DNA of 64,000 nucleotides from Loktanella sp. Alg231-35. GTDB taxonomy: Bacteria; Pseudomonadota; Alphaproteobacteria; Rhodobacterales; Rhodobacteraceae. Position numbers and translations under genes: made by a program. The stretch lies in NCBI RefSeq assembly GCF_900143545.1, contig NZ_FREV01000008.1:85373-149372 (forward strand), given 5' to 3'. The notes below the pieces were generated by a model. The model was not told where the DNA came from. It worked only from the letters and a program-made list of their open reading frames with translations, and did not search any database. Of this stretch, positions 1-64,000 are shown piece by piece. Position 1 is the stretch's first letter. Every line of letters begins with the position of its first letter.

Positions 1-600
1 GTCCTCCTGGGCCGCGTCAATGGGACGTCTACCGATGACGATACGTTGGTTATGTCGGGTGGTATGATTGCCGTAGATGTGCGTGGCGACAATGGCAATG
101 ACACGATCACGCTGACAGGTGGCAATATAGGGCGCAACGTAGATGCCAGGTCGGGGACTAACACGATCACACTGGATGGCACATCGGTCGCTGCATCGAT
201 CTCCGCTGGTGGTGGCGATGATACATTCAGCCTGCTTTCTGGCTCTGCGGGCAGCGTAGATGCGGGCTCTGGGTCTGACACGATCACCCTCGACGGTGCG
301 ACTGTGACGGGCGATCTCTTAGGAGGAATAGGGCAAGATCTCATCACTGCAAACTCGGGTTCGGTTGGCGGCAGCGTCATTCTGGGGCGCAACAACGGCA
401 CCTCGACCGAAGCCGATACTTTCCTGATGACAGGCGGCGCGATCTCTACCGATGTGCGAGGTGATCTGGGCGATGACACTATCACGCTGAACGGTGGCAC
501 CGTGGGGCGAGACGTCAATGCTAACTCAGGTAATGATACAATCGTACTTGATGGCGGGACAATCGGAGGTGAGGTGATTGGTGGCGATGGCGAGGATGAC
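1..600 (+). repeat. Tandem 375-bp (125-residue) passenger repeat
   Basis: The segment starting at base 1 (LLGRVNGTST...) recurs at base 376 (VILGRNNGTST...). The shared order is an LGR-NGTST motif, a VRGD-G-DTITL-GG block and an NTITLDG/NDTIVLDGG block. The period is 125 codons; the second copy degenerates after about base 600. The array continues upstream out of the window, so the copy number is unknown. Confidence 0.75.
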
Positions 601-2376
601 TTCACTTGGACTTCGGGCACGATGGCAGGATTTGATGGCGGCGACGGGTCGGACCTAGCCAGAGTGACGGCTACCGAGTATGACGGCAGCCAGATGCTCG
701 ACGGCGGTGACGATGCTTCCCTGACCGACGGCTACATCGACAGTCTGGCCCTTGATGGTGTATCGGTAACCACCAGTTCCGCCCTTGTCCGTAACTGGGA
801 ATCGATACAGGTCCTTGACGGCACCGTCGATTTCGGGCCAAACCTGACAGTCGGCAGTGGTCGGGACCTGGGTCTGATTGCCGGCGTCGGTGGCATTATC
901 AGCAGTTCGGGGAATTTTAGCCTGACCGGCGATCTGGTTACGCTTGACGGCGGGATTTATCAGAGCATTCCTGGTAACGCCTCGATGCTCTCGGTTTCCG
1001 GTAACATCCGCAACTCCGGGGAGATAAATGTCCAGGATGGAGCAGCAGGCGATTCCATCACCACGGGCGGCAGTTATTCTGGCGCTGGCGCCTTGCTGCT
1101 TGACGTCGATTTTGCTGGCGATACGGCCGATACCCTGACGATCGCGGGCGATGTCATAGTGGGTGGGACCACGGTTGTTGTTGCTGATGTCTCAACCGGT
1201 ACGGCCAGCGGCAATGACATCTTACTTGTCGATGTGATGGGTGCGACCGGTGCCGGCGATTTCCAGCTGGATGGCGGTACGGTAAGGGTCGGAAGTCTGC
1301 CTTATTTGCTGGAGCTTGTCGACTCTCAGTGGTTCTTGCTGCTTGACTTCCTGCCCTCAAGCCTCGTCAGCGAAGCCTACCCCAAAGGCCTGGATACGCT
1401 CAACAAGCTTGTTGGTCACAGCCAGCGCGTTCGTAACAGGGCTTGGCTAGCCGGAGGCGATCCATTTTGCGGTAGCCACGAAGTGCAGCCAACCGATCGG
1501 TATGGTAATGCGTGGCCCTGCAGCGAGGTTGGTGTGTGGATGAAGCTTTCCGGCTCTCTGTCCGGCTTTGATCCTAAGTTCTCTACGATCGAAGCTGATC
1601 TAGGTACTTCAATCGATTATGACATCTCCACAATGAAGTATGAGTTCGGTGTAGATACCACGCTTGCCGATGACGACAACGGTCGGCTTGTAGGTGGAAT
1701 GTGGGTTTATTTCGGCTCTGCGTCCCTGTCGGGTGCAGCGTCAGACGAAAATGGCAAATTGAATACCGACGGTTTTGGTGTGGGAGCGAGCCTGACTTGG
1801 TACGACGAGTCGAGCTTCTATGTCGACGCGCAGCTTCAGTACTCAAAGTTCGAGAGCGATCTATCTACCAGCGGTTCATTCGCAGTGTCCGACAATCGGG
1901 GTTCGGGCCTTGCCGCATCAATCGAGGTTGGCAAGACCTATGCGTTGAGCCCCGCCCTGTCGATTACGCCCGAAGCACAGGTAATGTACTATGATCTGAA
2001 TTTCGATAGCTACGTCGGAGAGACTGGTGACGATGTCTACCTAGAAGATGGCACAACTACCGAGATCCGGCTTGGCGGCACCTTCAATTATCGGGATTCC
2101 AACGCCCATAATGGAAACGATCGGCTGTATGTATCAGGCAACGTGTTTCACTATCTGGATGATATGACCGTCGTGAATTCCGCCGGTACGCGTCTGGTTA
2201 ACAAGCAGAGACCCTGGCGCGGTGAAATCGGTCTTGGCGCCTCACACGAGTGGACCGGTGTGGGCAACGCGCGGATGGCGATCTTTGCCGATGTGACGGC
2301 CGGAACTGATTTCGGAACTAGTTTGAGTTCAGGAAGAACACTGAAGGGCAGCATCGGATTCAAGATGGAATTTTAA
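1..2376 (+). CDS. Autotransporter domain protein (5' end outside window)
   Basis: The reading frame is open from the first base, so the gene starts upstream of the window; about 791 codons are visible. The first two thirds is a Gly/Asp/Ser/Thr-rich passenger made of short units of the type GxGxDTItLdG, as in repetitive secreted adhesins. From about codon 490 the sequence changes to alternating hydrophobic/polar strands typical of an autotransporter beta-barrel, and it ends in Phe (GFKMEF), the usual C-terminal signature for outer-membrane insertion. The passenger would be displayed on the cell surface. The passenger's function (adhesion, biofilm or other) cannot be read from the sequence. No partner gene is adjacent; the next gene is on the opposite strand. 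Confidence 0.85.
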   Translation, partial: VLLGRVNGTSTDDDTLVMSGGMIAVDVRGDNGNDTITLTGGNIGRNVDARSGTNTITLDGTSVAASISAGGGDDTFSLLSGSAGSVDAGSGSDTITLDGATVTGDLLGGIGQDLITANSGSVGGSVILGRNNGTSTEADTFLMTGGAISTDVRGDLGDDTITLNGGTVGRDVNANSGNDTIVLDGGTIGGEVIGGDGEDDFTWTSGTMAGFDGGDGSDLARVTATEYDGSQMLDGGDDASLTDGYIDSLALDGVSVTTSSALVRNWESIQVLDGTVDFGPNLTVGSGRDLGLIAGVGGIISSSGNFSLTGDLVTLDGGIYQSIPGNASMLSVSGNIRNSGEINVQDGAAGDSITTGGSYSGAGALLLDVDFAGDTADTLTIAGDVIVGGTTVVVADVSTGTASGNDILLVDVMGATGAGDFQLDGGTVRVGSLPYLLELVDSQWFLLLDFLPSSLVSEAYPKGLDTLNKLVGHSQRVRNRAWLAGGDPFCGSHEVQPTDRYGNAWPCSEVGVWMKLSGSLSGFDPKFSTIEADLGTSIDYDISTMKYEFGVDTTLADDDNGRLVGGMWVYFGSASLSGAASDENGKLNTDGFGVGASLTWYDESSFYVDAQLQYSKFESDLSTSGSFAVSDNRGSGLAASIEVGKTYALSPALSITPEAQVMYYDLNFDSYVGETGDDVYLEDGTTTEIRLGGTFNYRDSNAHNGNDRLYVSGNVFHYLDDMTVVNSAGTRLVNKQRPWRGEIGLGASHEWTGVGNARMAIFADVTAGTDFGTSLSSGRTLKGSIGFKMEF

Positions 2377-2710
2377 TGCCCATGTCTTGGTCTAGACCCT
2401 CCAACTTCCAGTCGGATCCGCTTCAGCGCGAAAGGGCCGGATCATGATTCTATCCTCTCAAAATGCGCCGCAGAGCAGCAGGTTCGCACGTGTAGTTAGA
2501 GGGTGGGTTTCGTCGATTATCATGGGGTCCGTTCCGGTAAGGGGCAGAATCGTACGTGAGTGAAACCAGCCGTTCGTTGACGACGCGGCGAAATCTGACT
2601 GTGAGCCCAGACTGACCGATGCTGCAGTGTGCATGAACGGCCGCTATTGCAGTGCAGTCAGGTTTCACGAAAACTCTGGCACCTGTGTTCACTATTTACA
2701 ATGCGCCGGG
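2377..2710. other. Gene-poor intergenic stretch
   Basis: 334 bp between the convergent autotransporter and glycosyltransferase genes. Short open frames exist on both strands, but none has a ribosome-binding site with recognisable protein composition. I see no tRNA, hairpin terminator or repeat. Confidence 0.5.
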
Positions 2711-4942
2711 TCAGATTTCTATTGGCCTGGGGGCTTGGCGCGGCAGTGTTCGCGCAAGGTCTCGGTCCGTGCGGATCGAGTCGAGGAACAATGATATCCG
2801 CTGCGCTGCATCTTCTGCGCCGGTTGCATCGGGCAAGTCGGCGGCGCGCATTTTAATGCCTTCGGCAACGCGGTCATCGAGCATCGATACGACCTTGGAT
2901 CTGAGGCGAGACGCGTCCCGCAAGGGCACAGCATAGGCGAGGCCAGAACTTTCCGCCGATGCAGCCCGCAACGCCTGATCATCCATTTCCGGCGCCTCAT
3001 TGGGCACATAGATTGTTGGTAGGCCACCCAACGTACATTCATGAAACCCGTTATACCCTGCGGTCGTGATCATCAGATCAAAGGCCGCGCTGAGCGGGAA
3101 AACAGGGTATCGTTGACGTTGTTCAAAGGGTGAATCGTCACGTGCAACTGACATCGGGTTCACAAATTCGAGAATCCGAATCCTTCTGTTCGTGAGTTCT
3201 TTTGGCAAGGCTGCAATTTCATCCCGAACAGGTTGCATGTCTGTATTCGCCTCAGCGCCCAGTTGGACCGCAATGCACCAATCGTCATCTTCAAGGCCCA
3301 ATTCGGCCCGCGCCACCTCTCTGGGCAGTCGTTCGTGCGGTGGGATCAAAAGCACCGGACCGATCGCTTCGACTTTACGGCGATGTGCGGTGGCGCCGAT
3401 GTCATCGTGTTGGGCGAACTCCCACGGCTCCAAGATCATATCGAAGAGGGCTTCGGTTTCGTCGTTCAATTCGGATTGCGGCTGCCACAGCCCTCGTCTT
3501 ATCCAGACCTTGGCGATGTCTGGACGCGCAGACAGAAGGTGGCGCACGCTTGGAAAGGCATCATTCCCGTCGAACACCACCATTCCTGCACCTGAGGCAT
3601 TGATCGCGCCTTCAAGTTCCAATTCAAAAGCAGCGTTCCAGCTTTCGCTGGTTACCTCGCCGCGACCGTGAGACTGGATGTAGTCCGCGGACATGCCGTG
3701 TTCCCAAAGAAGCGGAGTTGCAGGGGACAGGGTTAGAAAAATTGGCTGAATGTGGGGAGGAAGCGCTTTCGCAATCGCAAGCAGTCGTGTGATGTGACCC
3801 AGACCGACCCCATTGCCCGCGACCAAAAGGATTTTTTGCGTTTCTCGTGGCGGCACTGTCAGCGCGGCAGATCGGGGTTTTGGTGATGCGGGCAAGTCCA
3901 AAGCCTTCGTCACCGCGGCCAGGCGGTCAGGATGTGTTTCAAGCCCGTGGTACGCCACGATCCTTGCGCGGGCCGCCCGTGCCTGACGTTTGTATTCATC
4001 GGGCCGCGCCATGAAGAATTTGATAACGTCTGAAACCTCGTCGGGCTTACAATAGACGGCTCCATCACCAAATGTCGGACGAAAATGTTCTGGTAAAAGC
4101 GTGACCAAGCCAGTTGCCATGGCTTCGGCAATGGCAATTCCAAAGGCTTCGACCCAATTATGGCTGTGAAAGAAAACGAAAAAATCAAGTGATCGAAGGA
4201 ACTGTGAAACGCCTTGATCTGTGAAGGGCTTGACCGACCAACCGTTTGGCCCGCCGATAGATTGATCGATCGGCACGCCGCCTAAAACCCGCACTGAGCA
4301 GACATCATTGACGGGATAGGCTGCGCGCACCTCCTCTGCGGTGTCTGGCCACTTCAATGGATCATTTCGGGAATGGCGGCCAAGCACCGCATGACTGGAG
4401 GGCGGCGGGCGATCCCGCAAAGGCCATTCGCTAACATCAATGAGGTTGGGTAGATCGACCGGGAGGATCGATCCGCTTGGATGATCAACCGGCCCCAGCT
4501 GATTGCGAACAGCCGGACCAATCGGGGCGAGCGAGACAGGCGCACCAAAGGTGCGCCGCAGCGATGTGATCAAGCGATTACAGTCGTATTGTGCAACGCC
4601 GGCACCGTCAAAAAGCGGATGATGTAGGACCATTACCACATGTTTAGCCCGCAGCCTGACAGGGCGATCGGGGAGGCGCTCGAACACCATTGGGTGATGG
4701 GCAAACAGCAAGTCGGTTTCGACGACGTCGCTGGCGATAAGAACAGGAATGTCGAGGCTGATCATGGTGTCCAGAAGGCGCGGTTCCATCCCCGTGACCG
4801 TATTGGAACGCGGCCCGAGGTAAGGCAGGAACGCACTACGCAAACCGGCAGCAACACCAGCGGCAATTTCTGTCCGGAGTGCCGAAGATGTTCCCCCAAG
4901 ATAGCGGGGATCACCGGCGTGAACGATATCAAAATGCGCCAT
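2711..4942 (-). CDS. Two-domain glycosyltransferase (GT4-like plus MurG/GT28-like)
   Basis: The 743 residues hold two glycosyltransferase halves. Residues 1-350 look GT-B/GT4-like, with an E-x7-E type donor-site motif (EAFGIAIAE, near residues 265-273) followed by a degenerate ATG-L segment. From residue about 370 a second Rossmann-type start appears (KILLVAGNGVGLGHITRLL), with the glycine-rich GxGLGH signature of MurG/GT28 enzymes, and near the C-terminus TTAGYNGFHE matches the GGxN-E donor-binding region of that family. No signal peptide or membrane segment is evident, so it is probably cytoplasmic and acts on a nucleotide-sugar donor. It is the last gene of a leftward cluster with a lipoprotein and a radical SAM-sulfotransferase, suggesting synthesis or decoration of a surface glycan. 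Substrate unknown. Confidence 0.8.
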   Translation of the reverse strand: MAHFDIVHAGDPRYLGGTSSALRTEIAAGVAAGLRSAFLPYLGPRSNTVTGMEPRLLDTMISLDIPVLIASDVVETDLLFAHHPMVFERLPDRPVRLRAKHVVMVLHHPLFDGAGVAQYDCNRLITSLRRTFGAPVSLAPIGPAVRNQLGPVDHPSGSILPVDLPNLIDVSEWPLRDRPPPSSHAVLGRHSRNDPLKWPDTAEEVRAAYPVNDVCSVRVLGGVPIDQSIGGPNGWSVKPFTDQGVSQFLRSLDFFVFFHSHNWVEAFGIAIAEAMATGLVTLLPEHFRPTFGDGAVYCKPDEVSDVIKFFMARPDEYKRQARAARARIVAYHGLETHPDRLAAVTKALDLPASPKPRSAALTVPPRETQKILLVAGNGVGLGHITRLLAIAKALPPHIQPIFLTLSPATPLLWEHGMSADYIQSHGRGEVTSESWNAAFELELEGAINASGAGMVVFDGNDAFPSVRHLLSARPDIAKVWIRRGLWQPQSELNDETEALFDMILEPWEFAQHDDIGATAHRRKVEAIGPVLLIPPHERLPREVARAELGLEDDDWCIAVQLGAEANTDMQPVRDEIAALPKELTNRRIRILEFVNPMSVARDDSPFEQRQRYPVFPLSAAFDLMITTAGYNGFHECTLGGLPTIYVPNEAPEMDDQALRAASAESSGLAYAVPLRDASRLRSKVVSMLDDRVAEGIKMRAADLPDATGAEDAAQRISLFLDSIRTDRDLARTLPRQAPRPIEI

Positions 4943-4963
4943 TAAGCGGATGCTTTGAAACGG

Positions 4964-5227
4964 TTAGTAGGCTGCGACTCTAGGCCGCTCGGAGCCTCGC
5001 GCAGGCGAAGCGTAGCCGAGTTCCGCGACAGCACTCGGCCCCAAGGCACTTTCAAGAGCGCCGATGGCTTGGCCCGCATAAAAGCCGTTTGGAAACTCCG
5101 TCAGATACGCCCGATAGGCTGCAACCGTTCCGGTTGAGCGCGCATTATCCCATGCTTGTTGTTCTTGCGGGGTCGCGGCGCAAGCGGCAAGAAATGCGGC
5201 AAATCCCATGACGAAGAATTTTTTCAT
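4964..5227 (-). CDS. Small putative lipoprotein
   Basis: 87 residues. The N-terminus MKKFFVMGFAAFLAACAAT is a clear lipoprotein signal peptide with lipobox L-A-A-C, so Cys16 should be lipidated. The mature part contains W-x-A-x(3)-GTVAAYRAYLTEFPNGFYAGQA, a short helical motif (W..A...Gt..ay..YL..fP.G.ya..A) that I associate with caspase-like and SEL1-type periplasmic proteins. It lies 21 bp before the glycosyltransferase gene on the same strand and is probably cotranscribed with it. Function unknown. Confidence 0.75.
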   Translation of the reverse strand: MKKFFVMGFAAFLAACAATPQEQQAWDNARSTGTVAAYRAYLTEFPNGFYAGQAIGALESALGPSAVAELGYASPARGSERPRVAAY

Positions 5228-5260
5228 CGCTCAATCAATCCTAACCTTAAAGTGAAAATG

Positions 5261-7567
5261 TTAGACCTCGAATGGCGCAAATGCACGGAAAAAATATCCT
5301 GCATCATAGAGGGATCGCTTCACGTGCTCGGGGTATTCAAACCGATCAAAGACATTTTGCGTCCGATCCTGCCGGTTTAGATCAGTTTGGATGTCGCTTA
5401 TCGGCACTGTTTTAAGGCCGCGGTCTTGCAGGTGTCTGGCGAGGTTATTTCTTATCTGTACTGGCGATAGTTGCGAGAACGCCTCGTACTCCAACACCAG
5501 TGGGCTTTGATTTTGTTGGGCAAAGGCGATGCCAAGCGCCCGATACCAATCGGCATGTATCCGGTACCATGATTGGAAATGGGAGATTTCAAAGGGCACC
5601 CTGAGTCCGGTTGTGTCAGCCCCTTTCCAAACCTGCATTTTGCGCGCTTGCAAAAGGGACGCGTAGGCCGCAAGGGGTTGGCGCCGAAGGATGATCGGAA
5701 CAAGGTCAGGATCACTCACGAGCGCCTCCAAGTCGTCATCGTGCTGAAAATGCCCTGGAAAAACTTTCAAAGAGAGTGCGGTTCTTGCGTTTTGAGCGGC
5801 CACTTCCGTGAGCTGAGAGAGCATCGCTGCTGGCTGGGATCGCGCAAAATCTATCAACCTTGGATCGCGTTCACCCGCAAAATTGATGCCGCTTCGGACA
5901 CTCAGGTGTTTGAGTCCGGCGGAGGCATAGTGTTCTAGCCCAAAAGCGCCTTCTTCGTTGAAAAGCTCGGCAAAGACAAAAAACTCACGGAAAGACCGGA
6001 TGATTTCGAACAAGTAATTCGTGCCACTCCGAGCGCTGCCAAACACAACGACTTTCTTGACGGCGGCTGCAGTGTTGATCGCAGATTTAGGTTTTTGTGC
6101 ACGAAATGGTGCAAGATTGCCCAGATCGACAAAAGGGTCCGCAAAGCATGGGCGATCCAACATTTCTCGAAGTTGAGCGTGGTTGGGATGATCGCGGCGC
6201 GTGACCTCGAGGGTGCGGAATTCCGTCGGCTGATAGGTGCCCCAGTTGCGCAGTTGCAGGAAGTGCACGCCATCTGCCCGAACATTGCGCGCAAGCGCGA
6301 CAAAATCCTCCATCTCTTCAAAATTGTCATTTTGAACCACGAAATCCAGACGAAACTCTGCAAATGCGTCTCGCGCCCGGAGTTCTCCAAGCATTTTCAG
6401 GTTTTCGATGAGGCGCTTGAAATCGCCGTCTCGCCGCAGTTTTGCGTAGGTTTCTTCTTCGGCCGCATCGATCGAAACCCAAACCGAACGGACGTGCCCC
6501 GACAGCCCAAGATCGTCCCAGGCTCGTTGATCGAACAAGACACCGTTGGTTTGCAGTTGCAAGCGCGCGCTGTCGGCTGTTTGTGCAGTGATCTTTTTCA
6601 GGACATTGCGAAAATGGCGGCTGCCGAATGGGTCACCACTTCCGGTCACTTTGATTTCCGATGCGTCCTGCAAAACGGTCGAAACATGCTGATCAAAGAA
6701 TTTGTCTAGGGCCGCGGTTTTTTCGCGATCTGCCAAGATAAGTGAGGAACGACACGACGGGCAGCTCAGATTGCACGACTCGTCATATGACAACAGGACA
6801 CGGCGTGGATTGGGAAGGGGTTGGCCCTTTTCAATCTTGCGGCGCAGATCATCCGCTTTGGCATCATCGCGGGGCGGAAGCTCACGCCCGGCTATCCGAG
6901 GGCAACTGACGCGACTGCAATACCCGAAATCCCCATCCAGAATAGAGCGCCGAATTTCCGTTGCGCGCGCGCTTTGCCAACTGTTTTGATCGTCGCTGGC
7001 GTTGCCAAGTGCCGCGGGCATCCAAGCCGCGCAGCAGGTAAAGACGTCTTTCGACCCGATGATCTCTGCTGTCGTAAATGGATTGGAGCAAAACCTGCCT
7101 TCGAGCCATTCATCAACCTCCAGACGCAATGTCTGGCTTTGCTCTTGCGCGGCCAAGGTAATGCGTTGTGCAAATGTCTCATGTTGATCGGCGGCGGATG
7201 CCTTACTCGCGAGGACCTCGGCAGAAACGAACTGCTGTTGGCGCAACGCCAGAAGCGCTGCAACCACCAAACCAAAGCCGTTCAAACCATTTGATGCCAT
7301 TGCCCGATCAATAAGTATGTCCTGCTGATCTGCGAGGACACTGCCCTTGGCGCGAATGTTCAGTGTGATCCAATTGTGCGCGAAACGTTCGGCGAGGCCA
7401 ATTTGCAAGTCTTCAGTGCGTCCACGCATGGCCCGAAAATAGGCAGGAAACGCCGCAGCTGTGGCCCTGCGAAAATGCTCGAACGGATCTGGATCTGATA
7501 CCCAACCCGTGCGGGCTGTTGGATTTTCCGTGACCGTCCCTTCGCCGTGGTACACGATTTTGTTCAC
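5261..7567 (-). CDS. Radical SAM enzyme fused to a sulfotransferase-like domain
   Basis: 768 residues, GTG start (the first ATG lies about 45 codons later, so the start is uncertain). Residues about 155-225 contain a cysteine-rich SPASM-like block (FCSNPF, FTCCAAW, YCSRVSCP). A radical SAM core follows with the CxxxCxxC cluster motif C265-NLS-C269-PS-C272 and a GSGDPF motif near 309-314. From about residue 503 a second domain begins with KKVVVFGSARSGTNYL, the 5' PAPS-binding loop of Stf0/sulfotransferase-like proteins, and runs to the end. Known family roles: radical SAM/SPASM proteins modify peptides or sugars, and sulfotransferases use PAPS. The fusion, beside a glycosyltransferase, suggests modification of a surface polymer; the substrate is not known. 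Confidence 0.75.
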   Translation of the reverse strand: MNKIVYHGEGTVTENPTARTGWVSDPDPFEHFRRATAAAFPAYFRAMRGRTEDLQIGLAERFAHNWITLNIRAKGSVLADQQDILIDRAMASNGLNGFGLVVAALLALRQQQFVSAEVLASKASAADQHETFAQRITLAAQEQSQTLRLEVDEWLEGRFCSNPFTTAEIIGSKDVFTCCAAWMPAALGNASDDQNSWQSARATEIRRSILDGDFGYCSRVSCPRIAGRELPPRDDAKADDLRRKIEKGQPLPNPRRVLLSYDESCNLSCPSCRSSLILADREKTAALDKFFDQHVSTVLQDASEIKVTGSGDPFGSRHFRNVLKKITAQTADSARLQLQTNGVLFDQRAWDDLGLSGHVRSVWVSIDAAEEETYAKLRRDGDFKRLIENLKMLGELRARDAFAEFRLDFVVQNDNFEEMEDFVALARNVRADGVHFLQLRNWGTYQPTEFRTLEVTRRDHPNHAQLREMLDRPCFADPFVDLGNLAPFRAQKPKSAINTAAAVKKVVVFGSARSGTNYLFEIIRSFREFFVFAELFNEEGAFGLEHYASAGLKHLSVRSGINFAGERDPRLIDFARSQPAAMLSQLTEVAAQNARTALSLKVFPGHFQHDDDLEALVSDPDLVPIILRRQPLAAYASLLQARKMQVWKGADTTGLRVPFEISHFQSWYRIHADWYRALGIAFAQQNQSPLVLEYEAFSQLSPVQIRNNLARHLQDRGLKTVPISDIQTDLNRQDRTQNVFDRFEYPEHVKRSLYDAGYFFRAFAPFEV

Positions 7568-7676
7568 GGTAGCCCCCAGATGACACGATACAAAATGATA
7601 GTGCGTAGTTCGGTGTATTCTTCTTTGATGAAAAGGATGGCATAGTCACACAATGCAATCAAATCAGGTTTGAAAC

Positions 7677-8078
7677 GTGGGCCAACAAGATACTGATCCA
7701 ATGCAACAGAGCGCCGGACCGTCTGTATTACTGGTCCCACGCGACGGGGCACCGAGCCCCAAAAACGGTCGCGTCGCAATTACAACTCTTGGACTTCCTT
7801 GGGCCGAGGCCCAGCGGGCTTTGGATGCGATAACCGGCAGCAAGCAATTTCAAAAAAGAGAGCTCATTCTGGTCATGACAGATGCTCAGCCCTCATGGAT
7901 CGTTTCATCGTCCCATCGCGTAGAGCTTCTCCCGACGCGTAAAACACTAGGGTCACTCAGTTCAACCGAGCGGCAGCACTGGATTGAAAGCCGTTGGTCA
8001 ATTCTCAGGGCCAAATGGGATGTCCAGTCTGAAGTCGCGTTGGGTCAGTCGTTTCATGAGTTTTCCAGATCACAATAG
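7677..8078 (+). CDS. Hypothetical protein, 133 residues
   Basis: I do not recognise a family. The GTG start at 7677 is preceded by AGG at about the right distance; an in-frame ATG at 7701 is the alternative. The protein is soluble, without a signal peptide. Its middle (RELILVMTDAQPSWIVSSS) looks like a beta-strand/turn and its end is helical and Trp-containing. It diverges from the radical SAM-sulfotransferase gene, with 109 bp between them, so a role connected with that cluster is possible but unproven. Confidence 0.55.
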   Translation: MGQQDTDPMQQSAGPSVLLVPRDGAPSPKNGRVAITTLGLPWAEAQRALDAITGSKQFQKRELILVMTDAQPSWIVSSSHRVELLPTRKTLGSLSSTERQHWIESRWSILRAKWDVQSEVALGQSFHEFSRSQ

Positions 8079-8720
8079 AGTGGGCCGTCGGTTGCCAAAG
8101 ATGGTTCGTGTTAGCGTACCAAGCCCATTGCAAATATCAAAGCAGCACAACCCAGCGATTGTTCTATTGAGGCTTGAACAAGGCGGTGATCTCGTTTGAT
8201 GTTCAACGGTCCTTTCAAATTTGAAAGTCGAGACATTTAGGTCGTTCTCGAAATAGCAGCCGTTGGTGCACCCGCAGCGGAATCACGCTTTGTCCGCGAC
8301 TTGATCCTTGTCGCCCGGATCTTTGCTGCGAAGTGAACGAATGGCTGGTTTTCTTGCCGCCGTGCAGCGGCAAGATCCGAGCAGTCGCCGCAATTTTCGT
8401 GCTGCGGGCGCACGCAGCAAGGAAAACGAATTCACAGGTTGGGCTCACTACCGCCATCGGTGCCAATGCAGCATCTAGCCGGCAGGCCCATTTCGCTTGA
8501 GCGGGGACGGCCCATACCGGTCACTCGCCTCTACCTCACGATGCTGCGGTCGCAGCCCGCTTAGCTGCCATTCGTCGCGACTGCAAAATCGAGCTGTCGG
8601 CGAACCGGGAGTCTGCGGACATTCCGGTCCTTCGCTGCACCTGCTCCAATGGCTGCTTTCTTCAACCTTTCATTGACTAACGACAAAGAAGAAGCGGTTG
8701 AACCAACGAGCGCATCGCGT
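8079..8720. other. Degenerate non-coding region
   Basis: 642 bp without a supportable gene. Open frames here (for example 8215-8466, minus) are Arg/Ser/Cys-rich and lack a ribosome-binding site. The general style resembles the gaps at 10526-10983 and 23335-24007, suggesting decayed coding DNA, but I could not align these gaps to each other. Confidence 0.45.
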
Positions 8721-9200
8721 TCACAACACGATCACTGGCCTTGCGATCATGAGCCATAGTAATGCAACGATGGCCAAGAACGCTGGGATGCCACACGCAA
8801 ACCAAATGCGATAGAGCCGCATGTAGCGTGACGTAAGTGGTACGTTGGATTGCACAGACGCGCGGGCTTCATCCCGCATCTTTGCTTGGATCGACACAAC
8901 TGGTAGCCAGAAAAGCCCAATGAAAACGTAAAGCGCGAGCGAGACGGCGATCCAGCCTTCTAAAATGGGCCATCCAAGATTGAGCGCTAAAATAATGCCC
9001 GTGACAGGCTGCGCGATGGCGGCCGTTGCTGTGAACAACATATCAGCGATGACCACTATTGCGGCAGTATGTGCAATACTGACGGGGTCCTTGGTGCGAT
9101 GGGCCATGACCATAAAGAACGCGATCCCAGCACCAGTTCCAATCAAGACGCACGCGCCAAGAACATGAAACAAACGGACAACGTCAATCCAGTCGATCAT
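8721..9200 (-). CDS. DUF2269 family integral membrane protein
   Basis: 159 residues with four hydrophobic helices; HVLGACVLIGTGAGIAFF near the start and the length match the DUF2269 family. An inner-membrane protein of unknown function. Its ATG overlaps the TGA of the upstream SDR-DoxX gene by 4 bp, so the two should be translationally coupled. In my recollection DUF2269 proteins commonly follow SDR/DoxX-like genes, which suggests a shared, possibly redox or lipid-linked, membrane role. Confidence 0.75.
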   Translation of the reverse strand: MIDWIDVVRLFHVLGACVLIGTGAGIAFFMVMAHRTKDPVSIAHTAAIVVIADMLFTATAAIAQPVTGIILALNLGWPILEGWIAVSLALYVFIGLFWLPVVSIQAKMRDEARASVQSNVPLTSRYMRLYRIWFACGIPAFLAIVALLWLMIARPVIVL

Positions 9201-10525
9201 CGTGTCTCCAACGCAATACGTGCGACCAAGGCCAAAGCAATACTTGGTAAGACCTTGACCATCGGGCCAAGGGGATCAAGCCAAAGGTCGGGGACAAATA
9301 GCGTGGATGCCGCCAAATAGAAAAGACTGACGCCAATTGCGGACCAGCACGCCATTTTCGCATAAGGACGATAGGCCAATCCAAAAGCTATCGCGATATC
9401 GACAACAGCCCAGAATAGCACGCTGGCGACTGCTAGCGCACGCGGCCAACCGACATCTTCCAGTACAATTGCTGCCTCGTTCACGCTGATGAAACCAATG
9501 AGGCCAGACAAAAACCAAAACGCAACAAGCGTGGCGATGATTATTGGCGTCAGCAAAGCCATACGCGCGAACATGCGATCCTCGGCTCGCGCTGGCATAC
9601 TCGCCAATGTCTGCGACATTGATTTGACCGGAAGTAGTCCAAACTCCGATAGGTCTGTTGGACCGCCGGTAACACCATCGGCAAGCACTTTCACAGCGGT
9701 GCTTCGCAGTGGCGACCGCCACCCCAGTTTGCCCAAGCCATCAGCAACTCTTGACGTTACTCGTATCATTAATTCCGGAATGAACACCTCTCGTCTGGCG
9801 GGCGCAAAGCCCAACCATTGGCGCATAGACGCCACGACCTCGCGCAAGGATTGTGTTTCCTTTTCGACCAAATCCCCAACAAAACTATTGGGAATATTGC
9901 CTGCGAGCGCGGCGCTCACGGCTTCGGCAACATCATCTAGCGCAACAGTCTGAACTTTGGCCTCTGCCACTCCGATGGGCTGTATCAGGGGAAATGCAGC
10001 CAGCATGCGCAACATGGTCGTGCCACCGTAGCTATGCCTTGCTATGACAAGCCCGGGCCGAAAAATTTGGTGGCTTACCCCTGCGCTCTGAATAGCGGCG
10101 TCGCCACGTGCCTTTGACGCCAGAAACGGCGTCGTCGCATCCAAATGGGCACCTGCCGCCGAAATCTGAACGAGTTTCACATTCGCCGATGCGCTAGCTT
10201 GGGCCAAAGCAGCCACGGCATAATGATGGACGACTTCAAGGTCATCCCCCGGTCCGTCCTGCAGAGCACCTGAACAATTCACCACGGCATCGACGCCTTT
10301 TAGAAAAGGCTGCCATGCGGTTACGTCGGTCAAAGTATGAAGGTCAGCGTATTGCCAATTGATGGCTGGAAGTACACGTTTTCCGGTGTCGATGTCGCGA
10401 CCAAGTCCAATGATCGTATGTCCGTCTCGTTGTAAACGCTGCGCAACCCCGCACCCAATGAGACCATACGCGCCAACGACTAGGATCGTCATCTCTGATG
10501 GGTTTTTGGAAGTGGGATCGCTCAT
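9197..10525 (-). CDS. NAD(P)-binding SDR protein with DoxX-like membrane domain
   Basis: 442 residues in two parts. The N-terminus (MTILVVGAYGLIG) carries the GxxGxxG Rossmann signature of atypical/extended SDR epimerase-like proteins (YbjT-type NAD(P)-binders) and runs to about residue 300. The C-terminal 130 residues hold four hydrophobic segments resembling a DoxX-like membrane domain. The enzyme half should face the cytoplasm, anchored to the inner membrane. First gene of a two-gene operon with the DUF2269 protein. The substrate is unknown. Confidence 0.75.
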   Translation of the reverse strand: MSDPTSKNPSEMTILVVGAYGLIGCGVAQRLQRDGHTIIGLGRDIDTGKRVLPAINWQYADLHTLTDVTAWQPFLKGVDAVVNCSGALQDGPGDDLEVVHHYAVAALAQASASANVKLVQISAAGAHLDATTPFLASKARGDAAIQSAGVSHQIFRPGLVIARHSYGGTTMLRMLAAFPLIQPIGVAEAKVQTVALDDVAEAVSAALAGNIPNSFVGDLVEKETQSLREVVASMRQWLGFAPARREVFIPELMIRVTSRVADGLGKLGWRSPLRSTAVKVLADGVTGGPTDLSEFGLLPVKSMSQTLASMPARAEDRMFARMALLTPIIIATLVAFWFLSGLIGFISVNEAAIVLEDVGWPRALAVASVLFWAVVDIAIAFGLAYRPYAKMACWSAIGVSLFYLAASTLFVPDLWLDPLGPMVKVLPSIALALVARIALETR

Positions 10526-10983
10526 AAATAATCTCGACTAGACAATAGAGGTCGCGACCACTGAGACGCGGATTCTTGTTTCTTCATGAATACACGCTGT
10601 TGCTGGTTTATGAAACGCATCTGATACCTGTTGCGGACATTGGCCGCACAGCAAAAAATCAGCAGAAAGGGCTCGCAGCCCGATTTCGCGGCGCGGTGCC
10701 TCAACACCGGCTGTTGAAGCGGGGATGTCGGCACATCCGCAAAAACAGCGAACTTTCAGTTGCGTAGCCCGCTTGGCGGACGGCTGCTTCGAAACTGCCT
10801 TCGTCGTCAGTGTTGCTGCACCAGCATCAGGCGGCTTGGAGCCCATTTCGACGAATGCCGCGCTCGGCACGAAGGGCTGCGATGTTAGTATCCCCTGCCG
10901 TTCGCACATCCAGGGCTTGGTGCAGCAATTCTTGGTGCGTTCGCCCACCGACAGGTTTGGCGTGTCGGCACCGGTTTGGCGCC
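10526..10983. other. Degenerate non-coding region
   Basis: 458 bp between the SDR gene and the Lrp-type regulator. Open frames on both strands (for example 10538-10948, minus) are rich in Cys, Arg and Pro and lack family features. I see no RNA gene or clear terminator. Confidence 0.45.
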
Positions 10984-11454
10984 CTAAGGTATTCGGGCCA
11001 TTCCAGTTTTGACGCGACGCAGTGGGATTGAAGACTCAATCGATGCCACCCCGTTCAACTTGGTTAGCTTGCCAACCAGAAACTGTTCGAATTCTTGCAG
11101 GCCAGTCGTTGCAATTCTAAGCAGATAGTCACGGTTTCCAGTCATCAACCAGCACTCGACGACCTCGGGAAAGTCAGTGATGGCCGCTTCGAAATGAGCC
11201 AAGGCCTCATCGATCTGCTTGTCGAGCTGGACCGAGACGAAGACCGATACATCAAATCCCAATGCAGCCTCGTCGATGTTCGCGCTGTAGCCGGTTATGA
11301 CGCCAGAGTCTTCCAGAATGCGGATCCTGCGCGAAACGGGGGTCGGACTTAGCCCGACCTGCGCGCTCAGATCGTTGATTGAGATTCTGCCATCATTCTG
11401 AATCGCACGCAGTATTTTGACATCAAAATCGTCATTCTTAGTGGTATTGGCCAT
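10984..11454 (-). CDS. Lrp/AsnC family transcriptional regulator
   Basis: 156 residues, the usual length. The N-terminal winged helix-turn-helix is clear (DGRISINDLSAQVGLSPTPVSRRIRILEDSG), followed by an RAM/ligand-binding domain ending in the SSIPLRRVK-type strand. Such proteins form octameric assemblies and sense amino acids or related metabolites. It is divergent from the AceE/transketolase-like gene with 162 bp between them, the classic arrangement for a local regulator that controls itself and its neighbour. A palindrome lies in that interval. Confidence 0.9.
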   Translation of the reverse strand: MANTTKNDDFDVKILRAIQNDGRISINDLSAQVGLSPTPVSRRIRILEDSGVITGYSANIDEAALGFDVSVFVSVQLDKQIDEALAHFEAAITDFPEVVECWLMTGNRDYLLRIATTGLQEFEQFLVGKLTKLNGVASIESSIPLRRVKTGMARIP

Positions 11455-11481
11455 GTGGTGCCGCTTTTATTAATGTTTTCA

Positions 11482-11503
11482 CTAATTTTATACCCAGTAT
11501 TAG
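11482..11503. promoter_or_regulatory. Candidate Lrp-type operator
   Basis: AT-rich dyad with arms CTAAT and ATTAG separated by 12 bp (TTTATACCCAGT), between the divergent Lrp-type and AceE-like genes. Size and AT-richness suit an Lrp/AsnC box; the assignment is inference. Confidence 0.4.
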
Positions 11504-11616
11504 CGTAAATCGCAGGGACGCGCTACAGTGAACAATTATATGGTTTGCGCATGACCGATTGACCCTAGGAACGAGCTACAAGCCCGTTCGGTCATACCAA
11601 TTATCCAGGCGGGAAC

Positions 11617-13980
11617 ATGACCAAAAACCATCTCAAAACCATCGAACAACGTCTATTGTGGCTGTCTCATTGGATGATCCACAATGCCAACCATATTCGC
11701 CCAAATGCCGATGGGATCAAGATTGGCGGCCATCAGGCATCGTCGGCCTCAATGGTCTCGATATTGACGGCACTTTATTTCACCGCTCTGCGGCCTGAGG
11801 ATCGGGTTGCGGTGAAACCACATGCCTCGCCGATCTTTCATGCAATCCAGTATCTGGTGGGCAACCAGACTCGCCTGAAGATGGAAAACTTCCGCGGCTT
11901 TGGGGGAGTGCAGTCCTATCCGTCACGCACCAAGGACACCGATGATGTGGATTTTTCTACCGGCTCTGTCGGGTTGGGTGTCGCGATCACCTCTTTTGCC
12001 TCAATCGTCCAGGACTACATTCACGCCAAAAATTGGAAGGCAGACCACGATCTCGGCCGGATGATTGCGCTCGTCGGAGATGCGGAACTCGACGAAGGCA
12101 ACATCTACGAGGCGTTACAGGAAGGCTGGAAGAACGATCTGCGCAATTGCTGGTGGATCATTGATTACAACCGTCAGTCTTTGGATGGGGTTGTACGAGA
12201 GGGTCTGTTCAAACGCGTGGAGAAGATCTTCGACGCTTTCGGCTGGGATGTCGTGCGCGTGAAATACGGAGCGCTGCAACGTGCTGCCTTTGCTGAAAAT
12301 GGCGGTGAAAAGCTCAGAGAGTGGATCGATAACTGTCCCAACCAGCTATACTCAGCGCTGACCTTCATGGGTGGGGCTGTCTGGCGTGAGCGATTAATGG
12401 AGGCACTGGGTGATCAGGGCGATGTCACCACATTGCTGAAGGCGCGCAATGATGAGGAATTGGCCGCGTTAATGGAGAACCTGGGCGGCAATTGCGTGCA
12501 GACTATGGCCGACGCTTTTGAGGCAATTGATCACGACCGACCTGTCTGTTTCCTCGCCTACACAATCAAAGGCTGGGGAACGCCGATCGCCGGGCACAAG
12601 GACAATCATGGCGGGCTGATGAATAAGGCGCAAATGGCGACCTGGCAAAAACACATGGGGGTGCCAGAGGGTGCTGAATGGGAAAAATTTGCAACTGTTG
12701 ACGACGCGTCCGAACTCCAATCTTTTCTCGATCAGGCACCGTTCTTTGCCAAAGGACGGCGGCGTTTCAGCGATGTCATTATCGACGTTCCGCAGATTGA
12801 AATCAGTACGGATCGAGAGACTTCCACGCAAATGGGATTTGGCAAGATCTTGGACGAGTTGTCCAAGGGCACCAGCATGCTGGCCGAACGCATCGTAACA
12901 ACATCGCCTGACGTTACGGGCACGACAAATCTTGGGCCGTGGGTGAACCGGCGCAAGCTGTTTGCCCGCGCCCACCAGGACGATACGTTCAAACGCGAAA
13001 ACATCCCTTCGACCGCGAAATGGGAGTTCGCACCGGAAGGCCAGCACATAGAGCTGGGCATCGCAGAGATGAACCTGTTCTTGTTACTGGGCGCGGCGGG
13101 CCTGTCGCATTCTTTGTTTGGTAAACGGCTGATCCCGATTGGAACGGTATACGACCCTTTTGTGGCCCGTGGCCTCGATGCGCTGAACTACGCCTGTTAC
13201 CAAGATGCGCGGTTCATGATTGTTGGCACGCCTTCGGGCGTGACACTGGCACCTGAAGGCGGCGCGCATCAATCCGTCGGTTCACCACTGATTGGCATGT
13301 CGCAGGACGGACTGGCGGCGTTTGAGCCGGCCTTTGTCGATGAACTGGCAGTGATCATGCAATGGGCATTTGCCTATCTGCAAAAAGACGGTGAGGGCGA
13401 TCCAGATGAGCGCACCTGGCTTCGCGATGAAACGGGTGGGTCGGTCTATCTGCGACTCAGTACAAATCCGCTTGAACAACCGGGAAAGCGCGTTGACGAA
13501 GACTTTCGACAAGGCGCGATTGATGGTGCGTACTGGTTGCGCAAACCGGGCCCGAATTGTGAGGTAGTGATTGCCTATCAAGGTGTGGTCGCGCCCGAAG
13601 CGATAAAGGCCGCTGGCGTGATCGCCGATGGCCGACGCGATGTAGGTGTTATGGCAGTCACATCTGCTGATCGGCTAAACGCTGGCTGGACGGCGGCGCA
13701 AAGAGCGCGGTCTCGCGGAAATATAGCGGCCGAAGCACATGTAGAAACGCTACTGAAAGATCTGCCACCGCATTGCCGGATGATCACAGTAATCGACGGG
13801 CATCCGGCGACGCTGTCCTGGCTGGGGTCGGTTCATGGGCACCAGACCATCCCTCTTGGTGTGGAACACTTTGGACAAACGGGTACTATCGGTGATCTTT
13901 ATCATCATTTTGGAATAGATGCGCATAGCATTGTAGAAAAGGTGAACGGATTGACCGTCGGGGTAACAGTCGGAGATTGA
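11617..13980 (+). CDS. AceE/transketolase-like thiamine diphosphate enzyme
   Basis: 787 residues. The thiamine diphosphate motif is present: GDAELDEGN (residues 154-162) followed about 25 residues later by IDYNRQS. The N-terminal IGGHQASSASM, the internal order of TPP, Pyr and transketolase C-terminal domains, and blocks such as GIAEMNLFLLLGAAGLS resemble the homodimeric pyruvate dehydrogenase E1 (AceE), but it is about 100 residues shorter than enterobacterial AceE. It may use pyruvate, another 2-oxoacid or a ketose. No E2 or E3 gene is adjacent, which argues against a simple pyruvate dehydrogenase operon. The ATG is preceded by a GGCGGGA element. The divergent Lrp/AsnC gene is the likely regulator. 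Confidence 0.8.
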   Translation: MTKNHLKTIEQRLLWLSHWMIHNANHIRPNADGIKIGGHQASSASMVSILTALYFTALRPEDRVAVKPHASPIFHAIQYLVGNQTRLKMENFRGFGGVQSYPSRTKDTDDVDFSTGSVGLGVAITSFASIVQDYIHAKNWKADHDLGRMIALVGDAELDEGNIYEALQEGWKNDLRNCWWIIDYNRQSLDGVVREGLFKRVEKIFDAFGWDVVRVKYGALQRAAFAENGGEKLREWIDNCPNQLYSALTFMGGAVWRERLMEALGDQGDVTTLLKARNDEELAALMENLGGNCVQTMADAFEAIDHDRPVCFLAYTIKGWGTPIAGHKDNHGGLMNKAQMATWQKHMGVPEGAEWEKFATVDDASELQSFLDQAPFFAKGRRRFSDVIIDVPQIEISTDRETSTQMGFGKILDELSKGTSMLAERIVTTSPDVTGTTNLGPWVNRRKLFARAHQDDTFKRENIPSTAKWEFAPEGQHIELGIAEMNLFLLLGAAGLSHSLFGKRLIPIGTVYDPFVARGLDALNYACYQDARFMIVGTPSGVTLAPEGGAHQSVGSPLIGMSQDGLAAFEPAFVDELAVIMQWAFAYLQKDGEGDPDERTWLRDETGGSVYLRLSTNPLEQPGKRVDEDFRQGAIDGAYWLRKPGPNCEVVIAYQGVVAPEAIKAAGVIADGRRDVGVMAVTSADRLNAGWTAAQRARSRGNIAAEAHVETLLKDLPPHCRMITVIDGHPATLSWLGSVHGHQTIPLGVEHFGQTGTIGDLYHHFGIDAHSIVEKVNGLTVGVTVGD

Positions 13981-14006
13981 GCCGTTTGTCTTTGATGGAC
14001 GGAAAA

Positions 14007-14029
14007 GGCGCAGAGGACGCCCGTTTTTT
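14007..14029 (+). terminator. Possible terminator after the AceE-like gene
   Basis: Short stem GGCG/CGCC around a 7-nt loop, then CG and six T residues, between two convergent genes. The stem is only 4 bp, so support is modest. Confidence 0.4.
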
Positions 14030-14041
14030 GAAGCACTCTTT

Positions 14042-15199
14042 TCAGAACAACGGTGTAATCTCTCCGATTGCTACACGGCCATAGGCCAGGAAATCCTCTG
14101 AAATGCCAAGTGGGTCCGATGACAACAACCGTTCGGGCATATGTGTTTGGCCAACGCATTCGTTCAATGCTCGTCTGCCGAAATTCAAACTCGGATCAAT
14201 AGTGATCATGTCTTCTACGGTGCCCATATCCCGGATCATATCGACTGCCGCACGACCAACGCGTAACGCAAGGTGTCGGTCCGGCTCTGAGACACAAAAT
14301 GACATCGCTCGACCAAGGTTTCCCGGCCGGAGACATCTCGTTTGCAGGCCCAATTCCTTCCAGATCAGCTGTGTCAGGTAGTTCCCGGTGCCCAGAGACA
14401 GCGAATACATCTTACGGCCAAGCCCATCGGTCGGTCCATTCTGATAGCTTTCTCCGATCAGGCCGCCACCCTTAGCATTCAACAGTTCGTTGGTCACAAT
14501 GAAGACGCGTCCGACTTCGTTCTTTATCTCTTCTACACGCTGAAGAAGCTCTGTTTCGTCCACCGGGCGCTCCGGCAGCAAAACCATATGTGGCGCAGCC
14601 TCTCCGTCTTTCAAGAAAACCGATGCGGCGGCAAGCCAGCCTGAATCGCGGCCCATGGTTTCAAGGATGGTGACATCATCGAAAGTGTCCATCGCAAGAA
14701 AGTCCCGATCGTAGTCGCGCGTGGCCATTGCGATAAACCGTGCCGCACTGCCGTAGCCCGGTGCGATGTGGACATGCGGCAAGTCGTTGTCCACAGTTTT
14801 CGGCGCGCCGACGATCTTAAGTTTGTGCCCCTTGTCGGCGGCATAATTCGCGAGAACGTTGAGCGCTGCCATCGTCCCGTTGCCACCAATACCAATTAGC
14901 GAATCTGAACCCGACATGTGCATCAGGTTCAGGACATTCGATATATCCTGATCGGTCACTTTCTTTCGACTGGATCCCAAGAGTGCTCCTGGAGTTTGGG
15001 CCAATCGCTTTTGTGCGTCTGGGTTACCCAAGAGCTCGCTGAGATCCATGATTGGAGAATTTGTATCCCCTTCGAAACTGTGCTGCAGTCCAAGGAGCCT
15101 GTCGTATCTTCCGGTCGCCTGCTCAGCGATCCCGGCAAGCGTGGCGTTAATAACGGCAGTTGGGCCACCGCCCTGAAGAACAAACAGAGGTGATGTCAC
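14042..15199 (-). CDS. PfkA-family phosphofructokinase-like kinase
   Basis: 385 residues. Family landmarks: GGGPTAVINATLAGI at the N-terminus, the phosphoryl-donor loop GGNGT (105-109) and the sugar-phosphate loop PKTVDND (133-139) with the catalytic Asp (D137). The donor site is mixed: Gly108 is as in ATP-dependent enzymes, while Lys134 (PKT rather than PGT) is the residue linked to pyrophosphate-dependent enzymes, and the usual GGDG/GGDD Asp is Asn107. Donor specificity is therefore open. It is the last of three leftward genes with a Zn-alcohol dehydrogenase and a class II aldolase, forming a plausible oxidise-phosphorylate-cleave route for a sugar or polyol. Confidence 0.8.
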   Translation of the reverse strand: MTSPLFVLQGGGPTAVINATLAGIAEQATGRYDRLLGLQHSFEGDTNSPIMDLSELLGNPDAQKRLAQTPGALLGSSRKKVTDQDISNVLNLMHMSGSDSLIGIGGNGTMAALNVLANYAADKGHKLKIVGAPKTVDNDLPHVHIAPGYGSAARFIAMATRDYDRDFLAMDTFDDVTILETMGRDSGWLAAASVFLKDGEAAPHMVLLPERPVDETELLQRVEEIKNEVGRVFIVTNELLNAKGGGLIGESYQNGPTDGLGRKMYSLSLGTGNYLTQLIWKELGLQTRCLRPGNLGRAMSFCVSEPDRHLALRVGRAAVDMIRDMGTVEDMITIDPSLNFGRRALNECVGQTHMPERLLSSDPLGISEDFLAYGRVAIGEITPLF

Positions 15200-15205
15200 G
15201 TGGAC

Positions 15206-16240
15206 TTATTCCGCCTTTATCAGGATTTTTGCGCATTCCTGATTGGTTTCGACGTCCAGGATAGAACGCTCCAAGTTCTCAAGGGGGCGCGGCTGAGTTG
15301 CAATTCGTCCGAAATCGATCGTCCCCTCATCATACAGTTTCTGCAACATATCCAGCGTCGCACGGAATTCATCACGCGGACAAACTCGGCATCCAATCAA
15401 TGAAATCTCTTTGATAATGCCGCGCGTAATATTGTAGCGGGCATAGTTCTTGGCCGGAAAACCCAGCGTAACGATGTTTCCGCGAATGGCGGTCGCCTCT
15501 GAGGCAAAATCCAGTCCGGCGTCGACGCCAGAGGATTCAATCACAACATCGTAGCCGTCTCCTGCGCTAAGGGACCTAAACGTGCTTAGCGCATCGGTCG
15601 CCAGCGGATCAATTGCGGTTATTCCAATACTTTCGATTAACTCGCGGCGTTCCTTTAGGGGTTCGCTGATAGTGACGGACGCAGCCCCCAACTCACGCGC
15701 AATAATAGCGGAGTACAGCCCAATCGGACCGCCCCCGATGACACCGACATTCTGGCCCTTTTGGACCAATCCGCGTGCGCATGCGTGATAGCCGATCGAG
15801 AAGGGTTCAGCCAGAACAGCCACCGCATCTGGCAGAGAACCGGGGATTTTAAACAGCGTATCGGTGGGAACGTTAACGTATTCCGCAAAGCCACCATTTT
15901 GATTGACCCCGATGACAACCAGCTTTTCACAAACATGCGGCACACCGCGTTTGCAGGGTTGGCAGTCACCACAAAACCTCAAGGGTTGTACAACGACGCG
16001 GTCGCCGACGGACAGGCCGGGTGTTTGCTCTGCCAGTTCTGTAATGACGCCCATAAACTCGTGACCTGGAATAACAGGTGCGCGGGCAATCGGATTGTCA
16101 CCATTGTAAATATGGACATCTGATCCACATATCCCCGCCACGGAAACCCGGAGCATGGCCTCGCCCGGTTGTACCTTCGGAGCAGGCACCTGAATGACTT
16201 CAAGTGACTTCCAGTCTTGCAAAACGGCAGCTTTCATCAT
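15206..16240 (-). CDS. Zinc-dependent alcohol/polyol dehydrogenase
   Basis: 344 residues, the normal length for medium-chain dehydrogenases. It shows GICGSDVHIYNG and GHEFMG (catalytic zinc Cys and His-Glu), a structural-zinc cysteine set CGDCQPCKRGVPHVC, and the nucleotide-binding GGGPIG in a Rossmann fold. Closest in style to sorbitol/L-threonine/galactitol dehydrogenases. It lies 6 bp upstream of the kinase gene and 11 bp after the aldolase gene, so the three form one operon. It probably oxidises a polyol or sugar acid to a keto compound; the substrate is unknown. Confidence 0.85.
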   Translation of the reverse strand: MMKAAVLQDWKSLEVIQVPAPKVQPGEAMLRVSVAGICGSDVHIYNGDNPIARAPVIPGHEFMGVITELAEQTPGLSVGDRVVVQPLRFCGDCQPCKRGVPHVCEKLVVIGVNQNGGFAEYVNVPTDTLFKIPGSLPDAVAVLAEPFSIGYHACARGLVQKGQNVGVIGGGPIGLYSAIIARELGAASVTISEPLKERRELIESIGITAIDPLATDALSTFRSLSAGDGYDVVIESSGVDAGLDFASEATAIRGNIVTLGFPAKNYARYNITRGIIKEISLIGCRVCPRDEFRATLDMLQKLYDEGTIDFGRIATQPRPLENLERSILDVETNQECAKILIKAE

Positions 16241-16251
16241 TTCTCTCCTGG

Positions 16252-17700
16252 TCAGCTTGCCAGATCCTGAATGGCGCTTTCGTCAGTCTTGCCGGTGCTT
16301 TCGGTCAAGACAGGCGGCACCCACCGAACGGGCTCGTGAGTGATGGCGGCAATAATGAGGTCGCTTGTGTTGTCGACCTTGAGAGCCTTAAAATAGGCGA
16401 AGGCCGAGCGGTACACAGCATTGCGAACGGCGTCGTGACACTCCCGTGCCTGCCACCACTCCTTTTTGAAAGCACGGATCGGATACCGCCTAGCATGGTG
16501 CAAAAACTGAGCCTCGCTCCAGTCCGGCTTCCATTCGTCTGAGAACTTTTCCTTGGCCCAATGATCGGCGCTCTGAACCAGATGATCTGGAAGGTTGTCA
16601 TAAACCGCGTTGAGAAATGCGGCTGCAAGATGGACCTCAATGCAGCCAGCACAGGGCAGTTTTGAGATCTTTTCCAGCGTCAACATCGACGCGCCATGCT
16701 GAACGCAGCCACCCAAGCCATGGGGTTCACGGCAGGTAGCGCTCAGATCTTCGATGAGGTCAAATTCAATTGGCATTTCTCCAAACGAGCCATCGGCAAG
16801 TACATTGCCGCCATGGCGCGTACCGGACTGGATTGAGAGTTTCGTCAAGCCAAGTTGGTTTTCGGGCGTGCAAGTCTCAAACCCAGTCAGATAGACGTTG
16901 ACCTCTTCCACGGTCGAATTGCTTTCACCGACCTCACCGATTTCACCACCCAACGAAATGGTGACACCTTCGGGTTCTGCTTGCCGGGTGAAATTGGCGA
17001 ACCGGCCACTGAGGGAATAATTAGGCTCTTGTTGAGCATCAATGTCGTTAGTGGACAGATCCACCAAGGTCGATGTGTCGATGTCGATGTTGTAGAAACC
17101 AGCACTGATTGCTTCGGCGATCAGGGCTTCAACTGCGACGATTTCGGTTTCGGAATTGTCAGCGAACCGTGAAGCAGAAACCTGAAAGTGATCGCCTTGA
17201 AGGAAGACCGGACCAGTATGTCCCTCGGCAATTGCTGCGCAAAGTATGACCGTTGCATATTCATGCGGGCGCTGGCCGGTAAAACCGATCTCGCCGCGCG
17301 ACAATTCAAAGATAGCAGCCCCGACATCCAGCTCTTGCATGGCCTGAAATACACCGCGTGCCGACTCGAACGCGATGGCACGCATGTTCATCGCCGGAAC
17401 CGTCAGCCCGGAGATCTCATTGCGTGCAAATTGACGATAGAGAGCATCGATTGACGCGGAATAGATGCCTGCCGCGCGAGCAATATCCCATGTTGCCTGA
17501 TGTGCAGCGATCTGCACTGCTCCAGAACCAAATGCGGCAAATCTCGCCAGAACACCAATCGATGTTGCGAGCTGCACCCTGTCGACAAGCTCAACGCCGG
17601 TGTCCCCTACAGATATTGCAGTCATGAGAGTCTGCAAATCTGATCTATCCTCTTGCGACCCAATTTGCGCCGCGTCCTGCAGGGTCGCGAAATCAATCAT
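16252..17700 (-). CDS. Class II (zinc) aldolase-like protein
   Basis: 482 residues, longer than typical fructose-bisphosphate aldolases (about 350). Elements fit the metal-dependent class II fold: NMRA early, QGDHFQ (zinc His after Asp, cf. TDH in classical enzymes), GGEIGEVG, SGTRHGG and a late QHGAS motif matching the HGGSG zinc/phosphate region. A C-terminal extension of about 110 Trp-rich residues (SDEWKPDW, KKEWWQAR) is unusual. First gene of the leftward aldolase-dehydrogenase-kinase operon, with a GGAGG ribosome-binding site and an upstream GGTATA-type operator. It probably cleaves a phosphorylated ketose; a non-catalytic GatZ/KbaZ-like role is the alternative. Confidence 0.65.
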   Translation of the reverse strand: MIDFATLQDAAQIGSQEDRSDLQTLMTAISVGDTGVELVDRVQLATSIGVLARFAAFGSGAVQIAAHQATWDIARAAGIYSASIDALYRQFARNEISGLTVPAMNMRAIAFESARGVFQAMQELDVGAAIFELSRGEIGFTGQRPHEYATVILCAAIAEGHTGPVFLQGDHFQVSASRFADNSETEIVAVEALIAEAISAGFYNIDIDTSTLVDLSTNDIDAQQEPNYSLSGRFANFTRQAEPEGVTISLGGEIGEVGESNSTVEEVNVYLTGFETCTPENQLGLTKLSIQSGTRHGGNVLADGSFGEMPIEFDLIEDLSATCREPHGLGGCVQHGASMLTLEKISKLPCAGCIEVHLAAAFLNAVYDNLPDHLVQSADHWAKEKFSDEWKPDWSEAQFLHHARRYPIRAFKKEWWQARECHDAVRNAVYRSAFAYFKALKVDNTSDLIIAAITHEPVRWVPPVLTESTGKTDESAIQDLAS

Positions 17701-17740
17701 CCGAATCCTCCGGAACGTTAGTAGTTCGATGGGATTTTGC

Positions 17741-17755
17741 TATAAAGAGTATACC
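17741..17755 (-). promoter_or_regulatory. Candidate GntR (NanR-like) operator before the aldolase gene
   Basis: On the minus strand the sequence reads GGTATACTCTTTATA: one perfect GGTATA box and a degenerate second box (TTTATA) with the same 9-bp spacing as the site before the TRAP operon. NanR-type GntR regulators bind GGTATA repeats. Confidence 0.5.
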
Positions 17756-17840
17756 AAATCAAGCTGAGAATTGCACTACGCGCGCCAAGACACGGCAGCT
17801 GGGAGCTGGTGACCCTCAAAGTTGCAGCTTAGTTTGAAAT

Positions 17841-18584
17841 CTATTCAGGTGAGCTTTGCAGTGCCTTCTTGACGCGTTTCTCAACACTTAGGAGGTGCTC
17901 TTTCATGCTCTCTTCGGCCATATCGGGATTTCTTGTCGCAATACCGTTATAGATCATTTGATGTGCTTTGAATGCCATCTTGTCACTGCCTGGTGCTGAC
18001 AGTGTCACGCGCCGGTTTACGATAAGCCAGTTGAGAATAACGTCGATAATAGTCGGCAATACCGGATTGCCGCTCATGCGGGCAATCATGCTGTGAAATT
18101 CAGAATCCGTTGCCCAGAACCGGTCAAGGTTGCCAAGCGCTTTCTGGTTTTCATCCAGCTTTGCCTTAAGTTCCGCGATCTCTTCGTCGGTCACTTCGGA
18201 CGCCAATTTACGCGCAAGGGCACATTCAAGAATGCGGCGGAGTTCCATGAGATGCGCAATGTTGGATGTGTCGTTGAGTACCTGCCGGACAATGACGTCC
18301 AGCTCCCCGATAATCGTGTCAAAACTGGGTTTCAAAACGCGCGGCCGGCGACCGCTTCCCATTTCAACCAACCCGCGCTTGGACAATGAAAACAGAGCCT
18401 CGCGGATCGACGGTCGGCCCACTTCAAACCTTTCCATCAACTCTCGTTCCGGAGGAAGGGCGTCACCTGGCTTGTAAATTCCCTCAGCGATTTCTTCGGA
18501 AAGAACCTGTTCAACCTGTTCGTAGAGTTTCTTCTGCTTCATACCCCTGCTTAGCCAGAAGTTCGCCCTATTTTCAAGTAGCAT
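17841..18584 (-). CDS. GntR family regulator, FadR/NanR-like (FCD domain)
   Basis: 247 residues, or 233 if the ATG at 18542 is used. Winged-helix N-terminus with PGDALPPERELMERFEVGRPSIREALFSL, the GRPxxREAL recognition segment typical of NanR/FadR proteins, then an all-helical FCD ligand domain with metal-type His residues (FHSMIAR...). It sits between the leftward aldolase operon and the rightward TRAP operon, and GGTATA-like boxes lie before both, so it probably represses both in response to a sugar-acid ligand. Confidence 0.85.
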   Translation of the reverse strand: MLLENRANFWLSRGMKQKKLYEQVEQVLSEEIAEGIYKPGDALPPERELMERFEVGRPSIREALFSLSKRGLVEMGSGRRPRVLKPSFDTIIGELDVIVRQVLNDTSNIAHLMELRRILECALARKLASEVTDEEIAELKAKLDENQKALGNLDRFWATDSEFHSMIARMSGNPVLPTIIDVILNWLIVNRRVTLSAPGSDKMAFKAHQMIYNGIATRNPDMAEESMKEHLLSVEKRVKKALQSSPE

Positions 18585-18687
18585 CCGCTCTAGCCACTTG
18601 AGTGATCGCGGTCTGTTTCACAACGCGCCTCAAGTCTTGGAAACGCACGTAGAGCGATGGCATCAAATGGGTCTGGAATTAAGTTTC

Positions 18688-18715
18688 TTTACAGCTTTGG
18701 TATAAAAGGTATACA
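18688..18715 (+). promoter_or_regulatory. Promoter of TRAP operon with two GGTATA operator boxes
   Basis: TTTACA (18688-18693) and TATACA (18710-18715) with a 16-bp spacer make a plausible sigma-70 promoter. Two direct GGTATA boxes (18699-18704 and 18708-18713) overlap the spacer and -10, a position suited to repression by the adjacent NanR-like GntR protein. Confidence 0.55.
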
Positions 18716-18747
18716 AAAAATAGAATCGTAACCTATGGGAGGAAACC

Positions 18748-19722
18748 ATGAAGAACCGATTTTGGGCTGCAGCGGCTGTAGGGCTGGGGATGTGTGTCGC
18801 AACAGCATCATACGCAGACGCCTTAAAGCTTTCACTGTCCTACGAGCCAAGTTCAGCGCATTACAAATGGGCTGAATGGGCCGCAGAACAGGTCGAGGAA
18901 CGTACCGAAGGTCGCCACTCGATCGAGGTATTTGGGTCTGGCCAGCTGGGCAGCGAACGTGAGGTTGAAGAGTCACTGACCCTTGGCCTTGTGGACATCG
19001 GATACGTCGGCGCTGGACACATGGCTCAGCGTTATGAACCGATTTCGATTCATCTGGCGGCATTCCTTTGGCGCGACCTCGATCACTTCTTGGCTTACCC
19101 GACAAGTGACACCTACGAGGAACTGACCAGCGCATATGAGGAAATTTCAGGCAGCAAAGTCATCGCGTTGACCTATTTTGGTCAGCGTCATGTCACCGCA
19201 AACGAACCTCTTTTGACGCCCGCCGCCTTTGAGGGCGTCAAAATGCGCGTGCCACCGGTGCCGATCTATATGGTATTCCCGGATGCAGCTGGTGCGAACT
19301 CCACACCGGTCAACTTTTCAGAGTTGTACCTCGCGTTGCAGCAAGGTGTTGTCGTTGCTCAGGAAAACCCTCTGCCAACAATTCAGGCCAAGAAGTTCTA
19401 CGAGGTCCAGTCAGATATCATGCTGACCGGACACATGACGGACGGCTACTATACTCTGATCGGCGGACCGACTTGGGCTCGCTTGACCGAAGAAGACCAG
19501 GGCATCATCAGTGAGGTTCTGCAAGAAGCTGCGGCAGGTGCCTCAGCGGATATCATCCAGTCCGAAAAGGATCTGGTCGAGTGGTTCCGCGCTGAAGGTA
19601 TCAACGTTCATGAGCTGGATCGCCAGCCATTCATTGATATCGTCAGGCCGACGATCTTGACCGACGACTGGCCTTGGGAAGCACGTCACATCGAAGACTT
19701 GCTCGCCTTGGGCGCAGAATAA
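18748..19722 (+). CDS. TRAP transporter substrate-binding protein (DctP type)
   Basis: 324 residues. The N-terminal 24 residues are a Sec signal peptide ending in ATASYADA. The mature sequence follows the DctP pattern (LSLSYEPSSAHYKWAEWAAEQVEERTEGRHSIEVFGSGQLG) and contains the family's substrate-binding region VKMRVPPVPIYM, where the Arg pairs with a carboxylate. A periplasmic receptor for an organic acid, probably a sugar acid given its neighbours. GGAGG ribosome-binding site. First gene of the TRAP-dehydrogenase-isomerase operon. Confidence 0.9.
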   Translation: MKNRFWAAAAVGLGMCVATASYADALKLSLSYEPSSAHYKWAEWAAEQVEERTEGRHSIEVFGSGQLGSEREVEESLTLGLVDIGYVGAGHMAQRYEPISIHLAAFLWRDLDHFLAYPTSDTYEELTSAYEEISGSKVIALTYFGQRHVTANEPLLTPAAFEGVKMRVPPVPIYMVFPDAAGANSTPVNFSELYLALQQGVVVAQENPLPTIQAKKFYEVQSDIMLTGHMTDGYYTLIGGPTWARLTEEDQGIISEVLQEAAAGASADIIQSEKDLVEWFRAEGINVHELDRQPFIDIVRPTILTDDWPWEARHIEDLLALGAE

Positions 19723-19734
19723 TCCCGAAAACGA

Positions 19735-19764
19735 CCTGCGCGGTGATCGCCGCGCAGGCCTTTT
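19735..19764 (+). terminator. Hairpin between dctP-type and dctQ-type genes
   Basis: Perfect 9-bp stem CCTGCGCGG / CCGCGCAGG with a 6-nt loop, followed by CCTTTT. The position suggests an intercistronic attenuator or 3' stabiliser that raises binding-protein mRNA over the membrane subunits. Confidence 0.6.
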
Positions 19765-19784
19765 AGCTATAACGCGAGGGACAG

Positions 19785-20264
19785 ATGCAAATTCTTAATA
19801 AACTCCAGGTCATTGCAATGTGCCTTACGCTATGGGCATTGTTTTTGATTGTCGGACTGCAGTTCTTCACGCGCTATGTGCTCAATGACTCTTTGGGCTG
19901 GACCGAAGAGGTCGCGCGGATGTTTCTTATCGTATTGACCTATGTGGGCGCAGTGGTTTGCGCGCAAAGAGATAGCCACATCAAGGTCGATTTGATCCTC
20001 GACATGCTCCCGCCCAAACTCAAGGCTCTGCTCGTGCGCAGCTTTGACGTGGTATCAGCGGTATTCTTCTTGTTTCTCAGCTGGACTGCTGTCCGCTTTG
20101 CCAATGTCACCAGCCTGAAAATGAGCAGCGTCCCCATTCCAAAAAGTTTCCTGTTCTGGATTTGCGCTGTCGCGCTCTTTTTGATGGCGTTTCACTACCT
20201 GCTTCACGCCATCAAAAATGATGGGGACAGCGACGTAAACGAAAACAGAAACCTGGGGATCTGA
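19785..20264 (+). CDS. TRAP transporter small permease (DctQ type)
   Basis: 159 residues with four transmembrane helices and the conserved LGWTEEVARMFLIVLTYVGA segment of DctQ subunits. It forms the inner-membrane permease with the large subunit, whose start lies one base after this stop codon. Confidence 0.9.
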   Translation: MQILNKLQVIAMCLTLWALFLIVGLQFFTRYVLNDSLGWTEEVARMFLIVLTYVGAVVCAQRDSHIKVDLILDMLPPKLKALLVRSFDVVSAVFFLFLSWTAVRFANVTSLKMSSVPIPKSFLFWICAVALFLMAFHYLLHAIKNDGDSDVNENRNLGI

Positions 20265-20265
20265 C

Positions 20266-21543
20266 ATGGCCGCAACAATTCTTATTATCGCGGTCACTTT
20301 GATGATCGTCATCGGAATCCCAGTCGCCGTGTCGATGGCTTTGGGATCAGTCGTGTTTGTCCTGGCTAAGGGCATTCCAAGCCTTGTCATTATTCAGAAA
20401 ATGGTCAGCGGGATTGACAGCTTCCCGCTTTTGGCAATTCCCTTTTTCATCCTTGCGGGTGCATTGATGAATTCGTCAGCGATAACCGACCGAATATTCA
20501 CATTTGCCTCACATTTGTTCGCATGGGCCCGTGGAGGAATTTGCTACGTTAATATCGTGGCCAGCGTCATCTTCGCCGGAATGAGTGGTGCGGCGGTAGC
20601 GGATGCGGGCGGGCTTGGTGCAATTGAAATCAAAGCCATGCGCGACCGGGGATACGGCGACCGTTTGTCGGTCGGCCTGACCGCCGCCAGCTCCATCATT
20701 GGACCACTAATTCCACCATCCCTGCCGATGATCATTTTCGGTTTTGTGGCGGATGTTTCCATCGGGAAACTGTTCGTTGCAGGATTCCTGCCCGGTATCA
20801 TCATGGCGATCGCATTGGCGATCATGGTGCGCTGGATCGCGGCGCGCAATGATTTGCCAAAGGATGGGAACTTCTCGTGGTGCACGGTCAACAAGTCTTT
20901 CAATAAAGCAATCCTGTCGCTGTTGACGCCGGTCATTATTGTTGGCGGCATTCTGGGCGGGATATTCACGCCAACCGAAGCCGCGATAGCGGCCGCAGCC
21001 TATGCGCTGATTCTCGGTCTTTTTGTTTACCGGACGCTGGGCCCCAAAGAGATCTGGCAGGCAACCAAAGAATCCGCCGAAATGACTGCCTCGATCCTGT
21101 TTATCGTCAGCGCGGCCGCACTGTTTGCCTGGATCATCACAACTGAACGCGTGGCACAAGGATTCTCCGAAGCACTGTTCGGTGTGACCGACAATGTCAT
21201 CGTCATACTGCTTTTAATCAATCTGCTGTTGATCATCGTTGGTTGTTTCCTGGATGCCATTGCCGCGATCACCATCCTGACCCCAATCCTGATGCCGGTT
21301 GCAGTGGCCGCAGGCGTTGACCCGACGCAGTTTGGTGTGATTATGGTACTCAACCTGATGATCGGGTTGCTCTCTCCGCCGCTTGGGATCGTACTATACG
21401 TGCTGAGTACTGTCAGCGGGGTGTCAATGAAAGATACGATAATGGGAACGCTTCCGTTCATGGTGCCATTGATCGGGACACTGCTGATTGTGACATTCGT
21501 TCCAGCCGCATCACTTTGGCTGCCATCGGTTCTCGGATACTGA
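20266..21543 (+). CDS. TRAP transporter large permease (DctM type)
   Basis: 425 residues, about 12 hydrophobic helices, with DctM signatures such as PLLAIPFFILAGALMN, AGMSGAAVADAGGLG and PPSLPMIIFG. The sodium-coupled channel subunit of the TRAP system. Cotranscribed with the DctQ-type gene. Confidence 0.92.
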   Translation: MAATILIIAVTLMIVIGIPVAVSMALGSVVFVLAKGIPSLVIIQKMVSGIDSFPLLAIPFFILAGALMNSSAITDRIFTFASHLFAWARGGICYVNIVASVIFAGMSGAAVADAGGLGAIEIKAMRDRGYGDRLSVGLTAASSIIGPLIPPSLPMIIFGFVADVSIGKLFVAGFLPGIIMAIALAIMVRWIAARNDLPKDGNFSWCTVNKSFNKAILSLLTPVIIVGGILGGIFTPTEAAIAAAAYALILGLFVYRTLGPKEIWQATKESAEMTASILFIVSAAALFAWIITTERVAQGFSEALFGVTDNVIVILLLINLLLIIVGCFLDAIAAITILTPILMPVAVAAGVDPTQFGVIMVLNLMIGLLSPPLGIVLYVLSTVSGVSMKDTIMGTLPFMVPLIGTLLIVTFVPAASLWLPSVLGY

Positions 21544-21650
21544 AGGGCAGTTGATGGTGGGCTTTTGCCACTTCAGAATGGTTTTTGCAGGCCAGGTCTT
21601 CACGGAGATTCTGGCCTGTAGAATTACTACTAATTCCATCGGAGGCTTGC

Positions 21651-22550
21651 GTGCCCCTCACATATAAAAAGATAGGCTTTATCGGCTTAGGCCTCATGGG
21701 CGCTCCAATGGCAAAAAACCTGTTGGAGGCAAATGCCGACCTGACCGTCTATAACCGGACCTCATCAAAATGTGCGGGGCTGGCTAACCTGGGCGCTAAA
21801 GTTGCGGTGACTCCTGCCCAGGTCGCACACGATGTCGGAACAGGAACCATTATCCTGTGCGTAAGCGATACACCTTCCCTTGAGGCCGCACTTGACGGAG
21901 ACTCCGGGGTGCTGGCGGGTCTTGTTCCCGGTGCGGTGGTGATCGATATGGGGACCTCCGAAGTCAGTGCGACACGTCGCTTGGCTGTTGAAGTTAAAAT
22001 GCGCGGTGGACGCTATATAGATGCGCCGGTATCCGGAGGGGAAGTCGGCGCAAAGGCTGGCACATTGTCGATCATGGCAGGAGGGGATCCCACCGATATC
22101 AACGCAACAAAGCCGGTATTTGATGTTCTCGGGGGCGCGCTGACCCACATTGGTCCCGTCGGAACAGGACAGGCTGCAAAAGTCGCCAATCAGGCCATTG
22201 TCGGGACCACAGTTGGAATTATCGCCGAATCCCTTGCGTTGGCCGCTGCTGCAGGGGCCGATATCGCGAAAGTCCGCGAAGCCCTGATGGGCGGGTTTGC
22301 AGGCAGCCGCATTCTTGAACTGCACGGTCAGCGGATGATTGACGGCGCGTTCTCACCCGGTGCTCGTGCGACCACACAGCATAAAGACATGAGACATGCC
22401 GTGGATTTAGCCAGGGAGGTTGAACTGTCTTTACCACTATTGTCCAAAAGCCAGTGGCTTTGGGCTGCCATGGTAGAGAGCGGAATGGGTGAACTGGACC
22501 AATCGGGCTATTTTGCCTTCGTTCGTGAGACCAATAAATCCAGATCTTGA
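21651..22550 (+). CDS. NAD(P)-dependent beta-hydroxyacid dehydrogenase
   Basis: 299 residues from the GTG at 21651, chosen because GGAGG lies at 21641-21645 and translation starts just before the Rossmann motif. KKIGFIGLGLMGAPMAKNLL is the 3-hydroxyisobutyrate dehydrogenase signature; DAPVSGGEVGAKAGTLSIMAGG (substrate-binding) and the catalytic Lys in GTGQAAKVANQ follow. Family members include tartronate semialdehyde reductase, L-threonate dehydrogenase and 3-hydroxyisobutyrate dehydrogenase. The hydroxypyruvate-isomerase-like gene next door and the TRAP transporter favour a C3-C4 sugar acid. Confidence 0.88.
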   Translation: MPLTYKKIGFIGLGLMGAPMAKNLLEANADLTVYNRTSSKCAGLANLGAKVAVTPAQVAHDVGTGTIILCVSDTPSLEAALDGDSGVLAGLVPGAVVIDMGTSEVSATRRLAVEVKMRGGRYIDAPVSGGEVGAKAGTLSIMAGGDPTDINATKPVFDVLGGALTHIGPVGTGQAAKVANQAIVGTTVGIIAESLALAAAAGADIAKVREALMGGFAGSRILELHGQRMIDGAFSPGARATTQHKDMRHAVDLAREVELSLPLLSKSQWLWAAMVESGMGELDQSGYFAFVRETNKSRS

Positions 22551-22563
22551 CCGGTATTGTCTG

Positions 22564-23334
22564 ATGTCTTTGAAATTTGCCGCCAATCTCAGTTTCATGT
22601 TCACCGAACTGCCTTTTCATGAACGGTTCCAAGCCGCTGCTAATGCCGGGTTTCGGGGTGTGGAATTTCTGTTTCCCTATGCTTACTCACCCACCGAGAT
22701 TGCGGAGTTCGTGCAACGCGCTGGGCTGACGCTTGTGCTGCACAATCTGCCGCCGGGCGATTGGGTGGCGGGCGACAGGGGCATCGCAGCCCTTGTGGGC
22801 AGGCAACAGGAATTCAGGGCATCGGTAGAAACAGCGTTGTCATATGCCGATGTCACTGGGTTACGGCAGATGCACATAATGGCTGGATGTGTCGATGACT
22901 TGGACCGAGATAGTGCCAGAGAAATCTATCTTGAAAACCTGAACCATGCGGCACGACGCTTTGCTAACGCGGGACTCACCGCACTGATTGAACCGATCAA
23001 CACAACCGATATGCCGGGGTATTTCCTGAACCATCCCCACGAGGCACACCAACTATTCTCAGAGTTGGGTGAGCCAAATTTGAGGCTTCAGTTTGATTGC
23101 TACCATGCCCAAATCATGGGGGGCGATGCAGTTGGTGCTCTGGAGATGCATTTCCCCTGCATCTCGCACATCCAGATTGCAAGTGTCCCTGACCGGCACG
23201 AGCCAGATCATGGTGATTGCGACTATGCGGCAGTGTTTAGCACCTTGAAAAAATTGAGCTATACCGGATGGATTGGATGCGAATATCACCCCGCCGGTCG
23301 CACTGAAGCCGGGTTGGCGTGGCGCGCAAGGTAG
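22564..23334 (+). CDS. Hydroxypyruvate isomerase family protein (Hyi/OtnI-like)
   Basis: 256 residues from the ATG at 22564, giving the family start MSLKFAANLSFMFTELPFHERF. It is a TIM barrel with metal-ligand Glu/His positions: ALIEPINT, LQFDCYH and the C-terminal GCEYHPAGRTEAGL. Related enzymes interconvert hydroxypyruvate and tartronate semialdehyde, or act on 2-oxo-tetronate (OtnI). Next to a threonate/tartronate-type dehydrogenase it fits a tetronate or glyoxylate-type pathway, though the DUF1537 kinase expected for tetronate catabolism is not in this window. Confidence 0.85.
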   Translation: MSLKFAANLSFMFTELPFHERFQAAANAGFRGVEFLFPYAYSPTEIAEFVQRAGLTLVLHNLPPGDWVAGDRGIAALVGRQQEFRASVETALSYADVTGLRQMHIMAGCVDDLDRDSAREIYLENLNHAARRFANAGLTALIEPINTTDMPGYFLNHPHEAHQLFSELGEPNLRLQFDCYHAQIMGGDAVGALEMHFPCISHIQIASVPDRHEPDHGDCDYAAVFSTLKKLSYTGWIGCEYHPAGRTEAGLAWRAR

Positions 23335-24007
23335 TTCGGCCACTGGATCTCCCGAACCAAAAAAGTGGCTTTTGGACTCAACTCGAACAGAGCCTAATGT
23401 CTCAAGGTCAAATGTCGGCAAAGACGAGTGAATGCGGACGTTGCTCTTATTGATACAAAAGTCAGCTATGTCCGGAAACTGGCAAAGATGGTGCCAGTAG
23501 CGGCGCCAACGTGAAAGAAAACGGCGCGCGGCCGCCTCTCGCTCAACACCGCGCCGACCAAAACATCGACTTCTTCAACAGTATCTCCGCGCTTGTTGAG
23601 TTCGCAGACGGTGCAGCAAAAGGCGTGTCGTCCTAGACTTACCGTTCGTGGATAACGCAGCGAAGGTTCTGGAAGAGCCCAGAGCAAAAGTGCCAAAATC
23701 TCGCAAAGTTTGCTGGCTGAATTTCTCCTGCTGCACGGCGGCAGAACCTCGCGCCTCACTGCGGTGAGCAGAGCAGCCCTTCATGTGACCCGCAGTGAAA
23801 GTATAAAGGTACATGGGAAAGTCGCGGGCAAAATTAGCCTTTGCAGCGCCAGGACTCAATGGCCGATCTGATGTGAGTTGAGTGGCTCACCTACCGTGGG
23901 TCGCTAATCGAAAGCCCAAAAGGATCAAGGCCCGGCCATTTGTATGCACCCAGAGAAACTATCAACTTGGCGCACGCGGTTGCGATGGACGCGACCTGAC
24001 CATCACC
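23335..24007. other. Degenerate non-coding region
   Basis: 673 bp between the isomerase gene and the convergent Ldh-family gene. Frames at 23466-23859 (minus) and 23882-24289 (plus) have no family features; the latter runs into the antisense of the Ldh gene. Probable decayed DNA. Confidence 0.45.
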
Positions 24008-25033
24008 TTACTCAAGGGAAGGAAGCGATCGAATTGTATCCAGCAACTCCTGTTTTACCCGAATACCATGTTCAGCGTTGTTCGTGCGATTGGCGATGCG
24101 TCGTTGCCCCGGCAATCTTACGCCATCAAGGTTTTCCAGCTTTGTCAGGAAGGTATTGGAATGTGCATCCCAACTCTCGTCGCCAAACATATCTGGATTG
24201 ATCGCCATCATGAACATTCCACCGCGTGGCGGGCCACCATCAGCGTTATCTCTTTCCTTGGCCTCTACACTAAAGGATTCACCAATTAGACCCGCGGCCA
24301 GAAGTTCGACGATCAAGGCAATCGCGGACCCCTTGTGCCCGCCAAACGGAAGCATCACGCCTTCCAGAACTTTCGCCGGATCGGTCGTTGGTTGCCCGTC
24401 CGTGTCAAGACCGACCCCTTCGGGCACGTCCTTGCCATCCCGCGCCGCAATCATGACCTCTCCCCTTGCCATGGCGGCTGACGATTGGTCGATGACCATC
24501 GGTGGTTTTCCTTTACGGGGCCAGGCAAACGCCATCGGATTGGTTCCAAAAAACGGCGTACTACTTCCAACGGGGGCGACCGCAGGCAAGTAGGCCGTGC
24601 ACGCAAGTGCAACCAGCCCTGCTTCGGCCAGCGGTTCGACGTCGGCCCAAAGGGCGGAAAAATGATGAACGTGAACAACGCCAATCGCGGCGATTCCCAT
24701 TTTCTTCGTCAGGGAAATCAATTCCGGGCGAGCGACTTCAAGCGCGAGCGGGGCAAATCCACCTGCCGCATCGACTTTTAGAACGCTTGGGGCCTTTTGA
24801 GAAACCGCAGTGTGCGGCCGCGCGGCCCCGTCAACTTTTTCGCTCCGCAGGGCCGCGACATAGCCTGGCAATCTGAACAACCCGTGCGAGGCACAGCCAT
24901 CAAGCTCTGCGCGGGCTATGTTGTCGGCTATTGCCCGGGCATTTTCATCATCGCACCCATTGCGATGCAAACAGTCGAAAGCCAGATCAAAAATCTGACC
25001 CTTGGTGAAGGTTCCCGTTGTATCCTGAGCCAT
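24008..25033 (-). CDS. Ldh family NAD(P)-dependent oxidoreductase
   Basis: 341 residues from MAQDTTGTF; the open frame extends about 40 codons further upstream, but that part overlaps the sarcosine oxidase gamma gene. The family signature GTNPMAFAWP is followed by IDQSSAAMARGE, and LPFGGHKGSAIALIVELLAAGL is the characteristic glycine-rich helix of the malate/L-lactate/ureidoglycolate/delta1-pyrroline-2-carboxylate reductase family. The start is 2 bp after the soxG-type stop on the same strand, so it belongs to the sarcosine oxidase operon. It may reduce a cyclic imino or 2-oxo acid from N-methyl or proline-like compounds. Confidence 0.85.
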   Translation of the reverse strand: MAQDTTGTFTKGQIFDLAFDCLHRNGCDDENARAIADNIARAELDGCASHGLFRLPGYVAALRSEKVDGAARPHTAVSQKAPSVLKVDAAGGFAPLALEVARPELISLTKKMGIAAIGVVHVHHFSALWADVEPLAEAGLVALACTAYLPAVAPVGSSTPFFGTNPMAFAWPRKGKPPMVIDQSSAAMARGEVMIAARDGKDVPEGVGLDTDGQPTTDPAKVLEGVMLPFGGHKGSAIALIVELLAAGLIGESFSVEAKERDNADGGPPRGGMFMMAINPDMFGDESWDAHSNTFLTKLENLDGVRLPGQRRIANRTNNAEHGIRVKQELLDTIRSLPSLE

Positions 25034-25034
25034 T

Positions 25035-25634
25035 TCATAATGCCTTGTGAACTTCGAAAGGTGCGACGTCGATCCCAAAGCTCTGGGCCGCATCATAGAT
25101 GTATTCATACACGCTAACGGCCCATGTTGTAGGCACAAACAGGTCGAATTCATGCTCTGCCGTGCGGTGAAACAACGTGCCTATGTGGTGGATACCGGAC
25201 TGGCGAAAGTCGTCAGCGGGGAATGCGCTTGTACAAAAATCCAGTGCGGCCAGGCGTGACAGAACCTGTTCTACGTCCGGGCCGCTTAGGCAAAGGCGGC
25301 ACCGGGCATGGCCAAGGTCAACATAGCCTGCTTTTTGGGTGTCCAGTTGTTGGCCACTTTGCGCAAGCACATCAGCGTCAGGGTGGTGCAATTGCACACG
25401 TTCGGGCGCGATCTTGAAGAGGGTGAACTCCCCGACAGCCTGTTTCGCGGTATTGGAAAGGGGGCCGGTCAGGTCATACACCCGTGACAATTCCTCAGAG
25501 AGATCTTCCCAACCAGCGATCTGAGCCACCCCGCCCAAGGATTTTTCGCATATCGAAACACCGGCGTTGTGCGACATACCGCCAAGGCGGCCAGGTTGCA
25601 TCGCTGAGATCAGTGGTGAGCGTTGATCAGCCAT
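25035..25634 (-). CDS. soxG: Sarcosine oxidase gamma subunit
   Basis: 199 residues from MADQRSPLI, overlapping the alpha gene's end by 8 bp. Size, position and the GcvT-like pattern (ARCRLCLSGPDVEQVLSRLAALDF, HHIGTLFHR) identify the gamma subunit of heterotetrameric sarcosine oxidase, which helps form the folate/alpha-subunit interface. Cytoplasmic. Confidence 0.88.
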   Translation of the reverse strand: MADQRSPLISAMQPGRLGGMSHNAGVSICEKSLGGVAQIAGWEDLSEELSRVYDLTGPLSNTAKQAVGEFTLFKIAPERVQLHHPDADVLAQSGQQLDTQKAGYVDLGHARCRLCLSGPDVEQVLSRLAALDFCTSAFPADDFRQSGIHHIGTLFHRTAEHEFDLFVPTTWAVSVYEYIYDAAQSFGIDVAPFEVHKAL

Positions 25635-28605
25635 TTTGCCGAACCCCTTTCGGATCGAAGAAATGCGGCGAGGTGACCGTTGCTGTCTGCGTGCCGGTCC
25701 CGAGAAAGTCGATGACGCGAACCTGCTGTCCGTGACGTTCACGGCCCTCGGCCAGGAACCCCAGTGCAATGTATTTCCCCAGAGCCGGAGAATAAGTTGT
25801 GGATGACACCCAGCCGAGGCCGTGATTGTCCGTGCTACCGGTCATGTCATAAAGAATGGACCCAGATTTCGCGCCGGTATCCCCTTGGATTTCCAGCCCG
25901 ACGAGCGTTGGGCGGGTTTTATCCGCAAGCCGTGGCCGGTTGCGCAACACAGAGCCTACAAAAGGTTTTTTGCTTGATGCCATACCTTCAAGTCCAATGT
26001 CGTGCAGAGTGGTTCTGCCATCCAGTTCCGGTCCGGCAACATGGCCCTTTTCAATCCTGAGCGTGCCCATGGATTCCATGCCATAGGGACGAATGTCATA
26101 AGTGGCGCCATGTGCCATTATTTGGGCCCACAGATGATAGCCAAACTTCGCAGGCGCATAGACCTCATAAGCGAGCTCCCCGGAAAAGCTCATCCTGTGG
26201 ATACGGCATTGGATGCCATCAATTATCGCTTTGACAAAATGATTGTTGGGCAAAGCTTCGGCGCTCAGATCAACAGTCTCAAACGCCGATGCCAACACAT
26301 CCCGTGCATTTGGCCCGGCAACGGCCATGGCAGCCCATTGGTCGGTGACCGAGGTGACATGTACCTTCAGGTCCCGCCATTCGGTTTGCAACAGCTGTTC
26401 AGCCAGCGCCAAAACCTTGGCGGCATTGGCCGTGGTGGTGGTCATGAAATATTCATGCTCACCCAGGCGCGCGGTCGCACCATCGTCAAGAACGATCCCA
26501 TCCTCGCGCAGCATCAGGCCATATCGAATGCGACCAACTTGCAAGGTCTTCCAACCGTTTACGTAAATCCGGTTCAGGAACTCGGCCACATCCGGACCCT
26601 GTACCTGAATTTTCCCCAAGGTCGAGACATCCACCATTCCGACATGATCACGTACATGAGAGGCTTCGCGCCGATAGGCCGCGTCTAGATCCTCGCCAGA
26701 ATCAGGATAGTACCAGGGCCGCAGCCACAGGCCTGCCTGCATGATCTTGGCGCCGTTTTCCACATGCCAGTCATGCAGCGCCGAGCGCCGCGTTGGGGCA
26801 AAGTGGTGACCTGCATCATTTGCCGCCAGCGCCCCAACCGTTGTCGGTGTAAAGGGGGGGCGGAACGTCGTGGTTCCAACCTCTGGAATGGAGCTACCCA
26901 GCAATTCCGCCATGCGCGCAAGTGCGGGCATGTTCGACAGCTTACCCTGATCGGTCGCCATGCCGGTTGTCGTGTAGCGTTTAAGATGTTCCACCGAAAC
27001 ATAGCCTTCACGATGAGCCAGTTCGATATCGGACACCGCAACATCATGCTGCATATCAACAAAGGCTTTGCCTGTTGTTTTGCCGTTCGCACCAGTGATG
27101 CGCCAGACCGGGCTTATGTCGCGTACCCAATGGTCTGCGTCCGGGTTATCGGATGCCAGGTCTGGCATCACGCCCTTGACAGCCCCGGCTTTGGCTCCAT
27201 CTGCGATGGTGTTCTGCAAGGTTCCGGCCGCCACCGCACTGCCCACGGGAGTGAGTGTCGGCAAAGCATCGGCGCTTGGTTTGAAACACCAGGCACTTTC
27301 ATCAAAGACGGGTTTCTTTTGTCGATGGCTCCACAGGTTCAACACCGGGGACCACCCACCAGAGACAGCAATGACATCACAATCGACCTTGCGCGCGGCA
27401 CCGCAGCTTTGCCCGCGCTCGTCCAGCGGAGCAATCTGCGCGCCCGATACGCGCTTCCGGCCCAACGCACAAAGAACCCCGTGCCCGGCCAAAACCGTTC
27501 CACCCGCCGCATCCAGACGTTTGGACAATCCATCGGGCGGCGTCCTGCGCAGGTCCGCCAATGTGACACTTGCCCCGGCCTGCGCCAGTTCGATTGCGGC
27601 ACCATAGGCGCTGTCATTATTGGTCATGACAACGATCGAACGCCCTGCCAGCACGGCATAGCGATTGAGATAGCTGCGCACCCCGGATGCCAGCATGACC
27701 CCCGGCAAATCATTGTGACCAAAGGCCAGATGCCGCTCAATTGCACCGGTGGCCATGACCGCACGTTTGGCCCGAATTTGCCAAAAGATTTGCCGATGCT
27801 GATGCGGCGGAACCGTCTCCACGTGGTCCCAGAGCCGCTCGACCGCGCCATATACATCGCTGTCATAGGCACCAAAAACCGTCGTGCGTGTCAGGATTTT
27901 CACATTATCGAGCGCCGTCAGACGCGCGCGCATCTCGGCCAGCCAAGTATCGCTTTGACCACCTACGGGATTGGACAGCAAAGAGCCGCCCAGTTCATGA
28001 TCCTGTTCGATCAGAAGAATGCGATCGCCGTTTTCTCCGGCGGCCAATGCCGCGGCCAGACCCGCAGGGCCGGCACCAATAACCAGCAGATCGCAAAAGG
28101 CATTGCTTGTCTGATAACTGTCAGGGTCCGGGGAATGGTCCCCTTTCCCCATCCCCGCCGCCTTGCGAATGAACTTTTCGCAAGTCATCCAGAAGCCGGT
28201 CCCTTTGAACGGACCCATGAATGTCTTGTAATAGAACCCTGCACCGAAGAATGGCGAAAGGTGCCGGTTCACAGATTGCAGATCGAACTTCAGACTTGGC
28301 CAGGCATTTTGCCCTGTTGCGTTCAGACCGCTATAGGCTTCAAGCGTTGTGGCGCGTGTGTTTGGTTCGGTTCGAGCACCGCTGCGAAGTTGCACCAGCG
28401 CGTTGGGCTCTTCCACACCGGCGGCGACAATGCCTCTAGGGCGATGGTATTTGAAACTGCGGGCAATAATCGCCTCATCGGCAGCCAGCAGCGCCGATGC
28501 CAGTGTATCGCCCGGATAGGCCTCGATGCTTCGCCCGTCGAATGTCAGCTGAAGTAAGGCGCTACGGTCAATCCGTCCACCCTCGGGTAGTCTACGCGCG
28601 CTCAT
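25627..28605 (-). CDS. soxA: Sarcosine oxidase alpha subunit
   Basis: 992 residues, the expected length. The N-terminal ferredoxin-fold region starts with RLPEGGRIDRS and contains the RSFKYHRPRGI block. A Rossmann motif LLVIGAGPAGLAAALAAGENG follows, then the C-terminal aminomethyltransferase-like (GcvT) tetrahydrofolate domain from about residue 600 (ALHDWHVENGAKI, ATARLGEHEYFMTTTTANA). With SoxB, SoxD and SoxG it oxidises sarcosine to glycine, passing the methyl group to tetrahydrofolate and releasing H2O2. Overlapping starts and stops tie the operon together. Confidence 0.95.
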   Translation of the reverse strand: MSARRLPEGGRIDRSALLQLTFDGRSIEAYPGDTLASALLAADEAIIARSFKYHRPRGIVAAGVEEPNALVQLRSGARTEPNTRATTLEAYSGLNATGQNAWPSLKFDLQSVNRHLSPFFGAGFYYKTFMGPFKGTGFWMTCEKFIRKAAGMGKGDHSPDPDSYQTSNAFCDLLVIGAGPAGLAAALAAGENGDRILLIEQDHELGGSLLSNPVGGQSDTWLAEMRARLTALDNVKILTRTTVFGAYDSDVYGAVERLWDHVETVPPHQHRQIFWQIRAKRAVMATGAIERHLAFGHNDLPGVMLASGVRSYLNRYAVLAGRSIVVMTNNDSAYGAAIELAQAGASVTLADLRRTPPDGLSKRLDAAGGTVLAGHGVLCALGRKRVSGAQIAPLDERGQSCGAARKVDCDVIAVSGGWSPVLNLWSHRQKKPVFDESAWCFKPSADALPTLTPVGSAVAAGTLQNTIADGAKAGAVKGVMPDLASDNPDADHWVRDISPVWRITGANGKTTGKAFVDMQHDVAVSDIELAHREGYVSVEHLKRYTTTGMATDQGKLSNMPALARMAELLGSSIPEVGTTTFRPPFTPTTVGALAANDAGHHFAPTRRSALHDWHVENGAKIMQAGLWLRPWYYPDSGEDLDAAYRREASHVRDHVGMVDVSTLGKIQVQGPDVAEFLNRIYVNGWKTLQVGRIRYGLMLREDGIVLDDGATARLGEHEYFMTTTTANAAKVLALAEQLLQTEWRDLKVHVTSVTDQWAAMAVAGPNARDVLASAFETVDLSAEALPNNHFVKAIIDGIQCRIHRMSFSGELAYEVYAPAKFGYHLWAQIMAHGATYDIRPYGMESMGTLRIEKGHVAGPELDGRTTLHDIGLEGMASSKKPFVGSVLRNRPRLADKTRPTLVGLEIQGDTGAKSGSILYDMTGSTDNHGLGWVSSTTYSPALGKYIALGFLAEGRERHGQQVRVIDFLGTGTQTATVTSPHFFDPKGVRQNG

Positions 28606-28868
28606 GCTGAGACGTCCTTTGCCAATGAAGAACTGCTTATGTCATGGCTCACTGTATCGCGCTCCACGATCAACCATTGCCTGCAGCCCAGGACATGGTG
28701 CCAATATTCCTTGTGCGAGCCACGCGGGTTATCGCGAAAGAAAACAAAGTCCACCCAAGGCTTGGGGTCGGTCTCGTCCATCTTCGGGCGGCGCGCTGTC
28801 GCGTCTCCCAAATAGGTAAATTCTGTTTCGTCACGCAGCCCGCACACCGGGCAATTCAAACGGATCAT
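28602..28868 (-). CDS. soxD: Sarcosine oxidase delta subunit
   Basis: 88 residues from MIRLNCPVCGLRDETEF. The N-terminal CPVCG and later HHVLGCRQW supply the zinc ligands known for this subunit, and RDNPRGSHKEYWHH is a family hallmark. The start lies 10 bp after the soxB stop and its end overlaps soxA by 4 bp. Confidence 0.93.
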   Translation of the reverse strand: MIRLNCPVCGLRDETEFTYLGDATARRPKMDETDPKPWVDFVFFRDNPRGSHKEYWHHVLGCRQWLIVERDTVSHDISSSSLAKDVSA

Positions 28869-28878
28869 CTGTTTCCCT

Positions 28879-30135
28879 TTACTGCAGGTTCGCCTGCGGC
28901 CCATGGGCCTTTTCATCGATCTGGTAGCCCTGTTCGAACCGGGATAATGTGAATTCGGCGTTGTCTTTGTGGGGCTCGTCCTTGGCGATGGTCCAGGCGA
29001 AACACCATCCTCCTGCGGGCGTGGCCTTGAAGCCGCCGTAACACCAGCCGCCATTCAAATAGAGCCCTTCAACGGGCAGTTTCGCAATGATCGGCGATCC
29101 ATCCATCGTCATGTCCATGGCACCGGCCCAGTGCCGCAACAGGCGTTGACGCGAAATTGCAGGCACCAGGGATTTCGCGGCCGCCATTGTATGGTTCACA
29201 ATTGGTAACCCGCCACGCTGCGCATAGGAGTTGTAGCCGTCCAGGTCGCCGCCCAAAACCAGGCCGCCTTTATCGGATTGGCTGATGTAGAAATGCGCTG
29301 CGCCAAAGCTGACCACATTGTCGATAAATGGCTTGATAGGTTCGGTGACAAAGGCCTGCAGTGCATGAGTCTCAATCGGTAACCGAACCCCGGCTTTTTC
29401 TGCAAGCACGGTGGTATTTCCAGCAACAGCCAGCCCGACTTTGGGCGCCCGAATGTCCCCCTTGGTGGTTTGAACCCCGACAATGCGATCATTGTCCCAA
29501 AGATATCCGAGAACTTCGCATTGTTGAATGATATCAACGCCTAGACGATCAGCTGCACGGGCATACCCCCATGCCACAGCGTCATGTCGCGCTGTACCGG
29601 CGCGACCCTGATAGAGCGCACCTACTATGGGAAACCGGGCGTTCTCGGAATAGTCGAGATATGGCAGGCGCCGCTGCACTTCTGCCCTGTCGATCAACTC
29701 GCCATCGATCCCATGAGCTCGCATGATGTTGCCGCGCCGTCGCAACCCATCCATCTGTGCAGGAGAATGCCCAAGATGAAACTGACCTCGTTGTGACATC
29801 ATGACATTGAAATTCAGATCCTGGCTCAGGTTCTCCCACAACCGCATTGAGCGTTCATAAAACATCGTATTGCCGGGCAGCATATAATTGGACCTCACGA
29901 TGGTCGTATTCCTTCCGGTATTGCCACCGCCCAGCCAGCCACGCTCGATCACTGCAACATTGTGAATATCGTGCTCTTTGGCCAGATAATACGCCGTTGC
30001 CAAACCATGACCGCCACCGCCTACGATAATGACATCGTACTGAGGCTTCGCCACTGGGTCGCGCCATGCGCGTGGCCAACCCCGGTTTCCGCCGAGGGCG
30101 TTTTTGAAAATTGAGAAAGCTGAATAACGCGCCAT
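28879..30135 (-). CDS. soxB: Sarcosine oxidase beta subunit
   Basis: 418 residues from MARYSAFSIFKNALGG, the normal SoxB start; an upstream in-frame start at 30174 adds only 13 residues. FAD-binding motif DVIIVGGGGHGLATAYYLAKEH and GWLGGGNTGRNTTIVRSNYM match the flavoprotein subunit that carries noncovalent FAD and covalent FMN and oxidises sarcosine. First gene of soxBDAG-ldh, divergent from an RpiR-type regulator that may control it. Confidence 0.95.
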   Translation of the reverse strand: MARYSAFSIFKNALGGNRGWPRAWRDPVAKPQYDVIIVGGGGHGLATAYYLAKEHDIHNVAVIERGWLGGGNTGRNTTIVRSNYMLPGNTMFYERSMRLWENLSQDLNFNVMMSQRGQFHLGHSPAQMDGLRRRGNIMRAHGIDGELIDRAEVQRRLPYLDYSENARFPIVGALYQGRAGTARHDAVAWGYARAADRLGVDIIQQCEVLGYLWDNDRIVGVQTTKGDIRAPKVGLAVAGNTTVLAEKAGVRLPIETHALQAFVTEPIKPFIDNVVSFGAAHFYISQSDKGGLVLGGDLDGYNSYAQRGGLPIVNHTMAAAKSLVPAISRQRLLRHWAGAMDMTMDGSPIIAKLPVEGLYLNGGWCYGGFKATPAGGWCFAWTIAKDEPHKDNAEFTLSRFEQGYQIDEKAHGPQANLQ

Positions 30136-30275
30136 GTGGAAGAGTTCCCAAAGCTGGTATGCAAGATGGTCCAAACGCTATTATTATCAATTCAAAATAT
30201 CAAGTGCTATATTTGACGAGAGCTGCAAACTTTCCCAATGTAGCGAATGCTACAGAATCAACAGGACCCCCTCGA

Positions 30276-31130
30276 ATGACCGGAATAGTTGAGAAGCTCG
30301 CAGCAGAGCTCCCAAGCCTACCAAAAAAGCTGGAAGCCGCAGCAAAGTTCGCATTGGATAATCCCGACCAAATGGCCTTTGGATCTATGCGGGGTATCGC
30401 AAATCAGGTCGGAGTATCGTCTCCGACTATGTTGCGCCTGGCTCGGCATTTCGGTTATGACAGTTATGATGATTTCAAAGCGCTGTTTCAGGCGGAATTA
30501 GCCTCAAACAGTTTTGGTGCCCGGGCGGAAATTCTGATGGGGTCAGCCAAATCAGAGGGTGAAATTCCTCTGATCGCACAGCTTCGGACGGCAGCTCTCG
30601 AAAACATAAGCGCAGGTTTTCACCAAAATCCGGAGGAGACCCTGACTGGATTTGCCGAGAGCATACGAAGTTCTCGTACCACACATATCGTTGCAACAGG
30701 ATCGATGGCCTGGATCGCCGCTCATATGGAAAATACAGGTGGGATAGCCTTTCCTGGGTTGCGCGCAACACGACCAGGTTTCGCAAGCGCAATTGAAACT
30801 CTCGGCTCACTGGAAGAAAACGATGCGGTACTTGGCATTGCTGTCGCACCTTACGCAAAAACCGCTATTGAGGCTATTCAGTATGCCCGAGAGATTGGCG
30901 TAACGACACTTTCGATCACTGACAAACGTAGTTCCCCACTGGTGGGATTATCCGATTATTGCCTGATCCTTCCGACTGAAAGCCCTCATTATTACCCATC
31001 TATTGTGTCAATCTGCGCAATGGTTGAGACAGTGCTGGCATTGGCAGTTGCTAACAGCAGGGGTGGCGCGGTTAACCGTATCGAGAAGGTTGTGGGGTTG
31101 CGAAAAAGAAGCGGGTCATATGTTGAATAG
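30276..31130 (+). CDS. MurR/RpiR family transcriptional regulator
   Basis: 284 residues from the ATG at 30276; an upstream in-frame start would overlap soxB. The N-terminal HTH_6 domain (SMRGIANQVGVSSPTMLRLARHFGYDSYDDFKALFQAEL) is followed by an SIS sugar-isomerase-like sensor domain (TTHIVATGSMAWIAAHMEN...LSITDKRSSPLVGLSDY). It lies between the divergent sarcosine oxidase operon and the MmgE/PrpD-TRAP operon and could regulate either. Confidence 0.88.
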   Translation: MTGIVEKLAAELPSLPKKLEAAAKFALDNPDQMAFGSMRGIANQVGVSSPTMLRLARHFGYDSYDDFKALFQAELASNSFGARAEILMGSAKSEGEIPLIAQLRTAALENISAGFHQNPEETLTGFAESIRSSRTTHIVATGSMAWIAAHMENTGGIAFPGLRATRPGFASAIETLGSLEENDAVLGIAVAPYAKTAIEAIQYAREIGVTTLSITDKRSSPLVGLSDYCLILPTESPHYYPSIVSICAMVETVLALAVANSRGGAVNRIEKVVGLRKRSGSYVE

Positions 31131-31154
31131 GGCCAGAAAACAAAATAATAGTAT

Positions 31155-31182
31155 TTGACACATACCTAGAATAATTATAGCG
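31155..31182 (+). promoter_or_regulatory. Candidate promoter of the MmgE/PrpD-TRAP operon
   Basis: Perfect -35 TTGACA (31155-31160) and TATAGC (31177-31182) with a 16-bp spacer, about 35 bp before the GTG start. Confidence 0.5.
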
Positions 31183-31217
31183 TTTGCTCCATAACTACGC
31201 CGACTGGGAGGATTCGC

Positions 31218-32678
31218 GTGGCTGTGATCGAGCGATCAGACAAGCACCTTTTGGCCCAGAATCCCGCACATTTTGTAAAGATGACACTTGCGCGCCGGTT
31301 TGCACACTGGAGTGGCTCGCTTTGCCTAGAGGACGTACCCGATGGCGTCAGGATTTGCGCCCGTCGTGCAGCATTGGATACGTTAGGCGTAGCCGTGGCA
31401 GGTGCGGTTCATTCCAAAGTGAGGCTCCTTGGGCAGAGCATCGCCAAAATCCCAGGCAATTGCTTTGCTGCCACAGGACAACGCACTGACGCTATCGCGG
31501 CCGCCACGATCAACGGTATGGCGGCGCATCTGTGGGACTATGACGACAACAGTTACACTGGCATGATCCATGGATCGGCCATTATCCTGCCCGCGGTTCT
31601 AGCGGTTGCGCAGGAAACCGGGGCCAGTGATGACGACGCTTTGCTTGCGTTCATCATCGGCTCAGAGGTTGCGTATTGCCTTGGCGAGATATGCACCCAT
31701 AGCCATTTCATGCAAGGTTGGTGGGCAACTGGCTCATGTGCGTTGATTGGTGCTGTTGCCGGCATCAGCAGACTATATGCGTTGGACGCAGAGGAAACTG
31801 CAAATGCCTTGGGAATGGCCGCTGTAAATGCGGGAATTCAAAGGGCTATCGCTGGCACGGACACCAAACCCTATCTATGTGGGAACGTGGCTGCTCAGGC
31901 GATAACCCTGACACGCGCGGCGCAGGCTGGTCTGACCGGCCCTCAGGACGCTTTTGAGCAGGAAAACGGATTTTTTGCCCTGTTGAACAGGGCGATCTTG
32001 CTATCCGAGCACGCAGAGACCCTGGGTGTACGCTGGCGGCTCGAAACTCCGGGATTGTTGTTCAAGACCAGTCCGGTCTGCTCGGCGGTGCATGCCATCA
32101 TCGAAGAAACCGCTAAGTTACTGGAAGAGGGCGGAAAAACCGCAGATGACATCGAGACCGCCGTGGCCGAAGTGCCGGAACTCGTGCGGGCAAGCCTGGT
32201 ATTCGGCGTTCCCGAAAGCGCCCAGCAAGCACAGTTTTCACTTCCCTACTGCTTTGCCTGCGCGGCCCTGCACGGAAGTGTCCGCCTTCAGGATCTCAGC
32301 CTCGCGGAACTGAACAACCGAAAGAAGCAGGACCTCATGCAACGCGTGACAACTCGCAACGCTGATGACCTGTCAACACCCCCAGAAAGCGTCGATTTCC
32401 CGGAAAGTGTGCGCCTCACGATCACGTTCAAAGACGGACAGACGATCACGGGCTTTTGCGGCGAGGCATTCGGCATGCCGAACCGCCCTTTGGCAAATCA
32501 CGATTTGCAAAACAAATTCAATGATTGCCTTGCCTTCGCGGGCAAAACCCAAATTGCACCGGATCTGAATGAATTCAGCCTCGTCGGGCTGGCTGATCAG
32601 ATCTTTTTCTCACTCGGTTCCAACCACAAAAACTCAACCCAACAAGGAGACCCAAATGAAACTGCTGAGCAAACTTAA
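31218..32678 (+). CDS. MmgE/PrpD family protein
   Basis: 486 residues, GTG start with GGGAGG 7 bp upstream. The family pattern is clear: RAALDTLGVAVAGA, AAATINGMAAHLWDYDDN (active-site region), HGSAIILPAVLA, then TKPYLCGNVAAQAITLTRAAQAGLTGP. Members include 2-methylcitrate dehydratase, cis-aconitate decarboxylase and racemase/isomerase-like enzymes. The following TRAP genes suggest it acts on an imported carboxylic acid. Its last 23 bp overlap the next gene. Confidence 0.85.
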   Translation: MAVIERSDKHLLAQNPAHFVKMTLARRFAHWSGSLCLEDVPDGVRICARRAALDTLGVAVAGAVHSKVRLLGQSIAKIPGNCFAATGQRTDAIAAATINGMAAHLWDYDDNSYTGMIHGSAIILPAVLAVAQETGASDDDALLAFIIGSEVAYCLGEICTHSHFMQGWWATGSCALIGAVAGISRLYALDAEETANALGMAAVNAGIQRAIAGTDTKPYLCGNVAAQAITLTRAAQAGLTGPQDAFEQENGFFALLNRAILLSEHAETLGVRWRLETPGLLFKTSPVCSAVHAIIEETAKLLEEGGKTADDIETAVAEVPELVRASLVFGVPESAQQAQFSLPYCFACAALHGSVRLQDLSLAELNNRKKQDLMQRVTTRNADDLSTPPESVDFPESVRLTITFKDGQTITGFCGEAFGMPNRPLANHDLQNKFNDCLAFAGKTQIAPDLNEFSLVGLADQIFFSLGSNHKNSTQQGDPNETAEQT

Positions 32679-33654
32679 GATGGCCACTTCCGTGGCGGTG
32701 CTTGCTGCCGGTGTTGGCGCAGGAGCGGTCAACGCCGAAGAGCTGATCCGGCTGTCCACTTACGTGAACGAAGTCGATATTCGCCATGACGGTTTTCAGC
32801 ATCTGGCTGATCTCATTGCTGAAAAGACCGAAGGCCGGGTCAAGATGGAGATCTTTCCGTCTGCCACACTGAACGGCTGGAGTGAAGGCATCGATGCGGT
32901 ACTTGGCGGCGTCGCGGATGTCAGTCACATTTCTTATGACGATCGCCTGCCTTGCTATCGCGCGGGTGCTTTCTATCCCGCATCGGTCAGCCTGGAAAAC
33001 CAGATCGAGCTGGATGCCGCGATGACAGAAATCCTGGCGGCCGAAGCGGCCGAGGCCGGGCTGATCAACATCTTCTCCTCCAACTATTCGTTTGATCAGG
33101 AATGGTGGTTCGAAGAACCGAACGTGGACCTAAGCAACCTGAACGGTCTTCAGATCAGGTCCATTGGACCGCTGGTCAGCCATATGATCGAGGCCTGGGG
33201 CGGCAGCCCGGTTTTCGTGTCACCCAAGGAGGTTTTTCAATCGGCCGAACGCGGCGTCGTGGATGGCATCAACATGGGCGTGGCAACCTATAGTTCCTGG
33301 AAGCTGTGGACGGTTCAACCGCACATGATCAACGCCAATTTGTTCTACGGCAATGTGATGTATATGATGAACAAGTCCAAATTTGACGGGTTGAGCCCCG
33401 AAGACCAGCAAGCGATTCTGGATGCTGGCCGGGAAACCGAAGCCTGGCTGAAGCCGCAATACGAAGCCTGGGTGAACGAATCTGTTGGCAATGCGGTGAT
33501 GAACGGGGGCGGTTCGGCCCGCTCGTTGAGCGCCGAAGAAAGCGCTGCACTTTTGGCCTCGGTCCAACCTTTCTGGGACGAAGAGCTGAACAACACTTGT
33601 GGTGTCGAGACGGCCGACAAAATCCGTGCTTTGCTTGCTGAACACGCGAACTAA
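32656..33654 (+). CDS. TRAP transporter substrate-binding protein (DctP type)
   Basis: 332 residues from the ATG at 32656, chosen for the AAGGAG site at 32643-32648 and the signal peptide MKLLSKLKMATSVAVLAAG...AVNA. The mature receptor has LADLIAEKTEGRVKMEIFPSATLNG and LQIRSIGPLVSHMIEAWGGSPV; the Arg in the latter is the usual carboxylate-binding residue. A periplasmic ligand receptor, different in sequence from the one at 18748. Confidence 0.9.
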   Translation: MKLLSKLKMATSVAVLAAGVGAGAVNAEELIRLSTYVNEVDIRHDGFQHLADLIAEKTEGRVKMEIFPSATLNGWSEGIDAVLGGVADVSHISYDDRLPCYRAGAFYPASVSLENQIELDAAMTEILAAEAAEAGLINIFSSNYSFDQEWWFEEPNVDLSNLNGLQIRSIGPLVSHMIEAWGGSPVFVSPKEVFQSAERGVVDGINMGVATYSSWKLWTVQPHMINANLFYGNVMYMMNKSKFDGLSPEDQQAILDAGRETEAWLKPQYEAWVNESVGNAVMNGGGSARSLSAEESAALLASVQPFWDEELNNTCGVETADKIRALLAEHAN

Positions 33655-33670
33655 GCGAAATGTGAGCACA

Positions 33671-33698
33671 CGCCGGCCTGTTTCGCTACGGGTCGGCG
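33671..33698 (+). terminator. Intercistronic hairpin after the second dctP-type gene
   Basis: Arms CGCCGGCCTGT and ACGGGTCGGCG pair over 11 positions if two mismatches are read as G-U or bulge. No T-tract follows, so it is more likely an mRNA-stabilising or attenuating hairpin than a full terminator. Confidence 0.35.
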
Positions 33699-33759
33699 AG
33701 TTGCAGAAAACCTTCACGGATTGATTTGGGGGCTTCTGCTACAGGGCGAAGGAGAATTC

Positions 33760-34275
33760 ATGGAACCGAAACACTCAAAGGCCGATCCGATTGAGAAGTT
33801 GGGCCCAATGTTAGCTGCCGTGGGGGCCGTCATTGTGGTGATCCAAACCGTTTGGGTCTCCTACGGTGTGGTCATGCGCTACGTATTCAACAAACCAGAC
33901 CAGATCGTTACGGAGGCGACGGCCCTGATGTTGGTTCCCTGCGCCTTTCTCGGGCTGGCCTATGCCATGCAACAGGATGCTTTGCCCAAAGTCACAATGA
34001 TCGTTGACCAGTTTCCAAGAAAAGCCAAACGTGTTCTGGGCCTTCTGAACCAATTGATCATGCTTCTGGTCGGGGGGTTCTTTGCCTATTCTGCGGTATC
34101 AGCATTTTTTCGAGCAAATAAGTCCGGCGCCGCATCCGAAGTGCTTAGTTGGCCTCGCGCCTGGTTCTGGGCGCCGACAGCCCTTGCCTTGATCGTCTTT
34201 TGCATCGTTTTGGCTGGAAAAATCTGGATCACTTTCAGCGGAAAATCCGACCCTCACTCACATCAGGAACGTTAA
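33760..34275 (+). CDS. TRAP transporter small permease (DctQ type)
   Basis: 171 residues from the ATG at 33760, with GGAG 8 bp upstream; the TTG at 33721 is less likely. Four hydrophobic helices and GVVMRYVFNKPDQIVTEATALMLVPCAFLGLAYAMQQD fit DctQ. Pairs with the large permease starting 2 bp downstream. Confidence 0.88.
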   Translation: MEPKHSKADPIEKLGPMLAAVGAVIVVIQTVWVSYGVVMRYVFNKPDQIVTEATALMLVPCAFLGLAYAMQQDALPKVTMIVDQFPRKAKRVLGLLNQLIMLLVGGFFAYSAVSAFFRANKSGAASEVLSWPRAWFWAPTALALIVFCIVLAGKIWITFSGKSDPHSHQER

Positions 34276-34276
34276 C

Positions 34277-35578
34277 ATGGAATGGTATCACGTTGGTGGC
34301 GGCCTGCTGGCATTGCTCATGATTTTTATTTCTTTGGGGCTGCCTTTGCCCTTTGCTCTTGCGGCTGCGTCATTGCCATTTCTGTGGTTAATCCAGGACT
34401 TCAGCACGTCTCTTATCAGCACTGAACTGAAGATCTGGGGCGTATGGGTGGATTACATATTGCTGGCCGTGCCGTTGTTTGTCTTTCTTGGGGAATTGAT
34501 TGCCAGGTCAACCATTGGTCCCAACCTTTACCGTTTCATGCATCAAGGCGTGCCCCTGCGCGGATCGGCGGCATATGGCAGTATCGGCGCCTGTGCCGGA
34601 TTTGGAGCTGTTTGCGGCTCCAGCATGGTGGGATCCCTGACAATCGGAGGGGTGGCACTGCCGGAGATGCTCAAACTTGGCTACGGCAAACGCCTGTCCG
34701 CCGGCGTACTGGCTGCGGGCGGTACATTGAGCGTTCTTATCCCTCCAAGTCTGATCCTCCTGTTCTATGGCATTGTTGTGGATGTCTCGATCGGTGATTT
34801 GTTTATTGCGGGTATCCTGCCGGGTCTGGCGCTAACAACAATGTTTGTCATTGTTGTTGTGATCTGGGGCATAGCCAGCCCGGACTCAATTCCGAAAGTT
34901 GACAAAGCGCTGCGCATGCCCTTGTTTGAAATTCTGGCCGCAGTGCTTCCGGTGCTGGTCATCGGGCTGGTGATCACGGTGTCGATTTATGCAGGAATTG
35001 CGACCCCGACCGAAGCCGCTGCAATTGCTGCCTTTCTGACATTTGTCATCGCTGTCACCATCGGCGGGCTGCGGTGGGAAGGGCTAAAAGGCGCTTTGAT
35101 GGCGACCATGCGGACCATGGGATATCTTGGCCTGTTGCTTTCTGCAGGTACGCTTTTTGGTTTTGTCCTGACCTATCACCGGGTTCCGCAACAATTCACC
35201 GAAGCGTTCCTGATGCTGGAACTGGCACCCTATATGGTTCTGGCGATGGTGATCGCGTTTTACCTGATCGTCGGGATGTTCCTGGAACCGGTATCCATCA
35301 CATTTATCACGTTGCCCACGCTGTTCCCCCTGATCGACTCTGTCGGCTATGACCTGATCTGGTTTGGGATCATCTACACGATTACGATGGAGATCGCTGT
35401 TCTCACACCACCGGTGGGGCTGAATTTATACGTCATACAGGGCCTTGCGCCGAAAGAAGTGGACCTCAAAGATGTGATCCTTGGGGCACTTCCGTTCATC
35501 GCCGCACTGGCCGTTCTGATCGGCCTGCTTTTGGCCTTCCCGCAGATCGCGCTCTATCTTCCCGGACTTGCGAGTTGA
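34277..35578 (+). CDS. TRAP transporter large permease (DctM type)
   Basis: 433 residues, strongly hydrophobic with the DctM landmarks VPLFVFLGELIARS, CGSSMVGSLTIGGVALPEM and IPPSLILLFYGIVVDVSIGDLF. Inner-membrane channel subunit of the second TRAP system. Confidence 0.92.
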   Translation: MEWYHVGGGLLALLMIFISLGLPLPFALAAASLPFLWLIQDFSTSLISTELKIWGVWVDYILLAVPLFVFLGELIARSTIGPNLYRFMHQGVPLRGSAAYGSIGACAGFGAVCGSSMVGSLTIGGVALPEMLKLGYGKRLSAGVLAAGGTLSVLIPPSLILLFYGIVVDVSIGDLFIAGILPGLALTTMFVIVVVIWGIASPDSIPKVDKALRMPLFEILAAVLPVLVIGLVITVSIYAGIATPTEAAAIAAFLTFVIAVTIGGLRWEGLKGALMATMRTMGYLGLLLSAGTLFGFVLTYHRVPQQFTEAFLMLELAPYMVLAMVIAFYLIVGMFLEPVSITFITLPTLFPLIDSVGYDLIWFGIIYTITMEIAVLTPPVGLNLYVIQGLAPKEVDLKDVILGALPFIAALAVLIGLLLAFPQIALYLPGLAS

Positions 35579-36342
35579 GTGAACATCGGATGTTGAACTA
35601 TCACCGCAACGGAACCGGCCAGGCACTGGTCATGCAGCATGGCTTTTATGGTGGCGGCGGGTACTTCGCGCATCAGGCGGCAGCGCTTGGTCATATGTAT
35701 GATGTCATCGCGCCTGATTTGCCGGGATTTGCCGGAAGCAACGCTGTGGATGCGGTTTCGACAATAGAAGCACTTTCAATCGCACAGGTCGGATTGCTGG
35801 ATGAGTTGGGCATCGACAAGTTCCACCTGCTTGGGCATTCGATGGGCGGGATGGTCGCACTTCAAACCGCATTGGACCATCCCGACCGGGTACAGAAACT
35901 GGTCCTGTATGCCACCAACAGCTCGGGCAATTTGCAAGGTCGGTTCGAGACCTTCGATGAAACCAAGGCCCGTGTCCGTGCCGAGGGCGTCGATGCGGTT
36001 GCCCGGAAAGTCACAGCGACTTGGTTTGCCGAGTATGAGCGCGCACCGATGTTCCAGTTCTGCCTGTCTGCTGGTGCGGGCGCAGCACGCGCCGCCATCG
36101 AGGGGGCGTTGGAGGCATTCCAGAAATGGGATGTCAGCCATCGGTTACACGAATTGCAGATGCCGGTGCTGGTGATCAGCGGCGACAAAGACCGATCTTA
36201 TTCAGTTGATGGGCTTGTTCAGCTGACCAAAGGGATCGAAAACGCCGAACTGTGCCTTTTGCCCGGCGGGGCACATTGCGTCCATCTTGAACAATCCGAT
36301 GTCTTCAATTCTGTCCTTGCTCGGTTCTTTTCCAAGCGCTGA
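35575..36342 (+). CDS. Alpha/beta hydrolase
   Basis: 255 residues if the TTG that overlaps the upstream TGA is used, 250 from the ATG at 35590. Nucleophile elbow GHSMGG, an oxyanion HGFYGGGG segment, and a C-terminal GGAHCVHLEQSD that supplies the catalytic His. Cotranscribed with the TRAP permease, so it may hydrolyse an ester or C-C bond in the imported compound. Substrate unknown. Confidence 0.85.
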   Translation: MSEHRMLNYHRNGTGQALVMQHGFYGGGGYFAHQAAALGHMYDVIAPDLPGFAGSNAVDAVSTIEALSIAQVGLLDELGIDKFHLLGHSMGGMVALQTALDHPDRVQKLVLYATNSSGNLQGRFETFDETKARVRAEGVDAVARKVTATWFAEYERAPMFQFCLSAGAGAARAAIEGALEAFQKWDVSHRLHELQMPVLVISGDKDRSYSVDGLVQLTKGIENAELCLLPGGAHCVHLEQSDVFNSVLARFFSKR

Positions 36343-36414
36343 CCATTTCTCATCCATCCCTACATCTCGGCCACATTGGCTCTTCCTGTCAGATCTCCCG
36401 AAAGGATCTCTTCA

Positions 36415-37431
36415 ATGCACCTTGCTCGTTTCCCCCGCCGCTTTCTTGCCCACCTTCCCACGCCGCTGGAACGGATGGACCGCCTCAGCAAAGAATTGAA
36501 TGGCCCGGAAATCTGGATCAAGCGCGACGATTGTACCGGCCTTTCCACCGGCGGCAATAAAACCCGAAAACTGGAATTCCTGATGGCCGAGGCCGAACTT
36601 CAGGGTGCCGATATGGTGATGACCCAAGGCGCAACGCAGTCAAACCATGCGCGCCAGACTGCGGCCTTTGCCGCCAAACTAGGCATGGAGTGCCATATCC
36701 TTTTGGAAGATCGTACCGGATCAAACAACGCGAACTACAACAACAACGGCAACGTCCTGCTTGACCATCTGCACGGCGCCACCACGGAAAAGCGCCCCGG
36801 TGGCCTAGATATGAACGCCGAGATGGAAGCCGCCGCCGACAAGCTGCGCGCAGATGGCAAAAAGGTCTATACCATTCCCGGTGGTGGCTCGAACCCCACG
36901 GGCGCTCTTGGATACGTGAACTGTGCTTTTGAAATGCTGTCACAAGTGAACGACAACAATACCAGAATTGACCACATTGTTCACGCCACCGGCAGCGCAG
37001 GCACACAAGCGGGCCTGATCGTCGGCCTGAAGGCGATGAATGCACAAATCCCTCTCTTGGGTATTGGCGTTCGGGCACCAAAACCGATGCAGGAAGAAAA
37101 CGTTTACAACCTCGCCTGTGCAACCGCTGAAAAGCTTGGCTGCGCAGGGGTTGTGCAGCGCGAAGACGTCGTTGCAAACACAGACTATGTTGGTGAAGGC
37201 TACGGTATTCCCACCGAAAGCGGCATCGAAGCCATCCAGATGTTTGCCGAACTGGAATCGATCCTGCTTGACCCCGTTTACTCTGCCAAAGGGGCGGCCG
37301 GTTTCATTGACCTGATCCGCAAAGGACATTTCAAGAAAGGCGAACGTGTCGTCTTCCTGCACACAGGCGGGTCTGCGGCCCTGTTTGGCTATGATACTGC
37401 GTTCGACTTCACCGGTCGCTGGGTTGGCTAA
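36415..37431 (+). CDS. cuyA: L-cysteate sulfo-lyase (PLP-dependent)
   Basis: 338 residues from [20 protein letters not shown], preceded by AAGGAT. It belongs to the D-cysteine desulfhydrase/ACC deaminase family: [23 protein letters not shown] contains the PLP Lys (K49), followed by [24 protein letters not shown] and a C-terminal [11 protein letters not shown]. From memory the sequence is very close to CuyA of Ruegeria (Silicibacter) pomeroyi, which splits L-cysteate into pyruvate, ammonia and sulfite. D-cysteine desulfhydrase is the alternative. The next gene is a remnant of a UPF0324 membrane protein, the family I recall as the proposed exporter in this pathway. Confidence 0.82.
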
Positions 37432-37514
37432 CGCCAGATCTTGAATACTGGCGCGCTTGGGCTTGCTCCAGGCGCCTTCCGCCTTCTGCAAATTTCACTG
37501 CTCAGGTGCGAACA

Positions 37515-38033
37515 ATGATATCGCAGATCAAATCCCTATGGGACACCCATTTTGGCGGCGCGCTGTTGGTGTGCGTGATTGCCGCCGCCGCAACCATTTT
37601 GTCCGAGCATTACGGCGCGCCTGCGATGCTATTTGCCCTGCTGATCGGGATGGCATTCCACTTTCTTTACGACGATCAAAAATTCACGCCGGGATTGGAG
37701 TTCTCGGCCAAAACCCTGCTCCGGCTGGGCGTTGGTCTGCTGGGGCTGCGCCTGAGCATCGGTGATGTAGAGAATTGGGGTCTTGTGGCTGTCGCCGCAG
37801 TAGGCGGATTTGTCATGGCGACACTCGCCCGCGGAGCGGTCCTGTCTTTCATGTTTGGGCGTCGGTTGGCTTTCGGACTTTTGGCCGGGGGCGATAGCCA
37901 TTTGCGGGGCATCCGCAGCTCCGGCCATTGCTTCGGTTCTGCCAGCACGCGGTGATCGGGAGCAGGACACGCTCTTCGTGGTCATCGGTGTTACCGCGCT
38001 TTCGACAATCGCGATGGTTGCTTATTTGCAGCA
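37515..38033 (+). pseudogene. Broken UPF0324/YeiH-type exporter gene (cuyZ-like)
   Basis: Starts at the ATG at 37515 with AGGTG upstream, in the expected place after cuyA. The first 125 or so codons (ILSEHYGAPAMLFALLIGMAFHFL, AKTLLRLGVGLLGLRLS) match the YeiH/UPF0324 family. Near 37890 the frame is lost: the family continuation AIAICGASAAPAIASVLPARG, then TLFVVIGVTALSTIAMVAYL, is read in the next frame, consistent with two missing bases (or one extra). Similarity stops at about 38033, where unrelated DNA begins, so about half of the usual 340 residues are gone. Sulfite or sulfate export by this copy is very unlikely. Confidence 0.8.
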
Positions 38034-38057
38034 TAGATATCAGTCGTACCAACTTGC

Positions 38058-38360
38058 TCATGACCCAATCAAAGTACCACTCCGCTCTATGAGCCATTGG
38101 TTTAACAAAGACACCATTTGCGCGGTGATCGGTGTGATCCGCATCTTGCGGCCTTTCCCAACGCAACTGATGTGCGCGCCGGAGCCAAGATGAAGGTCAC
38201 CAATATCGAGGTTGATGATCTCGGACATGCGCATCCCGGAGTCAGCGGCGAGCGTAAAGAACACCTTATCACGTCTGCCGGTCCAACTGTGGCGGTCCGG
38301 AGCAGCCAGCAGCACCATCAGTTCCTGTTCATCAAGGAACGTATTGCCGAAAAAATGCAC
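38058..38360 (-). pseudogene. Tyrosine recombinase fragment
   Basis: About 100 codons resembling the catalytic domain of a tyrosine integrase: LDEQELMVLLAAPDRHSW-TGRRDKVFFTLAADSGMRMSEI (containing the first catalytic Arg region) and a VGKGRKMRITPI strand (the Lys-containing beta-hairpin). The conserved His-x-x-Arg and Tyr are absent and both ends are cut, so it is a remnant. It lies exactly between the broken exporter gene and a different gene group, marking an old insertion or rearrangement point. Confidence 0.7.
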
Positions 38361-39285
38361 AAATATCCTGAATTACCATTTTACTGATGTTTGGTCGTTC
38401 ACAGAGCAGATCGTGTTTCGCATCATTAACGATGGTGAATGCACCATCTCGCCAGTTAGACATTCGATCTTCTATTGATTTTCGACCAACGGTTACATCA
38501 TATTTGCCGACAAAAGCCGAGCAGGGAACTTCAGGAGACCGGATATTAGATAGTCTATCACACTCAGTTAACCCTTCATAAAGCCACCTCATGCTCGGTG
38601 CCCCTATATGAGCCTCGGGGAACAGGGTCGCCTGCCTGATAAAATATTCGTACATAGGTCGATCATTCGTGATTGAGTTGCTCTCAAATGATCTATGGAG
38701 AGCGTAACTGTTTCCTTTTTGAGATTTAGTATACATCTCACCTAGGCCGGCCATGACTGCAAGACGTGACAACGGCTTAGCTAAGGACTCCAGAAACGAA
38801 GGAACCGCAATACTCCACATTGGAGCGGTGAACGCACCTGCAACGACTGGAATACCATCAATCAATGATCGCAAACCGATGTTGCCGCCCATCGAATGTC
38901 CAAATAAATACCACGGTTTGGGGAGATTCAGTGATCTTGCCGCTTCTATCATTGCGACAACATCTTTCTGATAGTCCGAAAAGTGACGAACATGGCCGAG
39001 ATGAGCGTCCGAAGCCACTCTGTCAGACAGTCCCTGACCTCGCCAATCTATTGAAAATATGGCAAATCCTTGTTCCAGAAAACTAGGAAGGGTTCTTCCG
39101 TATTTCTCGATAAACTCAGCGCGTCCAGTAAAAAACAAAATCGTTCCGTTAACCGCTCGTTCGTCACACCACATACCGACCCGAAGGCGAACCTTGTCTT
39201 CAGTATTGATCCAATAGGCAGCCCCAACTTCGTCGGACTCAGCCACTTCATTGTTTAGCGGGGCTATTTCCATGATGTGTCTCAT
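38332..39285 (-). CDS. Alpha/beta hydrolase, lysophospholipase-like
   Basis: 317 residues (313 from the next ATG at 39273). Serine hydrolase fold of the monoglyceride lipase/lysophospholipase L2 type: ILFFTGRAEFIEKYGRTLPSFLEQGFAIFSIDWRGQGLSDR, nucleophile GHSMGG, a late AFVGKYDVTVG (catalytic Asp region) and NDAKHDLL (catalytic His). Its start overlaps the end of the upstream membrane-protein gene by up to 38 bp, suggesting translational coupling. The last 29 bp overlap the integrase remnant, so the gene end may have been replaced by the insertion junction. Confidence 0.85.
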   Translation of the reverse strand: MRHIMEIAPLNNEVAESDEVGAAYWINTEDKVRLRVGMWCDERAVNGTILFFTGRAEFIEKYGRTLPSFLEQGFAIFSIDWRGQGLSDRVASDAHLGHVRHFSDYQKDVVAMIEAARSLNLPKPWYLFGHSMGGNIGLRSLIDGIPVVAGAFTAPMWSIAVPSFLESLAKPLSRLAVMAGLGEMYTKSQKGNSYALHRSFESNSITNDRPMYEYFIRQATLFPEAHIGAPSMRWLYEGLTECDRLSNIRSPEVPCSAFVGKYDVTVGRKSIEDRMSNWRDGAFTIVNDAKHDLLCERPNISKMVIQDICAFFRQYVP

Positions 39286-40450
39286 CCAAGACGAAGTTTC
39301 TACCGCGATGGGTCAACACGCAATAAGCCGTCACGACTATCGAAAGCAACAGCAATAGTGAAAAACCCTTCACTTGGCCAACGCTGAAAAAGTTAACTAG
39401 TAAGAGAACCACAACAATCAGCCACCTGCCCCATGGGGCATATGTCTTGGGGTAACGTTCAGAAAAGTCGCCTCCATCGTCCAGAAGTGCTTTGGCGCTA
39501 AAATAGATATACAAAAAAACACCGGCGATTACCGAGGTGAATATGATGGTTGAAAACTGACTCAATGAATACCCGACGATGATATTATCGTGCTGTTCGG
39601 AACTCTCAAATACCTGAATAAAATCAGTGTAAAGCCACGTTAGGATATCCTTACTGCTAACAGAAATGTACATCGCATAGAGTTTTATGCTTGTGCTAAT
39701 CCAAAGGGCTAGAATCGTTCCTAAGAATATGTTTTCGACCAGCCTCACGCCAACAAATCGCATTTTCGCAGCGTCACTTGCCCTGATCATGTTGGTGTTT
39801 TCTTTGAAGAGATCAGAAAAATCCGACCAAACGGCGTACAGAAACACAAAACCGGCGTTTAGAAAGAAGAACACGAGCGCGGCAAAGAAAATGTAAATTC
39901 CTGATAGGGACAATGCGGCTCCCACAGACATAATATCCGGCCGCGCTAAAATGATTATGGGCCAGCTTACCGCTATATTCCCTAGTTCATTGCGCAAAAT
40001 TGGTATCAGGTAGCCACCCACCCATTGTAGAAGGAAAACAAAGAATGCGCTGATAGCTATGGCGAGCCAAAGAAGTATCGACAGCGAACTAACCTTCTCT
40101 AACCAGCCCTCATGAGGGCTTCGTCGCCCGCCGTTCAAAAATAACGTGCGGGCATCAGTTTTCCAAAAGTTAATTGTTCGTGACACAGTCATTAAGAAAA
40201 AGGGTAGCAGAACTAGATCATGGATAATCCAGCTTGGACTCCAAATGTATCCGACCTGCTTATTTGTCCCATCCGGGGTCGTGTAAGTTACACTTAGAAC
40301 ACCTAATACAGCTGCAAGAAACAGGATACCCGTCAGCCAAAACCAAACCACCACCGATGGAGTCACTGGGTCAGCGAAAAGTACCTCTAGCTGTGCTGAT
40401 ATTTGGCGTTTTCGACGTACCTTGGGTGGCTGGATGCTGGTATCGCGCAC
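39248..40450 (-). CDS. Multi-pass membrane protein, probably the 3' half of a frameshifted gene
   Basis: 400 residues with a GTG start and about eight hydrophobic helices (VVWFWLTGILFLAAVLGV, LLWLAIAISAFFVFLLQWV, IYIFFAALVFFFLNAGFVFLYAVW and others); no enzyme motif recognised. It is unusually AT-rich for this window. The same frame stays open upstream of the GTG for about 37 hydrophilic codons to a TAG near 40560. Adding one base to the five-T run at 40551-40555 would join it to the gene at 40387-41001 as a single protein of about 584 residues. I faintly recall alphaproteobacterial proteins named 'RcgA family putative transporter' with this layout. Confidence 0.65.
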   Translation of the reverse strand: MRDTSIQPPKVRRKRQISAQLEVLFADPVTPSVVVWFWLTGILFLAAVLGVLSVTYTTPDGTNKQVGYIWSPSWIIHDLVLLPFFLMTVSRTINFWKTDARTLFLNGGRRSPHEGWLEKVSSLSILLWLAIAISAFFVFLLQWVGGYLIPILRNELGNIAVSWPIIILARPDIMSVGAALSLSGIYIFFAALVFFFLNAGFVFLYAVWSDFSDLFKENTNMIRASDAAKMRFVGVRLVENIFLGTILALWISTSIKLYAMYISVSSKDILTWLYTDFIQVFESSEQHDNIIVGYSLSQFSTIIFTSVIAGVFLYIYFSAKALLDDGGDFSERYPKTYAPWGRWLIVVVLLLVNFFSVGQVKGFSLLLLLSIVVTAYCVLTHRGRNFVLDETHHGNSPAKQ

Positions 40451-41001
40451 TTCGTCACGTTCATTGTGAGCATGAGTGGATTGATAGCCGTCAACTCCGT
40501 CGCTGTCCGAGTGCTGAACATCGGATTTTCTGAGAAACCCTGTTTCGTGGTTTTTGTCCTAGGCCCAATATCTCTGGTTACGTCTGCTGTTTCGACGCGC
40601 TGGCTTTCCTTTCCCTCAAAGGATGTGCTCCCACCTTCACAGTTACGGCCCTCGATGAAGACCCTACGAGCGGATAGAAGAGCTGTTTGCCAATCGGAAA
40701 TCTCATCCGGGCTACCGCACCCAAATATTTGCGCCAACCAACGGCAGTTCGTTGTGCTAATATTTCGCTTGTTCTTGCTATCAAACCAATACTGTACGGT
40801 GCGAAGATCTACAGATGCGTCGGGGTGATCGATCTCCGAAATCGCATTTGCTAATGTGTTGGGTGTCCATTTGTTCTTAGGAATACCCTTTGAATCGACG
40901 ATTTGACCGATACCTCTTTCAACGGCATACAGAAACAGCTCTTTGATGTCGCGCCCGTCTGACGGCGGCACCTCATAAAGCTTTCCACGCTTAATCAACA
41001 T
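40387..41001 (-). CDS. N-terminal RcgA-like region, possibly 5' part of a frameshifted gene
   Basis: 204 residues as read. The first 115 are well formed: KRGKLYEVPPSDGRDIKELFLYAVERG, then TVQYWFDSK and CRWLAQIFGCGSPDEISDWQ, which looks like a small helical DNA- or protein-binding domain. After about residue 150 the sequence loses character, and it overlaps the next gene by 64 bp. The alternative frame in that overlap (KNHETGFLRKSDVQHSDSDG) looks more like a natural linker, supporting a one-base deletion at 40551-40555. Divergent from the gene at 41269 across a GTTC-rich region. Confidence 0.6.
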   Translation of the reverse strand: MLIKRGKLYEVPPSDGRDIKELFLYAVERGIGQIVDSKGIPKNKWTPNTLANAISEIDHPDASVDLRTVQYWFDSKNKRNISTTNCRWLAQIFGCGSPDEISDWQTALLSARRVFIEGRNCEGGSTSFEGKESQRVETADVTRDIGPRTKTTKQGFSENPMFSTRTATELTAINPLMLTMNVTKCAIPASSHPRYVENAKYQHS

Positions 41002-41123
41002 TCACAACCCTGCGCATTGTTGCGTCCTCGATTCAACGGTTGCTCTTCAGAACTCAGGATATAGCCTTTCCAAGCTTTATCCTAGGAATTTAGTTGAAGT
41101 AAATCAATAAGATAAATGTCGTT

Positions 41124-41158
41124 TGTTCGTTCTTGTTCAGTTCCGTTCACTTCTGTTC
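41124..41158. promoter_or_regulatory. GTTC-rich regulatory array with a LexA-type box
   Basis: Six GTTC tetramers in 34 bp. Four (T/C)GTTC units sit at 41124, 41134, 41144 and 41154, an exact 10-bp period. Two tetramers at 41129 and 41140 form GTTC-N7-GTTC (GTTCTTGTTCAGTTC), the alphaproteobacterial SOS/LexA consensus. It lies between two divergent genes. Confidence 0.5.
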
Positions 41159-41268
41159 GTTATTTGTCTGGAGTACTTCTCTTACAATCAACAATAGGTT
41201 GCATCAATTTTAGTAGCAAAACCGTTTCAAGTTTTCGGTGCAGTAGCCAACATCGAGAGGAAGATGAA

Positions 41269-41694
41269 ATGAATTTCGAGAAGATAATACCATACGCCTC
41301 AATGCGTCTGGCCGGGGCCGCGTTCATATCGTCAAGCAATCGCCGGATAACATCGAAAATCGGAGCCGTGATGGAGACGGATCAGTCTGAACTAATACTC
41401 TGGCTGCATGCCTACCCATTGATGGGACACAACGTCCAGCTGTCGTTCATTCATGAACAAGGCAAAGGAACATCGGATGTGTCCGTTATCATCGACCACG
41501 ACACACTGAAGTCCGAGTTTTCTATTGGCGAAGCTGAGTTCAGTGGGAAGAATGCTACGGTTCGCTTGTTCAGTGTACCGGTCTTTCAGGCGACTTTGAA
41601 GCTGGCATCACCAGCAACTCCAGTTCCACGCATTGATGCCGAGTCACTGACCCTCCAAAATGAGGGTCATCACGCCCTAGGCTCCGCACGGTAA
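41269..41694 (+). CDS. Hypothetical protein, 141 residues
   Basis: Start chosen at the ATG at 41269, with GAGAGGA about 8 bp upstream; the longer frame to 41116 would run through the GTTC array. The protein (MNFEKIIPYASMRLAGAAFISSSNR...) has no signal peptide and alternates beta-strand and polar segments (SDVSVIIDHDTLKSEFSIGEAEFSGKNATVRLF). No family recognised. Possibly SOS-linked through the upstream motif. Confidence 0.55.
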   Translation: MNFEKIIPYASMRLAGAAFISSSNRRITSKIGAVMETDQSELILWLHAYPLMGHNVQLSFIHEQGKGTSDVSVIIDHDTLKSEFSIGEAEFSGKNATVRLFSVPVFQATLKLASPATPVPRIDAESLTLQNEGHHALGSAR

Positions 41695-42079
41695 ACCGCC
41701 CGAAGCCCAGAACTCCGCTGTCGCTATTTCGTTGAGTCAATACGGGCCCTGAGGTCTCTACGAGCCCTCGACGCCCATTTGTCTCATACGAACAGAAACA
41801 GCTCCGATCTGCCCATACGGCATCCATCGCCATTTGACTAAGCTGGGTTTGGACTGTGCCGTTGCCTCGCCCTCAATGATCCCGCGTAAATCGGGCGACC
41901 GGATCAAGACAGACCGGCGCGATGGTGAGCCATGTGGTCGCCATCGGTTCGAGATCCATGGCGAACGATGCTGGCCCGGCTGTGGCGCGCTGGAGAGCTT
42001 ACACCGATTTGGAGAGCCTATGCGGGGCGACGCTCGATGTGACGCGATCCTAATAACAGCTAATACGTCGATCCAGAAC

Positions 42080-42096
42080 GCCGCCCTCCGGGCGGC
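42080..42096. repeat. Inverted repeat 1
   Basis: GCCGCCC-TCC-GGGCGGC, a perfect 7-bp stem with a 3-nt loop, followed by TTAG. Could terminate transcription from the left. Confidence 0.6.
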
Positions 42097-42160
42097 TTAG
42101 CTTGATTTCCGTCTGTCGGGTGGCCGGTGATTTCCCTTAGCAGATTCATTCTGGCTCCCA

Positions 42161-42177
42161 ACCGCGCAAAGCGCGGT
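42161..42177. repeat. Inverted repeat 2
   Basis: ACCGCGC-AAA-GCGCGGT, a perfect 7-bp stem with a 3-nt loop; no T-tract follows. Confidence 0.6.
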
Positions 42178-42401
42178 CCTCCTCTGCGTTCCGGCCCTGC
42201 GGGTGTTCACCAGCCTGAATCAGCACGGGTCATCTTTCACCGGCCCCCTCTGCGCCGAAAGAACGCAGGAAGGGGGATTGGGGGCTAACGACACCGAAGC
42301 CCCCCCTGCCCTGCCCCACCGGCAAGTGGGATACAGCCGCTCTTGTCTGAAGACTGCGCCCAAATTCAAACAAAAAGAGAAAAGGCGGCTTCGCCGTTCA
42401 T

Positions 42402-42419
42402 CGATCCCAGTTGGGATCG
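42402..42419. repeat. Inverted repeat 3
   Basis: CGATCCCAGTTGGGATCG, 8-bp arms with a 2-bp centre, 58 bp before the ParB-like start. Possible operator for the ParB-like protein or an RNA hairpin in its leader. Confidence 0.6.
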
Positions 42420-42477
42420 GAAAGAGAGCCTTTACCCGATGGTCGAGGCCCAGATTCACCAAAAGAAGGAACGACAA

Positions 42478-44379
42478 ATGACTAAGCAATCCAAAATTAC
42501 TGCAGAAACCGCCGTCACAAACAAGACCCAGCTGATCGTGCTGTCCGACACATATGTGTCGGAACACAATCCGCGGTTCAATGAAGGAATCGATGAAGAT
42601 TCAATCAAGGATCTCGCTGAAACAATCGTAGCCCGTGGCCTCATGCAGAACGTTTGCGGTCTTATTGATGACAAAGGGAAGGTTGGAATTGTTGCCGGGC
42701 GCCGTCGTTGGCACGCGCTGCAACTCGCTGTGAAAGAACGCCCAGATCTGGAAACGATCGAGGTACGCGTGACTGACGACCTCGAAACTGCTCTTGCATG
42801 GGCATTGCTTGAGAATACAGCACGCGAAGAAATGGATGTTGTCGACGAGATAAGACACTACGGCAGTTCACTTCAAACCGGCCTATCGATTTCCCAAGTC
42901 GCGAAAGCGTACTGCGTGACCGAAGCGCATGTGCGACGCCGCGCCGCTCTGGCGAAATTACCGGTGTCCGTACTTGATGCAGTCAAGGCAGGTGACCTCA
43001 GCCTCAGCGATGCCCAGGCATTCACGGTCAGTGATGAAGAGGCAAAGCAGTTGGAAGTCTTGGAAGCGATCTCCGAGGGTGGCTACTGGCATGCACACCA
43101 CATCAAACAAGCGCTCACTGAAGAAAAGCCAAGCACCACATGCCGGATGGCGCAATACGTGGGATTGAACGCGTACAAGAAAGCTGGCGGTACAATAGAC
43201 ACGAACTTGTTTGATGATGAGGCGGTCATCAACGACGCGTCGAAGCTCGACGAATTGTTCAGTGCGAAACTGATGAAAGCTGCAAGAGCATTTCAGAAAA
43301 AGGAAAACTGGGCGTGGGTGGATATCAGTGATGCGTCGCACATCATGGCCTATCAGCTGACCGACGACGGTGAGTTGGCACTGATACGACCAATACCTGG
43401 TGAGCTGACTGACGACCAGCAGGCACGATACGTTGAGTTCGGTGAAGAACCATACTGGAACATGGAGAGCGAGAAGCGTAAAGAAAAGCAGGCCTTGGAT
43501 GACATCTTGGTCGGCGAATACTCTGACGAACAACGCGCGATGGCAGGAGCGGTCCTATATGTCGCCAACAACGGCACAGTGCGTGAAATCGTCGGCCTGG
43601 TGAAGGCAGAAGATCGCACCAAAGCGGTTGAAGCTGGTTTTCTAAAGTCAGACGAAGCCAAAGCAGCAGATGAAGCTGCAGACGCAGCCGAGAAAAAAGC
43701 AAACAAGCCCGCCTTCGCGGCAGCCTTCATTGATGACATGACCGCAATCCGTTTGGCCGCGTTCCAGACGGCGCTGCTGCGGAAACCGGAACTGGTCTTG
43801 GACCTTTTAGCTTTTGGGCTGTCGCGTGGTTCGCATTGGGGCAACGAGACCATGGCAGTGCGTTTCGACATGGAGCGTAACATGCCTAAGAACGATGATG
43901 ACGCATTCAGACTTTGCCCTGATCTTGGAGGAGATATGCACGATGGTGAAGATGATGAGGACGATTGGGATGCCGAAGAGGCACCAATTGCCGAGGCATT
44001 TGAAGCGTTCCTCACCCAAGGAAAGAAAGCCCGCAATGTAGAAATCACGGAGTCGTTTGCTCGCGCGTTCAAAACGCAAGAAGCCGATATGATGACCCTT
44101 ATTGCCGAGAAGGCTGGTGTCAACATCCGTGAAATCTGGGCGCCAACAGCCGCAAATTGCTTCAAGCGCATGAAGGCCGCGCAGCTAGATGCCCTGTTCA
44201 TGCAATTGCTTGAACGCGAGGCAGACAGATCAGAGTTCCGGACCTTCAAGAAACTGAAAAAGGGCGAGAAGGATCAGATGATGCACGCGCTATTTCACGA
44301 TGCAGACGTGCAGGCGATCTACAAGGTCACATCGACCCAGAAGGCGCGCATCAATGAATGGACCCCAGCTTGCTTCTAG
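42478..44379 (+). CDS. Large ParB-domain plasmid protein
   Basis: 633 residues from the ATG at 42478, after AAGAAGGA. The N-terminal ParB/sulfiredoxin-like domain is clear: IVLSDTYVSEHNPRF, DSIKDLAETIVARGLMQNV and IVAGRRRWHALQLA (the CTPase/DNA-binding Arg box). A helix-turn-helix follows (SISQVAKAYCVTEAHVRRRAALAKLPVSVLDAVKAGDLSLSDAQAFT). The long C-terminal half is charged, with an acidic patch (DGEDDEDDWDAEEAP near residue 490), and I do not recognise it. About twice the size of a partition ParB, so it is more likely an accessory plasmid ParB-like protein than the centromere binder, a role filled by RepB here. Confidence 0.85.
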   Translation: MTKQSKITAETAVTNKTQLIVLSDTYVSEHNPRFNEGIDEDSIKDLAETIVARGLMQNVCGLIDDKGKVGIVAGRRRWHALQLAVKERPDLETIEVRVTDDLETALAWALLENTAREEMDVVDEIRHYGSSLQTGLSISQVAKAYCVTEAHVRRRAALAKLPVSVLDAVKAGDLSLSDAQAFTVSDEEAKQLEVLEAISEGGYWHAHHIKQALTEEKPSTTCRMAQYVGLNAYKKAGGTIDTNLFDDEAVINDASKLDELFSAKLMKAARAFQKKENWAWVDISDASHIMAYQLTDDGELALIRPIPGELTDDQQARYVEFGEEPYWNMESEKRKEKQALDDILVGEYSDEQRAMAGAVLYVANNGTVREIVGLVKAEDRTKAVEAGFLKSDEAKAADEAADAAEKKANKPAFAAAFIDDMTAIRLAAFQTALLRKPELVLDLLAFGLSRGSHWGNETMAVRFDMERNMPKNDDDAFRLCPDLGGDMHDGEDDEDDWDAEEAPIAEAFEAFLTQGKKARNVEITESFARAFKTQEADMMTLIAEKAGVNIREIWAPTAANCFKRMKAAQLDALFMQLLEREADRSEFRTFKKLKKGEKDQMMHALFHDADVQAIYKVTSTQKARINEWTPACF

Positions 44380-44388
44380 CATTCGGAC

Positions 44389-44408
44389 GGGGGCGCAGCT
44401 GCGCCCCC
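44389..44408. repeat. Perfect 20-bp palindrome
   Basis: GGGGGCGCAGCTGCGCCCCC, 12 bp after the stop of the ParB-like gene. No T-tract follows; it may act as a hairpin terminator or 3' stabiliser. Confidence 0.6.
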
Positions 44409-44608
44409 TGCCCTACCCTGGCTGACAGAAGTGATTGGTATTTGCATCGGAAACCAATGGTTCTTTCGGACCGGTAGCAATCCATCGCTACTTTCAAGTA
44501 TCGCGTTGGGCAGCGAAGGTAAGTTGCCGCGAGCCTCGATATTTGCCAGCGAACCAACTGCCGATTGAATAAGACGGGAAGAGAGCACACTGTCCATACT
44601 GTCAGCGT

Positions 44609-44624
44609 GTTAACAGTTGTTAAC
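44609..44624. promoter_or_regulatory. parS-like centromere site 1
   Basis: GTTAACAGTTGTTAAC, a 16-bp near-palindrome (outer hexamers perfect) upstream of repA. It matches the general shape of repABC parS sites (GTT...AAC dyads) bound by RepB. Two further copies lie at 46144 and 46911. Confidence 0.7.
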
Positions 44625-44765
44625 TAGAATACATCCATGCCACATATAGAGTATCTATTGCCTTTAATGGCCATGGGTAGATTTTTCTTGACTTAACAAG
44701 GTGAATCACGGCCTAACTGTCTCAAGTTGCGCAAATAAGCAACATTGAGCGGGAAAAGAGCAACT

Positions 44766-45950
44766 ATGATACAGACAGGACCCATTTCGGCCACGTCCCA
44801 GTCCGATGTCACTGACCAAATGGCGGCACGGTTGAAGACGGCCCTGACCACCCATTTGGAGCAGGTCTATGCGCCGGATCAACGTAAATCACTGCGTTTG
44901 TTTAGTGCGACTGAGACCGCCGATCTTTTGGGCGTATCGGGCCAGTTCCTCCGCAAGCTCCATAGCGATGGCACGTTGACAGAGCCTGCAGTGAACAAAG
45001 GCGGACGGCGGTCCTATTCCGGCGATGAAATCTGGGCGATGCGCCAGGCGTTGGAGGCGGGATCGCGGACGCCGGGCAAATATGTTCCTGGCCGCCGCGA
45101 GGATGACAAGCTGCAAGTCATCCAGTTGATGAATTTCAAAGGCGGATCGGCGAAATCCACGGCAACCATTCACCTTTGTCACTATCTGGCGCTTCAGGGC
45201 TACCGTGTGTTGGCGGTTGATCTGGACCCGCAGGGCAGTTTGACGGGCTTTTGCGGGCTGCAAACCGAGCTAGAATTTGATGGCCCCACCATCTATGACG
45301 CCTTGCGCTACGAAGACCCCCTGCCCTTGTCAGATGTTATCGTCGATACCTATTTCGCGGGTCTCGATCTGGCCCCTGCTCGTCTGATCCTGAGCGAATT
45401 TGAAACCGAAACGGCGGTGAATGCGGGCCGTGGTGCTGCGTTCTTTGAACGACTCTCCAATGCGCTGGAACCGGTCGAGGCCAACTATGACATCGTGATC
45501 ATCGACAGCCCCCCTGCCCTTGGCTTTTTGACGCTGACGGGATTGTTTGCGGCGTCCTCCGTTCTGGTGCCGATGACGCCTAGCATGCTTGATCTGGCCT
45601 CAACCCAACAGTTCATTGAAATGACCTCGGCCTACTTGGGTGTTATTGAAGATACTGGTGTCAACATGGAGCATGATTTCTTCAGCTTCCTGATCACACG
45701 CGATGACCCAAGCGACATTCCCAGCCAGCAGATTGTGTCACTGATGCGTGCGCTGTTTCAGGATCGGATCATTCCTTCAACAGCGCTGCGCAGTACTGCG
45801 ATTGCCGATGCGTCGATGCTCAAGATGTCGATCTACGAGGTCGCGCGAGCAGACATGACGCGCAGCACCTATGACCGTGCGCGCAGCAGTATGGATTCGG
45901 TTGGATCTGACATTGCTAAGTTGGTGCAGCAAGCATGGGGGCGTGGCTGA
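44766..45950 (+). CDS. repA: Plasmid partition ATPase RepA
   Basis: 394 residues from the ATG at 44766 (a TTG at 44745 would add 7). The N-terminal winged-helix part (SATETADLLGVSGQFLRKLHSDGTL) is typical of plasmid ParA type Ia. The deviant Walker A is LMNFKGGSAKSTATIHL, then VLAVDLDPQGSLT and DIVIIDSPPALGFLTLTGL (Walker B). RepA segregates the replicon with RepB and represses the operon. Its TGA overlaps the repB ATG. Confidence 0.95.
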   Translation: MIQTGPISATSQSDVTDQMAARLKTALTTHLEQVYAPDQRKSLRLFSATETADLLGVSGQFLRKLHSDGTLTEPAVNKGGRRSYSGDEIWAMRQALEAGSRTPGKYVPGRREDDKLQVIQLMNFKGGSAKSTATIHLCHYLALQGYRVLAVDLDPQGSLTGFCGLQTELEFDGPTIYDALRYEDPLPLSDVIVDTYFAGLDLAPARLILSEFETETAVNAGRGAAFFERLSNALEPVEANYDIVIIDSPPALGFLTLTGLFAASSVLVPMTPSMLDLASTQQFIEMTSAYLGVIEDTGVNMEHDFFSFLITRDDPSDIPSQQIVSLMRALFQDRIIPSTALRSTAIADASMLKMSIYEVARADMTRSTYDRARSSMDSVGSDIAKLVQQAWGRG

Positions 45951-46915
45951 TGGCACTTGACAAGAACAAAGCCGGGATCATGGCGGCGATTACAGCCGCG
46001 ACCGAGGGGCAAACCCCGATCGGCAAGCGCGCGCATCGGACCTTGCCCAAAGGCACGGTCGGTTCGGTACGTGCTGGCTTGGGTGGCATTCAAGAAATTG
46101 ATACGGCGCTTATCCTGCCGTGGGGTCCACAAGACAGATTGGAGTTAACAGCTGTTAACAGCGGCGATGAGGATGTAGAGGACCTGACCCAAAGCATCAA
46201 GACAAGCGGCCAACAGGTACCTGTCTTGTTGCGCCCAGCAAAGGACGCAGATGGCAAGTTTGAGGTGATCTATGGCCGCCGCCGTATCTTGGCGTGCCAA
46301 GAACTGGGCATGCCAGTCAAAGCGTTGATCCGCACATTGGATGATGGCGAAGCGCTGATCGCCAAGGGCTTGGAAAATGCCAGCCGTCAGGACCTAAGCT
46401 TTTATGAGCGCGCGCGCTTTGCACATGCGATCCTTGATCAGGGCCATTCTCGAGAGGACGCGCAACAAGCATTGTCGATTAGCAAGAACACGCTGTCCCA
46501 ACTTGAACGCGTGGCGCGTCTAATCCCTGATCAGGTGGGCGTGGCCATTGGGCCTGCGCATGGGGCCGGGCGCCCGAAATGGATGATGCTGGCGGCGGCT
46601 TTTGAAGATGGCGCGGTGTCGCAAAAGGCAGCGCTGCGCGTGCTCGCGGGCATGCTTGATGACGCCGGGTCTGATGCGCGTTTGCAGGCCGTCTTGGCCA
46701 GCCTGACGAAACGTGGCCCGAAAGAAGACCGACCTGCCCAACGATCACCGGTCACGGGCGCGGTTGTGAAATCGACCAAGTCGTCGGTGACGCTGACCGT
46801 CAAGCGGGCAGGAGACAGCAAGGAATTTGCAGACTGGTTGGATGGCAACATCGACCGTCTGATCGCAGAATCCTACCAATCGTTTCAGGACGATGCGGAG
46901 GAGAACGTCAGTTAA
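45950..46915 (+). CDS. repB: Plasmid partition protein RepB
   Basis: 321 residues from the ATG that overlaps the repA stop. ParB-like layout: QDRLELTAVNSGDEDVEDLTQSIKTSGQQVPVLLRPA, then FEVIYGRRRILACQELGMPVKALI, then a helix-turn-helix (HSREDAQQALSISKNTLSQLERVARLIPDQV). It should bind the GTTAAC-type palindromes, one of which lies inside this gene. Confidence 0.95.
   Translation: MALDKNKAGIMAAITAATEGQTPIGKRAHRTLPKGTVGSVRAGLGGIQEIDTALILPWGPQDRLELTAVNSGDEDVEDLTQSIKTSGQQVPVLLRPAKDADGKFEVIYGRRRILACQELGMPVKALIRTLDDGEALIAKGLENASRQDLSFYERARFAHAILDQGHSREDAQQALSISKNTLSQLERVARLIPDQVGVAIGPAHGAGRPKWMMLAAAFEDGAVSQKAALRVLAGMLDDAGSDARLQAVLASLTKRGPKEDRPAQRSPVTGAVVKSTKSSVTLTVKRAGDSKEFADWLDGNIDRLIAESYQSFQDDAEENVS
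46144..46159. promoter_or_regulatory. parS-like centromere site 2 (inside repB)
   Basis: GTTAACAGCTGTTAAC, a perfect 16-bp palindrome within the repB reading frame (encoding part of LTAVNS). The best of the three copies. Confidence 0.75.
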
Positions 46916-46926
46916 CACCTGTTAAC
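46911..46926. promoter_or_regulatory. parS-like centromere site 3
   Basis: GTTAACACCTGTTAAC, overlapping the repB stop codon at the start of the repB-repC interval. Confidence 0.7.
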
Positions 46927-46969
46927 CGGCTTATTGAGGACATGAGCAGACAAGGAGGATAACGCAAAA

Positions 46970-47028
46970 GGAAACCCTCGAAACCGGAGTTCCGAGGGCT
47001 GCAACGCCAAAGCGCTGATTGTTTTCGC
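46970..47028 (-). ncRNA. Putative antisense countertranscribed RNA of repABC
   Basis: In repABC replicons a small RNA transcribed against repC expression lies between repB and repC. Here the minus strand has TTGTGC, a 17-bp spacer and TAAGAT (47035-47040), predicting a start near 47028, and a hairpin followed by T-rich sequence ending near 46970. That gives a transcript of about 59 nt. Predicted by position and signals only. Confidence 0.6.
46975..46998 (-). terminator. Rho-independent terminator of the antisense RNA
   Basis: Read on the minus strand: CCCTCG, a 12-nt loop, CGAGGG, then TTTCCTTTT. Correct orientation for ending the countertranscript. Confidence 0.65.
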
Positions 47029-47110
47029 ACTTCAATCTTAGCAGTCCCCGAATCACCGCACAACAAAAAACGCCTTTGGGCGAACGGGTATCTGTTGCGT
47101 TCAGCAAAAC

Positions 47111-48454
47111 ATGGAACATTTGAGTGACACGCCCCACGGGGCAACTGGACCTACCGGGTTCCAGAATAGTGGTTTAGTGGCAAATGGTTGGCGAAAGGTA
47201 ACGCCCGCGCTCTTGCAAGCTGATCAGCTGGCAGACACCGGCCGCGATCTGGCGGTCGATAAGGGCAGGGCCTTTGTGGCGGTCAAAAGAGTAGGAGCCC
47301 ACATCGGACTGAAATCGGGCGATGTCCTGCTATTGGATACGTTGGGGGCCTTTACCCAAGCGCAGGACTGGGAAGAGGGCAGGCGGCCTATCGTTTGGGC
47401 TTCCAACGCCTATCTGATGGAGCAGACGGGGTTTTCGTTGTCTGCTCTGAAACGCCACGCACGCCGTCTGGCAGAGGCTGGGGTGATTTCGTTTCAGGAT
47501 AGCCCCAATGGCAAGCGTTGGGGCCGCAGGGATGTTGAGGGGGTGATTGTCGAGGCTTACGGCTTTGATTTGTCGCCCATGTCGGCCCGTGCTGAGGAAT
47601 TTGAACAGTTGTTTACGATGCTGAAGGCCGAACGCGCGCTCTGTCAGCGTCTCAAGCGTCAGATCACTGTGGCGCGCCGTATGATCCGAGCGCGCATCGA
47701 GGCGGCCACCAGCGGGGCGCTCAGCGGCCCCTGGGCGCAATTCGCCGGTGTGTTTGAGGACCTATTGAATCGTCTGCCGCGCCGAAACGAGGCGTCAGAG
47801 CGCTTGATGCGGCTTCTGGGGCGGTTCAAAGAGCTGCAAGAGCGCGTCGAAGGGGCCTATCTCAAAGCAGTGCAACCGGATGAGGTTGTGGAGAACACCT
47901 CTGAATTGATGGGGCAATTATCGCATATTACCAAAGATTTGAACCCCAGCGGGGTCATTTCTGACCCTCATATACTAATTACAAATCAACTCGATCCTGT
48001 AACCTGTAATTCCTCTGAAAAAGAGGACGCGGCGGGCGTAGTACCCAATGCACAACCGGAAGACCAGGTTGATAGCGCGATAGAAGATTGGATCGCTGAT
48101 GTGCGCAAAAAACGCGCAGCCCTAGATTTGCCCGTGGTGATGCAAGCCTGTCCTGAGTTCGCGTCATGGGCACGCAATATGGGTGGATATCTCAAGGATT
48201 GGGGCGATTTGCACCGGGTTGCCGGGCAGCTGCGCCCAATGATTGGCATTTCAGAGCAAGCGTGGAACATCGCACAAGACCAACTGGGCAAACAGGTTGC
48301 GACTGCCGCCTTGGCACTCGTGTTTGAAAAGCATTCATCGGGCGAGGTCGCATCACCCGGTGGGTATTTGCGCGGTATGGTCGAAAAAGGCAGGGCAGGG
48401 GAGTTGCATCTGGAACGCAGTTTCTTTGGTCGGTTGAGCGAGACGGCGGCGTGA
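47111..48454 (+). CDS. repC: Replication initiator RepC
   Basis: 447 residues. The N-terminal half has the initiator pattern GRAFVAVKRVGAHIGLKSGDVLLLDTLGAFT, SNAYLMEQTGFSLSALKRHARRLAEAGVISFQDSPNGKRWGRRD, a winged-helix DNA-binding domain. Known role: RepC binds an origin within its own coding sequence. An AT-rich stretch (about 47925-48010) in the C-terminal half is the likely unwinding region. No good ribosome-binding site precedes the ATG, consistent with control by the upstream antisense RNA. Confidence 0.95.
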   Translation: MEHLSDTPHGATGPTGFQNSGLVANGWRKVTPALLQADQLADTGRDLAVDKGRAFVAVKRVGAHIGLKSGDVLLLDTLGAFTQAQDWEEGRRPIVWASNAYLMEQTGFSLSALKRHARRLAEAGVISFQDSPNGKRWGRRDVEGVIVEAYGFDLSPMSARAEEFEQLFTMLKAERALCQRLKRQITVARRMIRARIEAATSGALSGPWAQFAGVFEDLLNRLPRRNEASERLMRLLGRFKELQERVEGAYLKAVQPDEVVENTSELMGQLSHITKDLNPSGVISDPHILITNQLDPVTCNSSEKEDAAGVVPNAQPEDQVDSAIEDWIADVRKKRAALDLPVVMQACPEFASWARNMGGYLKDWGDLHRVAGQLRPMIGISEQAWNIAQDQLGKQVATAALALVFEKHSSGEVASPGGYLRGMVEKGRAGELHLERSFFGRLSETAA

Positions 48455-48455
48455 G

Positions 48456-48644
48456 GTGTCAAATCGGACGCCATGCACGCCGCTGCAAGTATCGGCGTTT
48501 CGCAACGATGGTGAGATGATCCGGGCTCTCATTGACGCCGGTGCCAATCCCAGAATTACGTGCGAAATTGGCAAAACGCCATTGGACACCGCCATCGATC
48601 ACGGATGTTTGGATGCAGCTAAGGCACTGCGGAGCGCAAAATGA
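48456..48644 (+). CDS. Small ankyrin-repeat protein or remnant
   Basis: 62 residues from a GTG just after the repC stop. TPLQVSAFRNDGEMIRALIDAGANPR and GKTPLDTAIDHGCLDAAKALRSAK are two ankyrin repeats. Its stop overlaps the next ATG by 4 bp. Two repeats are too few for a normal ankyrin protein, so it may be truncated by the repC junction, but the coupled next gene argues that it is still read. Confidence 0.6.
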   Translation: MSNRTPCTPLQVSAFRNDGEMIRALIDAGANPRITCEIGKTPLDTAIDHGCLDAAKALRSAK

Positions 48645-49036
48645 ACATTAAGTATCGCAACACGGACTTTGATTTGATCTCAACGATGCCTCTCGATCCG
48701 TTGATCCAAACCTTAGAGGTTTTGGGGCTGGTTGGTATCGCCAATCATCAAGATGGCGAGGGCAATTGGCATGCGACGTTTGAGTTTTTAGGTGCCGGAG
48801 ACGAGGATCTTCAGGGGAATGTCGAGGATAACATCACCGCAGTATTGGACGTTTTAGACCAACTCAGCGCAGATGATCGCAAGTTGCTGGACCAATGCAT
48901 GCTTCGGGAATTCAACACGGCCTATGATCTCGGTACGAAGCCAAATGGTTTCAACGATGGCTTGGCTTTAACGACTCTCGCGCGGATGGTGAGCTTCAAT
49001 GCGTCGTTTCGCATGACGCTGTATACGGGTGTTTAA
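48641..49036 (+). CDS. Hypothetical protein coupled to the ankyrin gene
   Basis: 131 residues, acidic, no signal peptide. MPLDPLIQTLEVLGLVG and NWHATFEFLGAGDEDLQGNVEDNITAVLDVLDQLS suggest an alpha/beta fold like some immunity proteins, but I recognise no family. The ATG overlaps the preceding stop. Convergent with the integrase gene. Confidence 0.55.
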   Translation: MNIKYRNTDFDLISTMPLDPLIQTLEVLGLVGIANHQDGEGNWHATFEFLGAGDEDLQGNVEDNITAVLDVLDQLSADDRKLLDQCMLREFNTAYDLGTKPNGFNDGLALTTLARMVSFNASFRMTLYTGV

Positions 49037-49048
49037 TAGGCCGGGGGG

Positions 49049-50137
49049 TCACAGACCTGCGGCTTTGGTCAGGTTCACGCGGAAGCGATCTCGTCTGCGT
49101 TGATACCGTCGCGTCATTTCGGCTGAGGCATGGCCAAGTTGCTTTTGCACGTATCGCTCATCGACTTCGGCGTAGGAGGCGAGGCCAGCGCGCAATGAGT
49201 GACCGGAAAAGAGTTTCAGGCGGTCCTTCTCGGGGATGTCCGCCCGAAGGCCCGCATCCAGCATCGTCTTCTTGATGAGGCGCGCCACGTGTTTATCGGA
49301 TAGTCGGGCATCCTGAACCTTGGAGTTGTCCCGTAGCACCCGCCGGAACACTGCCCCATGATCGATTTTGGCGAAGTGCAACCACTGCTCAAGCGCATGC
49401 ACCGGGCAGGAATGGTCTGCGGAGCCGCGCCCGATCTCAGCTTCCTTCCAGCCGGTCTTGGCGTGTTGGATGACGACAGCGCCTTCATCCTCGATTTCAA
49501 TCCAGCCTTTGCCGTCCAAGGTGTCGTCGCGGTTTACATCGAGGGCGACGATCTCAGATCGGCGGAACCCGCCAGCATATCCGAAAAGTAGAATGGCGCG
49601 GTCGCGTAGATCGCGGAGGCTGTGGGACAGTGTGGCCACCATCTCCAGCAGTTCGTCAGGCGCAATTGGTTCTTTCTGAACCGGGGGTTTGGCATGCTGG
49701 CGTTTGATACCGGCCAGCACCGTTGCGATGTGGCGATCCTTGCGATCGAGCATTTGGCCGCGCTGCTGGTAGTTCCACGACAGGCCGGACAAACGGCGTT
49801 CAATAGTACTGACGGAAAAGGCAGGGGAGCCGTCTTGGGGCGCTGCACATTCAGCGATGTAGAGCCCGATCAACTGTGGGTCGGGTGTCAACTGATCCGC
49901 GCCGCGGCGGCGGCACCAGCTCGCAAAGTGCGCCCAGTCCTTGGCATAGGCTTTGTTGGTGTTCTCGGCCGTGGCCTGTTCAGCATAACCGCGCGCGGTT
50001 TCCACGAGGCGTTCCAGCGAGCCGGAGGCGGCCACAGAGTCTGGAATTTGAATGGTCTTCTCAGACGCACGGCCTCTCTCGTCGCCCTGAGCGGCATTTG
50101 AGGGGGCAGGGGGGGCTGAGCGCGGTTTTCCGTTCAT
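49049..50137 (-). CDS. Tyrosine recombinase / integrase
   Basis: 362 residues. N-terminal core-binding SAM-like domain (TARGYAEQATAENTNKAYAKDWAHFASWCRRRG) followed by the catalytic domain with ILLFGYAGGFRRSEIVALDV (first Arg), a beta-hairpin Lys region, SGHSLRAG (His-x-x-Arg), QLGHAS and the terminal Tyr in MTRRYQRR. All catalytic residues appear present. It could resolve plasmid dimers or move an element. A near-perfect dyad lies 54 bp upstream of its start. Confidence 0.9.
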   Translation of the reverse strand: MNGKPRSAPPAPSNAAQGDERGRASEKTIQIPDSVAASGSLERLVETARGYAEQATAENTNKAYAKDWAHFASWCRRRGADQLTPDPQLIGLYIAECAAPQDGSPAFSVSTIERRLSGLSWNYQQRGQMLDRKDRHIATVLAGIKRQHAKPPVQKEPIAPDELLEMVATLSHSLRDLRDRAILLFGYAGGFRRSEIVALDVNRDDTLDGKGWIEIEDEGAVVIQHAKTGWKEAEIGRGSADHSCPVHALEQWLHFAKIDHGAVFRRVLRDNSKVQDARLSDKHVARLIKKTMLDAGLRADIPEKDRLKLFSGHSLRAGLASYAEVDERYVQKQLGHASAEMTRRYQRRRDRFRVNLTKAAGL

Positions 50138-50190
50138 TTTGGTGTCGTTATTTGCGAGATTGTCAGCATTCCCGCAGCCTATCTTTTTAC

Positions 50191-50215
50191 GTCCGATAAG
50201 GCAACCTTATTGGAC
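50191..50215. promoter_or_regulatory. Dyad upstream of the integrase gene
   Basis: Arms GTCCGATAAGG and CCTTATTGGAC, 11 bp each with one mismatch, around CAA; outside lie TTTAC and ATAAA. The arm size fits a tyrosine-recombinase core site or an integrase operator. Confidence 0.5.
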
Positions 50216-50293
50216 ATAAAAGCGAGCAGTAAGGTGGGGCGGTTTGTACCGTCTGTTGTGGACGAAAGCGCCGCGAAAGACTAGTGTTGTGGT

Positions 50294-51247
50294 ATGACCT
50301 ATCAACCCAGCTCGATCTCTGACGACCTGAACACCCTACCCAAACTGCCGGGCTGGGTCACCTCTCAGCGTGCAGAAACGCTTGAAACTGTGGCTTTTCG
50401 ATCCGGGGCCGCGCTAACCGTGCTGGATGGGTTGGTGTCTGATCCGAGGTACGGAGTGCCGGTCAAACTATTGGCCAACCGGCGGGCGCTGAGTGCGGCG
50501 ACGGCTACATCCAAACTGGAAGGCCGATTGACGCGGGAGGCGGACATCCGTGACGCCTACCACCTGACGCCGCCGGGCGAGGCAAGAGGACCAGACGGCG
50601 ATCTTCTGGCGTTCTGGCGCGAGGCTGTGGGTCTCCGGACAGACGGGATCGGTGAGATCGCCGACCTGGTCGGTGCCGACTTCGCGGGCGAGGTGGGCGT
50701 CTGGCTCGATGCGGGTATGGAGCGGGCCCGGACCCATGGGCCGCTGGCGGGTTGCGTAGCTGTCCTACGCGCCGTGCTTGAGACCGACGACCGGGCGGAG
50801 CGGGTCGCCTGTCTGCTCTCCGATTTCATCCTGGCGCGGGCGATGAACTGGAAGCAGGTGCTGCAGGTTTCGGCGCAACGGCTGACTAAGACGGCACTGC
50901 GCGACCTGACCGCAGAAGAGCAGGGAGGTGATCTTGTGGTCCGGGTACGGATCCTTGGCTCCATAGAAGAAACGCTCACTTTGGCGCGGGATCTGGCTCG
51001 CCGGGCAGAAGCCCTTCGCACCATCGCCCCGAAGCTGCGAGCGAAAGGATCGGCGGCCGCGGTCGAAATGTTCCTGAGCGAGGATGTGGTTGGACCATCG
51101 ACCATACTGTCGCCGATGATAAAGGGCACGACCATCCAGATGACGGACCGCGCCGCGCGGCGGTTCTGTGAGCGGCTGGTCGAATTGGGTGTCGCCTGTG
51201 AGCTGACCGGGCGGCCAACTTTCCGGCTCTATGGGATCGCACCATGA
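50294..51247 (+). CDS. DUF1403 family protein
   Basis: 317 residues, helical, no signal peptide. The start LPKLPGWVTSQRAETLETVAFRSGAALTVLD and the VPVKLLANRRALSAATATSKLEGR block match DUF1403, a family I know mainly from alphaproteobacterial plasmids and genomic islands. The stop overlaps the scpB-like ATG by 4 bp. Function unknown; the pairing suggests a shared role in DNA architecture. Confidence 0.8.
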   Translation: MTYQPSSISDDLNTLPKLPGWVTSQRAETLETVAFRSGAALTVLDGLVSDPRYGVPVKLLANRRALSAATATSKLEGRLTREADIRDAYHLTPPGEARGPDGDLLAFWREAVGLRTDGIGEIADLVGADFAGEVGVWLDAGMERARTHGPLAGCVAVLRAVLETDDRAERVACLLSDFILARAMNWKQVLQVSAQRLTKTALRDLTAEEQGGDLVVRVRILGSIEETLTLARDLARRAEALRTIAPKLRAKGSAAAVEMFLSEDVVGPSTILSPMIKGTTIQMTDRAARRFCERLVELGVACELTGRPTFRLYGIAP

Positions 51248-51903
51248 CCGGTACCGCTGTGAACATCGCGGCCAAACGAACTCAAGCGAAAGGGCAGGGC
51301 GCGTCGTCCAATGAAGGCGTGTTCGACCGGGAGCTTGAAGACTTACCACAGGAGTTACGCTGGCGCGAATGGATGGGCCGCATCGAAGCGGTGCTCTTCG
51401 CAAGCGCGTCACCAATCGGACGCGAGGACCTTGCGCGTGTCGTGGGGCAGGGGGCCTCGGTCGAGATGCTGATTGAAGATATTCATGCGGAACTGGTCAG
51501 CCGGCCCTACGAGCTGGTTGAAGTTTCCCTCGGGTGGATGTTCCGCACGAAGACGCAGTTTGCGGATGCGATCAAAGCGGCTGCCGACCTTGGTGATCAA
51601 TCCCTCACGTTCACCGAGACCGAGATGGGGGTGCTTTGCGCCATTGCCTATCACCAACCGATCGACCGGGCTGGGCTCAAAGACATTTTTGGCAAAGACG
51701 TCAGCCGCGATCTGCTGGCGCGGTTGCGGTTCAAGGATTTGATTGCGAGCGGCCCAAGGGCACCGCGGCCAGGCGCGCCGCATACCTTTGTGACGACGGA
51801 AGGGTTTCTGACGACGTTCGATTTGCGGACATTGCGAGACTTGCCTGAGTTGGATTTGGCTGTTGGGAACGCAGATGAGGAGACGCGGACAGCGCAGGTC
51901 TGA
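51244..51903 (+). CDS. Plasmid-borne ScpB-like protein
   Basis: 219 residues. After a 30-residue tail come two winged helices in the ScpB order: RIEAVLFASASPIGREDLARVVG, then TFTETEMGVLCAIAYHQPIDRAGLKDIFG. ScpB is the kleisin partner subunit of the SMC-ScpAB condensin. No scpA or smc gene is nearby, so it must use chromosomal partners or work differently with the coupled DUF1403 protein. Confidence 0.82.
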   Translation: MTGTAVNIAAKRTQAKGQGASSNEGVFDRELEDLPQELRWREWMGRIEAVLFASASPIGREDLARVVGQGASVEMLIEDIHAELVSRPYELVEVSLGWMFRTKTQFADAIKAAADLGDQSLTFTETEMGVLCAIAYHQPIDRAGLKDIFGKDVSRDLLARLRFKDLIASGPRAPRPGAPHTFVTTEGFLTTFDLRTLRDLPELDLAVGNADEETRTAQV

Positions 51904-51962
51904 GGCTCTTCGCTTTCAATTGGTCGAGCTTTGACTTTCAATCAGTCGGAGATGTGAGCAGG

Positions 51963-52076
51963 TTTTACGTGCTAATGCACAGCAGATTTTACGTGTGTTT
52001 GCACAACATAAAAAACGTGTATACAAACTACGACCTTTACGTGTAAATGAACGACAATGAATACGCGTAAATCACC
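51963..52076. repeat. Five direct repeats, exact 24-bp period
   Basis: 18-bp units start at 51963, 51987, 52011, 52035 and 52059. Units 1-2 are TTTTACGTGCTAATGCAC and TTTTACGTGTGTTTGCAC; unit 4 is CTTTACGTGTAAATGAAC; units 3 and 5 are weaker but keep ACG(T/C)GTA. Consensus TTTTACGTGtaaatgcAC. The array ends 32 bp before the Fic-protein ATG, where an operator for its AbiEi-like domain would be expected; replication iterons are the alternative. Confidence 0.75.
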
Positions 52077-52108
52077 GACAACTACTTTAGGAAAGTGGCC
52101 CTCGTACA

Positions 52109-53653
52109 ATGGCGTCCCCGAACGAAAAACTTGCAGCCTCGCTGGAACTTCTCAAGGAGCGACAAGCGGAACACGGCAACGTCCTACGGAGCAGTGAGCT
52201 CACCCGAACCCACAGAGAAAGGCTCAAGAAGAATGGCTTCCTGAGCGATGTCATTTTGGGTTGGCTGATAGTGACCCGACCACAGGACAAACCGCATGAC
52301 TCGACCTTTTGGTACACATCGTTCTGGGATTTCTGCCGCCGGTACTGCCACGAACGCTATGGTCTGGAGTGGTGCTTCTCGTCTGAGCAATCTTTGCTTT
52401 TGCATGCCGAGAGTACGCACATTCCGAAGCAAGTGATCGTTTGGACACCCAAGGGGTCTGGCAACAACACGGTGCTGCCGTTCGACACCTCGCTGTACGA
52501 CCTCAAGAAGGACCTGCCTCCGAAGAGTGACATCGCAACAAAAGATGGGCTGTTAGTTCTGTCCGTCGAAGCGGCACTGATCAACGTCCCCGAGGCATTC
52601 TACCGATCCTACGCGATGGAGGCGCAAATTGTCTTGAGCGGTTTGAAGAACACAGGTCCTCTGCTTGTCAAATTACTTGATGGTGGTCACGTTTTGGCGG
52701 CAGGGCGGATCGCGGGTGCTTTGCGTCGCGTGGGACGCGATAGTGAGGCTGAAACCATTCTCAAGAAGATGAAGGCCGCTGACTATGATGTCCGGGAAAG
52801 GGATCCTTTCGCAGATGTTGCCCAAGTGATGCCTCTTGAGGTCGGCAGCTCACCACTCGCGGCTAGGATCAATGCGGCATGGGACACCCATCGCGATGCC
52901 ATTGTGGAGATATTTCCGGACGAACCAGGCATGCCAGACGACAAGGATGCTTTTCTTGCGATGATCGACGACATCTATGTCAATGATGCCTATCACTCGC
53001 TGTCGATCGAAGGCTATTCCGTCACCGAGGAGTTGATCGAGCAAGTGCGGCAAGGGTCCTTTGACCCTCTTGGAAACGCGGAACACAGGAAGGATGTCGA
53101 CGCGCTTGCCGCCAGCGGCTACTGGCAAGCCTTTCAAGCGGTCCGCGCTTCGATAGAGAAAATACTATATGGAGAACCGGCGGGGCAGGTGGTTAGACTG
53201 GATCATGACGCGTGGTTTGAAGAGCTGTTCCGCCCGTCTGTGACAGCTGGCATCTTGAAGGCAGGCGCATTGGCGGGCTACCGCAATCATCCCGTCTATT
53301 TACGGGGTTCGAGACACACGCCGCCGCGGGTAGAAGCGATTGCCTCCGGTATGGCGACACTGTTCGAACGGCTCGAGAATGAGGATTCCACAGCAGTTCG
53401 CGCTGTCCTGGGTCACTGGTTGCTTGGTTATGTCCACCCTTATCCTGACGGCAACGGACGGATGGCGCGGTTTTTGATGAACGCAATGTTCGCATCCGGC
53501 GGCTACTCTTGGACAGTCATCGATGTTGATCATCGAGCAGCATACATGTCGGCGCTGGAATGCGCGAGTGTTGGGGGAGACATCGTACCGTTCGCTCGGT
53601 TGGTTGAGGATCGAATGCGATGGTCAGGATCGCTTGCAACGCATCAAAACTGA
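52109..53653 (+). CDS. Fic-domain protein with AbiEi-like N-terminus
   Basis: 514 residues. Residues 1-220 look like the type IV antitoxin AbiEi pattern: a winged helix (NVLRSSELTRTHRERLKKNGFLSDV, then GWLIVTRPQDKP) and a following helical/strand domain. Residues about 250-514 are a Fic domain with the active site HPYPDGNGRMAR (443-454). Before it, S297-LSI-E301-G302 matches the (S/T)xxxE(G/N) inhibitory helix of class II Fic proteins, so AMP transfer should be self-inhibited. The fusion could join toxin-like adenylylation to DNA-binding autoregulation through the repeats upstream. First gene of the probable defence island. Confidence 0.85.
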   Translation: MASPNEKLAASLELLKERQAEHGNVLRSSELTRTHRERLKKNGFLSDVILGWLIVTRPQDKPHDSTFWYTSFWDFCRRYCHERYGLEWCFSSEQSLLLHAESTHIPKQVIVWTPKGSGNNTVLPFDTSLYDLKKDLPPKSDIATKDGLLVLSVEAALINVPEAFYRSYAMEAQIVLSGLKNTGPLLVKLLDGGHVLAAGRIAGALRRVGRDSEAETILKKMKAADYDVRERDPFADVAQVMPLEVGSSPLAARINAAWDTHRDAIVEIFPDEPGMPDDKDAFLAMIDDIYVNDAYHSLSIEGYSVTEELIEQVRQGSFDPLGNAEHRKDVDALAASGYWQAFQAVRASIEKILYGEPAGQVVRLDHDAWFEELFRPSVTAGILKAGALAGYRNHPVYLRGSRHTPPRVEAIASGMATLFERLENEDSTAVRAVLGHWLLGYVHPYPDGNGRMARFLMNAMFASGGYSWTVIDVDHRAAYMSALECASVGGDIVPFARLVEDRMRWSGSLATHQN

Positions 53654-53759
53654 CCGAAAGCTGGGGTTCGATGACGTTTTCCTCTGATGAAGGCGAAGCC
53701 TTTGACAAAACCAGATAGGGCTAAATGTCGTCCATTCATTATTCTTTGAAATATGAAAA

Positions 53760-56642
53760 GTGGGGTACGGTTTGAACCAATCGAGAATAGCATCTGTATC
53801 GACACTTGATGCACAGCAGCTGCTTCGCATCGAAGCCGTGCATCGAGGTTATCTTTTTCAGCACCTCTATGCCGCTCAGTGCCTACTTTGTGTCGGAGCA
53901 CTTTCTGCGAACGCTGTTACTGTGGAGAGCGACGAAGATGTTGAGGTGCTTCTCGACGGAAAACATCTGTACGTTCAGGTCAAATATCGCAAAAGCAAGC
54001 TGGCATGGAGTGACATTGAGAGTGCTGTATCCCGCTTCGAAGAACTGCGTGGCGCTCATCAGACCGGTGAGCGGCCGAGTACGGCAGAATTTGTCATCGT
54101 CAGCAATGCACCTCCGAATGGCCCCCTTGCCAAACGGATATCTGGGGCAGATTGGCCAGCAGACGTGCATGTGGATTGGCCCGAAGGCTCAGAAGATGGG
54201 CGGACCCTCCCACCGCCGTCGGCGTCACTCATCGATGCCATTGAGGCTACACGCGCCTTGGCTCAATCTCTACCATTCGCCAAGCTCAACCCGGACACGC
54301 TTGTGTGGAAACTGGCCGGAATCATCATGTTGGCCGCCACTGGGGAGAACAGCGGTCTCAATCATATCTTCAGTGCCGAGGACTTGCCGGACCTATTCGA
54401 GCAATTGGTATTGCAGTTGCAGGACTTGCCAGCTCCGCCCGCGCACTACCGAATACAACAAGATGAGCCAGAGCTTCTTACGGAAGAGCGAGTCCGTCTG
54501 ATCGTTGGATATTCAGGCGCGGGCAAGACCTCCTGGCTGGCACAATCCGCACAGCATGCAGCGGGACGGCTAGTATATCTCGACGTTGCCGATCTTCCTG
54601 GAGCAGGCCTCGCCAGCGTGGTGGCGAGGGAAGTTGCAGGCCGCCTTTTTTCAGAGGGACAACAATTAGGTCAGATCCTTCTTCCAGGTGCATCAGGACG
54701 AGAAATGCTACAAATCCTGTCACGCCGCATCGCCGAAAGCGGCGAGATCGTAACTGTTGCGTTAGACAATGCACATTGTCTTTCAGGTGATGATCTCATC
54801 GGTGTTGTGCAGGCGGCCTCCGAAGTTCAGTTTATCCTCCTTTGCCGTCCTGAGGGCGAAATTAGCGCCCTTGAGTCCCTGTTGGGCGCAAGCCGCGAAA
54901 GCTTGGCGGGCTGGGCATCTGATACAGTTGCGGCAGCGGCCCTGGATGCCGGTTGCAAAGCAGACGCAGCTGATTGTCAGCGGTTAATCGATCTCACTGG
55001 TGGTCTTCCACTTTACGTACTCAACGCCTTGGTGATTACTAAAGCGGACTATGATGGACGCTTGAGGAAATTCTGCAAGGATCTTGCGGCGTCAGCTCAA
55101 ACCCGGGAGATCTCCCAGGAGGTTATTCTTGGGCGCGTTTTTGATGGACTTCCAACTGTTACAGCGAAGGTGGCGGAGCTTTTCAGCCTTTGCGACGCAC
55201 CGATCACGCGTGAAGAGGCAGCCGTATATGTCGCCGCAGCGGGAGGACCAGACAAAGCCAATTTCGTAGCAGCGCTTCGTCATCTATTTGGGCTGGGGCT
55301 GTTGCAGATTTTCGTTGATGACAAAGTCAAAATTCATGATGCTGCACGAGTGGTTGGCAAGGGGCGCCTTGTCCTCGAGGGCGCAGAGCCGCTGAAAAGG
55401 TATCGATTGGCCCTGAGAGCCATTGTCCAGGCCAGTCTTCTAAAAGACTGGAGTCCGGCCAAGCTATCTCTTTTTCTGCGGCTTAGCGGAGACGTAGGCC
55501 GCTTGGACGTGCTCGTTGAAATGGCAACGGACGAGTTGTTTCATGAAATGGGTGTATGGCCCGAGATCGAAGCTTTTCTTGAGCAAGGAGTTCAAGACGA
55601 AACCATCCCGCCGGAGCAGCGAATCATGGCGCTTGATGGTCTGGCCTTCGCACATCTGAAGTCTGGCTCAGATCGCGCCGTGGCCTGGTTGGATCAAATG
55701 GACCAACTAATTGAGACACATGATTTAGGGGCGGAAGAAATCCTTCGCGTCGGAATGAAGCGGATGATTTATCTCGCCCAAAACGGTGATCGGAAAGGTT
55801 CTGAGCAATTGATCGAAAGTCTGGGCAAAGCTGTCAAGGACGCCTCTCCCGGTCATCGACGGGTATACACGTATAACGTTGCCACTGCGGAGTTGGCATT
55901 TGGTGACAGCGCTGCGGCAGTCAGGCGAATACATCCCCTCATTAAGGAGTACTATGCACTGCTTGGTCTGTCCCCACAGCAGGTTATGGGACGAAATGCG
56001 CCGGAACTTAAGCTTCTAGTGAAACAGAAACCGTTTCCGACTGACGATATCAAGCATTTGGCTGACTCTCTAGACGTGTTGGCGAAGGCATCAGACGCAG
56101 AAGGAGAGTTTTCACCCTTGGCTCGTGTCCATGCGTTGAAATTCTACGATTTGGCTCGGGCGCCCGAGTCCATGTTCCGAGTTGGTCAAGATCTTGTTGA
56201 TCAGTTTATCGGGCGCAATGACTTCGACGGCGCCTTGAACATAATGGAGAGTATTCTTCTGCCTCAACTTCAGCAACTGAAGCTTGCGGAGTATCTCATC
56301 CCCGTTCGCTCGCAACACGCCGTTGTTCTTGCATATTGCGGAAGGTTTAGCGAAGCCGAAGCTGAGATGGAGCGACTGCGGCCTTATGAAGCCGGCCTTG
56401 CTGATCTCGGTAGAAGCGAACTGAATAACCAAAGAGAATTGATAGCACAGATCGGAAAGTATGGCCCTCCTCCGAAATGGGTTCCGGAATTCGGTTTGCT
56501 GGATACTCTTGCCCAACGTATGCAGGGACAGAAGCAAATCGATGCTTACCGTCCAGAAGCTTCTGCTGCAAAAAAAGTAGGACGCAATCAGCCGTGCCCA
56601 TGCGGCTCGGGTAGGAAGTACAAAAAATGCCATGGGCGCTGA
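53760..56642 (+). CDS. Nuclease-STAND NTPase-SEC-C defence-like protein
   Basis: 960 residues; the GTG at 53760 is used, though a TTG at 53772 is possible. Residues 25-140: GYLFQHLYAAQCLL, VESDEDVEV and YVQVKYR (Q73-V-K75), a PD-(D/E)xK nuclease pattern as in DUF4297/Cap4-type effectors. Residues 245-560: NTPase with P-loop VGYSGAGKTS (249-258) and a Walker B-like TVALDNAH (D336), then a winged-helix-like region, as in STAND proteins. Residues 570-920: helical repeats resembling TPRs. The last 20 residues are a textbook SEC-C zinc motif (PCPCGSGRKYKKCHG). By analogy with Avs/STAND immunity the C-terminal half would sense and the N-terminus would cut DNA. Shorter than typical Avs proteins. Confidence 0.8.
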   Translation: MGYGLNQSRIASVSTLDAQQLLRIEAVHRGYLFQHLYAAQCLLCVGALSANAVTVESDEDVEVLLDGKHLYVQVKYRKSKLAWSDIESAVSRFEELRGAHQTGERPSTAEFVIVSNAPPNGPLAKRISGADWPADVHVDWPEGSEDGRTLPPPSASLIDAIEATRALAQSLPFAKLNPDTLVWKLAGIIMLAATGENSGLNHIFSAEDLPDLFEQLVLQLQDLPAPPAHYRIQQDEPELLTEERVRLIVGYSGAGKTSWLAQSAQHAAGRLVYLDVADLPGAGLASVVAREVAGRLFSEGQQLGQILLPGASGREMLQILSRRIAESGEIVTVALDNAHCLSGDDLIGVVQAASEVQFILLCRPEGEISALESLLGASRESLAGWASDTVAAAALDAGCKADAADCQRLIDLTGGLPLYVLNALVITKADYDGRLRKFCKDLAASAQTREISQEVILGRVFDGLPTVTAKVAELFSLCDAPITREEAAVYVAAAGGPDKANFVAALRHLFGLGLLQIFVDDKVKIHDAARVVGKGRLVLEGAEPLKRYRLALRAIVQASLLKDWSPAKLSLFLRLSGDVGRLDVLVEMATDELFHEMGVWPEIEAFLEQGVQDETIPPEQRIMALDGLAFAHLKSGSDRAVAWLDQMDQLIETHDLGAEEILRVGMKRMIYLAQNGDRKGSEQLIESLGKAVKDASPGHRRVYTYNVATAELAFGDSAAAVRRIHPLIKEYYALLGLSPQQVMGRNAPELKLLVKQKPFPTDDIKHLADSLDVLAKASDAEGEFSPLARVHALKFYDLARAPESMFRVGQDLVDQFIGRNDFDGALNIMESILLPQLQQLKLAEYLIPVRSQHAVVLAYCGRFSEAEAEMERLRPYEAGLADLGRSELNNQRELIAQIGKYGPPPKWVPEFGLLDTLAQRMQGQKQIDAYRPEASAAKKVGRNQPCPCGSGRKYKKCHGR

Positions 56643-56722
56643 TTAAACCTACAATGAAAGACATTTTTCGTTTTGGCGAAGAGATTCAGCCTTAGGCAAG
56701 TGCTGGCGCACCTGAGCTTTGG

Positions 56723-57610
56723 TCAGAGTATTTCCAAAGGTGAAAATTGTACTAGCGCTTCGGTTACACCAAGCTTTGAAAAGCGCGACTTCATTTCGGG
56801 CAGATTGTTGTAATAGCTAATTGTCCAACGGGTTGAAGGATTGGTGCAGGTTACAATTTTCTCAAAATACTGTGCATCAACGTCCGCGAGTGAATGGCCA
56901 AGTACCCAAATTTCAGAGATATTTCGCAACCCAGAAAAAAATGCCCGGTTGCTCTCAATGATTTTTGCTGTCGGCTTGAAGGTCGCGGCAAAATAATCGT
57001 CGATTAGCTGGTATCCACCAGCCACACGGGTATCTGTATCTTCATCAATCTGTCCCGAGAGCAGTTCATTAGATTGTCGCTCCCAACCGTGCCCTAGTAC
57101 GACTTGCTTGTCAGGGCTGCCAGAACTGCCGTGGATATGCAGTATATTGGCGTCGGGCACTCCGTAAAGTATCTGCAGAGTTGACGTATAGTTGAAGTTC
57201 AGAAAGCGCGCGCCGGGGTCGATGCAGTGCACCAATGGCACAGTGCGCGGTGCGGGTATTGGGAGGCCGCGTATCCATTCAGCGAAGCGCATTCGCATCT
57301 TTGTTGCAAGACCTTCGACGATCTGCTCGATCTCGTACTCGAAATTGTGATGGTCCGCGTCACTCCAATCATCGGCGCCATAAGAGACCAGGAAGTTTGT
57401 TGCATAATCAATGACCTGATCAGAGTCGAATGATGCTAGGCGATCTTCGAACTCATTCCAGAAGTCTTTGTCAAAGAAGAGATATTCGTCAATAAGACGA
57501 TGCACATCCGGGTCTTCAGCTTCTAAATATCGACCAAAATCGCTATACCGTGAAGGTATCCCATGATGAAGGTCGAAGCCATTTCCAATAATGATGAGCC
57601 GGTGGGTCAT
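56723..57610 (-). CDS. AbiH family abortive-infection protein
   Basis: 295 residues from the ATG at 57610. MTHRLIIIGNGFDLHHGIPSRYSDF is the AbiH N-terminal hallmark; ARFLNFNYTSTLQILYG, ILHIHGSSG and a late EIWVLGHSLADVDAQYF are further conserved blocks. AbiH causes phage abortive infection in lactococci; the mechanism is unknown. Last gene of a four-gene leftward operon; its start overlaps the upstream stop by 4 bp. Converges with the STAND gene. Confidence 0.88.
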   Translation of the reverse strand: MTHRLIIIGNGFDLHHGIPSRYSDFGRYLEAEDPDVHRLIDEYLFFDKDFWNEFEDRLASFDSDQVIDYATNFLVSYGADDWSDADHHNFEYEIEQIVEGLATKMRMRFAEWIRGLPIPAPRTVPLVHCIDPGARFLNFNYTSTLQILYGVPDANILHIHGSSGSPDKQVVLGHGWERQSNELLSGQIDEDTDTRVAGGYQLIDDYFAATFKPTAKIIESNRAFFSGLRNISEIWVLGHSLADVDAQYFEKIVTCTNPSTRWTISYYNNLPEMKSRFSKLGVTEALVQFSPLEIL

Positions 57611-58665
57611 GACTTCTGGGCTCGCCTGTGCAGTGCGGTTACATCCCCTATCCAATCGTCTAATGCCGCCACGACGATCTGACAAAGCCGCGCAAATTCT
57701 CGGATTTCGCTCCCCAGCAACTCTACGGTTTCACCTAACCGCGCATTTCGCGCGTTCTCGGCAAATTTTGCGTCAACCACACCGAGATTGTGCCCGATGA
57801 CGTGCCTTTTCTGGATGTTGAGTTCGAGCGCTTCCTGCTCCGCATCCGATAGTCCGTTGAACGGGTCGATGTTGAACTCTGCATAGCGTTTCTGAGCCTT
57901 TTCAACATTTTGAAAGTCGTTTCGGATGGCCTTGGTGGGAGCCGCACGGCTGGGGTCCAGAGAGACTTTGTGCGCATAAACCACCTTCTGAGCAGCTTCG
58001 AACGCGGTCAGAACGTCTTCGTGCGCGTTTCCCAGAAGGCGGTAGGCAAGTTCAGCTTGCTCTTCTCCCAGCCCTTCAGCAATCGAGACTTGCCGCCCAA
58101 CCAACTCAACCTCTCGCGAGAAGTGCAGTGAAACGTTCGGGGCACCACAATCGGGACAGTAAAGGGCAATCGCGTAGACACCGTAGTCGCGACCGCAGCA
58201 ATCGCAGACTAAGAGACGCATGAGATCGCGTCTTCCAAATTGCGGCCTCGGGCGGCGGGTATGCGAGCCCGGTTTGTAAGTGATGCCGCCTCGGCTCTTT
58301 CTCGCAACTCCCTTGAGCATATCTGAGACGGCGTCTTGGGCATCTTGCATGGCAGCATGCTTGACGATCTTGATTGCAGCTTCCTTGTCCTTCGGATGCG
58401 TGAATTCGTCATGGTCACCGACGATGCCACTGTAAGGGCAGATTGTTCTTGAGCTGCCGGGTTGCTGCTTCATTCGCCTGTACTTGGACTCCGCGATTGA
58501 GATTTCGGTCACTCGTTCCCCAAGGACGAAGTGTCTAGGATGGGCCTCCTCATTGGGTGAGTAGCGATATACCCGGCCCTCAGGTGTTTGCGGCAGCGGA
58601 ACGGATAGCTGCATCTTCGACCGAGTGCCGCCGGTCTGAAATCTCTTGAGGTTCTTCATCTTCAT
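57607..58665 (-). CDS. Zinc-ribbon protein with a HEPN-like motif
   Basis: 352 residues, family not recognised. A Cys4 zinc ribbon is visible: VCDCCG ... YCPDCG near residues 170-190, with another possible metal site at ICPYSG and H-E-F-TH near 75-90. The C-terminal 140 residues are helical and contain R287-HVIG-H292 followed by NLGVVD; R-x4-H then N-x-G-x-VD is the style of HEPN-domain RNases. If real, it would be an RNase-type toxin or sensor paired with AbiH. Overlaps both neighbours by 4 bp. Confidence 0.65.
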   Translation of the reverse strand: MKMKNLKRFQTGGTRSKMQLSVPLPQTPEGRVYRYSPNEEAHPRHFVLGERVTEISIAESKYRRMKQQPGSSRTICPYSGIVGDHDEFTHPKDKEAAIKIVKHAAMQDAQDAVSDMLKGVARKSRGGITYKPGSHTRRPRPQFGRRDLMRLLVCDCCGRDYGVYAIALYCPDCGAPNVSLHFSREVELVGRQVSIAEGLGEEQAELAYRLLGNAHEDVLTAFEAAQKVVYAHKVSLDPSRAAPTKAIRNDFQNVEKAQKRYAEFNIDPFNGLSDAEQEALELNIQKRHVIGHNLGVVDAKFAENARNARLGETVELLGSEIREFARLCQIVVAALDDWIGDVTALHRRAQKS

Positions 58666-58907
58666 CGGGCGGCTCCTCCAGCTTTCACTTGATAGCGCTT
58701 CGACAGCTTCTCATTCACGAGATTGGACAGCGCGACTTTCGCTTCAGCATCACCCCTGTACCAATCGAGCCGACGCCGACCGTGAGTTCCACGCCGACCC
58801 CACTGTCTTTCGACGCCAATCTCTCCAAATAGACTCTCTGTTAGCTGAACGCAGTAAAACCTATCCATATTCGCGTCCGAGTCCACGCGGGTCATATCAA
58901 TCCTCAT
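58662..58907 (-). CDS. WGR-domain protein
   Basis: 81 residues, essentially one WGR domain: RFYCVQLTESLFGEIGVERQWGRRGTHGRRRLDWY. WGR domains (named from this Trp-Gly-Arg) bind nucleic acid in PARPs and bacterial regulators. A free-standing WGR in an operon with AbiH suggests DNA- or RNA-end sensing. Its end overlaps the zinc-ribbon gene and its start lies within the end of the WYL gene. Confidence 0.85.
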   Translation of the reverse strand: MRIDMTRVDSDANMDRFYCVQLTESLFGEIGVERQWGRRGTHGRRRLDWYRGDAEAKVALSNLVNEKLSKRYQVKAGGAAR

Positions 58908-59715
58908 CTATCTCCTCCTCAGACATAGCCACGTACGCGCAACCAACACACTCAAGTCGCGGGTTCTCTTGATCGAGCCCCCAACGACGCTTTGTGTAGA
59001 ATTCGAGCGGCTTGCGAACGCGGATTTCGAGGAATTCGTCTTCAAATCCGAACTCGATCCGAACGACCCGCATTTGGTCTTGCGTCAGGTCGCGATGGGG
59101 GCTCAGCCTCAGTACGGCCCAGGTAAACCAATCATCGTCCTTCGGGACTTCTTCAGCAACACGGCGCTCTTCGAAAGACCGAGTTGGATCGATGCGAGAT
59201 GGAATAAAGTCGCGAAAGCCTTGACGGGTATAGCACCAGGCGCGCAGATGGAGGCGCACCCCGTCTGAGGCGAAGCGTAATGGCGCAATCCAACGGGTCT
59301 CCGGCTCTGGGTCGCGCATCGATTGGTAGACGATCTTGATCGCCTCCCCAGCGAGCAGAGCGCGATAGAGCGGCCTGAAGACACGTACGTTCTGAGTGCG
59401 CTGAAGGTCGGGCAAGACATCGTAGAAGGCGCGTTTCTTTCCGCTGAGCAGCTCCTCGAGCTCGTCAGTTGTGGCCCGCCCCGTCAGCCGTGTGAAGCGC
59501 TCCGTCGTGTGGTACTTTTTCGAGGAGGCGTCATATTTGAGTGCGTTGGTTTCTGAAGCGTGCAGATAGGTCTTGAAATCCAGAGCGGCCTGAGGGTTCG
59601 AGATCCCGAAGCGCTCTATCAACGATCCGCGCGTCGCCGCACCGTCCCAGAAGAGCAGGCGGTCGAGGTATTCTAGTCGCTGTTTTTGGGCATGTTTTAG
59701 ATCGTCAAAGGCCAT
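58897..59715 (-). CDS. WYL-domain transcriptional regulator (CapW/BrxR-like)
   Basis: 272 residues. Winged helix at the N-terminus (RLEYLDRLLFWDGAATRGSLIERFGISNPQAALDFKTYL), WYL domain in the middle (AIKIVYQSMRDPEPETRWIAPLRFASDGVRLHLRAWCYTRQGFRDFIPSRI) and a C-terminal WCX-like part. This layout is that of CapW/BrxR, which repress defence operons and respond to nucleic-acid signals. First gene of the WYL-WGR-zinc ribbon-AbiH operon and divergent from sbcD; it probably controls its own promoter and perhaps that of sbcD. Confidence 0.88.
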   Translation of the reverse strand: MAFDDLKHAQKQRLEYLDRLLFWDGAATRGSLIERFGISNPQAALDFKTYLHASETNALKYDASSKKYHTTERFTRLTGRATTDELEELLSGKKRAFYDVLPDLQRTQNVRVFRPLYRALLAGEAIKIVYQSMRDPEPETRWIAPLRFASDGVRLHLRAWCYTRQGFRDFIPSRIDPTRSFEERRVAEEVPKDDDWFTWAVLRLSPHRDLTQDQMRVVRIEFGFEDEFLEIRVRKPLEFYTKRRWGLDQENPRLECVGCAYVAMSEEEIDED

Positions 59716-59729
59716 TACTAGAATCTATC

Positions 59730-59759
59730 TTGACTCTGTGGTTTTGTCCATATTAAAAT
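59730..59759 (+). promoter_or_regulatory. Candidate sbcD promoter
   Basis: TTGACT (59730-59735) and TAAAAT (59754-59759), 18-bp spacer, 28 bp before the ATG. Overlaps the divergent promoter, so the two may exclude each other. Confidence 0.5.
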
Positions 59760-59785
59760 TATACGTATAAAAAATAACGGTGCAA
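59758..59785 (-). promoter_or_regulatory. Promoter of the WYL-AbiH operon with overlapping palindrome
   Basis: On the minus strand: TTGCAC (59785-59780), 16-bp spacer, TATAAT (59763-59758), a near-consensus sigma-70 promoter. A perfect 12-bp palindrome TTATACGTATAA (59759-59770) covers the -10, a likely operator for WYL autorepression. Confidence 0.6.
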
Positions 59786-59787
59786 AC

Positions 59788-60933
59788 ATGAGAGTTCTCC
59801 ATACAGCAGACTGGCATCTGGGAAAGACCTTGCGGGGCGTCTCACTTCACGAGGATCACGCACATGTTCTCGACCAGGTGTTCAAGGCCGTCGTGGACGA
59901 GGGCATCGAGGTTCTGCTTATCGCTGGCGATGTCTACGACAAAGCGTCCCCATCCGAAGCCGCAATGAAGCTCTATAGTGATTTCCTAGAGCGCGTTCAC
60001 GAACAGACTGATGCGGCCATCGTTGTCATCGCGGGTAACCACGACTCCGGCCAACGTCTTGGGACCGCGTCCAAGCTTTTCGATCGCCGACGTATTCTGG
60101 TCCGTGGCCCGATCGAGCGAGATGAGACGCCGCTGGTCCTAGAGGATGAACATGGCAAGATCGCGATCTCGGCGCTTCCCTACGGAGAGATCTATGCCGC
60201 CCGTCGCGCCTTTGAGGCAGAAGACATCCGGTCGCCGGAGGACGTTCTCCGGGCGCAGATCGAGGCCGCAAGGACGCGCGTGCCAGATGATGCTCGCTGG
60301 ATCGTCGTGGCCCATGCCTTCGTAACAAACTGCCAACCGACGGAGACTGAGAGGCGGCTGTCGGTCGGTACGGTGGAGACCGTGTCGGCAGCGATTTTTG
60401 AAGATGCGAACTACGTTGCGCTCGGCCACCTTCACCGTCCGCAAACCGCGGGTGGGAACACGATCCGATACAGCGGCTCTCCTTTGGCCTTCGGGTTCGA
60501 TGAAGCGGGCACGACGAAATCGATGACAGTCTTTGACCTTGACGGGCAGGGGCAGGTGATCAATCTGAAAACGGTGGACTTCGAGCCTTTGAGACATGTC
60601 CGTGAGGTCAAGGGGCTTCTGGAGGATCTCGTTTCTGAGGCGAAGGCTAATCCGAGCGAAGACTACATCCGGGCGATTCTTCGGGACGACGGGGCCTTAA
60701 TCGAGCCGGCCGCTCAGCTGCGGCCACACTATCCGAACATTCTGCAGACCTTGCGAGAGAAAAAGCAGGACCTCGTAATGAGTAGCGCCGGCCGGGCGCA
60801 GTCAAGGCTCGACGATCCCGTCGGCGTCATCGGTGAATTCCTGACCTATGTCCGCGGCGAAGGCGCAACGGAACATGAGGAGGGCGTCGTAAAGAGTGTG
60901 CTCGACCGCCCGGTGCTGGAGGACGCGAAATGA
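59788..60933 (+). CDS. sbcD: Exonuclease subunit SbcD (Mre11-like)
   Basis: 381 residues with the metallophosphoesterase motifs in order: HTADWHLGKTL (D8, H10), AGDVYDKASPSE, VIAGNHDSG and a late YVALGHLHRPQ. With SbcC it forms the SbcCD/Mre11-Rad50 nuclease that cuts hairpins and DNA ends. The stop overlaps the sbcC start by 4 bp. Confidence 0.95.
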   Translation: MRVLHTADWHLGKTLRGVSLHEDHAHVLDQVFKAVVDEGIEVLLIAGDVYDKASPSEAAMKLYSDFLERVHEQTDAAIVVIAGNHDSGQRLGTASKLFDRRRILVRGPIERDETPLVLEDEHGKIAISALPYGEIYAARRAFEAEDIRSPEDVLRAQIEAARTRVPDDARWIVVAHAFVTNCQPTETERRLSVGTVETVSAAIFEDANYVALGHLHRPQTAGGNTIRYSGSPLAFGFDEAGTTKSMTVFDLDGQGQVINLKTVDFEPLRHVREVKGLLEDLVSEAKANPSEDYIRAILRDDGALIEPAAQLRPHYPNILQTLREKKQDLVMSSAGRAQSRLDDPVGVIGEFLTYVRGEGATEHEEGVVKSVLDRPVLEDAK

Positions 60934-63900
60934 GGCCAATCCGACTGACGATGACAGCGTTCGGCCCATATGCCGGAACCGAGGTCGTTGAATTCACGGC
61001 GGCGCTCGATGCCGGGATCTTTGGCATTTACGGCGAAACCGGCGCGGGAAAGACCACGATCTTCGATGGTATCTCCTTCGCCCTGTTTGGACAGTCCTCC
61101 GGGGCAGAGCGCAGCGCAGAGGACATGATTTGCCATCACGCACACGCAACCGATATCACCAAGGTCGAACTCGTCTTCGATCTCGGCAACGAACGATATG
61201 TCGTTCAACGCGTTCCCAAGCAGCAGCGCGCGGCGCTACGTGGATCAGGCACCACGACCGAACCGCACCAGGCTTACCTTTTTCGGGCGACCGGCATGCC
61301 TTTGGCTGAAATTGCAGGCGATAATCTCGGTGACGTCGTGGCCGAGAAACAGGTCAACAAGGTCGATCCCGAGATAGAGGCGCTTCTGGGCTACAATGCT
61401 GCCCAGTTCCGTCAGATCGTGCTGTTGCCCCAGGGCGACTTCCGCAAAATCCTGACCGCGCCAAGCGATGAGCGCTCCCCGATCCTGAAACGCCTGTTCG
61501 ACGTCCAGATGTACGAACGCTTTGCGGATCGCATCAAACGCGATGCCGCCGACCTCTACCGTCAAATCAATGATGACCGCGTCCGGCGCGACACGCATCT
61601 GGGTAATCTGAGCGAAGAACAACTGGCCGACGAGATTGGTTCGATGGGCGAAGAGGTCTCTTCACTCGAGACTACCGTGAAAGCAGAGACCGAAACGCTG
61701 GTGCAATGTCAGAAGGCTTTGTCTGCTGGAGAGGGTCTGGCAGAAAAGTTCGAAGCGAGGGGAGCGGCTGAGACAGAGAAGGCAACGCTCGAGTCTGCAA
61801 GTGAGGTGGTTGAGGAGACCAAGTCCCGTCTTGCAAAGGCGCGTGCGGCCCAAATTGTTCTGGTCGCTGAGTCTGCGATGCGAGCTGCGGGCGAGGAGGC
61901 CGGTGCCGCTCAGACCCGTCACGCTACAGCTAAGGTAAGTTTGTCTTCTGCTCAATCGGCCCTGAGCGTGGCCCAAGAAGCGCTCAATCGGACGGAGCAG
62001 CAGAAGGATAATCGCGACGCTGCCCATGCAAAGGTGCTGGAATTGGAGCGTTTCGAAAAGACGCTTGGCCAATCCCGCACCCTCCTAGCGGATCTCGAGG
62101 CGGCGAAACTGGCGACGAAGTCGGCGGTTGAGAAGCAGGCGACGGCAGAACGCAACCGAACGAACGCCGAGCAAACACTCACGACGCTCCGCAACCTCCA
62201 GAAAGAGCAGCCGGCGCACGTGCGCACCCTTCAAGAGGCAGGCAATGTTCTGGCGGCGGTGGAACGTGAGGCCGAGGCTTTAGGTCGTTATGAAACGGCC
62301 AAGTCCAGGCGCGGTCTGCAGGCAGGTGAAGTCGACCGCTTGCAGACCGAGTATGAAAGGCGGAGTGCCCATCTCGAAGTCTGCAAGACCGCCCTGGAAC
62401 GCGCGGAACAGGATTTGACCGAGATACAGGCGCTCCACGTGGCGAGGAAACTTCTTCCCGCAGAGCCCTGTCCGGCTTGTGGATCGCTTGACCACCCCAA
62501 TCCAGCGATCGGCGATCCCGAGCGCCGCGGTCGCCATGACCAGTTCGAGCAGGCGTCGCGGGAGCTTCGTAGCGCCGAACGCGATGAGATCGAAGCGAAG
62601 ACCGCACTGGCTGCGGCGAGGTCATCTCTGACCGAAAGGCAGACCGAACTTGATGCCCTCGACCGTCCGGAACGGGATCGGCAGAGCCTCGATCCGGTTC
62701 TGGCAGAAGCACGTGACCGGAGGATTGCACTGGAAGCGGACGCCCGATTTGTCGATCTCGAAAGCAAGATCGCCACGGCCGAAACGGCCGCCGGGGAGAC
62801 AACTTCCCATTATGAGCACGCGCGCCAGGAGGTTTCTGAGGCCAGAGACGCGGAGACACGCGCGCAGACTTCCTACGACACCCTTCTGCGAGATGTGCCC
62901 GAGAATTGGCGGCAAGGCGGTGCCTTGGCCTCAGCCCTGTCAGCCGCTGTTTCTGCGCAAGGCGAACTCGTCGCTGCCCACGAGACGGCGATAAACGGTG
63001 AAAAGGCGGCCGCTGTCGCCCTTAGTGCCGCAGAGCAAGGTGAGATGAGTGCTGTCGCAGATGTCGACCGAACAGCCCAAGCATTTACAAACGCCCAGGC
63101 GGAGTTCACCGAGAGGCTTGGAACGGCGGGGCTGGATGAGGCCGGGTTAAAAGTTGCAAAGGCTGACGTCGCGCAGTCCGACGCGCTCGAGGAACAGATC
63201 AACTCATTCAACGAGCGCGTTGCTGCCAACAAGGCCCAACTCGAACGACTGGCGAACGAAATCGGTGATCGAAGCCCTCCAGATGTCGAGGCGTTGACGG
63301 CTGCTAAAGAATCCGCACAGTCGAAGCTGGAAACCAGTCAGCAGACTCACACTCGCTTGCAGCGCGACTTGGAAGCAAAGCTCGAAACGCAACGAAAAGT
63401 CGAAGCGCTTTCCGCCCGTATCACTACCCTCGAGGCGGAGTACGGTCCGGTTGGCGGCCTGGCAGACCTGGTCAACGGCAATAATGAGCGGAAGGTTCGG
63501 CTCCCGGACTTTGCAATTGCCGCGATGTTCGATGAGGTTCTCGTCGCCGCCAATCAACGGCTCGCTCCCATGACGGGCGGACGTTACCAGCTCCTCCGCC
63601 CGGAAGATGCTGTTGGAGGGCGACAGAAACGTGGGTTGGATATCGCCGTCTTCGACGCCAACACCGAGAAGTCGCGACCCACAAAGACGCTGTCCGGCGG
63701 CGAGGGATTTCAGGCCTCGCTTGCCCTTGCCCTGGGTCTCTCCGATGTCGTTCAGCAGAACAGTGGTGGAATCAAGCTCGATGCGATTTTCATCGATGAG
63801 GGCTTCGGCACCTTGGACGAAGACACTCTGAACACCGCGCTTGAGACGCTTTACGAACTGACCAACGACAAGCGGTCGGTGGGGCTGATCTCCCATACCG

Positions 63901-63989
63901 AACAGGTGAAATCCATGATCACCGGCGGGTTTGACATCGAAGTCACGCCGTCCGGTTCCCACATCCACACGCGGAGATCCGCGGCATAA
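60930..63989 (+). CDS. sbcC: SbcC ATPase (Rad50-like)
   Basis: 1019 residues. Walker A FGIYGETGAGKTTIFDGISFALFG near the N-terminus, long coiled coils, the zinc hook C-PA-C in PAEPCPACGSLDHP near residue 514, then ABC signature KTLSGGEGFQASLALALGL and Walker B AIFIDEGFGTLDED. Complete within the window; only 11 bp follow, beginning CCAAAGGAG, which may be the ribosome-binding site of another gene. A plasmid copy next to AbiH and a WYL regulator suggests a defence or plasmid-maintenance role. Confidence 0.95.
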   Translation: MRPIRLTMTAFGPYAGTEVVEFTAALDAGIFGIYGETGAGKTTIFDGISFALFGQSSGAERSAEDMICHHAHATDITKVELVFDLGNERYVVQRVPKQQRAALRGSGTTTEPHQAYLFRATGMPLAEIAGDNLGDVVAEKQVNKVDPEIEALLGYNAAQFRQIVLLPQGDFRKILTAPSDERSPILKRLFDVQMYERFADRIKRDAADLYRQINDDRVRRDTHLGNLSEEQLADEIGSMGEEVSSLETTVKAETETLVQCQKALSAGEGLAEKFEARGAAETEKATLESASEVVEETKSRLAKARAAQIVLVAESAMRAAGEEAGAAQTRHATAKVSLSSAQSALSVAQEALNRTEQQKDNRDAAHAKVLELERFEKTLGQSRTLLADLEAAKLATKSAVEKQATAERNRTNAEQTLTTLRNLQKEQPAHVRTLQEAGNVLAAVEREAEALGRYETAKSRRGLQAGEVDRLQTEYERRSAHLEVCKTALERAEQDLTEIQALHVARKLLPAEPCPACGSLDHPNPAIGDPERRGRHDQFEQASRELRSAERDEIEAKTALAAARSSLTERQTELDALDRPERDRQSLDPVLAEARDRRIALEADARFVDLESKIATAETAAGETTSHYEHARQEVSEARDAETRAQTSYDTLLRDVPENWRQGGALASALSAAVSAQGELVAAHETAINGEKAAAVALSAAEQGEMSAVADVDRTAQAFTNAQAEFTERLGTAGLDEAGLKVAKADVAQSDALEEQINSFNERVAANKAQLERLANEIGDRSPPDVEALTAAKESAQSKLETSQQTHTRLQRDLEAKLETQRKVEALSARITTLEAEYGPVGGLADLVNGNNERKVRLPDFAIAAMFDEVLVAANQRLAPMTGGRYQLLRPEDAVGGRQKRGLDIAVFDANTEKSRPTKTLSGGEGFQASLALALGLSDVVQQNSGGIKLDAIFIDEGFGTLDEDTLNTALETLYELTNDKRSVGLISHTEQVKSMITGGFDIEVTPSGSHIHTRRSAA

Positions 63990-64000
63990 CCAAAGGAGTT

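Follow-up and report, generated by a model that had tools for sequence, protein, structure and literature searches.

The array of five 24-bp direct repeats just upstream of the Fic gene is very probably the operator of that gene, bound head to tail by the Fic protein, which would thus repress its own expression. Four observations form the basis for this: the array is conserved with the gene, the N-terminal region of the protein is predicted to have an AbiEi fold, residues of the protein covary with bases of the repeats, and promoter-like pairs lie in the arrays of many relatives. From these we infer physical binding, with one protein per unit, and repression. The repeats and the protein residues that would read them appear, from sequence comparison, to have changed together across many bacteria.

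The array extends over 120 bp, at positions 51963–52082 of the window (the whole stretch of 64,000 nucleotides that was analysed), and is made up of gapless direct repeats on the plus strand: unit 1, TTTTACGTGCTAATGCACAGCAGA (51963..51986); unit 2, TTTTACGTGTGTTTGCACAACATA (51987..52010); unit 3, AAAAACGTGTATACAAACTACGAC (52011..52034); unit 4, CTTTACGTGTAAATGAACGACAAT (52035..52058); and unit 5, GAATACGCGTAAATCACCGACAAC (52059..52082). The starts at 51963, 51987, 52011, 52035 and 52059 follow one another in steps of exactly 24 bp, as an earlier sequence-only reading had described, and the distance that it gave to the gene is also correct, since 32 bases separate the end of the last 18-mer (52076) from the ATG (52109). 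Its phasing of 24 bp stands, whereas its unit of 18 bp does not: the unit kept among relatives is the full 24 bp, and the shorter version omitted part of the conserved 3′ half (ACrrCA, unit positions 18–23). Units 3 and 5 deviate (AAAACGTG; ATACGCG). The homologues L008 and L010 have a close Fic gene and different sequence upstream, with four units like units 2–5 of the window, units 3, 4 and 5 being retained; a unit similar to unit 1 is found 3′ of ScpB in related plasmids without the window's Fic family.

At a lag of 24, 60 of 96 positions in the 120-bp array match, compared with a maximum of 45 in 100,000 shuffles. When every 120-bp segment of the 64 kb was ranked for periodicity at lags of 10–60, the array came first (z 8.0 versus 5.3 for the best elsewhere). 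Tandem Repeats Finder at a score of 40 did not include the array among its repeats, presumably because the units are too divergent, and a repeat finder returned a single 12-nt inverted match inside the array (83% complementary). An exact search of the 3.9-Mb genome for ACGTG units paired at the 24-bp step gave three hits, each of them inside the array.

The contig holding the array and the Fic gene is 184,831 bases long. The window has repABC-type plasmid genes (RepA at 44745, RepB at 45935 and RepC at 47111), followed by a tyrosine recombinase (49049–50137, minus strand), a DUF1403 gene (from 50294), ScpB (from 51244), the array and the Fic gene. Fic gene and array are flanked by ScpB on one side and by the gene for a 960-aa protein (SEC-C and weak AAA_22 matches) on the other.

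We collected 110 homologous loci, whose best-matching piece is 40–100% identical to the window's protein. These came from named genomes (the best 80 of 566 confirmed loci), viral contigs (five near-full-length relatives taken among the 80 loci listed), the window's own family (hits at E ≤ 1e-60 in 11 of 394 genomes) and class (hits at E ≤ 1e-80 in 13 of 385), both counts including the window's genome itself, and, for further homologues, plasmids. The named-genome homologues belong to Alpha- and Gammaproteobacteria, Acidobacteria, Bacteroidetes, an actinobacterium, cyanobacteria and others, with many metagenome bins. At least 150 bases of upstream sequence were present in 109 of the 110 loci, and 96 upstreams were non-redundant at 70% upstream identity, the fragment L019 being excluded. 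The check proposed in the sequence-only reading, whether the array lies upstream of homologous Fic genes, had a positive outcome: lag-24 periodicity, with significance assessed by shuffling, reached p ≤ 0.01 in 91 of the 96. The best lag was 24 in 75 upstreams, 48 in 16 and another value in 5; in control regions, lag-24 significance was found in 0/96 inside the gene and in 2/95 for the 150 bases further upstream. Periodicity at this lag was non-significant in five upstreams (L053, L088, L119, L127 and L132). In the distant relatives L132, L223 and L226, the best upstream lag is 23 rather than 24. The start codon is ATG in 90 of the 96 homologues; L009, L012 and L013 have ATC at the Fic start, and L012 and L013 also have an in-frame stop four codons before it; these three may use a rare start codon or begin translation further downstream.

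The sequence-only reading had named plasmid iterons as its other interpretation. On that view, a protein acting in replication or partition of the repABC plasmid would bind the repeats to control copy number or segregation. The array does share its segment with the genes for RepA, RepB, RepC and ScpB, the Fic gene adjoins repABC in L008 and L009 as well, and two units persist beside ScpB in some plasmids without the window's Fic family. This reading is nevertheless extremely unlikely, since the array accompanies the Fic gene in the 91 upstreams, including that of L084, a 4.2-Mb record titled chromosome, the only pieces seen without this gene comprise two units, the exact pattern places the array once in the genome, and the repeat core covaries with Fic residues, as set out below.

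Among relatives, the unit of the Fic operator candidate takes the form nATAa-[5-bp core]-tnnnnnnACrrCAn, in which the core (unit positions 6–10) differs between loci. The shared unit model strongly favours ATA at positions 2–4, C at 7, T at 8, C at 19, C at 22 and A at 23, with A or G at 20–21; core positions were included in the model used to set the phase, which biases the phase to the consensus, and the core was masked only in the validation run. Arrays have three to five units in 81 of 87 loci. The 88 loci with a usable call have the cores ACTTG (31 loci), ACTAA (9), GCTTG (9), GCTAA (8) and ACGTG (5), the last being that of the window, and the remaining 26 are spread over 17 further cores. 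Pairs of ACTTG units at 24 bp gave nine matches in eight of the 385 genomes of the class, five of them (in four genomes) directly upstream of Fic homologues and four elsewhere; the reversed pattern gave about 26 matches by hand count. In the 394 genomes of the family, ACGTG pairs had 18 matches in 15 genomes, of which only five are clear units by their letters: three belong to the window and two to a single other genome, where they adjoin ScpB. The surroundings of ACGTG pairs at five loci (L021, L022, L023, L027 and L035) look coding-like in L022 and L027 and ambiguous in L021.

The Fic gene (52109..53653, plus strand) encodes a protein of 514 residues in which an AbiEi-type antitoxin region (1–237) is fused to a class II Fic domain. 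Codons 1–55 (52109..52273) are predicted to form a winged helix-turn-helix and codons 66–230 (52304..52798) a nucleotidyltransferase-like second domain of the AbiEi type. The AF2 models have a mean pLDDT of 93.6 at full length and 96.0 for residues 1–237. With the model of residues 1–237, the best Foldseek matches are two AbiEi chains (6y8q, E 3.3e-5, TM 0.42/0.48; the other, E 6.3e-4), with TM-scores of 0.35–0.48 across the AbiEi matches, and the top VIA-align matches are Rv2827c (1zel; Z 10.7, rmsd 4.6, 220 residues aligned) and then AbiEi (6y8q; Z 9.2, rmsd 5.7, 177 aligned). On these models, residues 1–237 are predicted to form a whole AbiEi-type antitoxin fold, winged helix and nucleotidyltransferase-like domain together. 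By sequence, a Pfam scan of 45 members matched Fic in all 45 (E 4.3e-12 for the window's protein) and VbhA in seven (best E 0.008), and the 13 families listed at E ≤ 1 included no AbiEi model. Within the winged helix, R33, R36 and R38 are near-invariant (85, 83 and 85 of 87 loci).

Both class II Fic motifs are present. The catalytic motif is intact at codons 443–454 (HPYPDGNGRMAR; 53435..53470, plus strand), reading HPYPDGNGR at 443–451, with Y for F in HPFx[DE]GN[GK]R. The class II inhibitory motif has the general form [ST]xxxE[GN], and SLSIEG is found N-terminal to the catalytic motif at codons 297–302 (52997..53014). From its motifs, this class II domain is predicted to be an AMP-transferase and is probably self-inhibited.

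Individual residues of this protein covary with individual core bases of the array. Dependent change was assessed by likelihood across 405 protein columns (195 in residues 1–235 and 210 in 236–514), on a tree of 87 loci made from the Fic domain only. Nine loci (L018, L044, L046, L049, L088, L106, L127, L132 and L133) were left out: L018 has a truncated frame, and the other eight have units that are weak or too few in number. Residue 119 against unit position 6, the first core base, gave a likelihood ratio of 51.7, the highest of the 405 columns (runner-up 17.2); the maximum in 292 null simulations of independent traits, with rates of the analyst's choice, was 19.0. Asparagine at 119 is paired with A in 54 of 56 loci, histidine with G in 8 of 9, lysine with G or C in 11 of 11, and phenylalanine with T in 2 of 2. 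Reduced to a rule for N119 and A6, there are 54 loci with both, 27 with neither and 6 exceptions (L045, L073, L107, L120, L131 and L134). Residue 132 against position 10, the fifth core base, gave 25.2, again the highest of 405 (runner-up 16.7), and leucine at 132 is paired with G in 53 of the 54 loci that have it. Residue 118 covaries weakly with position 8, the third core base (15.0, the highest of 405 and barely above the runner-up at 14.0); it is also highest for position 9 (16.7 versus 15.5), where the separation is unclear. In the window's protein these residues are G118 and N119 (52460..52465, plus strand) and L132 (52502..52504, plus strand).

Could the array instead be bound by a separate regulator encoded elsewhere, with the covariation a by-product of shared ancestry? 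Related proteins do share core and residues within clades, and phylogeny confounded the distance-based tests. We think this highly improbable, given that the tree-aware test singles out one column, far above the others and the simulated traits, and that the pairing of residue 119 with base 6 changes in many parts of the tree: by parsimony, residue 119 changes 14 times, base 6 changes 16 times and the two jointly only 19 times, the smallest excess of 324 columns. Nor, in a rough clustering, was any ORF cluster within 1.5 kb common to more than 4 of 80 loci, other Fic-gene frames apart. A parsimony co-change test for position 6 ranked column 131 first, with 119 outside the top eight. A first distance-based scan, together with inspection, had pointed to residue 119. 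In that scan the best 12-residue window was 433–444, in the Fic domain, ahead of 127–138, and columns 437 and 440 were also high; these Fic-domain signals are taken as clade markers. The Fic domain retained signal given residues 1–66 (0.40). That the winged-helix residues carry the core specificity was also considered and found no support in the distance test, in which residues 1–66 had no signal once the Fic domain was accounted for (partial r 0.02, p 0.40).

Rules derived from the 87 loci were applied to 15 extra plasmid relatives, in which the unit phase was set with the core masked; several of these are near training loci (for example L229 and L233 to L055; L232 to L124). The core base was predicted correctly in 11 of 15 at position 6, 11 of 15 at position 8 and 10 of 15 at position 10. 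After removal of the four loci lacking a confident array (L223, L224, L226 and L228, by a cut at an array score under 20 that was set after the output was known), the counts were 9 of 9 with a rule at position 6, 9 of 11 at position 8 and 9 of 10 with a rule at position 10; there is no position-6 rule for residue M, found in L220 and L232, and one locus has no position-10 rule.

In the predicted structure, strands 108–113 and 120–123 form a beta hairpin (codons 108–123; 52430..52477, plus strand), the proposed core reader, with residues 118–119 in its loop, and residue 132 lies in the next strand (127–133). All three covarying residues thus fall, in the model, in one beta region of the second AbiEi domain, outside the winged helix. 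The sequence-only reading had pointed to the AbiEi-like winged helix of the Fic protein as the nearest candidate binder; conservation of the array, the predicted fold and the covariation favour the AbiEi-like part indirectly, whereas residues 118, 119 and 132 lie beyond the winged helix. We propose that one Fic protein would occupy each 24-bp unit, several being aligned head to tail, and that the beta region of the second domain would read the locus-specific 5-bp core while the winged helix would probably read the constant ACrrCA half-unit. DNA binding by the winged helix itself is suggested by its modelled fold.

The arrays of many relatives also contain promoter-like elements. Sigma-70-like pairs with up to three mismatches are found on the gene's strand in 63 of 88 upstreams (L018 included), in 46 of those inside the array, compared with 31 of 88 on the reverse strand and a shuffle mean of 29.8. 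In 22 loci, a TTGACT-like hexamer at unit position 3 is followed, after a spacer of 18 bp, by a TATACT-like hexamer at the same position of the next unit, which makes the 24-bp step a natural −35 to −10 distance; a second register, at unit position 18 with a 17-bp spacer, is present in 7 loci. The promoter scan found no promoter-like site in the window's own array, with 0.2 expected. Because −35 and −10 elements can fall in successive units, occupancy of the array would shut off transcription, and the amount of Fic protein would set its own synthesis.

The promoter-like elements also bear on whether the repeats might act as RNA, as a leader or a type III-like antitoxin RNA, rather than as DNA. 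Type III systems have tandem repeats just upstream of the toxin gene, a layout resembled by this array just 5′ of a toxin-like gene. With promoter-like elements inside many relatives' arrays, much of the array would stay untranscribed, and its predicted RNA folding is barely better than that of shuffles (z −0.80; 42 of 200 shuffles fold equally well or better), so that a role as RNA is hardly credible.

Some units occur without this Fic family. Two ACGTG units lie 3′ of ScpB in the plasmids L002, L003 and L004, none of which has the window's Fic family, and two-unit pieces beside ScpB are also present in L023 and L035, two contigs of one genome. The gene after the units in L002 and L003 is a Fic gene of another family, the DUF4172 type; L004 has no annotated gene in the 1.7 kb left before the record's start. 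The similarity of other DUF4172-type Fic genes to L002 sets in only near the close of the second unit: among the 20 records listed (86 found), 2 extend into the units and 18 begin at query positions 73–76. We read the two-unit pieces, from these sequence matches, as probable remnants of a replaced Fic module. An array conserved without the Fic gene, which the sequence-only reading had held to refute its proposal, was seen only as two-unit pieces in three plasmids and one further genome. The DUF4172-type Fic gene is itself preceded by TATAG-type inverted repeats that run up to its ATG (L002, 1850–1930; L003, 4105–4185), perhaps a separate self-operator.

The closest known systems are AbiEi of S. 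agalactiae and Rv2827c of M. tuberculosis, which share the two-domain fold by model. According to PMC7319586, cooperativity is positive for AbiEi, which binds two 23-bp inverted repeats, and negative for Rv2827c, which binds four; both repress themselves as monomers on the repeats, and the second domain of AbiEi antitoxins is described as an antitoxicity domain whose core fold has no assigned function and as required for autoregulation. Cooperative binding, which the sequence-only reading drew from the perfect phasing, is plausible for the window's array. In that account the repeats are inverted pairs of 23 bp and the toxin is a nucleotidyltransferase encoded by a separate gene, whereas here they are gapless direct repeats of 24 bp with a locus-specific core and the second half of the protein is a fused Fic domain. 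As for membership of type IV AbiE, no AbiEii nucleotidyltransferase adjoins the window's Fic gene, whose neighbours are ScpB and the 960-aa protein, and the 23-bp inverted-repeat operator is replaced by direct repeats of 24 bp.

CccR of Yersinia pseudotuberculosis is likewise a class II Fic protein, and the available part of PMC9755527 shows it repressing its own promoter near −35/−10; for the window's Fic protein, self-repression is what we infer. CccR, as characterised there, uses a C-terminal helix-turn-helix and binds as a dimer to two 10-bp inverted repeats 26 bp apart, with no N-terminal AbiEi module and no tandem array described in that part. With these precedents, there is already a Fic protein known to repress itself and an AbiEi module known to bind repeats. 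In the accessible portion of PMC8562856, AbiEi and Fic systems are separate pairs, and among the matches listed (titles and abstract starts of open-licence papers) none described this array or an AbiEi–Fic fusion that combines direct repeats with a covarying core. The Fic domain and catalytic motif are shared by FICD, SoFic and further Fic proteins of solved structure, whose sequence matches cover the Fic half only (within profile positions 267–502).

Self-repression through the array would define a widespread single-gene, toxin–antitoxin-like family with an operator readable from sequence in most members. It names the residues expected to read given bases, would give the second AbiEi domain a testable role in sequence recognition, and offers, in the Fic family, a natural series of repressor–operator pairs that differ in specificity. 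A bolder and rather doubtful extension is that the nucleotidyltransferase-like domain of AbiEi-type proteins serves as a head for reading DNA by a simple code, in which residue 119 specifies core base 1, residue 118 base 3 and residue 132 base 5, and that assembly of a head-to-tail Fic filament on the operator also holds the enzyme inactive. If so, the antitoxin would be the operator DNA itself, and active Fic would be set free when the plasmid is lost.

Two further features of the window lie on either side of the array and gene. The interval from ScpB to the array contains a conserved stretch of roughly 40 bp (CTTTCAATTGGTCG...CTTTCAATCAGTCG, 51912–51951), which is matched in 23 records of plasmids (Rhizobium, Agrobacterium, Sulfitobacter, Salipiger and others), many of the matches falling where no gene is listed; L005 and L006 have it without the array, and it is possibly a recombination or regulatory site. 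A defence-like region (53760–63989) lies 3′ of the Fic gene, comprising the 960-aa protein (with a weak LmuA-type match beside the SEC-C match), one match each to AbiH and WYL, and two paired genes for a nuclease and an ATPase whose matches are of the DndD, PbeC and LmuB types; we take this pair to resemble SbcD/SbcC.
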